Shown in pieces: positions 1-64,000 of a DNA stretch of 64,000 nt (position 1 is its first letter; every line of letters begins with the position of its first letter). The stretch comes from Thamnaconus septentrionalis. Its lineage: Eukaryota > Chordata > Actinopteri > Tetraodontiformes > Monacanthidae. The stretch lies in the NCBI GenBank assembly GCA_009823395.1, contig CM020516.1:5295001-5359000 (forward strand). The letters run 5' to 3'. Position numbers and translations under genes: made by a program. Under the pieces are notes generated by a model. The model worked only from the letters and a program-made list of their open reading frames with translations, did not search any database and was not told the DNA's origin.

Positions 1-596
1 GGCTGTCAGCACCAGAGGAGGAGCAGCAACTCAGCTCGGCAAACTGAGATGGAAGCTTCTGGAGCTCCTGCAGGAGGGTTGAGAGGTTCAGTCCCACTGG
101 ATCTCCAGGACCTGGCTGCCACAGCAGCAGCATGAAAACCTGCTTCATGCCTGTTTTGCTTTCAGGCCTTTAAAATTCTTCTTCTTATCATTTCAGATTT
201 CATTCCCTACTGGAAAACAAAGCTGGCACAGCAGCTGATGGTTGCACTCCAGAGGCTGATTATGTTCAAAGTGATGTGAAAAAGTTTTTTTTAATTGAAT
301 GCATTGAAGTCATTTTAATCATGTTTTACCTGAAGGTAATTTAAATCCAATCTTTTTTTTTTTATTTTAATTTTATTTTAATTTTGTCTGTCAGTATCTA
401 TTAAAAATAAAAACTGTTCACCAAAGTTCAGCAGAGACATCAAATCTAATTGGATTTGCGGCTCATGACTGAAATTCCCAACATGCTGACATCCGCCGCC
501 AATCCACTGGCCTGAATTACAAACATCCAGAATTTAATTTCCACTCGGCCGCAAAACGGCATCGCCATCAGAAACCCACTCGCACATTTAAGTTTC

Positions 597-811
597 CCCA
601 CACACACACACACACACGCACACACACACACACACACACACGCACACACACACACGCTGAAGACACTCCTACTGCCCACACACTGGCACCCATACAGACA
701 GAGGCGCACACGTGCACACACGAACACGCTCATGCACTTAAAAAAAAACAAAAGGTGTGCCACTCACTCACACACGCACACACACACACACACACACAAA
801 CACACGCACAC
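597..811. repeat. Imperfect (CA)n microsatellite pair
   Basis: Two CA-rich runs (600-656 and 769-811) interrupted by CG steps and separated by about 110 bp of unique sequence. Confidence 0.9.
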
Positions 812-896
812 CATCTTCACCAGCAGATCTCCATGCTGGGAGCTTACATAAGAGCGAGTGGGAGGCTGAGAGCTATTTCAGGGAAAAGGAAAGATA

Positions 897-904
897 TGTG
901 CGTG

Positions 905-956
<52 letters not shown>

Positions 957-1039
957 TGTGTGTGTGTGCGTGCACTTGGCTATAGTGTTGGCTGCTTTTG
1001 CTGGTGTTGCCGCTGCTGATGCTGATGCTGATGCTGCTG

Positions 1040-1076
<37 letters not shown>
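897..1076. repeat. (GT)n - (CTG/ATG)n - (GT)n compound microsatellite
   Basis: GT runs at 897-972 and 1040-1075 bracket a trinucleotide TGC/TGA run at about 1000-1040. Confidence 0.9.
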
Positions 1077-1077
<1 letters not shown>

Positions 1078-1216
1078 GCCCGCTGTAAGGACTATAAGGA
1101 CTCTGATTCAGTGGGTTTCATAACCAGTCAAGTTTGAAGTGAAGTTTGGCTCCGAACCCCTGGCAGCTCCGAGAGTCTCTGTGCCTACGACGTGCTCAGT
1201 CACACCCCAGAGCTGC

Positions 1217-1218
<2 letters not shown>

Positions 1219-1276
<58 letters not shown>
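1219..1276. repeat. (AC)29 microsatellite
   Basis: Perfect 58-bp AC tract. Confidence 0.95.
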
Positions 1277-1278
<2 letters not shown>

Positions 1279-1365
1279 AAAAAGCAATTCCACTCAGCTG
1301 CATAGCAACTGGAAGAAGACGTATGTTTACTTGTTGAGGCTGCAGACACATCAAGGGCAGCCGGA

Positions 1366-1477
1366 CAACAGCAACAGCAGCAGCAACAGCAGCAGCAGCA
1401 GAAGCAGCAGCAGAAGCAGAAGCAGCGGCAGAAGCAGCAGCAGCAGCAACAGCAGCAGCAGGAGAAGCAGAAGCAGA

Positions 1478-1509
<32 letters not shown>

Positions 1510-1540
1510 GAGAAGCAGCAGCAGCAGCAGCAGCAGCAGC
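1366..1540. repeat. Imperfect (CAG)n/(CAA) block
   Basis: 175 bp of CAG with scattered CAA, AAG and CGG variants. It is open in several frames (Ser, Ala, Leu or Cys runs), which is a composition effect and not a gene. Confidence 0.9.
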
Positions 1541-4500
1541 CTCCCCTCTTTCCCAGCAGCGTCCGCCAGAATCCCCCAAAAGCTTTTACGTAATTGCAGC
1601 CTTTCACCGAGAAGCCCCTCTAAATTCAGAGAGTTGTGAAGAGCCCACTGGCACAGCTTCTCCACTCGGTGCGGCCGACTTCTGCAAGCGGTGTAATCAC
1701 TGCTGCAGGCTCAAATTAAATTTTGACTTCTGTCCAGCGAGGCTCCAGGCAGAAATATTACTCACGGACACCTCTGAACCTGATCTTAATATCCAACAGA
1801 ACCATTATCCTGTTCATCCGAGTGTGACTCTCACGCTAACAGCTCACCTCTGGGTCGGAAACGTTGGGCTAAAATAACTCCTCAAATATTGGTCACCAAG
1901 TTGCACACGGATGTTCGCCCGCGAGACAAATTTTTTTAATTGGACGTCATGATTCTGAGTGATGTGATGTGAAAGGAGAAGTTAGACCGCCAAGATAAAC
2001 AACGGCAGCGCGCCGTGCCTTGCCAAACACATCAGGACACACGTACTGCCAGCGCCTGCGGATACACAAAGCCATTGTAGAGCGGATGGCAGGAAGGATT
2101 TACCTGCGTCATTTTAGCACAACTGTAAACTTTTCTCCATTTTTCTTCAACTTTGCTCCATTACTAACAGGGACAGACCACCTTGTAATGCAACGGGACA
2201 TTGTGAACAGGAAGTGGCTGCTGGAAGCAACCTTTTGGAGCCACAGGTGAAGAAGAAGGACAGGAAATGACTGGAAGCCATATTGATGCTAAAGAGATTA
2301 GCACGCTTGGTGCTGCAGAGACATTTTCACCATAAAAGAGGAAAACAGAGTGGCAGTCCAATGAGAGGAAAAGATGTTTTTTGGCTTTGGCTTGGTATGC
2401 TCAAATTGACATGGACTGTGAATTGGAATCAGAATCGGTTCCTATATAACGGGCAGGAAAAAAAATCCCAATGAGGAAATGTTCCTCTTTGCCAGCTTGC
2501 TGTTGGAGTTCTTCAGCCACAGCTGCTTATTTCAAGGCATCTACGCAGCATCTGCCAGATTTAGGAGAGGACAATTTGCTCCTCTTACTTGAGGTCAAAT
2601 TCTTCTTTAGTGATGCAAAGTGCTCAAAAAGCAAAAGAAATAATAATAATAAAAAAACATGTACATGTTGCCAAGCAAATCCAATATCATGGTCAAAAGC
2701 CTTGGATTGTTCAAGATGTTAAGATATTTGGGATTTTTGGGTGAAAAGGTTGACACACAAAAGGGAAATTACCTGGAAAAAATAACCCCGATTTCTCCTG
2801 GATTTACCAGATGGCTCTATGGTTTATTTGTACCCACGCATAAGAACAAACCAGATGTTTTTTATTTTGTATTTAGCTGTTTGTGACATTCTCTTCGACA
2901 TCAGAGTGAAATTAATCTCATTTTCTGCTGAGCCAGTCCTGCTGTGCGGCGGTAAGCTCCTCTGGCACTGGGCGAGGAGGAGCAGGATTTCTTCACTCAA
3001 CGTGTGCAGGGCCGAGCCCAGCAGCAGGGAGCAGCAGGGAGCAGCACGGAGCGTGGCTGGAGGCTCCGTGCTGCTGACATCAGCACACGGATCCAGAGTT
3101 TTGCCCCTTGTTAGCGTGATTCAGGCCGTCAGTGGGCTCTGCAGAGGAGCGCCGTCAAGTGTGAAAGCCCATTTGGCCGCTCTCACCTCCATCACTAAAT
3201 CACCTGTACCTGCTGTTCTAGCCCAACTGGCAACCCACTTTAGAACGCAGCCTCCTGTTCTCACATCAAAACGGCCCCCAGAGACTCCCGCCTGGTTTTC
3301 CGGGTGATGATTAGAATTGGAAGCAATTTACGTTACATGTTGGCGAAATTGCCCCACAGTGAAAAACAAAACCCAAAAGTTGAAGGTTAAAAGACACCAG
3401 ACGGGATTTGAATGCCGATTCAGACCAATTCAGCGTTGAATTCTTTTTCCTCTGTGGTCCTTTGAGTTCTCTTCTCGGCAAAGCGAGCACGTTCGCCTGC
3501 ACCCTCAGTCACGAAACTGTCATTTTGACGCGTCACGATCAGCCAATAAAACACGTTATGCAACACTGATTGACAGCACAAGTGTTACTGTGACAGTGGC
3601 AGCAGCAAACGTCATGCTTTTAATTCCTCGGAAAGAAACTTTTTTCCCCCAATGACAGTTTGACTTAACGCACGGTTCACTGGCTATGACTCACACGCAG
3701 GCTGTTGTGCTTAATTACACAATAAACATCAGTGCCATTCAATTATGTCCTTGGAATGACAAATAAAAGACAGAGAAGAATAAAAATAGGCTCTTGTCCT
3801 GATCTAACTGTCAACTTTGATATTTACCAGCTGGCAAGTAAAATGATGTCGGCTGTCATGTGGAGCCGATGGACTTTAGTTGCATAAGTAATTGTAACAT
3901 GAATGTCATCATCATTCACCAAAATGCATGGAAATCTTTTTTGGGGAGGTCAGAAAATAAAAATATGTTCCCAGTAATTCTAATCTTCGTCTAATTTTAC
4001 TCTGCAACAAACAAAGATTTATTTCAAGATGGTGCTTCTTATGTCACTTTCAAAATGCATGAAAGAGTTTCTGAAGAGAGACCTTCTGCACAGGCCCGGA
4101 GAGTTGTGAAAAGAATCTGGAATTTGCAAGTTGTCGTCATAAATGACAATTTTCAAATCAGGAGAAAATCCAAGTGAACCTGATGCTCTTGAAAATAAGT
4201 CCAGAGTGAATACACTGATGCTGCAACTGAATCTATCAACTCAACTTGTGTCTAGTCTTTAAGCAGCTTCTGAAATCACAGGTTCCACACAGAGAGACTT
4301 GAAACAGGAAATATGGTTGTTTTGTTGCTTCCATTGACTTGAGATAAAAAGAAGTTCTGGAGCAGTTCTTCTAATCTAATGAGCCGAGTTTCCACTTTGT
4401 CCCTGTGATGGACGTCTCATTTTTAGTTATGAGACACTTTAAATTATTCAGTGAGAGGATAATGAACAAACATCCCACACAGGGCCACAAAAACAAGTTG

Positions 4501-5737
4501 CCGAGGCAGCCTGGCAGCCGTCGCCACGCCACGCCGCCGCCGCCGCCGCCGCCGTCAGTAATAAAGCAGCAGCGGCGGCAATAACAGGCTGGCTGCTGCT
4601 GCTGCTGCCGCAAATTGCAGGGAAATAAGTGGGAAGAGTTGAAAAGGTTACACACTCGTGTTTGTAGCACTGTGCTTCAGGGGGAGGAAAATGAGCGCTG
4701 CCGTCGGAGGAGTTGAGCCCAAAAAGGTCCAGCGGTGGCTGATGTTCCATCAGAGTCTCCAAATAACCTCCAGCCGAGTGAGCGTAGCCGTCCGCAGGCG
4801 GAGAGAACTTCAGAACAACCTCACAGTCGGCTCGGCTGCTTTTTGATCAGCGTTCAAGTGAGAAAACACAGAACGGAGAATTGTTGAAAAGTGCTTAAAG
4901 GGATCAGGAAAATGATCCGAAAAACAAAGGCCCTGGACACATCAGAGAAGGCTTAATATGAAAGATGTCTTTATACCAGAACGTCATAGGAGACCAGACA
5001 GAAAAAAATATTAGTATTTTATATAATATAATAATGATAAAAGTTGAAGTTAATAATTCAGCTTCAGTTTGTTGCTGGAAAGCATCTGGTAGCAGGAGGA
5101 GAGACCAGGCACGGCTTTCACCCCGTCTGATGTTTCTGAATTGAGAGACAGCTGAACGATCAGCTAACGGTCTCATATTCTGCTCACTTTCACATCTTCA
5201 TTTCTTTTTAAATCCTGGACTCATGCAGAGCAGCCCAGCAGGATTAACTGTCCAACCAAAATGACCAATACCCAGGAAACAAGCAGATTTAACCCTCTGT
5301 TTGCAGACGTGTTTGAGCATCCCACTAATTGCCTGGTTGAACCATTCACATGCTTGGAAGCCCCAGAGGGAGGAGCCAATGCCAGGCTGGAGGTTTACTG
5401 CTCAGAAAAACACTGGTAGAGTTATTATTTATTGGATATACACAGTTATGGCTCGCATAAAGGAAGCAACTGCTGGAGCAATGCAATGTGTGAAAACACG
5501 ATGCACGCGATGCTAATTGAACTGGTTTTCAATTCAGCCGCCACATCAGTGTGTTACGCTTCAGCATCCGCGAGGTTTGTGGTCTGCAAATTTGTGCCGG
5601 TTCTGCTGCTCCATCTTCATAATCCCTCATACTTACCGATGATCTGTCAGATTTGTGTCTCGTTAAGATTAAACTGGGTGTCCTGTTCCCACTGAGATAA
5701 ACCAGCTGAAAAAACCAGAGCAGAGATTTTCATTTCA

Positions 5738-5743
5738 TTTATT
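5738..5743 (-). terminator. crls1: Candidate crls1 poly(A) signal (AATAAA on minus strand)
   Basis: The plus strand reads tttatt here, so the minus strand has a canonical AATAAA about 495 nt past the crls1 stop. The implied 3'UTR is about 0.5 kb and contains a (GTCC)n run and a (CA)n run as read on either strand. Cleavage would fall near 5710-5730. Confidence 0.45.
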
Positions 5744-5918
5744 TTTTTTTTAATCAGAAATCATTGGTTTACAAAAGAAAAACAAAATAAAACAACTGAC
5801 AATCTTGTTAACGGTAAAGGTCGACATTGTCACCTTCTAATTGAAAAGAAGGGGGGAAAAATAGAAGCTCTTGTCAGATCACTTGACACATATGTTTGAA
5901 TGTGTTACTCTGTGTGTG

Positions 5919-5921
<3 letters not shown>

Positions 5922-5953
<32 letters not shown>
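5922..5953. repeat. (GT)n microsatellite, distal crls1 3'UTR
   Basis: About 15 GT units on the plus strand with one interruption, preceded by shorter GT clusters from 5898. It lies between the crls1 stop and the candidate poly(A) signal, so the transcript would carry (CA)n. Confidence 0.85.
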
Positions 5954-5955
<2 letters not shown>

Positions 5956-6109
5956 CGGCAGTCCAGAGGCAGAACCGCAGCTCGACGTGTCTGTAGTGTC
6001 GCAGTGAAACCATCTGCGGCCTCGGCCGTGTCGTCGCCATGGAGACGGACAAGCGGTTGTCACAGCTACTTGGTTCTAGAGCTCCTGGCAATCGTCCCTC
6101 TGCGTGTCA

Positions 6110-6139
6110 GTCCGTCCGTCCGTCCGTCCGTCCGTCCGA
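6110..6139. repeat. (GTCC)n tetranucleotide repeat in crls1 3'UTR
   Basis: About seven perfect gtcc units on the plus strand (GGAC on the transcript), roughly 100 nt after the crls1 stop codon. Confidence 0.85.
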
Positions 6140-6237
6140 TGTTTTTCTTCTTCTGCCGCAGCTCGTTAATCTTCCCGCAGCGGCTGCTCGCTGCTGGCTG
6201 CTCTTGTTCTGCTCCGGCTGTTTGCTGCTCGCCGTCA

Positions 6238-6337
6238 TCACGGTGATCTGGCGTTCAGCTCTCGGACCGTCTTGCGGCCGTAGTGCCAGTAGCTGTAGCC
6301 CGACGCCGCTGTGGTCGCCGCCGTGACGTAGCTGCAG

Positions 6338-6433
<96 letters not shown>

Positions 6434-8695
6434 GTGAGTTCGGGTGACTGCGCTGCTCGAGTGATCGGCTATTTTATTTGTGTGAAAAGTGCTCCACCCA
6501 GTGGTAAGATCAGGAAAAGACGCTGCTGGGAATTATTTTAGGACGATTATTTTATGCCAGCACCTTTATGTCTGGACTTTCTGAAAATAAGATCAAATTG
6601 AATTAGCCGCTACAAGCATGAAACAATTTGGAAGGAAATGATTTGAAAATAATGTGTTTTCAAAATAATTCACAAAAATATATTATCAATCTCACTAAAT
6701 GTGACAATAAAATACAATGAAAATTGACTCAAACTTAAATTCTAGCAGTTGTCGACCATTACTTTGCAGATTATGGAGGTAAATTATTTATTGTTGTGAA
6801 TCTGTAACGAAGTGCAAGTCACTGTGACAACAAAACAAACACTTGTGTTGATGAAGATAAACATATTCTGAGGGAAACAATTTGTAACACTGCAAAGATC
6901 GATGTGGGGATTGTATTTACCATAAACCCTGCAGCAGAACACTGTCTGTGAAGTGGAAGACGGGGCTGGCCAGGGAGGCTGCAACCAGGAGCAGCTGGAT
7001 GGCTGTGTTCACCTGCAAACAAGAGGACAAATAATCAAAAACAAACATTCCAACAGTGCACAAGTTTGCAGTCTGTCAGAAATGCATTCAGTCAAGTGCA
7101 CGATGGTACTCTTTGCGTTACCTTGCTGAACAGGGTGGGCTTGAGCTGCGCTGTGGTGTAGCAGGGGTTGAAAAACTTACTGAGCGTCACCTGCAGGCCA
7201 AGAAAGGGACAGACTTGCTGATTAACTGATACATACTATTGTTCGTGTCAGTTTAGCATATGACACTATATAAAGACAGATGTAATGCCTTTGTGCAAAA
7301 ATAAAAGTAGTTTTTACTAAAACAAACTGTTTTTAAAGTGCAGTGTGAGGCGTCTCACCGGTGGAGGGACGGTCTTGTATCTCACCCAGAAGACGGCAGC
7401 TATCAGGCCGATGTCTCTGAAGATCACGAGCGCCGTCAGTGGCGCTAAAACAGAACAAATATCAGAATGAAAAACAAAAAACACAACACCCCTGCAACAC
7501 TGTAACAAAGTGCAGCAATTCCAAAGTACAGTACCTGGTATGAGCTCGGCGTAGGTGAGACTGAGGTATAAAATACTGATGAGAATCTTATCAGCCAGTG
7601 GGTCAAGAGCGCTGCCCAGAGCAGACTTCTGCGTGGGCCAAGTCCTGGCAATGTAACCATCCAGCTGTGTCAAGAAAAAGTCAATGTGTCAAAAATCCGC
7701 CCAAAAAGTTTTCTTGGCTCTGGACTGAGATCAGTAGCAACGGGGTCCTCACCAGGTCAGTGGCTCCAGCCAGCATGAACAGAGCCAGACTGAGGTGAAA
7801 GTGCTGCTGGATGATCAGGTGACCCAGGAAAGGAGCCAACACTATCCGACACACACACAGGAAGTTGGGGATTGTCCACGGGTTCTCATGCTGCGGAGCA
7901 ACACACAACAGACACGTGTTTGTGTTCACAAAATCAATGGAGGGATCAAATGAGTGTGATTCAACAGCAGCAGCACCAGCAGCATAATAAGTGTATAATA
8001 AGTGTGATAAAAACAGATTCCACTAACAGCGGTGAAGTCAGTTTAAATATCAGACATGAAATATTATCTATCTATCTAATAACATTCCAACGTAGATTAT
8101 AACCCTTTGGCATATCATTCAAATTAAAAAGCTGATAACATTGAAATAAGTGCTTTAAACCACCGGATATAAGATTTTACAAGTCAGAGGGCTTTAATTG
8201 TTTATCTAAACACAACTATTCCTTCTATCTGTCAAACAGCTGCTTCTCTGTCACCACACTGGGACTGACAGACGTGTGTCACACTTTGGCAGCACCACTC
8301 ACCAGTTCTTTAAACTTGAACAGTCCGTGTCCCGGTACCGAACCGTCCTCCTTCCGCTCCGGCGCCGGGGAGCCGTCCGGTGGAGCCTCCCCGGGCTTCC
8401 CACTGCAAAGTCCCCGGGCTCGGGGAGCCAACAGAGCCCGCAAAGTGGCCGCCGAGCCCTTGTGAACCCGGAGTCCGGCTCCGTGTGGCGGCAGGACGCT
8501 GGTCCAGCAGTCATAGCGGCCGTGAGTGCCCTTGAGGCCGTTAAGCAGGGGGCTGCTGAGGCTGCCGAAGCTCAGCGGCTCAGCGGCAGCAGGTGTGTGT
8601 CTGTGCCGCCGCCATGACGCGCCTTCCGGTCGACACGCGCCCGCCGCCAAGCAGCGCACGCGCGCCACGACAGCGACCCTCCGAAAACACAACAT
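6238..8695 (-). CDS. crls1: Cardiolipin synthase (CMP-forming), 7 coding exons
   Basis: The product joins CDP-diacylglycerol to phosphatidylglycerol to make cardiolipin in the mitochondrial inner membrane. Coding exons, in transcript order: 8303-8695, 7753-7890, 7535-7664, 7359-7444, 7122-7190, 6921-7012, 6238-6331. All introns are GT..AG and the phases agree, giving 333 residues (human 301). The CDP-alcohol phosphotransferase motif is complete and split by intron 2: D176, D179-G180, A183-R184, G194, D198, D202. ENPWTIPN and the ending [10 protein letters not shown] closely match human CRLS1. The N-terminus is Arg/Ala-rich with few acidic residues, as expected of a mitochondrial presequence, and is poorly conserved. 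I chose the ATG at 8695 because it gives a start like the human one (Met-Leu, then basic residues); an in-frame ATG at 8863 is also possible. The gene lies 833 bp downstream of the mcm8 stop, same strand. Identity is near certain; the start is less so. Confidence 0.95.
6342..6431. repeat. (CA)45 microsatellite abutting the crls1 exon 7 splice acceptor
   Basis: An uninterrupted 90-bp CA tract on the plus strand, so (GT/TG)45 in the crls1 pre-mRNA. Only about 10 nt separate it from the CAG acceptor of the last coding exon (exon begins at 6331 on the minus strand). There is no separate pyrimidine tract. Confidence 0.95.
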
Positions 8696-8870
8696 GGTCT
8701 TCTTGACGTTACCGAGCCGACGGTCTGTCGCTGCCCACGGCAGTCTCCATGGTGAAGGGTGCGATACTGACCCGTCTGTCAGGGCCGACGGGGTCCCAGC
8801 TCCAACCAGGAGGCTGCCATGTTGCCGTAAAGCGAGACGGCACAAAGTGTCGTAAAACGGCATGTTACTG
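8330..8870 (-). promoter_or_regulatory. crls1: CpG-rich 5' region of crls1
   Basis: CpG dinucleotides are dense from the end of crls1 exon 1 to about 8870, in contrast with the AT-rich sequence on either side (8040-8260 and 8900-9250). This is the usual look of a housekeeping-gene CpG-island promoter. No TATA box is obvious. Boundaries are approximate. Confidence 0.5.
8696..8863 (-). other. crls1: In-frame upstream extension of crls1 exon 1 (5'UTR or alternative N-terminus)
   Basis: The crls1 frame stays open for 56 codons above the favoured start, to an ATG at 8863 that also has A at -3. The extension contains Arg at positions 9 and 13 and would be an alternative presequence. Human CRLS1 starts near the downstream Met, so I treat this stretch as probable 5'UTR. 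Transcript 5' ends would decide. Confidence 0.45.
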
Positions 8871-9007
8871 TTTCGTCGACGTCACTGCGTCTTTTGGCGA
8901 AGGCTTATGACACGTACTAAAAAATAAAAACGAAACTAAAGTCTATTTTTCCCATATTAAGTAAAAAAACAAAAGTGTTAACTTTTTCAACGACTGCACA
9001 AATTATC

Positions 9008-14735
<5,728 letters not shown>

Positions 14736-14742
14736 GACTTTC

Positions 14743-15042
14743 CTGCAGGGAGACGAAACTGGGCAAGGAACAAAACAAACTATTTCAGGAGACGAGTCTA
14801 TTATTTTACTGTTCGTGAACCATCAAAGGTTGGTCGCCAAGATGACTTTACGACACTGATTACTGCTGCACGTCAAGACTGTGGCTGCTCTCACACACCA
14901 TTACTTATTTATTGTTAGCCGTCGAAACATGTACTAAGAAAATGTTTGAAAAAAAAAAACTGAAACAGACACATCACAGAATATATTCAACACGCAGCCA
15001 AATTCAGGTTGAACATTTTGTTTTGCCGTCGTATGCGCTAAC
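14743..15042 (-). other. mcm8: Possible 5'UTR intron of mcm8
   Basis: Reading the minus strand, a CTGCAG acceptor lies 7 nt above the mcm8 ATG, and a matching AAAG|GTTAGC donor lies at 15042. Together they would define a 300-nt 5'UTR intron and a non-coding first exon ending at 15043. The acceptor's pyrimidine tract is modest. No transcript evidence is available. Confidence 0.35.
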
Positions 15043-15171
15043 CTTTACGTAAAAAAAATAACGCATGATAAATTCGGCAACGTTTGTCAAGACGTTCCGT
15101 TCACATTTTGTTATGAAAGGAGAGGCTGGCCAAACCTGTCGTGTTTTCCCCGGGCAGAACGATTGCAGAAT

Positions 15172-15179
15172 GGCGCGAA
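15172..15179 (-). promoter_or_regulatory. mcm8: E2F-like site upstream of mcm8
   Basis: The minus strand reads TTCGCGCC, an E2F consensus half, about 440 nt above the mcm8 ATG and about 130 nt above the possible first-exon donor. MCM-family genes are classic E2F targets, so the site fits an S-phase promoter. A single short motif is weak evidence alone. Confidence 0.4.
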
Positions 15180-15787
15180 TAGCATCAAGGAATCGCAAAG
15201 TTGTTGAAGTTGTTGACGTTTATGCAAACTGTCAAAGTTCCCTCCTTCCGCTAAGTCTTCTTCTGCTGCTCATTCACTGTTTCACGCGTCCATTTGTCGC
15301 CCTCCAGAGGCCATCAGAGAAAATACAGATAATAATGACAAAAACTCCAATTTACTCTCAGTGCCTTTTGTTTTTCTTACAATATCGTTCAATTAACATT
15401 TTATTGTAGCATTTCATCTTTTAATATTGTATATTTCATTTACTATTTTGTATATTTACGGTGTTGACACTTACATTGAATGTGATGTTAATTTGAAAAA
15501 ATAGTTTGAAGCAAGCAGCATTTTTTTTTTTTTTGGTTGGAGGTGACCTTCACTCACATAAATAGAGTCTTGATCTGTTAGATTTGCCGCCGCACAAAAT
15601 ATGGGTGCTGGGGAAAATGAATTACAGCTCTGCATTGAACCTGACAGTCCCAGCGCTCTCTCCCACACCCTTCTAAACAAGTGGTCCAGGGGTGGCAGAA
15701 AGATGGAAAGAACAAGGAGAAAAATCAATACTTTGATAACTGCTGTGTAGTTAGAGGTGATAGCAGGGGACCGAGCCGGCTGGGAGG

Positions 15788-15789
<2 letters not shown>

Positions 15790-15855
<66 letters not shown>
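15790..15855. repeat. (AC)33 microsatellite
   Basis: Perfect 66-bp AC tract. Confidence 0.95.
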
Positions 15856-15858
<3 letters not shown>

Positions 15859-17056
15859 GGCAGCTCTCAGGAGGGGTAGCACAGAGGGAAAGAAAATCAA
15901 GACAGCGAGAACTGGCCCTGTTTTCTACAGCATTCACTCAATGATGCTGCTAAATAATAATAAAAAATATTTACTCTATAACTCTCTGAACTGCCACTTC
16001 CTTTAATTCGCTTCGCCTTGAGTGTGCTTTGCTATAAAAGCTACTGTTTCCGAAGTGTTTTGAGAGCCTCTGAAAGACGGAAGGATCTGTGCCACATGGT
16101 GGCGACATTTAATCTCCACTTGATCAATCAAAGGCTGGCGACTACCAAAAAAATCAATACAAATTGAAGGCAATTTAGCGACCAAGTGGGGGAAAAAAAA
16201 ATCTTTTGAAGTACAGTTTGCTTCTCAGCCGGAGTTCCTGACCCCCACAGTTAAAGAGGTGGTGAGTCACTGCAAGCATAAGGACAATGCAAACTCTTAA
16301 AAAAACAAAATAAACATGAAATTGCTGTATTTATGCTTTATTTGTGTCTACATTTTCCCAACACATCATGTGGAAACAGAGTTCACAGTGAGCCTATGTT
16401 GGAAAAAAAATGGCGAGGAAACCTCAAGCATTGTGAAGTTTCTCAGACAAACAGGACATTGTTAGAACCCAAATTGCCTCTGACTCACTTCAAGGAGATG
16501 GCATGTTACCCAAGTCACCTCTAGAGGACACAAGTGCAACATTTGGTGGGCCACATGTACTCTTCCCTCACCACAGCTTTCAGGTTGGGACTCCACTGAC
16601 TCTAAACGCACTCTTTTGACCTGTTCAACCTTTAACATCTAAACGTGATGACTAAAGTTTAAAACCACTGACTGATTTCAAGAAATGGCCCTGATCGAGG
16701 CTGCGCCACAACATTTTTCTTATTATTCCTTCTTTCCCTTGAAACCCTGAAAGAAATATGCACAACAAAGTGGATACCATACAGGCAACAGCACCCTCAT
16801 GTGGCAGTAATGACAAAGCACATCCTGGGGCCAGGGCCGGATTCAAATTGAAAGCCAGATTCTCGGGGAGTGTGTTTCTCTGGGCACACTCTCGTACAAA
16901 GGAGGAGCGTGAAGGAAATTTCTGTCAGTGTGAAACTAACACCAAAATGAAGCCCCCCGCGTGTGCAAACACACAAACACACACGCAGACGCAGAAAAGC
17001 TGAAGCAAAATTAAAAGACCCAATCCACACACAGAGACTGAAAATGGTAAAACAGA

Positions 17057-17059
<3 letters not shown>

Positions 17060-17102
<43 letters not shown>

Positions 17103-17123
17103 GGGGGGTTGGGGGGTTGGGGT
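17060..17123. repeat. (GT)21 followed by G-rich tract
   Basis: A GT tract runs into TT-separated G runs of 6, 6 and 4 (17103-17122), a potential G-quadruplex next to Z-DNA-prone repeat. Confidence 0.85.
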
Positions 17124-17589
17124 GTTGATCAACTTGCTGCAGTGCCAGGCTGCTGACATTTCCGTCTTCCTTCTCCTCTCTCCTCTCTTCTCCTCTGTCT
17201 TCCAAGCAGACCACAATTACTGGTGGAGGCTGTTATCTGAGAGTAACACACCCACAAAGACAACAGCGGGGACTTCAGACAACCCAGAGAGTGAAAGCCG
17301 CCTCCCCCGCCGTCCCTGTGGCGGCTCCTTGCTTTCCCACAGCGGCTGTTCGACTGCCCTCCCAAAACTGTCGGCAATTTAAAGACAAAATTACTCCTGT
17401 GGCGCTTCCTGGTTGTTCTCAGAGCGTTTGTGTTTACAGGACACACGCGTCAAATTGCCTCGACTTTTGAGAGCAATTCCCAACTTCTGTGATGTCTCAC
17501 CGCCCCCATCCCCCACCCCCATCCCCCAATGACGTTGCAGTGGTCCACTGTCAAATTCTTCCTCCTCAGATTTTGGAGGTCTTGCCCAT

Positions 17590-17622
<33 letters not shown>

Positions 17623-17879
17623 CACCGGTCATCACTCTGTACTCACAAGGCAATGCACCAAGGTGTGTGTTCACGCTTGTGTTTGTGTTTTTATGGCTGC
17701 ATATTAGCTCAGAACCCCAGTGGGTCTGTTTCTTCATCGCAACTAATTTGTGTTTTTACAGTGCACTAATGGACTTTTATGACATGCACACACACCGGTA
17801 CACAAATACACAAACACACACACACACACTCTGGCGAGTGGCAGCAGTTTATGGGTGTATCTGTGGGCGGGCAGGCAGT

Positions 17880-18330
17880 TTGGAGGGAGACGCGCGTGTC
17901 AACGTCGCCGAAGAGTTCCTTTCCAATTATCAGCCTCACGCCGCGAGGATAGATTGGTTTTAACTGAATATGCCAAATGAGACCCCTGCTCGACTCATTC
18001 AATTAGATTTTTATATTTCCCAAGAGGCAACAATTAGCTCACAACAAGTGCCACTTTACAAGACCCCCGGATTACAGTCGGAGAGCCGCGATGAAATGTT
18101 CAATTAGCACGCGGCCGTATGGATGTCGCTGTGGAATGTAAACACGCCACTGATTGCGGCCTGATAATGGGGTTTGTCGTTCGTTAACACCTCTTTTAAA
18201 TGCTTTTGTCTAAAAGAGGATGCGACTTAATGCAAAGCGGCTGATGAGCGCTGGAAAGGCCGCTGGAAGGCGGTTGTTCTTCTGTTGCCGCGTGATTAAT
18301 CTCGCAAGGATGGACTTTTTTTTCCCCTAA
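17880..18330. promoter_or_regulatory. Candidate conserved non-coding element A
   Basis: About 450 bp of balanced, non-repetitive sequence with repeated homeodomain-type cores (CAATTAG at about 18033 and 18101, ATTA and TTAAT elsewhere) and an NKX2-like CAAGTG at 18045. It stands out from the microsatellite-rich flanks and has no coding signature. Inference from texture only; no alignment was possible. Confidence 0.35.
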
Positions 18331-18719
18331 GAGGAAGCTCTTCACTTTTGTACATTGAACATTAAAGTGTAATTTGCAGAGTTGATTGAATATTCAGAGT
18401 GGAGGAGCAGTTTTAGATCTGGAAGTTCTGTCAAGTTTCAGTGTAAAAACTGCAACTTTAAGAGTTTCGAGGAAATTGGAAATTCTGATTTCTGACTTCC
18501 AAGAAGAGTGAAATTTTCAAACCCAAGTCCTCTTTAGACATCTGAGGCATGTTTTGCTTGGATTGTTACCGTTTAACAGAAATGACATTGACACGATTAA
18601 ACAAAGACATGAATTAAAAAATGAATTTGACTGTGGCAGCAACGTGTGTGTCTGCACAGCCAGCAAAATATGGGTGCTACATGCAGATTTTAGTTGATTT
18701 TATATTGAATCAAAGTCAG

Positions 18720-18758
18720 GAATCAACGTTGAAAAATGGTTATCAACAACGTTGATTC
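18720..18758. repeat. Inverted repeat with AACGTT core
   Basis: GAATCAACGTTG (18720-18731) is repeated in inverse orientation at 18747-18758 with a 15-nt spacer. AACGTT-rich inverted repeats of this look occur in fish MITE-type repeats, so this may be a fragment of one. Confidence 0.5.
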
Positions 18759-19230
18759 AGTGTGTAAATCACGTTGCTATCTGGGATGATAAAAAAGCTC
18801 TGTCTCTGAGCTCATTACTGCTGCTGTGGATGAAACAAAGTTTTTTTTTTTGAGGGATTACATGGATTCAGGTCTTTTGTGTGTGGGTGCGTATGGGTGA
18901 CTGACACTAAGTCACTTAATCCACTCGCTGATATGGAAATGTTCAATGTGGGCATAACTAAATAATGATGGAACCGACACTTTAACAAAAAAAAAGTTTT
19001 AATGCTGAAAGACGAGTACAGTGGATTATTGAACTGAGGGCAGTTTTCATTCTGGAGAAATAAACAAAAATGTTGTAAGTCTGCATGATGTGAGGCTGAT
19101 AGTAAAAGTCATCTTCTTCATCATCATCATCTTCTTCTACTGTTGTTTTAAAGGCAGATCCCACACTGCTGAGCTGCCGCTGGGAGATTTAAAGCGAGGA
19201 CGATGAGGAGCGGCTGTGGGATGAACAAGG

Positions 19231-19268
<38 letters not shown>

Positions 19269-21127
19269 CCGATCTGTCTGCGGGCAGTGAGCAGCCCGTC
19301 ATCCACGTCTGTCTATCAGCCTCCACCAAATGACCCGTTCACTCACATCTTCTTGCCGGCTGCACGACAGCATCCATCACTCCTCCGTCAAGCCGCAGCA
19401 ACTATAAGTGGAACGGAGAAACTGAGAAAAAAATGCTTTGTTCTCCTGGATTATTGCTCTTATTATAAAGTCTAGAATGTGGAGAGCACTCGCTAAACAG
19501 TCATGTCAGTAAAAACCCAACCACGTTGCCATGCGCCGGGTTGCCAGTTGTGTTGCCGAGCTGATTTCCATCATCTGCCGGACGACATGACCACACCAGC
19601 TCAGCAGCATATTAAAGTGATGAACTGAACGTAGATTGTCGACACAGATGATGCAAAAATATATATTTTTTATTGCAAAAAAAATAAATAAATTGATGAG
19701 GTCTGACAAAACAGCCTTTAAATCACAACAAACAAAAACGCAGCAACGCGATTTATAGCCTCTGCAGAGATGTGTTTTTTTTCTCCTCTCCTCATCTTGT
19801 CTGGATGATGTGATTTGTGTGACACTTCATAGACAGGCTGGTGTTTTACGACACTCCCCGTGTTTTGCATCCGCTGCCGCTCAGACACACACAAGTGATT
19901 TGTCGCAGTCGCCGAGTCACTAATTGCTTCAGAAACGTCTCATCCTAATAAGGACGCCGACGATGTTCACTGGATAAACTGGTGGATAAAACAAAACAAC
20001 AAGTGCAACTTTCCCACTGTACAGCAAACCACTGCTGCCAATCCAAACATGGCTGGCTGAGGATGTACACCTGCGTGGACTGTGACTGAGCCAGCATCAG
20101 TGCGGGGGCATCGTTCAAAAAGAACAAAAACGAAAACAAAAAAAGAGAACTAGATAAAGTCAGTCTGAGCAGAACCTCGTTTTGAAGCCGCATCCAGTCC
20201 TCCCAGTTTCACTCTCCTCTCAGTTGGAAAACAGTTGCAGGTTCATTTGATCGACTGAATAAACTGTTTCACAGAGCCAACTCTCTCCACGTCCCCCCGC
20301 CCCGCCTGTCTTCCCGACAGTCGAAACTTGTTAGCTTCTGCACTTTAGCGATGAAAGCCTTTGTTAAAACAAACAAACCTGCAAACTCTCTGTGTGCCGC
20401 TGGAAGAGCCGGCGTGCTGTCTGTCTGCCAGCCGGAGGTAAACACATCGTGGGTGTTTTTGTAGCTGGAACAAATAACAGATTTCTGCGCTTCAGGGCTT
20501 GAAAAGCAGAGGCAAGGTGTTTCATTTTTTTTTTGGGTGTGTATGTGTGTGTGTGTGTGTGTCTTGGTGACACAGAGGCAGTCATACACCTCCTGTTTGT
20601 TTATCCGGGGGAGCGGCGAGGCACCGGAGCTGGCCCCGCTCCGCCGCTGACTGTCTCTGATGCGACAAACCCTCTGAAAACACGTGTAGCTAATAGCCTC
20701 CATCTGTGCCAGTAGTTCCCCGGCAGACCGGGGAGCCTCCGGGGATGGGCCTGGATGTGTGAAAATAGCAGCCTGGTCTGTGTCCGGGACTGCAGAGTGT
20801 AGCAGGACTGACACCTTAAGGGACATTTTTTTGGTTTTTTACCATTACGGCTCAGAGAGCAGGAGAGATGGTGTTTAATGAGCCCGTGGACCGGCGCTGA
20901 TCCGCTGCCCTTCGCCCACACAGAACCTCTGCCTCCATCGACACTAATAGTCCAGGATGGCAACTTGAAGTTCACTTTTCTCACACTGAATCTGCCGAAA
21001 GCCGAGATCTGACAGAAAGGCTTGTGATGGGTTGTGTTTCCGATATTGGTGGAACATGTGCTTCGTGCCAAGAAGGGTTGTGGATTCATTTCTCACCCCA
21101 GCTAGGGGGTCTTTCTGTGCGGCGTCT

Positions 21128-21212
21128 GCAGGTTCTCTGGCTCCTCCTACTTCCCTCAAGATTCTCCAGCTCCTCCTACCTCCCTCCAGGTTCTTCGGCT
21201 CCTCCCACAGCC
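21128..21212. repeat. Three-unit minisatellite
   Basis: Three tandem units of about 29-30 bp, each built on a GGTTCTCTGGCTCCTCCTAC-like core with a few changes. Confidence 0.7.
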
Positions 21213-22489
21213 CGAACACATGCTAGCTGTCGACTGCTGGGTGGATGTGAGTGCTTTCTGATGATTGGTTGCAGTCATCAGCATTGCCACTATTCTCCTC
21301 ATTGCAAGATAACAAAAAAATATATTTTTAAAATTTGGCATCATTTTAAGGCAGATAACCAAACTCCAGTAGTGTTTTACATTTAAACGTCTCAATCATT
21401 TGAATGGCTTCTGTTAAAAACAATGCAATGCAGCAGACTCACTTTGCTCATTCGTCCAAAACCCTGCAGGAAGTGTTGAAGTAAAAATTTAATTTTAAAT
21501 TTAAAAGCGTATGTGGTTCAAAGCTGCAGCTGGAGATGAAGACAAATGCGTTTCAGCTCCACGGCGGACACTCTTTGGCAAAAGTTTCGTTGGACCCTAT
21601 GGCGGTGTGGACCAATAGGAAAGGAACTTCTTGGCTGCTTTAGACATGACAATGGACAGAAGGTTTGTCCAATCATCTTCCATCGTTTGGACTCCCTTTC
21701 TCAAAACATAAAGAGTCAGGAAATGTTCCACTTGACTCGACAGGTTTTTTTTTTTATATGTGTGTAATAAAATGTTCCAGTGCCATCAGAACCTGAGCGG
21801 TGGTGAACCTCCTCCTGCTGCCTCGTTACGAGTCAGAGCAGCTTTGGTTTTAAACCCTTACCGAAAGAAGAAGCCACGCCGCCGAAGGCCAAGATGGGAC
21901 AAGTTTACTTCACTTTGCTGCTTTCCAGTTTCTGTTTGCTGGAGCGAGTTTCAGAATTGAATTCTTTCTTGTTTACATCTCTGCCCTTGAGTCGCTCTTC
22001 CACTCCCTTTCCCTGTGTGTTTTGCCTGAATTGCTAGAATTTTCCGAGACGGCTCGCGCCCTGAAACTCTCCCTTTCATGCACTTTTAATCCGCAGCTGA
22101 AAAAGGCTTCAGAGGAGCAGCAGCAGGTGACTCTTCCAGTCGGAGGAAAATAAAACAGTGGGCAAATTAACATAAAACATCCACAACATACATTATTTAT
22201 AGTGCCGCAGACGGACCAAACTGTGAACCTTGATGTAAAGCGGACCACCCACCCTTCAAAAACACTTTTAATATTCTGCTCTTTGTCAGCAGGTCGGTGG
22301 TTAATTTACCCCAAATTTTATCTGAAATGACTTCCAAAAAAAAAAATAAAAAAATCCATCAACATAATCATCAGTTTTTTTTTAATGTGTTTTCTCTTGA
22401 AGGTTGTTAACTAGTTAACTAGAGCAGAACATCAACTGCAGCTCTAATTAGCCATAATCAGACTCAACTCTCACTCCATCATCTTCACT

Positions 22490-23110
22490 TCCCCCTTCCT
22501 TCATTCCTCAAACTGACTCAACCATCCCTTCATCACCTTGTCCTTCACCTCTCATCCATCCATCCCTTCATTTTTTTTTTTACCTCTCATACCTCCACCC
22601 TCTTGTCCTTCACCTCTCATTCCTCATCGGCTTATCCTTTTACATCTCATCCCTTCATCTCCTCGTCCTTTCACCTCTCATCCCTGCATCGCTTCACCTC
22701 TTATTCCTTCATTCTTTCACCTCTCATCCCTCCATCACTTCATTCTTTCGCCTCTCATCCTCCACCCCTTATCATTTCACCTCTCATCAACACATTTTTT
22801 CATTCTTTCACCTGTCATTCCTCCATCCCTTCATTCTTTTACCTTTCGGCCCTGTATTCCTCCATTCTTTCACCTTTCATTCATCACTTCATCTTTCCAT
22901 TCGTTCACCTTTCACCCCTCCATCCCCTCATCCTTTTATCTCCCATCTTTCTTCATTTCTTGCTTTCACCTCATCCCTCCATCCCCTCAACATTTCACCT
23001 CTCATCAATCCATCCCCTCATTCTATCACCTCTGGTACCCATCTCCTTTCACCTCATCCCTCCATTTGTCCAACTCCACCACGCTCTTATTCCTTCATTC
23101 CCACCACGTC
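22490..23110. repeat. Degenerate pyrimidine-rich minisatellite (about 25-35 bp units)
   Basis: Roughly 620 bp of tandemly repeated TTTCACCTCTCATCC / CTCCATCCCTTCATTC-type units with many substitutions and length changes. The plus strand is almost pure pyrimidine plus A, with very few G. Two overlapping plus-strand open frames of about 200 codons (22538-23256) are by-products of this composition. Confidence 0.85.
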
Positions 23111-23394
23111 TTCCTCCTTTTATGTGGATAATTACCTGTGAGAGCCCACCACCAGGGAAACCAGGACCTTTAACCTTTAGGCCAAATTCCTTCTATTCTT
23201 TTTTCAGCCCTCCAAAATTGGGTTTAATCAAAGTGAGTGTTCTTTCTCGAAGATGATCCTCCATTTTGTTTTTGTTTTTTTGACAACTGACTCTCAGTTA
23301 AAGCCTTAAAATATCACAAATCTTTCTTCTTATTCCTGTTTCTTTAATCCTTCACACCTGTTCTGTTTTTTCTTTTCCTGTTCTTCCGGCTTCC

Positions 23395-23780
23395 CCCGTC
23401 TACTCCCCTGTGATCCGACGGAGCCACGGAGGGTGAATAACGCTGAATAAGCCCCCAACCCCCCGGTTCCGCGTTAAAGGGTGTCAGACAAATGCATCCT
23501 CTAAATGCCTCCTCAGCACGAGGGCCAAGTGACGTGAAGCGGAAAAAGTCGTATGGCAGCGCGAATTAGAGCAAATAAGTTGTGTGGTTCCATTCTGTTT
23601 GGTTGTGGTTATGGCTTTTGAAGTGCGCCGGCCGCCTGCAGGCACTCTCAGCCACCTCACCAGTAATGTATTGTTTATGGCACGGGGCCTCGGGCGGACA
23701 GGATGATGGATTGAGTCGCTCTGTTTTCTTCACGCGATCCGTCCTCAAAGAGCGAAATCGATCTGGATCAAGGAGGTGGG
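23395..23780. promoter_or_regulatory. Candidate conserved non-coding element B
   Basis: About 380 bp of complex sequence after the minisatellite, with GAATAACGCTGAATAAG, AATTAGAGCAAATAAG and TAATGTATTGTTTATGG stretches that suggest homeobox and forkhead-type sites. No repeat or coding signal. Texture-based inference. Confidence 0.3.
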
Positions 23781-24642
23781 GGCGAACGGAGGGTGGTTGA
23801 GGAGAGGAGGGGGAAAAAACTGGCGAAAATAGACTTTTCGTTGCACGCTTTGATGCCGTGATGTGTTATTTTGTCAGGAGCGTTTTAGAGTGAAATCAGA
23901 GATTTGACTTCGGAGCAGTGGAGAGCAGGAGCTCTGTGAATTTTTAAATGGGCGCGTGTGTAAGGTGTCTGCGGGGTGTGTAGCACGTTGGGGAGGCAGC
24001 AACAGCAGCAGCAGCAGCAGCAGCTGTAGGAGCTACAGCAGCCAGGCAGGTCGCCTCTTTCCCACGCAGCTCACTTCAAATCTCCAATATTCACTCAATG
24101 CTCCATTGAAACTCAACACAATGGAACAAAGCCAGTGCAAATATGTGAGGCAGCAGACACTTATAAGATTTTACACGCTGAGAAACTTCAAACGTTGTTG
24201 GCCACTGCTGAGCAAATAGACTTGAATTAGCATGCTAACCAGCTAGCTGCTTTTTGAATTCATACGATTCCCAATGGAAGGAGATTCTCGCAGCAGTTAT
24301 AAAAACTGCTCAAGAAATATTACTTCAGGGCATCTCGTGGCTGTTATGAGCACAAATTAAAATCAACTTCAAATGAACAACATCACAATTCATCACAAGT
24401 TTGGTTGCTCTGATAAACGGTGTGAATACCTGTGTAATCAGTGTGCTGAGCCACAATATAGAAAATGTTGAGAATCTAATCTGCACACATGAAGTAAATA
24501 ATAATAAAAAAAAAATCAGTGTACAAGGTGCCGTCAGTGACACGGTGATGCAGGTGTGGCTGTTATTACACTCACTGCCTCTGGAGGGCAGAAGGACTCC
24601 ACAGACTCCCTCGCTTTCACTTTAACTGAATTATATTCTTTC

Positions 24643-24643
<1 letters not shown>

Positions 24644-24702
<59 letters not shown>

Positions 24703-24703
24703 T
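24644..24703. repeat. (CTTT)15 tetranucleotide microsatellite
   Basis: Perfect 60-bp TTTC tract on the plus strand. Confidence 0.95.
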
Positions 24704-24848
24704 GTGCTTTTCCAGGTACCAGCATCACAGAGCTTTACTGCTTTACCAATTCCATCAAAAAGCCATTTAACAAAGCGCAGACCTGGCCGGCCCTGCCTCA
24801 GTGCCTCCTCTATACCTTTACTTTCACATCTCTCTCTCTCATTCACCA

Positions 24849-24850
<2 letters not shown>

Positions 24851-24909
<59 letters not shown>
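24851..24909. repeat. (CA)29 microsatellite
   Basis: Perfect CA tract within a CT-rich flank. Confidence 0.95.
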
Positions 24910-24911
<2 letters not shown>

Positions 24912-25559
24912 CTCTCGTACTGTCTTTAAATCTCTCTCCCTCATGCTATCGACCCCGTCCAGTCCTCAATCCACAATTCCGCCTCTGTCTCTTTGTTTTT
25001 CATCACCCCTTCCCAACCTCTCTCCTCCCCTCTTTATTCCCTTGCCACTCTTACTCTCTGTGTACACACACATGCGTGCACACACAGAAAAAAAAATCCT
25101 ACAGTAGTATCACACCAAGCAGTATCACTGTAAAAGGTAAAATAGGTGTAATAAGCTGCTGTACAATGTTTTTGTAACGACAGTGAACTCTGCACATTGT
25201 CCTCCAGGTCATAGTTCACATACAATGGCAGCATTTGTTTATAATGAGCTTTATTATCAAAGCTAATTTACACAATAACTTTTTGTCTTGTCCCAAAACA
25301 CGTGGAAAATCCAACACAGCATCAGTTTTGTTAGCAGGAAGCTAAAATCCTCCCAGTGTTCACTGGGACTCTACAGACTTTGTTTGCATGGAATATTGTT
25401 TTAGTATTTACTTAATGTTTTGTATTTATACTGTATACTAATGCTCATTAACTCAAAGTCTTATGCGAACCCACAAAATCCGCATTACTGTTAATAAGAA
25501 TCTGTCACAAAATTTGCAAATTTAAGAATTATGCTTCAGCTTTTCACGCAGCGGCTCAT

Positions 25560-26680
25560 TGACGCCTGATACAGATGCAGATTAGTTAATCCTGAATTAA
25601 GGTTAACTGGAGACCTCGCTGAGGAGGTGAAAGTCAAGGGCAACGGGCGGCTTCTGCATGCGACCACATCCTGCCCTCAGTTTTGTCTCTCATTCACTTA
25701 TTCATTTTTGTACTTTTGTTGACACAACATTTTTTTTCGTGTCGGCTCAGCTCTCGCTCTCAGCCCCGACTGCACGCCGCCGCCAACTTTTCTTCGCGCT
25801 TCAGGCGTCGCCCCAGGATTTCTACTGATCCATTTTTCTCACCCAAGAAGTGCCAGCAGCCAGGCAGCCAGCCACGGTCTCTCCGTCAGTCTGGTTAGCG
25901 GTGCTTGGCTGTGCGCTAGCACCAACTCAGACAACAACAATTAAAATGCAAAGCAGAGCAACTTTCCCATAATTATACTTTCACGCCGGCTCCAGCGTCC
26001 CTGAATTGAGTAACATTTCTCGAGCATATTTGCCTGCAGAAGATCCACGAGTGAGCTCTAAATAATTTAATTAGCCAATTTTGCTTTCTAATTCCGCTGG
26101 TGTTTCCTTATTTCCGTATTGCTCCGACTGCACTTTGCATCCACATTAATCTTGGGGGAAATTAAATGTGTGTGTGTGTGTGTGTGTGTGTGTGAGTGTG
26201 TGTTTGGGGGGGTTGGAGGTGGTCACTCTCATGCTCGCAGTCATTACTCAGCAGCAGCTCTGCACAACAAACATTTTGCGATGCCGAGCCAGGAGGAGCT
26301 CGCAACACTTTACTATCAGATCGCAATAGTTCCGTCTGCATTCAAGCTGCCGGGATTCAAAGCACGGGAAGGAAGACTGATGGAAGCAGCTGGAAAGATT
26401 AAACATATTTGCTGCTGCGGTTGTTGTTGTTGTCGTCGTGCGGTGCTGGCGGCGCAGCGTATACAGTTTATTTCTCATGCATATTTAAAGCTGTACTTTA
26501 GCAACCCTGCACGGCAGCTGGATCGGCCAGATAGCAGAGGTTTTCCATCCTCCATCTTGTCCAAGCTCCAGCACATAGCATTTTCAATCAGTTCAAGTGG
26601 ATTACTTAAAGAATGCATACGGTCGGCCGCTAAAATAGATTTTCACAAAACGATTGCACTGCAAATTTTGGACTTTTAAA
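25560..26680. promoter_or_regulatory. Candidate conserved non-coding element cluster C
   Basis: Two blocks (about 25560-25640 and 25980-26140) with TAAT/ATTA-rich motifs, and a third at 26260-26670 with ATGCATAT and TATTTAAAG stretches, around a (GT)18 run at 26168-26203. An open plus-strand frame (26119-26679, 186 codons) crosses the microsatellite and shows no family resemblance, so I read this as non-coding. Confidence 0.3.
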
Positions 26681-26699
26681 TTGTTTGCTTCGGACTGTC

Positions 26700-27735
26700 A
26701 GCTAGCCACGGTGCTAAAATGCTGCTTAATGTGGTGGGAAACCTGATTGGCCATGGACACGATAGTTCTTCCGATCACTCTCAGCATTGGCCCCCTAACC
26801 TTCATTCTCCAAATGGTTCCAAGGGGCTCATCACCAGACTGGAAAAGTCTATTGGATGTTGTAGACACTCCATGTGTCCAATCAGAACAGTCTATCTGTG
26901 TAACGACCAGAAGTGAACCAACGTTGGTTCACTTTTTTGTTTTCATCTCAGATCTCCGACTCCTGAGATGTTGGAGGTTTCCTCCCTCGTCTTCACGGTG
27001 GGCAGAAGCTCTGAGATTGCTCGGCGTCCAAGGGGGAAGTGATGGGCGCTCCAACCGTCTGGACGTCCTGCCTGTTAGCAGCCTTGAAATCTGTTTCTGT
27101 CATCCCTCACGGCACCTTCCTCTCCCCAAGTCCTCCATTTCCCTCCCCGTTCCATCCTCTGCAGCTCCTGCTTCCACCCTTCAGTTCCCATCTTGCTTCG
27201 TTTTGTTCTCCTCTCCTCCCCCGCAGCGCTGGCTGCAACTTAGCAGCACCGGCAGTAATAGACACCAAATTACAATTAATCCTGCCTCGCTCGATTTGCC
27301 GATAGTCATCCTGCTGGGAGGCTAAAAAAGAGAGGGAGGATGGGTTCCAGGCAGAGAAGTAGGAGGGAAAAAAAAACAGCGGGGAGATGAAAGTACAGAC
27401 AAGGGTTGGAAACAGTAGGGAGGAGACTGGAACGCGAGGAGATTAGTGGAGATAACTACAACGACAGTGTTCGCACTCTGTGTTTTACTATGCTGGATTA
27501 GTGTTTGTTTATTTGCCGCGCTCATGTCAGCAACGGGGACGGGGAAAGAGGGAAAGAGATGAGAGAGAGAGAGCGAGGGAGAGAGGAATGAGAGCGGGCC
27601 GAGAACTCGTGATGGAAAACCGCATGCAAAAAAGAAGAAAAAACAGACATTTTCATTATTTTCCAGGATAATAGAGACACAGAGGGCCACTGCGGCAGGA
27701 ACCAGGGACAAATAAAAGAGACGGCCAATCAACGT

Positions 27736-27793
<58 letters not shown>

Positions 27794-30700
27794 GCTGGAG
27801 TCCGTATGATTCCTTAAAGCGCCGGCCGGCCAGCTGCGAGGCGGCTCCAGCACGGCGAGTCGCACGTGATGGAAAAGCAGATCGGAGAGAAAACAGCGAG
27901 GAGGCGGGCGAGCAAGTGGGCGAGCGAGGCCTGACAAGTCAATTTTGGTGGTCAAGTCCTTCTCAGCTCAGCCCTGCAGTTTCTCAAGGCTTTGGCGGTA
28001 AGTGGAGGGGTGTGTGTGTATGTGTGTGTGCGTGTGAGGGGTGGGGGTTGGGGGGTGAGAGGGGCTTTAAGCAGGTGGCACATGATTGGCTGGCATCAGG
28101 AGACCAAACGCCGCTGGGCCGCCTGCACGTCCTGGCAGTCGCACAAATTTTTAGACTTTGCTGCTTTTGCGGATAAAGGACGGCAGCGGCGAAGGGAAGA
28201 ATAAAAAAGAAAAAGAAAATCAAGTTTGTCCTGCGCTTCAACGTCTCGCTGTATTTGTCTCCACCAGAGCGGAGACACTCCCTCTCACTCTCTCACTCTG
28301 TCCTCTTGAAAGCAGCTTTTCCGAGGCCGTCACGTCCTTCTTGGGCCACTTCTGTCTTCGTCCGCGTCTCATTTTTTAAAGCGTGCATCATGCAGAGTCA
28401 GGAGACGAAGAGCGTTTTCTTTTTTTTCTGTTTACCAGGCCGAGCGACGAGTGCAGCAGCCAATTTCTGTGATTTCCACACTTAGATTAATCAACTGCTG
28501 CATTCTGAGGTGAGGGAGAGAAAGAGAGACAGAGAGAGAGAGAGAGAGAGGAAACCCCTGCATCCACATGCATGGGTTGCAGGCTGCTTTGCATTGGTTG
28601 GCAAGCGTATGAAGACTGATGAAGTGAAGTACTGTTTTCTTTTTTTATGAGTTCACAAGAACTTAGTCACTCGTCCCAACAACAGGTCCTCTGACAGCAA
28701 CACATTTTAGCAAACACGGCAGAGCAGAGCAGACGGGTGGGAGCTGCAGTTGCCAGCAGTGGTCCCAGAGCACCGAGACATGCTTTGATGCTCCTCTTGT
28801 GGTTATAAATCAAGAAGTAGAGTGGAAGTGGCAGCGGCTGCAAAGTGGAGCAACACAGTGACAGAGTTGGTGAGTTATTGAGAATTGTAGAGGTGGGAAA
28901 TAAGTGACAGACCGAAAAACAACAACAAAAACATTACAGACACTTCAGTCATGGATAAGTAAAAACTGACTGCACATCCTTCAAGGTGTATTTGTCCTTT
29001 TTACATTTTAATACTTCACCACCACCAATATTTTTGTGAAATCTCGAGTCTCTTACTTTTACTTTGATTTTTTTTTTTTTTTAATTCCAGGTAAAAACAT
29101 GTTTTTAATTTATCTCATCTCGCAGATCGGTTTCCGTTCTTTCCACAAGGCCGCTGCAAGTTTTTTTTTTCCACCTCTATCTTTTCAAGTGGATTTTATA
29201 CTTTATTATTTGGATTTATTTGTGACTTGCTCTCACTTAAAAAGTCAAAGAGGTAAAGTGGGTGCAGACCTGCGTTTACACCTAGGATCCCTTTGAAGAG
29301 ACAGAAACTGACTGGCAAAGCGCACAAGGAATCAAAAAAAGGAAAAAAAAGATTAAAGTAGCATCGCTCCCAGTTGGCAGCCAATTTTTGTGCTTGCACA
29401 TTCCAAGGTTTTTCTTTTTTTTGTTGCTTGCCAAAAGGTTTTTTAGAACGAAGGTCAGTGAGCACAATGGGCAAATTGATGGTCCCTTCAGAGCAGCAGA
29501 GTTTCTTCATAAACACTCTGGAGGTGCGAGCCAGCTTTAGGGTTCAGTTATAGCTTCAAAAGCACTTCAAGTAAACAAACAGTTTGGAGGCTATTACTTC
29601 CAAATGAACAGTTAATTATAAGAACAGGTGGAGACATCGTCCTCTTGGAATCAGGTTTAACGCATAATGATGAAATTATGTTATGGGGAACATGGGCAAA
29701 ATTCAGACCCAGTCACTGCTTCTTCGTCTTCTTTTTCTTCTTGTCATGAGCTGAGCTGCATGGTGGAGTGAAGGAGCCTGTGGCTGTTCCAGACAGACTC
29801 TGCCTGCATTATTACTAAATCAAAGTTTCATTCTGGGCCACGGCGGGGGAAGAAATTGGGCAGTTCGGCGTGACTTCATGCAAACTGTCTGAAAAAACAC
29901 CCCGCTTGCAATCTGACATTGAACAAATATCGACAGGAAGTCTAACGAGGTGGCAGAGGAGAGCGATGGCGACGCCTCTGCTGCTTCCTGCTCTTCCCAC
30001 GGAGTTTAGTTTGTGCTGATTCGTGTTTCACAAGTCCAATGCTGATATATTGTTGAGTGCTAACTGCAGACTAATCCATGGCTGACGTTGCACAGAGACC
30101 CAGGAGGACTTTAACGACTTTAATGACGTTTTCTGGCTGTCACAGTTAAGATGTCGGGGAAAAAAAGCCAAAGAACCTCAGACTAAAAAGCCTCCGCTGT
30201 GTTTGTCTGGTCACGGCGAAAGTCGTAGTCTGTCTCGTCAAACGCCATCGACTGGAAACGCTGCGATTTATGGCACTGAATGATTTGAAGCTCACCGCAG
30301 ATGGTGAGAGAATGATGGAAAACAGAAAGATGCCAAACAATGAACCCTGAAATTAATTCCACTTTGTGTGAATTATGATGTGAATCTGAATTCTACATCA
30401 CAATAACACTGCGTTAGCATCGGGTGCCAGTGTGTTTGTCGTGAAGCAGACAGCACAGCCAACATCGGAAAAAATGTCAAAATATGAAAGAAGAAAAAGA
30501 TTCCTGGATCCAGACCAACAAACTAATCACTTTCTTCTTGGCAAGCTGAGTTTCCAACCAGACTAGTACGTGTTCTGCAATATGTACTGAAATTCCAAAC
30601 AAACAAATTGGACCAAAACAGCAACAAGAAACAAAACAAACAAAAACAACAACAACCTGCTTGATTGAGTGAACGACTGTGTGCAGGCCAGAATGAGTGA

Positions 30701-31080
30701 CGACAAATTAGGTATTGTCTAACAAAGCAGTAATAAAATTAAAATTGGATGAACAAAAGTTCCTGCTTTGGTTCCCCTTTGATGTCTGTTGAAACACTAT
30801 TTTGTAACTAGAGGAACACGATCAATCCGGAGCTGTTTACTGGGCCCCATGGGTTCTGCAGATCTGCTCTTCAGCTTCACTGAACTTTAAACCAGCAGCC
30901 GGAGTCGATACGCACGAGAGGAGCAGGAGTTCATGGAATGAATCCTGCCCATGTTGAAACGCAAATGTGTACAAAGTAAATCTGACGCAACCTGCCAGTG
31001 AACAACCCGAACCCTGATCCTCTGGTGCCCCCCATGGTGGGTTTTGGTACTTCTGCGTTTTGGGGAAGTTTGCGTTTCTG
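26700..31080. other. Gene-free interval
   Basis: No exon is supported. It contains a perfect (CAG)18 tract, purine runs near 27560 and 28520-28550, several poly(T)/poly(A) runs, and otherwise unique AT-moderate sequence with nothing I can assign. Confidence 0.5.
27737..27790. repeat. (CAG)18 trinucleotide repeat
   Basis: Perfect 54-bp CAG tract, with no supported gene around it. Confidence 0.95.
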
Positions 31081-31081
31081 A

Positions 31082-31199
31082 CAGGGGTCACCAACCTTTT
31101 TGAACTCGAGAGCTATTTCATGGGTACTGAGTCATACGAAGGGCAATTAGTTTGCTACACTCATTTGAAATAACACATTTTCTCAGTTAGCCTTTAGTT
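31082..31199 (+). mobile_element. Terminal fragment of a hAT-like DNA transposon
   Basis: Begins with CAGGGGTCACCAACCTTTTT, a terminal inverted repeat typical of hAT elements, followed by sequence of the type seen in dispersed fish hAT copies (GAGAGCTATTTCATGGGTAC). No opposite terminus is visible nearby, so the copy is truncated. Confidence 0.55.
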
Positions 31200-31202
31200 A
31201 TA

Positions 31203-31290
31203 TCCATCCGTCCATTTTCCATACCCGCTTCTTCTCATGTGGTCTTTGGGGGCAACCTGGTGCCCATGCGCACCGTGTTGGATCCAGGAC
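31203..31290 (+). repeat. Dispersed repeat fragment (ATCCATCCGTCCATTTTC type)
   Basis: Starts ATCCATCCGTCCATTTTCCA and continues through CCCGCTTCTTCTC, a familiar end of dispersed teleost repeats. A second, inverted copy lies at 32732-32790. Family not assigned. Confidence 0.55.
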
Positions 31291-31429
31291 ATTATTGGAA
31301 AATACAATGCAATATAATATAACCGATCAATCCATCAAGACAGGATCCAGCGGTTCATCATGGAATAAGGTCATAATTAAAAACCTGACCAATCGGAGAA
31401 ACGACTGACTACTTTAGCGAAACATCAGT

Positions 31430-31740
31430 TGCGTTGCAGTCGCTGCGCTCGACACAAACAGTGTTTGTCCTGGCTAATAAAAACTGGTTCCATCAGATGG
31501 AGGCTGCAACCATTGGCTCACCACATTACGGCCACATCAAATGGCAGAAACATACATGTATTCCATACAGCAGGCTGACGGCTGCCGCTCTCCCCGGAGC
31601 CGCCTCAGTAACGGCCGTGATTTATAGGACGTGAAACACTTAAACGACACAGCGTAATGTTGCTGCTCCGCCCTGCACAACAAATCTACGCCATTTCACT
31701 AGCGATGCCGAAGCCGCCGCTGCCTCCGTGACACAACCCC
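31430..31740. promoter_or_regulatory. Candidate conserved non-coding element D
   Basis: About 300 bp of unique sequence with TATAGGACGTGAAACACTT and CAGCGTAATGTTGC stretches, flanked by repeat debris on one side and poly-C/poly-A sequence on the other. Non-coding by frame inspection. Texture-based inference. Confidence 0.3.
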
Positions 31741-33010
31741 CCACGCCCCAACCCCCACTCTCCTCCACCCCCCTGGTTCTCCGCCATCCGTCTGCCTCTG
31801 TGCCGGAGGTGCCGCTTGCTATTTGGATGATTTAGTCCGAGAGGGAGAAAGGGATTTCATTAGCTGTTTACCTGAGGGCCTCTGGTACCTGTGGTGCTGT
31901 AAGGCAGCTTTATTAAAAAAAAAAAAAAAAAAAGAACACGCACAAAAAAGAAGCGAGCAAACCCTGTATTCGTTTGTGGCAGGCGGAGGAGCGCAGGGGC
32001 TCGGCAGGGGCGGAGCTTCACCTGGTGCGTCTCGCTAAAGGTTCTGCTCCTCTGGGTTTCCGGGCCCCCACCTCAGGGGCCCCGCCATGCTCACAGGGCA
32101 GCCGGCGTGGATGGATTTATATTCCGAGACACGGCGATGATGAGCGAAAAGGATCAGCGGGGTCAGGGAACATTTTCAGACACCATCCCCTGATCCTCCC
32201 CGTTCGCAGGCATCATGTCTGGGAATGAAGGGGATCAGCGGCAGGTTCGGCTCCGCTGCGAGTCGCAGGTTAGATACCTTCTAGAGACTGGAAGGAAAAC
32301 TCTGACACTGCCTTATTAAAAAAAGAAAAGAAAAGAACAAACAAACAACAAAACACAGAAAAAAACATAAAAAAATCAGTGGGGAGAAAAATTCAGGTTG
32401 TGTTGAGGATGTGAACTTTTCATTTCTAGGGTGATAAAAGAGAAGAGAATTTGAAAGACAAAAACTGGAGCGTTGATGACGCAAAAAAAAATAAAAAAAT
32501 CCTGCAAAAGTATCAAAAGGAGTAAAAAGAAGAACTTTTCCCAGTCAGGTTATGTGAGAAAATGAGAGTGAAGCGAAATGAGACCCTGGAGACCCTGAAG
32601 ACCTTCAGTCGATGGGAATGTGAAACTGCTGACGCTGCCAAGACTGCAGGTGGAAAACAGCTTGAGAAATACTTTAACGTGAGGTTATGTCAAACGTGTT
32701 AAAATATATATTAATGAGTGGATTTGAGAGAGCCGTGGCCCTGAGCTCAGGAAGAAGCTGGTATTGAAAATGGACGGATGGATGGATTTCAGAGAGTAAA
32801 GTCAGGTGTCAAATGTGCATTTCCTGCATGCAGACTATTTTTTTCTTCTTCTTCAGCCTGGAGGAAGTTCTGAAACCACACCCCTGTTTTCAGATCCTCG
32901 CTGGAGCTCCTCCGATGAGTGTGACGCTCTATTCTTTTTTAGAAGCCTCCACAACAGCAGCGGTGGAAAAAACAAACAAACACACTGAGCGGAATCAGAA
33001 AGCTTTTTTT
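31740..33010. other. Gene-free interval
   Basis: C-rich run (31735-31785), a 20-A run (31914-31933), A-rich sequence (32310-32370, 32480-32500) and an inverted dispersed-repeat fragment. No exon seen. Confidence 0.5.
32732..32790 (-). repeat. Inverted copy of the ATCCATCCGTCCATTTTC repeat
   Basis: The minus strand matches the fragment at 31203 over the first 40 or so bases (ATCCATCCATCCGTCCATTT then CAATACCAGCTTCTTC) and then diverges. The two copies are 1.5 kb apart and face each other. Confidence 0.5.
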
Positions 33011-33019
33011 CCCTCCCTC

Positions 33020-33260
33020 TCCACCCTGAGCGAAAATTAATCAAACACGGATCGTCGGCGGAGAGATCTCCCCCCTCTGGCAGCGTTTCATAATGAAGCG
33101 GCGCTATTTGTTCGCCTGTCAACCTGCAATAAGTGGCGCGATTAATCAAGCTTATCTTTGTAACGTCAGCTTTAATCAACAGCGCTTTGGCACGTTCGCC
33201 GCCCTTTGACATCATTTGTATGCATGCAGTCGGCTGCCTGCTCCCGGAGACAGCTGTGGA
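33020..33260. promoter_or_regulatory. Candidate conserved non-coding element E
   Basis: 240 bp dense in homeobox-type cores: AAATTAATCAAAC, CGATTAATCAAGC and CTTTAATCAACAGC within one block, plus CTTATCTTTG resembling a GATA/TCF site. No coding frame or repeat. One of the strongest-looking enhancer candidates here, but unaligned. Confidence 0.4.
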
Positions 33261-34059
33261 TATAATGGAGGGCGGGCGCACGCGCACACACGCTCGCGCA
33301 GGACACACACATACACACACCTGCTGCAGATGCAAACACACAAGCGTGCAGTTCACGGGTGCTGGCATATATTTCCTGTGCGCCGACACGCCGTCACGCT
33401 CCCACGTGCACCTCTAAACACCCGCGCAGGACCGACATCAAGCAGGAAGAAACACGCGGCTGCATGTTTTCTAAACTCGTGTGTGCCCACATATTCCGTG
33501 CTGACGCGCGCACCGAATAAAGGTATGAAAGCGGGTAAAAGAAAAGTGGCGATAAAGCGAGCGGAAGGGAGCGGAAGGGAGCAGAGGAGCAGAGGAGCGC
33601 TGGAGGAGTGACGGGGGTTGATGGGAGTCGGAGGAGACAAAGACGTGAAGATGAGCAGGAAGAGCCGTGATGGGTTTTTCTCTTTTGCCTTGTTGCTTTC
33701 AGGAGGAGACAGACTCAGGTTGAGCACTCTTCATTTTCACTTCACCGTCTGTGTAACTCAAAATACTGCGAGTAGAAACATAAACAACAGCAACAACAAC
33801 CAAAAACTACGGAAGCAGAAGAACCCCAGACTGACAGGCACCAGTTTGTGTGTGTGTGTTTTCTGACAAAGCAGATGGAATGTTGCCAAAATTGGGCATT
33901 TGACTGAGACGCTGCTTGGAATGGAAAGGACATCTGAGGGGAGGAAAAGAATGAGGAGTTTTGTGAAAACATCTTTGCAGCAGAAGTGAAGTATGTTATT
34001 AAATCAATGCCGCCTTAACCAGAAAGATCCTCGATAATCAATACCGGAAATATCTGTTT

Positions 34060-34340
34060 GAAAAGTGTTTATTCTGTCTGCCACATTCACACTGGTGGTG
34101 GTAAGCTACATGTGTAGCCACAGCTGGCCTGGGGCAGACTGATGGAAGCGTGGCAGCCAATCTGCGCCAAGCGGCCCCTCCGACCACCACCAGCCAACAT
34201 CCACTCACATTCATCTGAGGCAATGTGGGTTAAGTGTCTTGCCCAAGGACACAACAGCAGACTGGGATGGAGCAGGATTTGAACCACCAACCTTTCAGTC
34301 AGTGGACAACCCGCTCCACCACCTGAGCTACAGTCGGCCA
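34060..34340 (-). mobile_element. tRNA-derived SINE (teleost type)
   Basis: On the minus strand the head reads TAGCTCAGGTGGTGGAG (box A, about 34314-34330) and GGTTCAAATCC (box B, 34275-34285), the RNA polymerase III promoter of a tRNA-derived SINE. A body follows with GGCGCAGATTGGCTGCCACG-like and CAGTCTGCCCCAGGCCAGCT-like segments common to dispersed teleost SINEs (possibly V-SINE type). The tail is degenerate and no clear target-site duplication was found. Confidence 0.75.
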
Positions 34341-35575
34341 TTCTGTTCATCCTAACTCCTCACTGCTGAAGGAGCCGCTCCACATGCTGCTGCTGCTGCA
34401 CCGTCACGGCTTCAACGCCACCATTACGTAACAACTCTTACGGCTCCGCTTGCGTTTGGACGGCAGCCACAACAAGGCTGTGCGACACCGTTGCATCTTG
34501 TCGAACAAATAAACAAGCGAGCTGAGTAAGACGATGCCCCGTCCCCCCCACCACCACAATCAACTCCTCCCGCGCATCGGGCCGAGAGCCAAGTCCTGCA
34601 TCGCGCTTTAAGTAAAGTTCTCCGACTCCTGAAACCATTCCAAGATTTTTCCCTTTGACGGGAAGACGGAAAAGAGAAGAGACAGACGGAGGCGTCTCGG
34701 GAAAAAGCGTCGCTCTTCTCCTCCTCCTCCTCCTGCAAGACTTCCTCGCGGGCGGCGGCGGGGGGAGAGATAACGCTGAGTGACAGCAGGCGGCCCGGTG
34801 GAAAGGTTGCTGTGGAGGCCCGTCACTCTGGGAGAGGCCTCGGAGCTGCAGCAGCCACGATAGGGCAAGAGTCCTGGGAGGCCTCCTCCGTTCCTGTCTG
34901 ATGCTCCCGAAACACACAAAAACACACACACATACATACACACACACACATACACACACACACTCCCGGCCGCTGAGGGAGAGCCAGAGATTACAGGAGG
35001 TGAGTTGGAGTCGCAGCTGGAGCTGAAATGTTTCCCTCTTAGATTCCGACATTTCTTATTTTTTTTTTCACTGCTGGCGTCGCCGCCCTCAACGCCCCCC
35101 TCCCCGCCACCCTGCGGCGACCTTTGCCTCTGACCTTCCGCAAACCTCCCACCTGCTGCTCCTCCTCCTCCTCCTCCTCATGCTCCCTCCATCTCCTTCC
35201 CTTTGGCCTCCCTCACACAGCTGAGGGTCACCTCTCTGGCTCCGCCCCCTCTCCTTCCTCGCCGCTTCCCCCCGCCTGCGGTCCTGCCTCCCGTCTTCCT
35301 CTTCCTCTTCCTCTTCCTTCCTGCGGCTCTCAGCCCAGAGCGGTTAAAAAACTCCTGGCTGTCACTTCACCTCCCTCACCGCCCCCCCACCGTGCCTCAC
35401 CCACCTCCTTCCCCTCGCCCTCCTGTCAATCTACCTTCTTAGGTGACCCACTTAGAGAGAGAGAGAAAGAGAGAGAGACCCTCCCCCCCTCCCCCATCTT
35501 TGATCCGTTCCCTCCCTCCACTCGTTGTGTCGCTTGATTAGCCGCTGTGCCATTTCTGTGCTTTTTGCACACTGG

Positions 35576-35578
<3 letters not shown>

Positions 35579-35658
<80 letters not shown>
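35579..35658. repeat. (AC)40 microsatellite
   Basis: Perfect 80-bp AC tract. Confidence 0.95.
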
Positions 35659-35662
<4 letters not shown>

Positions 35663-35924
35663 CCTGTCGGTGTGCCTGACCTATTTCCACCTTGTTCTCT
35701 CACAACACACTGGTTTACACAGAACAACAGACTGTCTGCAGCGTTTATGGGTCCTTCATTTTTCCGTTCTTTTTTTTTCGTTTTTTAGCAATGTGTGCAA
35801 CTGGCGTTGCGTGTCAACTTTTCTCCTGTCTCACGTCTTGACCACAAGTCAGATTGAACTATTGCACTCACACCAGGAGTCCCTGGGAGCAGCAGCCACT
35901 TATTTCCAACAAAGCTGGAAATTG

Positions 35925-35951
35925 ATCATCATCATCATCATCATCATCAAT

Positions 35952-35985
<34 letters not shown>
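35925..35985. repeat. (ATC)8AA-TT(GAT)11 palindrome
   Basis: Eight ATC units followed by AA, then TT followed by eleven GAT units. The first 26 nt and the next 26 nt are exact reverse complements with no spacer (centre between 35950 and 35951), so either strand can fold into a perfect hairpin. Confidence 0.95.
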
Positions 35986-35986
<1 letters not shown>

Positions 35987-36112
35987 AAATTGCGATGATT
36001 ATATCTGTCTTTAGCTGCGCCTCCTCCCCCCCACAGCCTGACACCTCTGTCAAGTCTGAATCTGTGTGGGAGGTGAATTATCGCAAACAGGTTTCTCTTA
36101 CTTAACAGTTCT

Positions 36113-36131
36113 GCCTGCCCCCTAGTGGCTA
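36113..36131 (-). promoter_or_regulatory. Strong CTCF-like motif
   Basis: The minus strand reads TAGCCACTAGGGGGCAGGC, matching the CTCF core (CCAC-YAG-GGGGC) at every strongly constrained base. It lies between the (GAT) palindrome and a candidate conserved element. Confidence 0.5.
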
Positions 36132-36189
36132 CCCCATGGAAATGAAACTCCACATACATCATCTCTCTCTCTCTCTCAAAAGGGATCCC

Positions 36190-36400
36190 AGGTCCCGGCC
36201 TCCCACGCTGCCATCCCCAATCAGAGATAATCAATTCCGGACAGAGGAGACACCTGCTGCGCTCCGGAGTTATTGCTTTAATAAGGACAAGCTGCTTACC
36301 GACGTGTGTACAAGTCTTTATATGGCTTCAGTAAACACTGCGGCTAATTTTATGGAACTGTTATTAAATGGGAAGCTTGGGCAGGCTGCTGTCACACTGC
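36190..36400. promoter_or_regulatory. Candidate conserved non-coding element F
   Basis: Complex sequence with CAGAGATAATCAATTCC, GTTATTGCTTTAATAAGG and GCGGCTAATTTTATGG, homeobox- and GATA-like, directly beside the CTCF-like motif. Texture-based inference. Confidence 0.35.
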
Positions 36401-38380
36401 TCACATAAAGCCGACTGCTGCAAGTCCGACCGGGGCCGTATAGTGTCCACACCGACACTGAGGTTTTACTTAAACACAACATCACACCTCCAAGAAAAAA
36501 CACATAAAAAAAAACAAACATTCATGGCAGCAGATCATCGCAAGCATCTCAATAGGATCAAAAACAGCAAATTTGGTTTCAACCGTAAAAAGAAAAAAAA
36601 CAAAACGCTCACTCAGGAAACCCTGTTGTGTCGTTTATTGTAACATGACTCCTCTTCAATAGCCGGATCTGACATTTATTTGGGTTTATTTGGTCGTGGA
36701 GGGACAGCCTGAAACTTCACAAAGTCGTTAACCTGCCGCCATTTCTCCTTGACTCATTTTGGCCTTTTTTTTTTTTGCTTTGCTTCGGCGATGTCAGCTG
36801 CCTCTTTTGTGCTGATCCGGGACGACGAGGTGAAAGAGAGAGAGAAAGAGAGGTGGGGGGGAGGGAGAGATGGAGAGCTGATCTTTTTCCCTTCGTCTGG
36901 CCCTTTCTTTGTGCGTCGATGGCAGGAGAGAAAAGGCAAAGATGGAGAGGAGCTGGAGAGGTCATTACCTGCTCTGCAGACTGGAGGGTGATGAAGAGAA
37001 GGCTGTCGGTTGTCCGGTCAGATGGACCTTTTCACTCCACTTATTTATATAACCTGAAGCACATTATAAAAAAAAACCTGACAAAAACAGCACCCTTCGC
37101 TTATTGAGCGGGACAAAGTTAAAAGGGCAGATGGGAGCGATCTCACCCTCTACTGTGTTTTGGAAGCACCCCGCTCCCCCCCCCCCTACACAGTGAATAA
37201 TGGTTGTAAAGAGATTGTTAACACAAAGAAAAAGTCTGCACTCATTAGTCTGTGTTTGAGTTCTAACATTCACTGGCAGTCGAGGCGGAAGGATTTAAAC
37301 TCCGTCTTACTTTGCCACCTTGTTTCCTGCTTTATTTGCACTTTCTTTCTTCCACACCTGCGCCTTTGCAGCTACTGCTGACCACCTGATCAACCTCCGT
37401 AAAAAGACGGTGTAATGGGGTGAAGGTTGAAGGTGGGCGAGGTATCCACGTTTGTGTGCACAGGCCACCGTAGCTCACTGGCAAACTCAGGAGGGGGAGG
37501 GAAAATGAAAGACGCTGCAATCTAAAATATAATCACTTGATGTTGCTGTTTCTTCTTCAAAATCTCCAAATATTACTTGCTTCACCTTTAAATAGTGGTA
37601 GTCCTGCATATTTCAAAGTCGTCTCCCAAGTTATGAGCGCAGCTTTTTGGCGTGAATGTCATGAACGCACCGTTTTGTGTTTGTTCGGCGTGACTGAGAC
37701 CCATTATGCGACACGGTGAAGAAAACGGCTATTTAGCAGCAAGCAGTTCAGGTCATAGTAAGAATATTAATTTCTGGCTGGGTTTGCCGGAGTCGACTCT
37801 GCCCTCTTAAACTTTCCCTCCTCTCGGCGGGATGTTTGTATGCAGCCGCCGTGGTGCCGTCTGGCCCCTTGCTCCGCCTGGCTGCCTCTCGCCTCCTCCT
37901 GGCGACGTCTAAACTATCGGGCACATGCCGGGACATTTCCACGCTCCACCTCCGTCGGCCCCGTTTCCGTCTCCCCCCTCTGTGTTCATGCATAAGAATG
38001 TGCGTTTGTGTGCAGCCGCCCAGACAAAAGCACTTATGGAAATAGCGCTGCTCCCTTGTCTCTCGTTCGGTCGGTGCCTCGGCCGTGCAGGTTGCATTAT
38101 TTTCTCTGGTCGGCGCCCCCATGTGGATCTTCCTAATCTCCGCCTTGCGGCTCTACATTGCACCAACCTTGATCAAGAGTGCTCAAGTGGTACAGCACTG
38201 TATTTAAATCATATGGAAGGATTTTTTTCTTAAGAAAAATAGTATTTTTCAATCATGGCCTTTTGCACATTTCAATGTTGTTTCTAAACATTTCAAATTC
38301 AAATTTCAAATTTTTTTTTTTGCTGTTGTTGTTTGTTTGTTTCACAGTCCGACGAGCGGCTTCAGAAGGACACAAGCCCG
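36400..38380. other. Gene-free interval
   Basis: A-rich runs, purine-rich sequence (36830-36870), a C run near 37180, and a second, weaker CTCF-like motif on the minus strand at 38112-38126 (CCACATGGGGGCGCC). No exon seen. Confidence 0.45.
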
Positions 38381-38384
38381 GCGC

Positions 38385-38590
38385 TCAGCAGCTGTGGAGG
38401 CGTAATTTTCCAGACTCCGGCTAATTGGAGAGCAAATATTGAATTTCCATTCTTCAGGTGGACAGAGGCCCGATTCCCCAAACGAACGCGCAAAGTGTCG
38501 CGCTGGTCCCGCCTCCGCCCGCAGCGTCGCAAGCACAATAAACGCGCTGCAGCGGCAGACAAATACTTGTTGTTCGGTGAACCGACTTGG
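38385..38590. promoter_or_regulatory. Candidate conserved non-coding element G
   Basis: About 200 bp beginning GGAGGCGTAATTTTCC with GGCTAATTGGAG and ACAATAAACGCGC, GC-balanced and non-repetitive, after a T-rich run. No coding support. Confidence 0.3.
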
Positions 38591-38599
38591 TCTCGGTGA

Positions 38600-38736
38600 A
38601 CCAGAGCCGTTCACTCGTCTCTGCTGGACCGAAGAGTTTTTTCTTCTCTTTATTGGCGCATTTTTTTCCCCTGGGGGTTTCTTACCTGTTCTGTTTTATT
38701 TTTTGCCCACTGCAACAGGCTTCGCTAGGCAGGGGA

Positions 38737-38780
<44 letters not shown>

Positions 38781-41040
38781 GCACACACACACATATGCCT
38801 TTAAAGGTTCCCTGTGGCCTCCTCCCTCCTCCATCCTCTCAGGTGTGTTATTTACGAGGCAGGCAGCTGCTCTGTGAATCTCTCTCTCTCGCTCTCTCTC
38901 CCTCCCTCCATATCTCTCTCTCCCTCTCTCTCTCCCTCCCTCTCTCTCCATTTTTGTGTTCAACTCCTTCAGAACTCATTAGACTGTGAAGGGCAATTTA
39001 GCCACCGCTGGAAGAGGGAAAGTGCCTATTTTTTTTCTTCCATTTCCTCCATCCAGCTTTCCAGCTATTACATATGGATGTCTGTTTTCTTTCTTTTTTC
39101 TTTTTAAGAAGCTGTGCTCGGTTTCTTTTGACACTGACAGAAACTGTTGGCTGGAACCAGAACTGATTTGTATGACGAGGCAGCAGCAGCAGCAGCAGCA
39201 GTAGCAGCAGCAGCAGCGAATCGCTGAATATTTTCCAGGCGCCTATTTCACCTTTTTTCTGCGCCTCTTATTGACTTCCAGCTTCTGATATCATTAAGTT
39301 ATTTCCTGTGTCATTTAAATGTAGGGCTTTTCCTAACCTCAACTATTACAAAACAAAAATATAAAAATACTCATCGCCCTTGTTTGCAGGTAAATATTTG
39401 AAAAACGTTTTAGCTTTTGTTTTTTTAATCTACACTGATAGAGGAAAATGTATCTTTAATCTTTAATCCATTTCATGGATCGATTTCTTTATATAGAAAT
39501 CAATGCTCATCATTTAGAAACTGGAAAATGCATCATGAAAACGTCCAAGCCTGATGTATCATAAAATAATCATTTCGTGCGGCCTTTTGAATTGTCAACG
39601 CTCTATTTCAGAAGCATCGCTCGGCCCTTTGAGCGGTTCTATTCCCGGGAGAGGCGGCGGGGGCAGAAAACCCTGGAGAGTTTCTCTGCTCGCCGCTCCT
39701 GACACAAAGCATTCTGGGAGTGCGTCTGACCTCTTCCCGCTGTTTACAGCGCGCCGCGTCTCAGCCGTGGGAGGCGTGTTGCTGGTGCACGGCGGACACG
39801 GTTACAGCGCTGACGGCAGACGAACCTTCGGCACCTGTTCCACGACATCATGTCCACGCTCGCATGCGGTGGCACACAGTAGATCTTCACAGGGAAACAG
39901 GTTTTTCACCTTCGTTTTTGGGATAAATTCTTATTTTTGCACCGTTCAATTTTCAACAACCATCTCAAAGTGGACGCATCACACTTGGATCGCTGACTGT
40001 GAAACACTCTCCTCCACCTCATCTGCCCCCTTTTCCTCCCTCGCTCCCCCTCTGTTCCCCCCTCCCCCGCCCCCTCTGCGATCGTGCTACCTTGTTTGTA
40101 TTTTTTGTTTCCCTCCTGTTATCTTCGGTCAGGCAGGGAAACAGCCATTTGGGGCCCTGCCAACACCAATTTCCACCATGAAAGTCGATCTCACACACAC
40201 ACACCCCCGGCCCCTGCAGCCAGCCACCCTGCCCAGTCTAATACAGCTCTCAGCGCAATATCACATCATCTTCTGCAGATTCCGCCTCGTCTCCTCGCCG
40301 CTGCCGGCTCTCCTCACGTCACCTTCACTTCCTCCGTTCAACCCTTTTTTCTTCCTTCCGCTGCTCCTCCCTCTCCTCCTTCCTTCCCTTCTTCTTACCT
40401 TTCGTTGCTACACCTCCGTCCCCGCCTCCCTCCAGCCCTCCTCTCCTCACATCCATCTCGCTGTCCAGTGGCAATAACGAGAGAGTCGGGACTGCTTTGC
40501 TAACTCGTGTGTGTGTGTGTGTGTTTGTGAAGGCGTGCGTGTACGTGCATGTACGTGTGTGTGTGTGTGACTATAGGGAATTGCAATTCAGATGGGTTCA
40601 TTTGCGTTGGCAAGACTCTGCTCTGGTACTTGTCAATCTGTGTGCGTGTGCATGTGTGTGTGTGTGTTTGGGTGTGCGTGCCGTTACAAACTTCCTGGGT
40701 GATCTCTGATTTGACACACACTTCAGCCTTGCTGCTCTCATCCACTCGATCCCTGTCACCAGTCTCTGGGTCTGCGCTGCTCGTCACCACTTCTGACAGA
40801 CATCCTGCAGCACAGCAGCCACTCTGGGCAGGTGTTGGCGGAATGTATATGCACACCGTGTGTGTGTGTGTGTGCATGTGTATTTGTGCGTGTTGTGTCA
40901 TCAACTATCACATCCTCACTTTACAACACTCCAGTAGAACAACCTCGAAAAAAAAGAGAGAGATGCAGATCCCCAGGAAACAACATATTTAGCCCTCTGT
41001 TAACAGTCTGCTGCTAAAAACACCAGCTTTGTTGCCACCT
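38600..41040. other. Gene-free interval
   Basis: Holds (AGAC)11, CT-rich and CCT-rich runs, a CAG block at 39181-39218, and GT/CA clusters (40508-40570, 40645-40680, 40858-40890). A 307-codon plus-strand frame (39554-40477) runs through Pro/Ser/Leu-rich CCT sequence and resembles no family. Confidence 0.5.
38737..38780. repeat. (AGAC)11 tetranucleotide repeat
   Basis: Perfect 44-bp AGAC tract followed by a short CA run; (CT)n-rich sequence continues at 38880-38950. Confidence 0.95.
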
Positions 41041-41049
41041 GACTGATAA

Positions 41050-41300
41050 CAATGTTAAAGTGGTACGGCACATTTAATTGTTGCACAGCCTACAATACAC
41101 TGCGGCCTCCCTCGTGTCTTTCAAAGACATCAAATTAATTACTAATACCCGTATTCATGGCAGCTTAGTACTCAACATAAAAAAACAATTAACGCTTGGC
41201 CATATATTTGCGTGAGTCCCTGTAATTCAGCCATCAATCTGTCAACAGTATCCATGACAAATGAGTGGCTGCCGTGAAAAGCAGTGGATATGAATCCAGC
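41050..41300. promoter_or_regulatory. Candidate conserved non-coding element H
   Basis: 250 bp of AT-leaning complex sequence with ATCAAATTAATTACTAATAC, CATTTAATTGTTGC and AAACAATTAACGC, a dense cluster of homeodomain cores, in a frame-poor setting. One of the most enhancer-like blocks in the window by eye. Confidence 0.4.
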
Positions 41301-41469
41301 CGAATGCAATTGAAAAAAAGACTATAAAAGATGAACAACAAGAGAGAGAGAAAAAATCCAGATGGGCTGTTCAACTCAAACCACAGAGATTTATCGCAGT
41401 TCTGGTTCTCAAATAGTATTCTTCATTTTGAGTGAGACCATCGTTAATGCATGGAGAACAAAGGGGGCG

Positions 41470-41900
41470 GGAGAACTAATCAGGGAGACGTGCAAAACAG
41501 TTTGCGGTCACATGACTTTGTGAATGCCGACTGAAAAAAAAAGAAAAACAAGCCCAACGCGGTCGACTGTTCCCTCACAGACTGTTTGACCGCGGTGAGT
41601 TTGTCCTGAACGGAGCCGACAGATATGAAGTTTTTTTGCATTTGGCTGCTATAAAGCGACTCTGTTGTTGTGTTGTGTTGAGTTGAGTTGCGCCGGAAGG
41701 TTGCGGTGCTCTTGGCAGCAGCGCGGCAGGAGAGACGACACGTGACTGCGACGGGACTCTGACGGCGAGAGGCAAAGTTCTGTAGGACGACTTGTCGCCA
41801 GGCGGTGGACGACAAGGTGACACTGAGCACGTGCACGACCACCAGCGGCGGCGTCGACACACAGGAGGTCGGTGAGCCGCACGGGTGTCAACGGCAGTTT
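41470..41900 (+). promoter_or_regulatory. Orphan CpG-rich block with a TATA-like box
   Basis: CpG density rises sharply at 41680-41890, just after a plus-strand TATAAAG (about 41650). No exon of a known gene follows. It might be a promoter of an unannotated transcript or an unmethylated enhancer. Confidence 0.25.
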
Positions 41901-43175
41901 GTTTAGTTCAGTTTACAGAGTTTAACATCTGGGCGCCGACTTGCCAAGTGTTGCCTTGGAAGTTTTATATGATCCATTCGGGTGGTGAAACTTTCCGTGT
42001 TTAACAACCACTGTGTAAAATTTGGCTTGATTTATGATTTTTACATTGGTAAAAGAAATATATAAGAATACACAGACAGCAATAAGGGTCTCGCTGATTC
42101 TCAGACAAGTTCCTGACGTGGCGGTGAAGTTGCCCATGTCGTCTTATTTCCATTTCAAAAGGCTGAAAAATGGGAAGTCGGGTGAGTTTCATTGGCCCGC
42201 AAGTCATTTCAGGAGTTCCACAGCCCTGCAGCCACAATTATTTTTTGAGCGTCTCGAGCAACCAGGGGAAAGAAAAAAATAAATAAAAATAAACCCAACT
42301 GTTTTTTAAAAATCAATTTGGCATCTCAAGGATGTTTAAACTGTGAAAAACGCTAAACTGAGGAATTTACACTTTGACACTCTTAGCACAGAACCTTTAG
42401 CATAATGGGTCGATGTATCGACGGCCGAGGATGAAGTTGCAGCGAGGAGTCTAACAGGTCCCAGACTGGGGGGGAAAGCAGACGCAGTCTTAAAACTGAG
42501 GGCGGTAAAGCCAGAGGCTGCAGAGACGCTGCAGAAACCACCTTTTTACTCTCAATCAGCCAAATCTGATGAAGTTTTCAAGAGTGCAAAAACACATTTT
42601 GTCAAGGTTGTCAAGATGGATGAGGCGGATTTTCCCGAGTTGAAAATCTCTCCCTTGGAAATAAAAACTCCAGTATTTTTTTTATTTTAATTATTTTTTA
42701 TTCATTCTATTTCTGTTGACGTGACTTGGATCCAAAAGACTGACGGCTGTGTGCGACTGTCAGCCGTCAACCATCCTTCACCTCCGTCTGCAGCACGCAC
42801 CTGTCACTTATCGCCGCAGCGTTTTTTTTCCAACATGACATGCAAATTATTATTTTTTTTTTCATGCCCGAACCTGCCGCCTTCCATCCATCCCGAGATT
42901 TAACAGCCGGACGCTCGGTGAGAGACAAAACGGCCTCGGAGAGAAATGACGAGACGGAACATCCAGGCGGGTCGCGCGTGGCGGCGCTTTTTCCGAAATG
43001 ACTTATGAGCTTCGGGGGGGAAAGAAAAAAAAAAAGAAAGGAAAAAACACCTTGGAGTCATCTCACACCTTCAGATGTGTTTTGTCTCTGTCAAGCTGCC
43101 GTCTGCTCCTCATCGCCTCTACTTGCGCCGTCCTCATTCCACCCCTGACCAAACAGCCTCCGCTGCCGCCGCCGC

Positions 43176-43213
<38 letters not shown>

Positions 43214-44214
43214 CATATACCCTCGCAAATGGAAGATATTGCAATGATAGACACGAAGAGCTAGAGGGCGAAAATTGAGGCCGGACGTCAAGCCAAGGAC
43301 TTAGAACAGCTCAATTCATCAGCCAGGCGTGACACCGACTCTGTGTGTGTGAGAGTGTGTGTGTGTGTGTGTGTGTGTGCACATTTTCATTGCACCTCTC
43401 TCTCTCACGCACACATGCACACACACACACACACACACACACAAACGACCACTTCACTCAAAGCAGTTTTTTTTTGCACGCACACGCGTTTGCACACAAA
43501 CACTTGGTCAAGCAAGCGCACACACACACACACACACAAACACACACATGCACGCGCACCACCAGGCAGTGTAAGTGACAGATGAGTCACTCCGGAGACG
43601 CCGTGATTGTTGTCACGCTCATTTAACTGATGCCGCTCCGTCCGTCCACCGAGCCGCCGTCTAGCGCGGCTGATGGAGGCAGAGATGAAGCTGCGACCCT
43701 GCGGCAGATCGAAGTGAACCCGCCCGCCCCTCCCCCACCCCACACCTTCACCTGCTATACCTTTTTTTTGTCTTCCTCTCTCTCTCTATGCCTCTCTGTT
43801 CTCAGAGAATGTGGCGAGCGCCGATGGAGGATCCCTGCGTGCAGCGGCAGCTGTTGCGTCACTCGGAGGCGGCGGGGGGAACGAGTCGGTGAGAGGCTGT
43901 CACAGGCGGAGGGGAAGATCTGAGGCGCCGCGCCGTGATTTCATGGTAATTTCTGGATATTTACATAAGGCTGTCTTTTTTTGTTTGTTTGTTTGCACTG
44001 TATGAAAAGTTGACAAGTCGAGATGGTTCCGCGGAGCTGCGCCACGAGAAGAAGCGCCTTCGGGCTTGGAGGGTGTAAAAAAAAAACTGAAGAGAGAAAA
44101 AACTGAACTAAACATGCCACCACGAAAGGCTGCTGGATATCTTCTGAGGTCAACAGCTACTTAACATGTCTTCCAGAGACAGTTTGTAGCATCTAATGGT
44201 AGCAAAAAAAAATT
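41900..44214. other. Gene-free interval
   Basis: A cluster of CA/GT microsatellites at 43177-43556 and CpG-rich sequence at 43600-43930. Nothing coding is recognisable. Confidence 0.45.
43177..43556. repeat. CA/GT microsatellite cluster
   Basis: Four separate dinucleotide tracts: CA 43177-43210, GT 43342-43379, CA 43419-43443, CA 43519-43556. The GT and CA runs face each other and could fold back. Confidence 0.9.
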
Positions 44215-44231
44215 CAAAGCGATGCTAACGT
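44215..44231 (+). repeat. Left 17-bp target-site duplication of copy 1
   Basis: CAAAGCGATGCTAACGT, repeated exactly at 44670-44686 on the other side of the inserted 438 bp. Confidence 0.9.
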
Positions 44232-44669
44232 GGGACTCGTTCTGTCGCTGCTGTTTGAGAGATTTAATAGAAGAGGAATAAAAATCTACTGACAGGGTGG
44301 CTGAGCAGCTTCAGTCAGCCTCCCCAGCAATAAATTGATTTTAGATTTAAAAGCGCTGAGGGTTTTTCCCCTCCTATCACTGGACTCTCATCATAGCAGC
44401 AGCAGCATCTGTGTCTTACTGCTGGTGGTGAGACTGTGAGCTGTGGAAAACATGCACGTGAAGCTGCATCCATAACAAACTTACTGGCAAACTCGACAGG
44501 TTTTTGGATACAAAACCTTCATTTTACTACAAATGACCAGATCAAGTTTTATACTTGGTTTCCTCTTTAGTCTTCTGCCTTGGAATGTTCCTTTTTTTAA
44601 TGGAGCTTCATAAAATAATAATATAAATTCTTCAACTTATCTAATTAAACAGAACTTTTAACAGCCAAA
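44232..44669 (+). repeat. Dispersed 440-bp duplication, copy 1 (inserted copy)
   Basis: Matches 53056-53504 in the same orientation with only a handful of substitutions and small indels. It is bracketed by an exact 17-bp direct repeat (CAAAGCGATGCTAACGT at 44215-44231 and 44670-44686) absent from the other copy, so this copy looks like the insertion. There are no terminal inverted repeats, no poly(A) tail and no open frame of note. Confidence 0.9.
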
Positions 44670-44686
44670 CAAAGCGATGCTAACGT
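44670..44686 (+). repeat. Right 17-bp target-site duplication of copy 1
   Basis: Exact repeat of 44215-44231. The inserted segment ends in a short CAAA-like overlap with it, consistent with microhomology at the junction. Confidence 0.9.
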
Positions 44687-44972
44687 AACTCCATTTCCAA
44701 GTTCTGAAACTGTATCTGACGAAAGTCAGAGTGATGAAACAGAACTCCACAGGTCTCTACAGGCAACTCTACAGGTGTTTCCATAATCTAGTTTTCAAGA
44801 AGAAAAAACTCCCACAAAACAGTAAAACAGTGGGCTGCAGCACTTGACTTCACTCACTTCCACTACAAAAACAGAACTTTAATGACAACAGCACAGTCTG
44901 ACGCAGAAATCTACCTGGACTGATGTCCTGCTGGGTTGTAAAGGAAAATACACAGCACTGCCAGTGGTTTGA

Positions 44973-45003
<31 letters not shown>

Positions 45004-45470
45004 CCAGTCCTCATCAGTGCAAAGGTCCTTTGTTTGGTTGTTTTCTCTGTTTGCATAAGTAAGGACGCCCTGCTGTTGGCTTTTTGTGTGTCGCAACTGA
45101 AGAACCTCCTCCCTTGTGTTCCATGCTGCTGCTGCTGCTGCTGCTGCAGGTCTTCCTGCATCATGGCCATATTTTTCACCAAAAAGTAGGAGCCTCCAAA
45201 ATGCTAATCAGTCTTGTCACTGGATGCAAATCAACATGTTTTTACTCATTCTCATCTCTGCCTCGTGTTCCGTCATTTCTTGATCCCATTTTTTTTTTGC
45301 CCAAGCTTGATGTATTAGCATCAACCTCTCTGTCTGGCGCCCCCCCCACCCCTCTCCTCCTCCCACCCCTCCGCTGCTGCCATGCTCACCCCTAACAGCA
45401 GTTCTCTAATTGAATAATTTATTAGTTGGCTGGTTCAGAATTTATTACTTGGGTGGACATTAAACTCTCT

Positions 45471-45586
<116 letters not shown>

Positions 45587-47440
45587 TGCAGTTGTCATGA
45601 GAAAAGATGGAAAATGGGTTGAGACTGTGGAGAAATCTCAGTTTGGGTTTTCCAGCCACGGCGCAGTGGAGCCAAACACATTCATAACGTCAAAAGTCCT
45701 CGGTGTCGCTGCTTCTCTTCTGCATTTTAAAGGAATTATAAATACAGACAGAAGTGAAGGAGCCTCTGCAATCTGCATCACTTTGTTCCTCCTTTTTGCA
45801 TCAAGTCAAACAGCTTAGACGGCGCTCGCCCAGGCCAATTAAATAGTCAGACTGTCTTCCAGCATCAGGTCTGTTGTGAAACGTGACTGAGGAACAGTTG
45901 CAAAGACAATTTTCAACCCTGGTGGAAGATAAAGATTTAGTCTTTTCTATTCTATTTATCCCTATCACATCTGTTGACGAATGTCATCATTCTTTTTATG
46001 AGCCGGTGAACAAACTGCAAAGCATTGGGAGGAAGTCCCTCTGAAGTCCATCCCAGACCGGCCACCTGTCCCATGACGCCGCCGTTCACACGGCAACAGA
46101 GCGCGAGGCTCTGCTGTGCTGCGGTCTCTCCACCAATCTGTCCCCCCGTCCTTCCCCTTCATCCCTTCCTGCACCCCCTTCTTCCCCTCCTCCTGCCTCG
46201 CAGCCTTTCCCCGGGCCTGGCTTGTAGTTCTCTGTCCATCCAAGCACTTGGGGGAGGGAGGGGAAGGAGCGATGGGAAAAAGATGAGAAGCGGTGCTCTG
46301 GCGGCCGGCCTCAAGGCCTGGAGAGGCGACAGCAGGAGGAGAGATTAAAGAATGTGGAGCGTTGGGATCGAGGCCGGCTGGCCGGCCGACACGGCGCCGC
46401 CCGGTGGTGGGGAGCTGACAAATGGCCATCTAATGACCTGAGATTAACTGGCTGAGGGGTCAAGATGAAAAGAGGAACCTCTGAAGAAAGAGAAGGAGGA
46501 GGAGGATGAAGAGGGGAAAAAAAGGACGGCGAGGTGAAAGAGGGAGAGTGAAGCAGAGTGAAGTAGAGTGAGATGAATGGAGCTCGGCAGGTCTCGGCAC
46601 TGTGAAGCCTGCCGGCAGCGTGAGGAGGTAAGAGACGCCGTTTGCCGCCTTTGTTGGTCTTTAAGCCTCTTGCAAGCGGCGCAATCAGCAGCACGAGGCA
46701 GGTGGGAGAAAAAGAAAAATATGAGGGGAAACGGTTGTGGAACATTCAATATGTGCAAACGCACCACTTGGAAACAATTTAGAATAATGTGCAAAAAAAA
46801 GGAAAAAAAGCAGTGGAGTGCACTGTGCACAGCTATTAGTCGTTAAAAAATAAAAACAAAAAGAGCTTCTAACGGTGCAGAATACAAAAGCACCAGCGGG
46901 AAATGAATTTTTTAAAGGTGAGGCTGGTTTCTGCTGCAATGGGGTTGTTTGTTTGTTTGATCTGTTGCTTTTTTTTGCTGCCGCTGTCAGAGTTCTGGGC
47001 TGTAATTACAGATTCTGACGGAGTGGCATGATTTCTGGCATAAAACCTTCAAACTGGACGGAATATTTTCCAGTCGAGTGCAGTCGAGTTCGGACAGATC
47101 ACCTCGTCTGGAGTAAATCACACGTTCGCTGCCACTTCTTGCAATATGTTGACAAGTGTGACGTAGCTCAATGCCTTCACCCTCCATGCTGTACTGTACT
47201 GACCCATTATGTTTGTATGTCTTTGTAACAAAAAAGAGAAGCTAAAGATTTGGCTTGGCATCTAAAGGATGTGTAATAATCATAATGGTGATGGTTCTTT
47301 CTTTTAACATGTTTATGACGACAATAACTGACTTGCTCTGCTGGTCAGAATCACTTCTGATGTCAGTCACGTTTGTTGCTGCAGCGCTGAAATGACATCT
47401 GAGAGAAACAACTTCTGTCCCTTGGGGACACATCGCCTCA

Positions 47441-47489
47441 TCTGTCTGTCCCTCTGTCTGTCTTTCTGTCTGTCTGTCTGTCTGTCTGC
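47441..47489. repeat. (CTGT)n repeat
   Basis: About 49 bp of CTGT units with a few CCTC and TTTC variants. Confidence 0.85.
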
Positions 47490-47859
47490 CTGCAAGGGTC
47501 ACCATGGAAACCTGCAGGACATGAATGGTGTCTGGTTGTAAGCAGGCTCGAAAACGACCAACAAGCAGGACTCAAATACCACAGAAAAAAACACTGTTAC
47601 TATCAGAGGTTACATTATAACTTTTTATGAGAACTGCCCATTAAAGTAAATCTTGGTTTACTTAAAACAATAAAAAAAAAAATCAAATTCAAATAATTCA
47701 AGAAATTCTTCAAACACCCTCATTTGACTACATGTATTTTCAGCTCATCTGTGACACAAGCACTGGCAGAGCAGCAGGAGATTTTTCATTTGGAGCCGCA
47801 CTGCTGCTGCTGGAAGCCCGACAATCACATTTGAAATATCTAAAGTCTCCTCTGAGTCC

Positions 47860-48270
47860 ACCAGCAGCAGAAGATCACACGTGGCAGACGACCCAAAGCA
47901 GGCGCTCACCGATTTGATTTTCGCTGTGATTTTGGCTGCGACGTGTGAAGTCGACCCGGCGAAACCTGGCGGGAAAGATTCTCCGCGTGGGCTGAGAATC
48001 AACGCGTGCACCTCCACCCGTGCTGCAGGAATCCTGCAGGAGTTGCGTCGGTGGAGGCAGAGGGTTGCGTCTCTTTTCATCAGAATCCCCCCCCCACTTC
48101 CTGGAGTGGAAATTCAAACATCATTTTTGCGTCGGTGCGCTTGAGGAAAACTCGCAGCATCTTGCTCTCGTCGTTTATTGATTTATTGCATCTTTGGCTC
48201 GGCGAGCCGAGTTTACCAAATCAAACACATTATGAGAGACACTGACGGGGAACTTCTCGCCGGGTGAAGT
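47860..48270. promoter_or_regulatory. Candidate conserved non-coding element I
   Basis: CpG-containing complex sequence with GATTTGATTTTCGCTGTGAT and CGTTTATTGATTTATTGC stretches. Partly interrupted by a C run near 48090. Low-certainty, texture-based. Confidence 0.25.
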
Positions 48271-48418
48271 CAACCGTGTTCAATGAGGCGTGCGAGGCTT
48301 CCTCCTAATTGCTCTTTACGGCTGAGCAAGAGGCCGACGAGAGCAGCGCCAAACCTGAATGACTGAGCAAATGACTGTAAGCAAGACTGAAAATGGAAAA
48401 GGCAAACAGATTGATTTC

Positions 48419-48421
<3 letters not shown>

Positions 48422-48454
<33 letters not shown>
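48422..48454. repeat. (GT)16 microsatellite
   Basis: Perfect GT tract, then TATATGTG. Confidence 0.9.
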
Positions 48455-48460
<6 letters not shown>

Positions 48461-49292
48461 CTGTGAAGACCTGAATCAAACTCCCTGTGCATCACAACGA
48501 CTGTAGCATTTCTCATTTCCGCTCTCGCCGTTTAATTGCGGCGAAGCTTTGCAGCAGAGTTAAGCAGTTGTGCAAAGTTTTGTTGTTGTTCAGGACACTG
48601 GCAGCCTGGTGGCGCCGGTGGTGGCCTCGTTCTGAAACTGCCGTCTGAAAAGCAGCAGGTCTTCAGGAACGCAGCTCTTGTGAGGTCAGCTCCTTCTTGG
48701 ATGCAACTCAATTAAACTGATCTAGTTTTGGTTTTAATTAACCCCCTTTGCTTTTTTTTTTTTTCCTTCTCTCGCTGACGGAATTTTTGGCCCGCTATTT
48801 TGATTTGACTCGTTACTCCACACAAAAAATGAGAAAGGGACTTTAGAGAATTAGGAAAAAAAGAAAAGAAAAATCACTTGCTGCCTAGTCTAGTCTTGTG
48901 CTTGTCTTTTTTTTTTTTTTATCTTCAAGGCTTTTCCTTGCTGAATTCCCTGAAATATGTCAGCACCAGAAAAAAAAAACCTATTCAAGGACAAACATAG
49001 CGGTGACCTTTGACCCCGTGGCGAGCTCAGGGAGCTCTTGAGGTGTGGAACCGTTGAGAACAAGGTTCTGCTGTGCAGCCGGAACTTCCAGGGAGCCCTG
49101 GAGAGGCTCTTCACTCCGAGACTTCAGCCTGCTGAGCAAAACCACCAGTGAAAGACACTCGATGCACGGTCGCATGGCCGTTTTATATCAAAGAAACACA
49201 CGTTTGTTGGAAAAGCACCTGTTGCAGTGGAAAAAGGTGTGGTGCTGAAGTGTTTTTACAGAGCTGCTAATGGAAAGAAACAACCCCGACAA

Positions 49293-49326
49293 TTCTGTTC
49301 TGTTTGACAATCTAAACAGAACAGAA
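49293..49326. repeat. Perfect 13-bp-arm hairpin
   Basis: TTCTGTTCTGTTT (49293-49305) and its exact reverse complement (49314-49326) flank an 8-nt loop. Confidence 0.9.
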
Positions 49327-49399
49327 ACAGAAAACGCTCTCTATGTCTGTTAAAGAGAAATCACAGAAATCTGTGAGGCAGCCCGACTGCTGCCATTTT

Positions 49400-49423
49400 A
49401 ATTTGTCAGAGTTCTGACAAATT
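49400..49423. repeat. Perfect 10-bp-arm hairpin
   Basis: AATTTGTCAG and its reverse complement separated by a 4-nt loop (AGTT). It resembles a rho-independent terminator stem in shape only; in a vertebrate genome that reading does not apply. Confidence 0.85.
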
Positions 49424-50587
49424 CTGTCAAGTTCTAACAAATACTTCTATGATTTTGACAAAGTACAATTGCGCATAAGCCGTAATTCTCGAGAACTGCG
49501 TTTGCTTTTGTTTGTTTACATTTGTTTTTGGTCAAGAATGGTTGTTATATTTTTCTCTTTGATTACTTGTAAAAATATTCCGTTTCCTCCTCCGTCCAAA
49601 CATAACGCACCATTTTTACTTGAAGTGAACTGGTCATGTGACCACGTCAATACGTCTGGTGACGCGTAAATGCAAAACAAGTGTTTCCATGACACTTTTG
49701 TCTGAAAAACCACCTCATGAGAGCATCAAAACCTTTTAGCCATATTTGAGAGGTTTTTCAAAGTTCTGTTTTTTATTGCGATATGTAGGTGTTGTGCAAT
49801 TCTAGGGGTAATGGAAACACAGCTACTGAAAGATTTCAGCAGCAGGAACTAATGATTTTTTTTCTTCTTCTTGCGAACCAGCTTGGTACCAGAAACAAGC
49901 GCCCCCTTCTACTCCCCCTCACAGAGTGCCGTGTAAAACTAGCGTGTAAACAGCGGCGCCTGTCAACAAACCCAGCACCCCCCACCCCTCTCCGCCGCCG
50001 CCGAGGTTATAGATGACAAGTGCCCCTCAGGTGTGGCCGTCTGAGGAATCAAGCGCTCGGCGGCGTCTGTCTGTGTCTGTAATTGCTTTGAGCCGTCGGC
50101 TCAGTGGTAAACTGGAAGGACCCAATTAAATCCAGCCGATGAGCATCTGGGAGGGAGGGGGGGAGCGAGCAGGGGGAGGGAGGGGCAGTGGCTGACATCA
50201 CTCCGAATGGACGGACGAACAGACAGACAGACACGTCCCAGATCTCAGAGCTCGGCGTCGGCAGAAGCTGCTGGTTTTCTGTCACTGAAATACACAAAAC
50301 GTAAACCAAATATACCAAAAATATACCCATGAAATTCATATTTTACCTGTTAAATCAGTCCTTCGATATCGTCTGTCCCACCTCATCCTTACCTTGTGTA
50401 TTTGTGGACGTATACGGAACATGACACGTATATTTATTCACACACACACACATACACACACACACTATTATTTGTGTTTTACAGCCAAACTTTCTGCGAT
50501 TTGCTGAACTTGCACCTCCAAACCTCTGCCCAGCTCTGCAGCAACATGTTTTTCTCTTTACTTCCCTACATTGTTCGTTAAATGAAC

Positions 50588-50589
<2 letters not shown>

Positions 50590-50648
<59 letters not shown>
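50590..50648. repeat. (GT)29 microsatellite
   Basis: Near-perfect GT tract of 59 bp. Confidence 0.95.
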
Positions 50649-50649
<1 letters not shown>

Positions 50650-51643
50650 CATGTTCATGTGCGCGCACGCAGAGCATGCTCCAACGTCAGGTAATAACCC
50701 AGGCTGTTAAGATGCCGAGCATGTTGTGGTTCTAGTTTGCACATGTGTTGTGCGTCACTAAATCAGTGGGAAAACAGACGTTAGTGTGCGGAGGGAGGTG
50801 CTGCGGCGTGATGGAGAGCCTTTGGCTGCGGCTTAATTTGTCGCCGGATCTCAGTCAACCATCGGTGTTTGTGCCAGAGATGGGCTTTTTTTCCTTGTAC
50901 ACAACAGCAGATACTATCAGCAATCCGAGGACCTGGAGCGGGACTCGAAGTTGCTGCCACAACTTTCTGCTGATCGCTATCGCCAGATCGTCAGTCCTGC
51001 GCTGGGGTTGAAAGGCCTTCAGACTGCAGCAATTAAATTATGTTTTTTATGTTGTTGATAGAATTGAGAAAATAACCGCAGAGAAGAGAAAAGATGAATC
51101 GATTTTACAATGACGGGATATTAAAGATTCAGCATCCGTCCGTATAACGTACACATTTCCTTTTTTTTTTTAACTGCAAAATAAATGTGTGCCTCATTCG
51201 ACGGCAGCAACACAGGGGTCATGGGAGCTTTGAGAGGTCAAAAGTCATCTGAGCTAACTGGCTAATGGGGTAAAACTTGGCTTTACGACAAGGGAGACCA
51301 ATAAATCAGAATGATCCAGTAAAGTCTCACCTGCACCTGCCTACTACACACACACACACACACACTGCAAAAATCTCAGATTTGTGTCAGATGCTACAAA
51401 CTTTAATCTGATGCTGAAAGAAGTGGAGGTGGCCTGAAGTCAACGGAAAGCTTGAGGTGTTTTTTTTTCTTCCTAGCGCCACAAACAAGAAACGAAAAAC
51501 AGGAGGAGGGCTGAAAAGGAACGGACGGATAAACAGAAGACAGGTGTGAAAACAAAGAAACTAAAAAAAAAACAAACACAAAAAAATGCAAACAGAGGAA
51601 GAAAGTAAACTAAACACGGTGTCGCAGTTTCAGCCCAGAGAGA

Positions 51644-51680
51644 GAAAGAAAGAAAGAAAGAAAGAAAGAATGAAAGAAAG
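51644..51680. repeat. (GAAA)9 tetranucleotide repeat
   Basis: GAAA units with one TGAAA interruption. Confidence 0.9.
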
Positions 51681-51737
51681 ACACATTTTTTCCTTCTTCT
51701 TCTCCACAACCTTGTTACAGCTCTGTAAATAAACTAT

Positions 51738-52340
51738 CCATCATTGTTAGCCGCCTGGCATCTCGGCCTATCACAAGGCGAGGAAAGCTGTTACCGGGTG
51801 GCAGGAGATGTGGCAGCTCGCCGGATAGGGCCAATTGCCTCTGAAAGATTGCTGCTTAAAACATGTGTATTATGTTGGCGACGCGCCGGCGAGGAAACAT
51901 CTGAAGCAGCTGCCGGAAAATTAAGCCGCGACTTATTGTATCCCGGCCCGGATTGATATTCCGTCGCCACGAGCTGGAAAATGGAGACGTTTGCTTGTCT
52001 GGTTAGGGAGGATTACGCTAGCGGCGCTCGTCTGCGTGTTTGTCGTTTAATTCCCCCAACAGGAAAGATTGTGTGCTTGGGTTTGTTTTCCCTGCCGATA
52101 TTTTGATCTTGATTGTTGCTGTCGGATGCCGCGTTATGTTTGGGAAGCGGTGTCTAATGCACACGACACAATCCATTTATGTACATTTATGTATTATACA
52201 CATATGCGCACACAAACACACGAACATTGCTTCGGTCACATTAAAGGGTTTTTTTCCTCCGCAGGCAAAGAAAACATCTTTTAGAGTCCACTTTGTATTC
52301 CCTTATTGATTTTGGCTGGCGTTTACATCTGCCCGCCTGC
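51738..52340. promoter_or_regulatory. Candidate conserved non-coding element J (about 600 bp)
   Basis: The longest uninterrupted stretch of complex, balanced sequence in the desert, with GGGCCAATTGCC, AAAATTAAGCCGCG, GGATTGATATTCC and GTTTAATTCCC. No repeat and no plausible coding frame. I rate it the strongest candidate developmental enhancer here, but have no alignment. Confidence 0.4.
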
Positions 52341-52585
52341 TGAAATCCATCTCATTCTCCGTCAACATACATATCTCTCAGTGAGCGTGAGTTAATCCCC
52401 GACCGCCGGCCGCTGAGACGGAAGGCAAAACAAGGATTGATAACTTTCGGTTGCCAGCGCGGCGGCTTCATCAACTCCATCACAGATCCTCACATGACGA
52501 GTCACATGACTGACAATCCATCCACGATTCTTTGCTGTTTATAATATATATTTGTGCAGTATACAAATGTGTAGGTGTGTGTATT

Positions 52586-52597
52586 CATATATATACA

Positions 52598-52649
<52 letters not shown>

Positions 52650-52650
52650 G
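52586..52650. repeat. (TA)n microsatellite
   Basis: About 65 bp of TA with a CAG and a G interruption; self-complementary. Confidence 0.9.
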
Positions 52651-53052
52651 AAGAATCAATGATAGTGACTGCAATGAAGAACTGAATCAAACTGACAAAG
52701 ATCTTAATCAAAGGACCCCATCAGCAAAAGTGTGCAGATCTTTGTGACATCACAAAGGGCACTGATAGCCGTCCAAAGTCAGTGACAATGACCAGTTTTG
52801 GCTCCATCCTCTCAGACTGCTGTATGATTGATTGCCCCCATTCCAAATGGGTTCCGACCAAGCATCTGCTTTAGCGGCAGGCTGTAAACAGTGGGCTAAG
52901 TGTGCTGTTTTCTGCAACTCTGTGGAACTTCTTCTTCTTCTTCTTCTTTTACTTTGGCAATAACCGTGCAGAGCTGCAGCACTAGGCTCCGGGATTATAA
53001 AGTACAGATCGGAGAACTGGTTATAGTGCGGAATGCTTAACAGCAGCGCCAC

Positions 53053-53505
53053 CGTGGGACTCGTTCTGTCGCTGCTGTTTGAGAGATTTAATAGAAGAGG
53101 AATAAAAATCTACTGACAGGGTGGCTGAGCAGCTTCAGTCAGCCTCCCCAGCAAGAAATTGATTTTAGATTTAAAAGCGCTGAGGGTTTTTCCCCTCCTA
53201 TCACTGGACTCTCATCATAGCAGCAGCAGCATCTGTGTCTTCACTGCTGGTGGTGAGACTGTGAGCTGTGGAAAACATGCACGTGAAGCTGCATCCATAA
53301 CAAACTTTACTGGCAAACTCAACAGGTTTTTGGATACAAAACCTTCATTTTACTACAAATGACCAGATCAAGTTTTATACTTGGTTCCTCTTTAGTCTTC
53401 TGCCATGGAATGTTCCCTTTTTTTAATGGAGCTTCATAAAATAATAATATAAATTCTTCTTATCTAATAACTTATCTAATTAAACAGAACTTTTAACAGC
53501 CAAAC
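53053..53505 (+). repeat. Dispersed 440-bp duplication, copy 2 (likely source)
   Basis: Same sequence as 44229-44670, starting CGTGGGACTCG and ending TTTTAACAGCCAAAC. A 9-bp extra unit occurs near 53460-53470 (TTATCTAAT-type). The flanks show no direct repeat, which suggests this is the template locus or an older copy. Confidence 0.9.
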
Positions 53506-55540
53506 TTTCGAAAGCCTCATGGCAGAAAAATGCACGAGACAAAAGCAACTTAGGAGCAGCAGCAGCAGAAAAAAAAGATAATGTTTTTGATATTCAGTGT
53601 GTTTAATTAAACGGCGATGGGGGCGAGCGGCAACGAAAAGATGCTGAGGATTCAAAAAACGGCTCCAAACTACATTTTCCAAGAGGCGCTTTCCTGCAAA
53701 CATGTCTCAACTTGATGGGAAGTGGAAGAAGAAAAAGGAAATAAAGAATCTCTAGAAGAATTAGAGGGTTTATGCCAAGATAAACAGTCCCAAACAGCCG
53801 CAGTGTTGAGTTCCGAGGTCACGAGGTTCAGAGGGAAGAAGGCGGATCGATGGAGATAAGACGCCTCTGACCTGATGAAGGTTAAAGGAGGGAAACAGAG
53901 CTTCACGGATTCCATCTGAAATCTCCACAACTTTTGACCCCGAGTTTACACCTTTTTTTTTTGGTCTGTTTTGTATGTTCAAGGGCACATTGGGTAAAAT
54001 ATAGGAAATACATCTTTGGTTTTGCTCAGTGTTCTGACAAGACCATCAAAAAACAGTTTTCCCTTCCTGTATTTCCTTTTTTTGGCTCATTTATAAATGA
54101 CAACAAACTCTACCAATGACTTACAGTTTTAAACTGCAGATGAAAATCCAAACGCTTAAATCAACTTACACTTTTAATCTTTGGATAACCCATTTAGTTT
54201 TGGATGATGCTTCTCGATGAGTGGAGGCATCATTTTGAGAGAAAGATTCTTCTTTTCTTTAGTGGATAAAATTTCACTATGCAACACAACGTAGTTACCG
54301 AAAGTACCAAAAAAAAAAAAAAAAAAAAAAAATCATCTTGCACTATGAACAGAAATGGTTGCATGAAATCAGAGTTAATCAGAGTTTTGGCTGCTCGGTG
54401 ATTAAGACTCTGTGATTAAAAGTCCCTGGTTTTCGTACACTGGGCCAATTAACTCCAGTGCTCCCTGAGAAGTAATCAATGCCGTCATTTAGCGCCGACA
54501 ACACAGTGGCCGGCGCCACTGCGCTGCAGCTGCCTTTCCACTTCCTGTCACATGTTGCCATCCACTGAGGATCTGCCTCCTCAGAGCAAAACGGGTTCCT
54601 CTACGGCCTCTGAATAAATCACTTCAAACAAGTTAAGAAACTGAAGTTTGTTGGAAAAATGATGCTGAGCCATTTCCACGGTGGGAGACTCTCAGAAATG
54701 CAGCGATACGTGATGCCGATGCATCATCACGTCCCGCTGCCCTGTTATCAGTGCTCGGCGCGGCGGAGAGCAAGTAAATAAATCTCCGACTTCAAATGAG
54801 AGCTTATTAGGTTACATAAATGTCAAGAGAGTCTTTACGGCTGCAAACTGAAGCTCAGACACAAGCGTCGTTCCATCACGGTTATCAGGGATGAAGAAGA
54901 AGAAGCAGAAGAAGAATTCAGTGGAAACTAGATTGTCAAGTTTCTCCGCGGTTGACATTTCAAGTCGTGTTGATCTTGGGAGACGGACCCTCGGGCGAGG
55001 ATGTTGTTCACTGCGACTCTCCTTCAGTCCTCACCTCCACCGAGAACGTCAGCCCATTATACTTGAACTATTACACACCAGGGTGAAACCAGCCCTCGAT
55101 GTGCTTGGCAAATTTCCTAAGTTGGACAATTAAATGCTCTCTTTGTTCCTTCTTCTTCTTCTTCTGTTGCCACTCAGTGAGAGGATTTTGGGCTGGAGGT
55201 GTTGAGCTGAGCCGCATCGACCGGCTTCCCTCAACTTTCCAGTCACATCTCGGCCGAGACAAAAAGCCTCTCCTCCACCTCCCCTCTTCCATCTTCCTCC
55301 ATCTCCCTCCTTCTCGGTGCTTTTTTCTTCTTCTGCGTTTTAAAATTCAGGCTAAGGGCGACTTCTGCTAATCCATCACTCCACCCATCTATCCATCCAT
55401 CCATCCTTCCCTTCTTCCCTCCTTCATCTCCTCCTCTCGCCTGGCCCTCTGCTCGCTCTACCCCCCCCCCCCCCCCCACCCCCCTCCCCCCACACACACA
55501 CACCCTCCGCAAAACGCGCAATTAAAAGTCGAGGCATGTT
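53506..55540. other. Gene-free interval
   Basis: A 24-A run (54309-54332), C run (55461-55478), CTTCTT and CCAT-type runs (55140-55160, 55380-55410), otherwise unique sequence. No exon seen. Confidence 0.5.
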
Positions 55541-55544
55541 TTGG

Positions 55545-55735
55545 CCTCGAACCGTTGGAAGAAAGTGGGCAGTCTTAATTTATCTCCCATCCATTATTAT
55601 GGGAGCTAATGGGAAACAAACTTCTCCCTCGGTGTGATCCACGGACCTTCATTAACTCCCCCGCCGTCTCGCCGCCGCCCGCGCTCCCAAATTAAATATT
55701 AGGCTGACAGAGCTTGTTTACGCTTCTTTGTCCTT
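55545..55735. promoter_or_regulatory. Candidate conserved non-coding element K
   Basis: GCGCAATTAAAAGTCG, CAGTCTTAATTTATCTCCC and CCAAATTAAATATTAGGC within 190 bp, CpG-bearing and repeat-free. Looks like an enhancer core; unaligned. Confidence 0.4.
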
Positions 55736-55739
55736 GGCT

Positions 55740-57530
55740 CTTTTCCCCCCTAAAATTTTGGGATTCTGTGAGGACGATGTCATCAAGAGAATGGCTGAGA
55801 AACCAAACCTAACGGTATTATTATTAATATTTATTTCTCCTCTTTTCACAATCCTTCACCCAAAATTAGCTAGAAATACAAAGAGACGTTTGGGAAAAAA
55901 CAAAGTTATCCCCCCAAAAACAATTAGAATTGAGTCAAATACGTGTTAAGCAAATTTCAAGTGAATTTGAAATGGAAAAAATAATGAAAATGGCGAGTGA
56001 AAAGATAATTATTCACCTTTTATGCTCTCATCTTCTCTTCCCTCATTTCTTTCCCCGTCATTATGAAGAACAGTAAAGCGAGGCTCCTTTCTTCATCCCT
56101 TCTTCTCTCCCTTTAAATTCAACTTGTGCTGCTTTTTTTTACCCCCCTCCCTTGATGAAAAAAAAAAAAAGAAAAAAGTCATTTCTCCCAGGTGGTCAAT
56201 CTGGTTAAGGGAAACAATGTTATCCTTGCACATCATTATAGGACATTAATTGACTCATCCTATCAGCTTCCCCCTTTTGGGTCTCCTATCTGGACCGGGC
56301 CCAGCTTGATTAATTCATGCCCAGAGCTCATGTTGGAATTTGAAACAATCTCCACACACACCCCCACCCCTCCCTCCCGCCCCCTCCACCTTTTTTCCTC
56401 CCCTCTTTAAATTCAGCGACCTCATCGCAGGTGAGAAGGAAATAAGATGAAGTGGCAGGAAGATACTGGAGCTCCGACAGCAACGACACAAATCAGCAGC
56501 TCTTTAGGGTTTTCACTTCACATCTTCTAGGACTTCTGGGTGAAAAATAATAATAATTTAATGTTAATAAGATTTGCAGTGAACTATCTTTAGTTCCACT
56601 TATTTTAGTTCTCATGCCAAGATATCGATAATAATATTTTTCCCCAAAACTTTTCAGAGTGATCCCTTTTCTTTCCGATCTAAGCGAGAAAGTCCATCAG
56701 CCATGCTGAATCATTGCAAGCTGCACTTTACACTTTTGTATAGATTTATTAATTTTCCCCAATCATCCCTTGCGCTTTGATAGGCTGGTGGTACAAAGTA
56801 ATATGAGAAGAACTGAGCAAGAGAGATTTCCAGCCTTTGACACCTGATGTGTGGCAGCATTTCGCCGGGCAGCGACACTGCGGGACCTCAACTCCAAACT
56901 TGTGGAAACACTTTTGATATTCACTCTTTTGCGTGTGAAACGATGAGTTTGCAGCAAGGAGTCGAGCAGGTGACGTCAACGTGCGGTTGAACACCGTGTC
57001 TCTCTTTGTGAAGAGGCTGGAAGATGCTCGCAGTGTTTAAAGTTATGCGGTTTGACTGTACATGACTTGGTGGATTTGAAGCTGTGTGGGAACACGACCT
57101 TTAACCTTGAGGGAGTAAAAGCCAAAGGGGATCTATACATAAACCTCGTGAACCTCGGCAGCTTTACAGCTGCAGAGGAGAAGTTCTGTGCTTTGTTTTT
57201 TCTCTCCACTGAGAAAATATCTCATCTTGTCAAACTTAATGAAGAGCAACTCGCCCTCCCCTCATTACTGTCTTCTCTCTCTCTGTGCACAAATGGAATT
57301 ATTTCCTTCTGACAATTTCTGTTCACTCTCGTGCCACTTTCTCTCGACGCGCATTTAATCTCTCTGACCTGGAAACAGTTTTTCCCTCATCTTTCATCAC
57401 AGAGGCTGCGTCGTTTAATGAATAATTCAACCAGAGCGGCTAAAGTTAATGACCTTTTGCTTTGCACACACTCGGGAGGATTTTTTTTTCTTCTCCATGT
57501 GAATCTCCACCATGTCGAAGCCACAAACAG
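55740..57530. other. Gene-free interval with candidate element L inside
   Basis: A-rich runs (56158-56176) and C/T-rich stretches (56355-56405) border a complex block at 56185-56355. Sequence after 56430 is unique but shows no coding signal. Confidence 0.45.
56185..56355. promoter_or_regulatory. Candidate conserved non-coding element L
   Basis: 170 bp with GGGAAACAATGTTATCC, GGACATTAATTGACTC and GCTTGATTAATTCATGCC: SOX-like ACAAT and paired homeodomain cores. Repeat-free and non-coding. A strong enhancer candidate by texture. Confidence 0.45.
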
Positions 57531-57534
57531 AAAA

Positions 57535-57910
57535 TAAAAGGCGACAGAGTTTCACGGTGGAATCACCGTCCAGAGCCAACAAAGCGTGACCGCAGCCAGG
57601 ATCCCTGGAGGTTCTCGCCGCCTCAGTCTAATTACAGGGCGAGCTCTCGGTAGAATTTAGAGCCTCTGAGTTTTAATGTCCTCTGGCCCACTTTTTGGAA
57701 TGAAATGGAGGGAGACAGTCGGCCGAGCAGCGTGTCTTCACTGGAGCAAGTTATGAGATTTCAGCCACAATCGATTAAATTGATGGAGAGGCTGGATAAA
57801 AACTTGCTCTCGAGTCGAGGAGCGGCCGGGTGCAGCGCGGCTCCGCCTCCTGGAGGGAGGCGACTGTTGTCTCCACCTGGCAGGAAACAGACCTTAAATA
57901 TGATATAAGT
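57535..57910. promoter_or_regulatory. Candidate conserved non-coding element M
   Basis: Complex sequence with CAGTCTAATTACAGGGC and CAATCGATTAAATTG (an almost palindromic homeobox-type site) within 375 bp. Texture-based inference. Confidence 0.3.
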
Positions 57911-59220
57911 CACATTATAGTTTGTGTCTAGGAAACTCAACCGTCTCTGGACTCATTAGTGAGGAAAACAACTCAAGACAAAAAAAACAATGTAGCCTTC
58001 ATCTCGCCCATTGGTGGCAGGTGATAGTGGTATGTTTATGAAAGTGAGTCGGGGATGGGGGTGGGGGGTCAAGGTGGGTCTGAAGTTTCATGCTGCCTTG
58101 TATCACAGGTCAAAGCTTCATCGCCATGGAAACAGGACTAGAGGTGCTCAGATCCAACACGTCTCAGGGTTTCTAGTACTGTAGAAAATGTAGTAAACTT
58201 GGGTTGCAGCTACAGTGTCTCACACACACACATACACACACGTTCTATACATTTGGCCAGCGAACAGAGACAAATTATCCACAGAGCAAGAAAAAAAAAC
58301 AAAAACTGCGCACTCGCACAGAAAATTACAGCTTAAGAAACGGCAACGTGAAAAATTCAATTATCTGAGGAAATGGAGCTCAACAAGTTAATGCGAAGAA
58401 CCAAAGGTGGTAATTATGGCAGGGAATTATTTGATATGCCCCTCTAAGAATCACATGAGGCCTATAGGCGAGGGGCAAACTCTGAAATGATTGAATCACA
58501 AAACTCATAATTCTTCTGAACGTGGCGAACGACGGACGGAGCCGAGCTGAAGAAGGTGGAGGCAACTCCAGAGATGTGCAGACAGATTCTTTTTTTGGAT
58601 GATACATCAACATAAGTGTTGTTACATGTGTGGGTGGAAACACTCAGGGATGACAATCAGGTGTATGTGTGTAGGTCTGTGTATGTGTGTGTGCGCCCAT
58701 GTGTCACTGAGGTTTCAGCAGCAAATGTCTTTGGCCTCAGTTCCAAATGATTGCTGTCATGCAGAGGTGAGGGACTTGTCGGGTGGCAGCTGGGAGGCGG
58801 CGCGCCTTACAAAAGCACACACACTACGCACACCAACACGCACCAACACACAGCAGTGTGAGCAGGTCTACCTGGCCGTGACAGCTGGACGGCCAGGATT
58901 TCACCGCCGCTCTCGTTCACCTTCTCAAGCCTGATTTACTCGACGGCGCCGCCGCAGGGCAAATGCTGACTGCACACGTCCAGTGACGTCAGCAGAATGT
59001 GCAGTGTGTGCAAAACAGAGCGCGGCAAGTGCTGTCGGTCGACGAGTGAAGCCAGACTTCTTGGAGGAAGCTGTAGAGGTTGAAGTTTAAAAAGAAAACC
59101 GTTGGTCTACGTTGGTCAAATCAACATTTCCACCAAACTGCATGGAGCAGCGCAAACAAGCCTGGAGTCTGCCACAATGCAGCCTGTGAAGGAGACGCAT
59201 GGAGACCATAATCACCTCAC
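57910..59220. other. Gene-free interval
   Basis: G-run at 58048-58070, short CA/GT clusters (58222-58240, 58660-58695, 58815-58855). No exon and no strong structure seen. Confidence 0.45.
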
Positions 59221-59224
59221 CTTC

Positions 59225-59480
59225 AGCCGATGCTCCTGGCTCATCCGTCACTCGGCAAACGGCACATTAGAAATCCATTAGAGATTAATAAAGCCTGGTT
59301 GAAGGTTCGGGTCAGTCTAATAGCTCGTCTTGATCAATGATGTTTGCTTACTTGTCCTCATGTAATTCACGCCTGAAGGTTCCAGGGTATGTCGGCGGCG
59401 GGCTGGTTATTAGCTGTGCACATTCCCAGTGTAAACAAGGGCGGATCAAAGCGTCCTGCCTCGCATGTTCCACCTCGCTG
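59225..59480. promoter_or_regulatory. Candidate conserved non-coding element N
   Basis: ATTAGAGATTAATAAAGCC, GTCTAATAGCTCG, TTGATCAATGATG and CATGTAATTCACGCC in 250 bp, repeat-free. Texture-based inference. Confidence 0.35.
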
Positions 59481-59722
59481 TCGGGGAATCCTGCTGAGGC
59501 TGAAAGAGGTTTTCCCCGTGGTCAGAAAAATAACATTTTATTGACTTGGAAAGTGGAAGCGAGCAGATGAATGTTTTTCTGCCCTGCAATGAGCTCATGT
59601 CACCACTAGGGGTGTGCTACCCCCAAGTTAGGAATTGCTGGCTACGAGGATCTGTTTCCCCCTATTTGACCAAAATCAAATTTATCGAAATTGATAAGGC
59701 AAATCAGCAAAAGACATGTCAA

Positions 59723-59735
59723 AGGTCAAAGGTCA
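59723..59735 (+). promoter_or_regulatory. Perfect DR1 nuclear-receptor element
   Basis: AGGTCA-A-AGGTCA: two consensus half-sites in direct repeat with a one-base spacer, followed by a third partial half-site (AGGG after another A). DR1 is the binding form for RXR heterodimers with PPAR and for HNF4 and COUP-TF dimers. Confidence 0.6.
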
Positions 59736-59739
59736 AAGG

Positions 59740-60085
59740 GTTTTGTTTGTCATCTCTAGGTCCAAAAAACAAAACAAAATGCTGACTATTCATGCTTTAA
59801 CCACCATCTCAGAGGCAGTCGGCCTGACAAACACACACAGGAGGTGCAACAGCTGAACATGACAGGTGCTCCACACCTAAACAGCCGTCGGCCCCTCCAC
59901 TGACCCCTGCAGGTCTGGGAGAGGACAAAAAAAAGAGGAGAAGCAGAAGCTGCAGGTTGCAGGTTCACTCATCCTCCCAGACAGGCCCTGAACCAAATGT
60001 CCTGTCGACTGCAGGTGGAACGCAGCTTTTCCCTTCTGATGCGACCCGCAGCTGTGTTTACCGCGACTTGCGTGACCCTGACGTC

Positions 60086-60134
<49 letters not shown>

Positions 60135-61300
60135 AAACATCATCTGCTTGTTAGGTGCAGCAGCGTCTGACCTGTGTGCAGCGTTTTTAGGGCTAATGAT
60201 GAAAGCAGCTGCTGTGCAGCTAGAGCTTTGAATTACATCTGCAGTCAACAGGACTTTGAGGTGATATAATGATGGAACGTGGCCTCTGGTGGTCCGGGTC
60301 GAGCCTGTGACCAGCATCTCAGATGAGACATGAAGGGAGCTCCGCCGCACTCGGCTCAACCTATTTAAAAAAAAAAATTATTTTTATTTTTATTTTTACA
60401 TTTTGTACTTTTTTTACTTTCAGCTGAGCTCCGTCTGAAGAGGAGTGTCGTTTTTAGAATGAGCTTTTCTTGTGTGTGTGTTACTTTTTAATTATCATGC
60501 TTTCAAACGCAGCCTGAAACGTTGATGCTAAAAATAAACTAGACTTATAGCGGCGGCAGCAGCAGCAGCAGCAGCAGCTTGTGGACCCATGTATGTAATT
60601 ATTAATACAGTCTCTCTATGCAGATTTGATGCTTATGATGTGTCTGAAATAATGTTCTTAAACCAGCTGTACAGTCAGTCAGGGAATCACCCCCCCCCAT
60701 CACATTATTCACTGTGATCTTGTGTCCGTTTGTCGACTGAATGTGCATCTGCTGCAACAAAAGGAACAAAAAAACCACAAAAAAAAACCAGATGGCATCA
60801 ACTTGTCCAACACACAAAAAACAACAACTTGCCACACAAGCTGCACTGATGCTTTAGAGCCCATTGTACAGCCCCCGTGATGTATTTCTTTGTATGCGGA
60901 CAAACATGAAGTCAACGGCAGTGGGTCACTTCATCTTGAAACGCCGTGCAGAAACAACAAAGTCATTCTTCTCAAAGCTCGGCTCGCTCTGCTTGGCAAA
61001 CTTTGCACTCCTCTTATTGAAATTCTGTCACCCCACCCCACCCGCCCTTGTTGTCTCTATTACCATGAGACTCACACACACGCACATATGCACACAAACA
61101 CAAACACACTGCTGGGCAGAGATGAGATTAAAATTCAGAACTCGCTCTGTTCAGAAATTAAGGGGGGATTCTCCGAAGGCACGCAGTCACAGAGACTTAA
61201 ACACTTTAAGTGACTATTTTCTCCTCCAAATAAACACTGGAACGTAATACTGAGAAGGTTTGAATTGCTGCTAACGGGACTTTTTATTTTTCTTAACGAC
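59740..61300. other. Gene-free interval
   Basis: (AT)22, T/A-rich runs (60364-60410), CAG block (60556-60578), C run (60690-60697). No exon seen. Confidence 0.45.
60089..60132. repeat. (AT)22 microsatellite
   Basis: Perfect 44-bp AT tract. Confidence 0.95.
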
Positions 61301-61304
61301 TGCA

Positions 61305-61510
61305 GCTCGGCCTGTTGTGCAGCATCTAATTAGAAGACAGGTGGCAGCGCTCTCACCTTCGGAACTGAAGGGAGTCCAGGAAAGGCTGTTTGACTCGTCA
61401 ACCTCAGCATCTCACACCTTCCAGCTCGTCCGACACCATCACCTCATCAGTCAGCCAATTAAAAGCTGCCTCCACCCACTTGCACTTGTGCCACATGGTC
61501 ACCACAACTT
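61305..61510. promoter_or_regulatory. Candidate conserved non-coding element O
   Basis: GCATCTAATTAGAAGACAGG (a perfect TAATTA core) and CAGCCAATTAAAAGC about 130 bp apart in repeat-free sequence. Confidence 0.35.
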
Positions 61511-61714
61511 CTATCACAAATAACCAGACACGTTGAAAAATGTCACTTTACTAACTCGCAACGGCTAAAATATGCTACATTTTCTTCCTCTTTCATTGCC
61601 ATCTGGGAATCCAACGAAGAAAGAGAGAGAAAAACATGCTTGTATGTCTCGGTGCACGTGTGCTGTTTGCTGGTTTGCATTCTAATAACAATAGACTGGT
61701 GCAGAGTGTTTTAC

Positions 61715-61870
61715 GGCGCCAAAATAAAGTTTGCAGTATACCTGTCAGATGAGCACTGGCACGGAGAATGAGTTTTAATGTGACCATAAATAGTGCCAGA
61801 ATATTATCAGGAGCTTCAGCGAAGCCGTAAAATACTGTTTGGATGCCATAAACAAAAAACAAACAAAAAA
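61715..61870. promoter_or_regulatory. Candidate conserved non-coding element P
   Basis: AATAAAGTTTGCAG, GAGTTTTAATGTGACC, CATAAATAGTGCC, AATATTATCAGG in 150 bp of smooth complex sequence: HOX, GATA and forkhead-like cores. Texture-based inference. Confidence 0.35.
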
Positions 61871-61879
61871 ACTCTGAAA

Positions 61880-64000
61880 GAGGGAGATGGTGAGCAGGAT
61901 GAGGAGAGAAGCGTCTTGCGCTTCCTGTTTGTTCACTGGGCCTGTCAGAGAGCAAGACCGCAGTGCGTGTGTTTGGTGTGCGTTGTCATCTCTGCTAAAG
62001 GAAAAAAAGAAAGAAACTGACAGGGTGAAGCCGACGAAGCGACTCTGACAGCACATCAGCTCCGACTTCTGAGTGGTTACATCACCGACATGCAGAAAAC
62101 AAGCTGCTTTTTTATTATTTTTTCTGAATATACAAAGCTGTCGATCGTCACAAACTGTAACCTGTAACCATTGTGTTCTTTGGAAAAACAGCACGTACCT
62201 ACTGTCTAAAAGTACTAATACAAAAGCATTCAAAATTAAAGCCTACAATTTGCTAATTAAAAATATAACTATTCATTTGTGGTTCAAATGACTAAAAAAA
62301 CTTTTGGGGGATATTTCCTGGAGTATGAAAGTAGTTTGTGAAGTACATACAACTGCAAATGGCAAATGGCCATGTGTAAAGTGTGTATCGATCGCTCCTG
62401 GAGTCCCTCCCTCTGATACTCAGACACTGGGGGGCGCTGATGAGCAGGAGAGTTTGATGACTTAATGGAAGTGACTCTCTGATTGGAGGGTTTGCTGTTA
62501 GCCTGGTGCTGAGGGCGATGGGAGATTACTGGAGAGAGCAGCTATGGAGGTTTTCCTTTTCTTTTTTCTCTCTAAATGGAGGGCGTGGCACGTTGTGATT
62601 GGTCGAGGAGTCGGGAGGGTAGTTGCAGCTCCTGCACAGCAGAACGACTGAATGCCATGGCTGAATGCCAAACGTGCAAGGCGGCGTTTAGCAGTTTGCT
62701 CTGTTGATCTTTTTGAAGTGAGAGGTCGTGGCTTTGTCTCCAATCAACGCTCTCCTCGACTTTTGACAGGACTTTTTTTTTTTTGCGTGTCCCTGACTGT
62801 TCCGGCTCTGGCCGGTTTGATCAGACGCCACTCGCTCATCGCTGGCTGAGCATGGGGTTGTTATCAACTCCATCCAGCTGGAAGTGAAGAAATTTGATTG
62901 GCTTTTAGAGGAAAGCTGAGAAAAAATAGGTACACTTTTTTTTTTGGAGAGAGAGTACAAGTTCTTTTCCAAGTGGATACCAAACGTCTCCTGCCATTTA
63001 CTGCATCTAATAAAAATATACAAAATCGATTGAGAGCGAGGAATAATTTTTTGATTGATTGCAATGAAAGAATCTAGAAACGTACAGAGCTTGAATATAT
63101 ACAGATTTTAATTTTAAAAGAATCTACACATTATGCTTCCAGCATGACGAGCGCACATCAAGTTCGCCACACAGCAGGTTGTGATAGCGGCTGCTGCTGG
63201 ATGGAGGAGGCCAAAGTCAAGACACAAGGTTAAATAAAAAATAATGAAAAAAAAAAGAAAAAGAAAAAGAAAAAAACTTTTGAAAAGAAAGTTCCACATT
63301 AATTAACACAGTTTTGGGCTTAACTAAGCAAAGCTAATGGAAACCATTCACACACTCCTGCTCCCTCACTCCATTTCTTCTCCACTTACTCTCATCACTC
63401 CCCCGCCTCACCCCCTCCCTCTCTCCTCCCTCAACCTTTCCTTCTTACTTTTTGGGCTTCCCTCCTCTCTCTCTCTCTTTCTCTCTCTCTCCCTCCCTCC
63501 GTCTCCCCCTTTTTTCTCCCATTAGAACATATTGGGGTGTCCTGGACCATGAAATTAAAATATTAGCAAGTGACATCACTGAATATTTCCAATTCTCTGG
63601 AATGAAAAAAAAGTCAGGAGTGTGGTTGTAACAAAGGTCAGGTAGAGGGTAGATTAAAATAAAAAAAACAAAACAAAAACTTTATAGTATCAGAGAAACA
63701 AAGAGAAATGTTATAAGACCTTTTTTTTTTTGCAGATATGGGTGAATTATTTATCTGCAACGGTAATAAAATGCTATTTTTAAGCCTTTCATTGTTTTCC
63801 TTTTTGCTTGGAAAACTACATTGCACAAGACATTCAGATGATTTGATCTGGTTTCACTCTGTGTCAGTCATTTATAAATAGTTTTCCAAGAGAAAAACAA
63901 CTAAATAATCGGAGAAGCCTGAACCCTCGGCGCACGTTGACGATGAATATCCCAGCGTTCTATTTTCAGCCGCAGACGGAGAAAAGTAAACGCGCTTGTT
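61880..64000. other. Gene-free right end of window
   Basis: Poly(A)/poly(T) runs (62770-62783, 62938-62947, 63247-63276), a CT-rich run (63466-63498) and otherwise unique sequence. The last 100 bp (63905 on) become CpG-bearing and complex again and may begin another conserved element cut by the window edge. No exon seen. Confidence 0.45.
62421..62439 (+). promoter_or_regulatory. CTCF-like motif, plus orientation
   Basis: CAGACACTGGGGGGCGCTG matches the CTCF core (CAC-n-n-GGGGGC-GCT) in the opposite orientation to the motif at 36113. Confidence 0.45.

Follow-up and report, generated by a model that had tools for sequence, protein, structure and literature searches.

A (TG)45 repeat at the last coding acceptor of fish crls1: probably a tolerated microsatellite at a working acceptor with a distant branch point

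The last intron between coding exons of crls1 in Thamnaconus septentrionalis ends in an uninterrupted run of GU repeats, placed where an acceptor would carry its pyrimidine tract. This raises the question of whether the repeat is a length-variable splicing switch, as a preliminary description of this DNA had proposed by analogy with human CFTR, or a microsatellite with which the acceptor simply works. The evidence gathered from the window, that is the whole stretch of 64,000 nucleotides that was analysed, points to the second answer: with a probability of about 0.62, an expanded TG microsatellite fills the stretch from the branch point to the acceptor, and its length shifts splicing efficiency modestly, with no dedicated switch.

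Specifically, the tract occupies positions 6342..6431 of the minus strand, where the sequence reads (TG)45, or (GU)45 in the transcript, with neither A nor AG inside; the plus strand of the same interval is pure (CA)45. The 45 pure units which had been described at the last crls1 coding acceptor are therefore borne out (6431-6342, minus strand), for a repeat length read from one haplotype of one assembly. The tract is followed by CGTGCTGCAG (6332..6341, minus strand), the final 10 nt of intron 6, which includes the acceptor AG at 6333-6332 and gives a junction matching a database protein, P0001. Seven nucleotides, CGTGCTG (6341-6335), separate the tract from the CAG (6334-6332), and exon 7 starts at 6331, which puts the tract 10 nt from the exon edge; the preliminary description had the position of the tract right and its spacing wrong by three, having counted the 10 nt to the CAG. 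Neither a pyrimidine run nor a T tract was found between (TG)45 and exon 7, in agreement with the earlier claim that the GU tract stands in the pyrimidine-tract position with no separate run of pyrimidines.

The gene lies on the minus strand and has seven coding exons, from a GTG codon at 8668, read provisionally since the true start codon may differ, to the stop codon at 6240-6238. In a database protein comparison, the 324-residue product of these exons equals P0001 at 323 of the 324 residues; the sole mismatch is residue 1, V (GTG) in the window vs M, with identity from residue 2 on, and the named fish proteins among the matches of the P0001 search are cardiolipin synthases (CMP-forming). 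Exon 6 (6921..7012, minus strand) ends in ...CTG CAG GGT TTA TG, intron 6 (6332..6920, minus strand) is 589 nt long with the donor ATG/GTAAAT, and the coding part of exon 7 (6238..6331, minus strand) runs from residue 294, a split codon, to residue 324 and the stop TGA at 6240-6238. Gene, strand and last coding exon had been assigned correctly, and the C-terminal segment ascribed to exon 7 is indeed carried at the end of the product. Downstream of the stop codon, an AATAAA read from the sequence at 5738..5743 (minus strand) is a candidate polyadenylation signal.

The contig from which P0001 derives measures 1457 nt, while the same coding exons take up 2431 nt of genome (8668-6238), and it therefore cannot be unspliced genomic DNA. 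The exon 6-7 junction of P0001 reads L-C-Y-V-T, as given by the acceptor at 6333-6332. Judged by this comparison of sequences, the acceptor is used, just as the preliminary description had drawn it, in at least one sample; P0001 demonstrates acceptor use, and splicing efficiency is a separate matter. Relatives were compared at the level of proteins. The exon 7 segment is present in 120 of the 120 proteins listed (P0001 and 119 others), which are the best 120 of 880 matches in a database clustered at 90% identity, so that truncated or alternative isoforms are invisible to that search. Residue 294 is W in 117 of the 119 other listed proteins, C in P0086 and G in P0050, and the rarity of C at the junction argues that P0001 comes from this fish or a near-identical one. 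Cys294, which results from the C at 6331, thus alters a near-invariant Trp exactly at the unusual splice junction. If the relatives have the intron at the same position, their W implies that exon 7 begins with G there, and the C found here may weaken the acceptor further.

Acceptor strength was compared using an approximate consensus matrix, not MaxEntScan, and only the ranking of its scores is used. The exon 7 acceptor has the lowest score of the six in crls1 (4.03, vs 6.08, 7.08, 8.32, 11.32 and 12.0 for the other five), and pyrimidines fill 9 of its 16 positions from -5 to -20, vs 11-13 at the others. Within intron 6, a competing acceptor-like site, CAATTTGATCTTATTTTCAG followed by A (6580..6600, minus strand; AG 6582-6581), scores 7.32, second among the six intron 6 AGs that score above the real acceptor. 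That count of six is near the chance level of 4.04 +/- 1.67 obtained in 300 shuffles, and decoy acceptors were rejected as a sign of regulated competition. An in-frame downstream AG at 6294-6293 (exon start 6292) was likewise dropped, with a score of -0.67.

A scan of the sequence found no adenosine after A 6435 until the acceptor A at 6333 is reached, so that any adenosine used as the branch point has to be upstream of the repeat. The nearest yUnAy-type candidate is CTCAC (6434..6438, minus strand), whose A at 6435 is 103 nt from the acceptor G, and we infer a branch adenosine immediately before the tract, at about that distance from the AG. The last upstream AG is at 6449-6448, which leaves an AG-free zone of 114 nt (6447-6334) before the acceptor A, compared with the AG exclusion zones of at least 100 nt that mark distant-branch-point exons. 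In the portion of PMC1431707 available, the distance from branch point to acceptor reaches as much as 400 nt for a few known human exons, over spacers devoid of AG, and human exons with AG-free zones of at least 100 nt are alternatively spliced in 68 of 235 cases vs 47 expected. The crls1 exon resembles those described there in its 114-nt zone and in a putative branch point roughly 100 nt upstream; it differs from them in that the zone is mostly microsatellite, and hence expected to be mutable in length, and in that the candidate branch point is read from sequence alone. With the branch point upstream of the repeat, each TG unit gained or lost changes the branch-to-acceptor distance by 2 nt and never makes a competing AG. 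This consequence of tract length for the branch distance was not stated in the preliminary description.

These features are most likely those of a working acceptor with a distant branch point, at which the microsatellite is tolerated. The spliceosome would find the real acceptor as the first AG downstream of the branch adenosine, because the GU repeats contain no AG, and a tract that is half U, perhaps with GU-binding proteins, would suffice for acceptor function. Length variation would then cause a modest shift in efficiency, with retention or use of a cryptic acceptor and a protein that lacks most of the last helix. That a microsatellite came to lie here by chance is an adequate explanation for the presence of the tract. 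The 64-kb window holds 24 TG/CA runs of at least 10 units, and a random acceptor in this window has a chance of about 0.24% of a sense TG run ending at most 12 nt upstream, or about 1.5% over six acceptors, which makes the arrangement unusual for one gene. In a genome of some 200,000 introns, it would be expected hundreds of times.

Acceptor function could also be ascribed to the tract as a positive element, bound by a GU- or U-tolerant factor such as PUF60, CELF (a GU-binding candidate) or U2AF2, for which longer and shorter tracts would be equally good. Half of the tract is U. In addition, as far as the accessible text of PMC6093180 goes, human PUF60 is suggested to promote splicing of introns in which a long U-rich tract pushes the branch point upstream, and zebrafish PUF60 is raised as a possible stand-in for structure in fish GT introns. 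The binding is putative, and this explanation overlaps that of a tolerated microsatellite and is inseparable from it by sequence; taken by itself, we give it a small chance.

What a failure of this acceptor would lead to can be read from the gene model. Retention of intron 6 reads ...TTA TGG TAA, and the protein would end at residue 294; use of the AG at 6582-6581 reads ...TTA TGA, with the stop at the junction, and the protein would end at residue 293. Both truncations would precede most of the last helix, predicted at residues 288-321 by a structure model of low confidence (mean pLDDT 57.6, pTM 0.30; pLDDT 68-78 over residues 261-324), which is used only for that helix; one distant solved relative is listed, 7drj (E 1.1e-08, query residues 142-314). 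Exon 7, with its stop at 6240-6238 and the AATAAA at 5743-5738, appears terminal, a further 3'UTR exon being possible. Because it is the last coding exon, holding the stop and followed by the candidate polyadenylation signal, cassette skipping is improbable, and failure should lead mostly to intron retention or to a cryptic acceptor with an immediate stop. On this ground, the CFTR-like exon skipping that had been put forward as a read-out was judged unlikely and set aside.

The comparison with CFTR stands in part: both genes have a UG repeat where a 3' splice site is weak, and crls1 has no T tract and probably no skippable internal exon. According to the text available of PMC12171016, a U tract of variable length comes after the UG repeat of CFTR, TDP-43 bound to the UG units brings hnRNP A1 to a silencer in the exon, with exon 9 being left out of the transcript, and the missplicing requires TDP-43 on an extended UG repeat beside a short pyrimidine tract. 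Like CFTR intron 8/exon 9, crls1 combines a UG repeat, about four times CFTR's TG11-12 in length, with a weak 3' splice site and a potential TDP-43 site. Unlike the (TG)m(T)n of CFTR, the crls1 tract is followed by CGTGCTGCAG, with no T tract, and unlike exon 9, the crls1 exon is the last coding one, for which retention or cryptic acceptors would take the place of cassette skipping.

These features bear on the proposal of a length-variable switch, in which TDP-43 would coat the GU tract and block the acceptor, repeat length and TDP-43 level setting the share of full-length CRLS1. The tract has room for about seven 12-nt TDP-43 footprints, and the exon 7 acceptor is the lowest-scoring of the six. 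In the parts of the sources available, TDP-43 binds (GU)6 and (GU)12 at picomolar affinity (PMC12697283, preprint), its presence on the extended UG repeat is needed for the CFTR missplicing (PMC12171016), splice sites with TDP-43 bound nearby tend to be repressed (PMC13343711), and the fine-mapped STRs for splicing in human cortex show an enrichment in the 100 bp that precede their exons (PMC13174678, preprint). On biochemical grounds, binding of TDP-43 to (GU)45 is likely, and both the alternative splicing of AG-free-zone exons (PMC1431707) and the repression by TDP-43 (PMC13343711), as excerpted, would favour real regulation over a tolerated microsatellite. Against the switch, the CFTR mechanism includes the exonic silencer bound by hnRNP A1 (PMC12171016), a skipping isoform is unlikely for a last coding exon, and the acceptor is used in at least one sample. 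All considered, we hold the switch to be unlikely; a graded, TDP-43-sensitive loss of the full-length crls1 product is possible, and length-dependent regulation is a reasonable hypothesis with little to favour it a priori.

It is known that fish introns often carry GU repeats at their 3' splice sites, which the preliminary description left out; fish AC-GT introns were reportedly the subject of Lin et al. (2016, Genome Research). As described in the available parts of PMC6093180 and PMC12962679, fish introns commonly have (GT)n ahead of the 3' splice site, and in the AC-GT class a 3'-terminal GT tract forms a duplex with a 5' AC tract, replacing U2AF2; PMC7404189, in its visible part, also covers these introns. 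A bridged intron of this type would account for a GT tract set directly at the 3' splice site of a fish gene with no pyrimidine tract, as both former sources describe, and crls1 shares this with the class, its (TG)45 lying 10 nt from exon 7. Unlike the class, however, crls1 intron 6 lacks an AC repeat close to the 5' splice site, and a scan of the whole intron found no CA/AC run of at least 5 units, which is the feature that defines the class. The duplex predicted for the tract with the opening 150 nt of the intron is unremarkable: its energy of -37.7 kcal/mol compares with a mean of -32.7 (sd 13.1), and 28% of 400 stretches were as low or lower, 58 of 458 draws having been dropped for holding repeats. 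With no CA partner and an ordinary duplex energy, AC-GT bridging within intron 6 was rejected, and we give it next to no credence; by these features, intron 6 is not a member of the fish AC-GT class as defined.

Other long TG/CA runs lie in the window. In the neighbouring minus-strand gene, which we take from its translated exons to be mcm8, a donor CCAAG/GTATGC (13179-13125 region, minus strand) has a CA run of 17 pure units (13158-13125) about 10 nt beyond it. This run corresponds to the AC half of an intron of the fish AC-GT type, and the acceptor read as next (12980-12979) has only a short GU-rich stretch; the two AC-GT halves appear to sit in different introns of the neighbouring genes mcm8 and crls1. 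A (GT)48 run at 9288-9383 (minus strand) lies about 145 nt past the mcm8 stop, in the mcm8 3'UTR or the space before crls1, and no pure TG/CA run in the window is longer than the (AC)56 at 45472-45583.

Human intronic pUG tracts, as contrasted with fish introns in the available text of PMC12962679, have no CA partners. Like pUG tracts, defined by at least 12 repeats near splice sites (PMC12697283, PMC12962679, in the portions available), the crls1 tract has ample length, its 45 repeats leaving room for about three pUG quadruplexes; unlike them, it abuts the acceptor in place of the pyrimidine tract, and its folding is putative.

A predicted partner for the tract lies in the 3'UTR. The (CA)15 at 5923..5952 (minus strand) is the only CA run of at least 5 units in the crls1 stretch 8900-5400, and the duplex predicted between the GU tract and 5955-5900 has an energy of -88.5 kcal/mol, matched by 3 of 400 random 56-nt stretches. 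In a 100-nt scan over 8900-5400, the two best stretches both hold the (CA)15 (-105.1 and -89.4; next -57.3, median -30.2), and a GGAC tetranucleotide repeat of about 8 copies (6106..6138, minus strand), also in the 3'UTR, is a predicted partner of part of the tract. When intron, exon and 3'UTR were folded together, 41 of the 90 tract bases were predicted to pair with the CA stretch. These data would fit a loop over the last exon, in which the tract pairs with the transcribed (CA)15 and hides the acceptor, so that splicing must precede the emergence of the 3'UTR. However, in the same folding model, which leaves out proteins, kinetics and the pUG quadruplex, CTGCAG is unpaired at 0.05 with the CA stretch, 0.01 without it and 0.17 before it is transcribed; being mostly paired in all three cases, it is not freed by leaving out the CA tract, which therefore does not decide acceptor access in silico. 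In addition, with ten sense-CA runs of at least 10 units per 64 kb, a partner no more than 500 nt away in either direction is a coincidence of roughly 15%. We consider the loop very improbable.

In conclusion, the preferred reading is that of a tolerated microsatellite, and the crls1 acceptor belongs to a type already known from fish introns, here with two twists, namely that it has no intronic AC partner and that the length of its repeat fixes the branch distance. Among the matches listed for CRLS1 splicing and for acceptor microsatellites in fish, the titles and opening lines of the abstracts mention no repeat at a crls1 acceptor, and the available portion of PMC5766209 is likewise silent. 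A bolder proposal, which we regard as rather improbable, is that of a fish GU acceptor whose intronic AC partner was lost or never existed, and whose microsatellite would serve at once as pyrimidine tract, AG-free spacer and TDP-43/pUG platform; the mutable length of the repeat would set the branch distance and the TDP-43 load, and thereby, as a heritable trait, how much of the cardiolipin synthase is full-length, and the CA tract of the 3'UTR would be a competing partner. At present, the crls1 acceptor is a clean test case rather than a demonstrated switch; if repeat length alters crls1 splicing, natural alleles of the repeat would tie a mitochondrial lipid enzyme to a microsatellite by way of a defined change in spacing, and would test whether fish GU acceptors lacking an intronic CA partner act like human TDP-43 targets.
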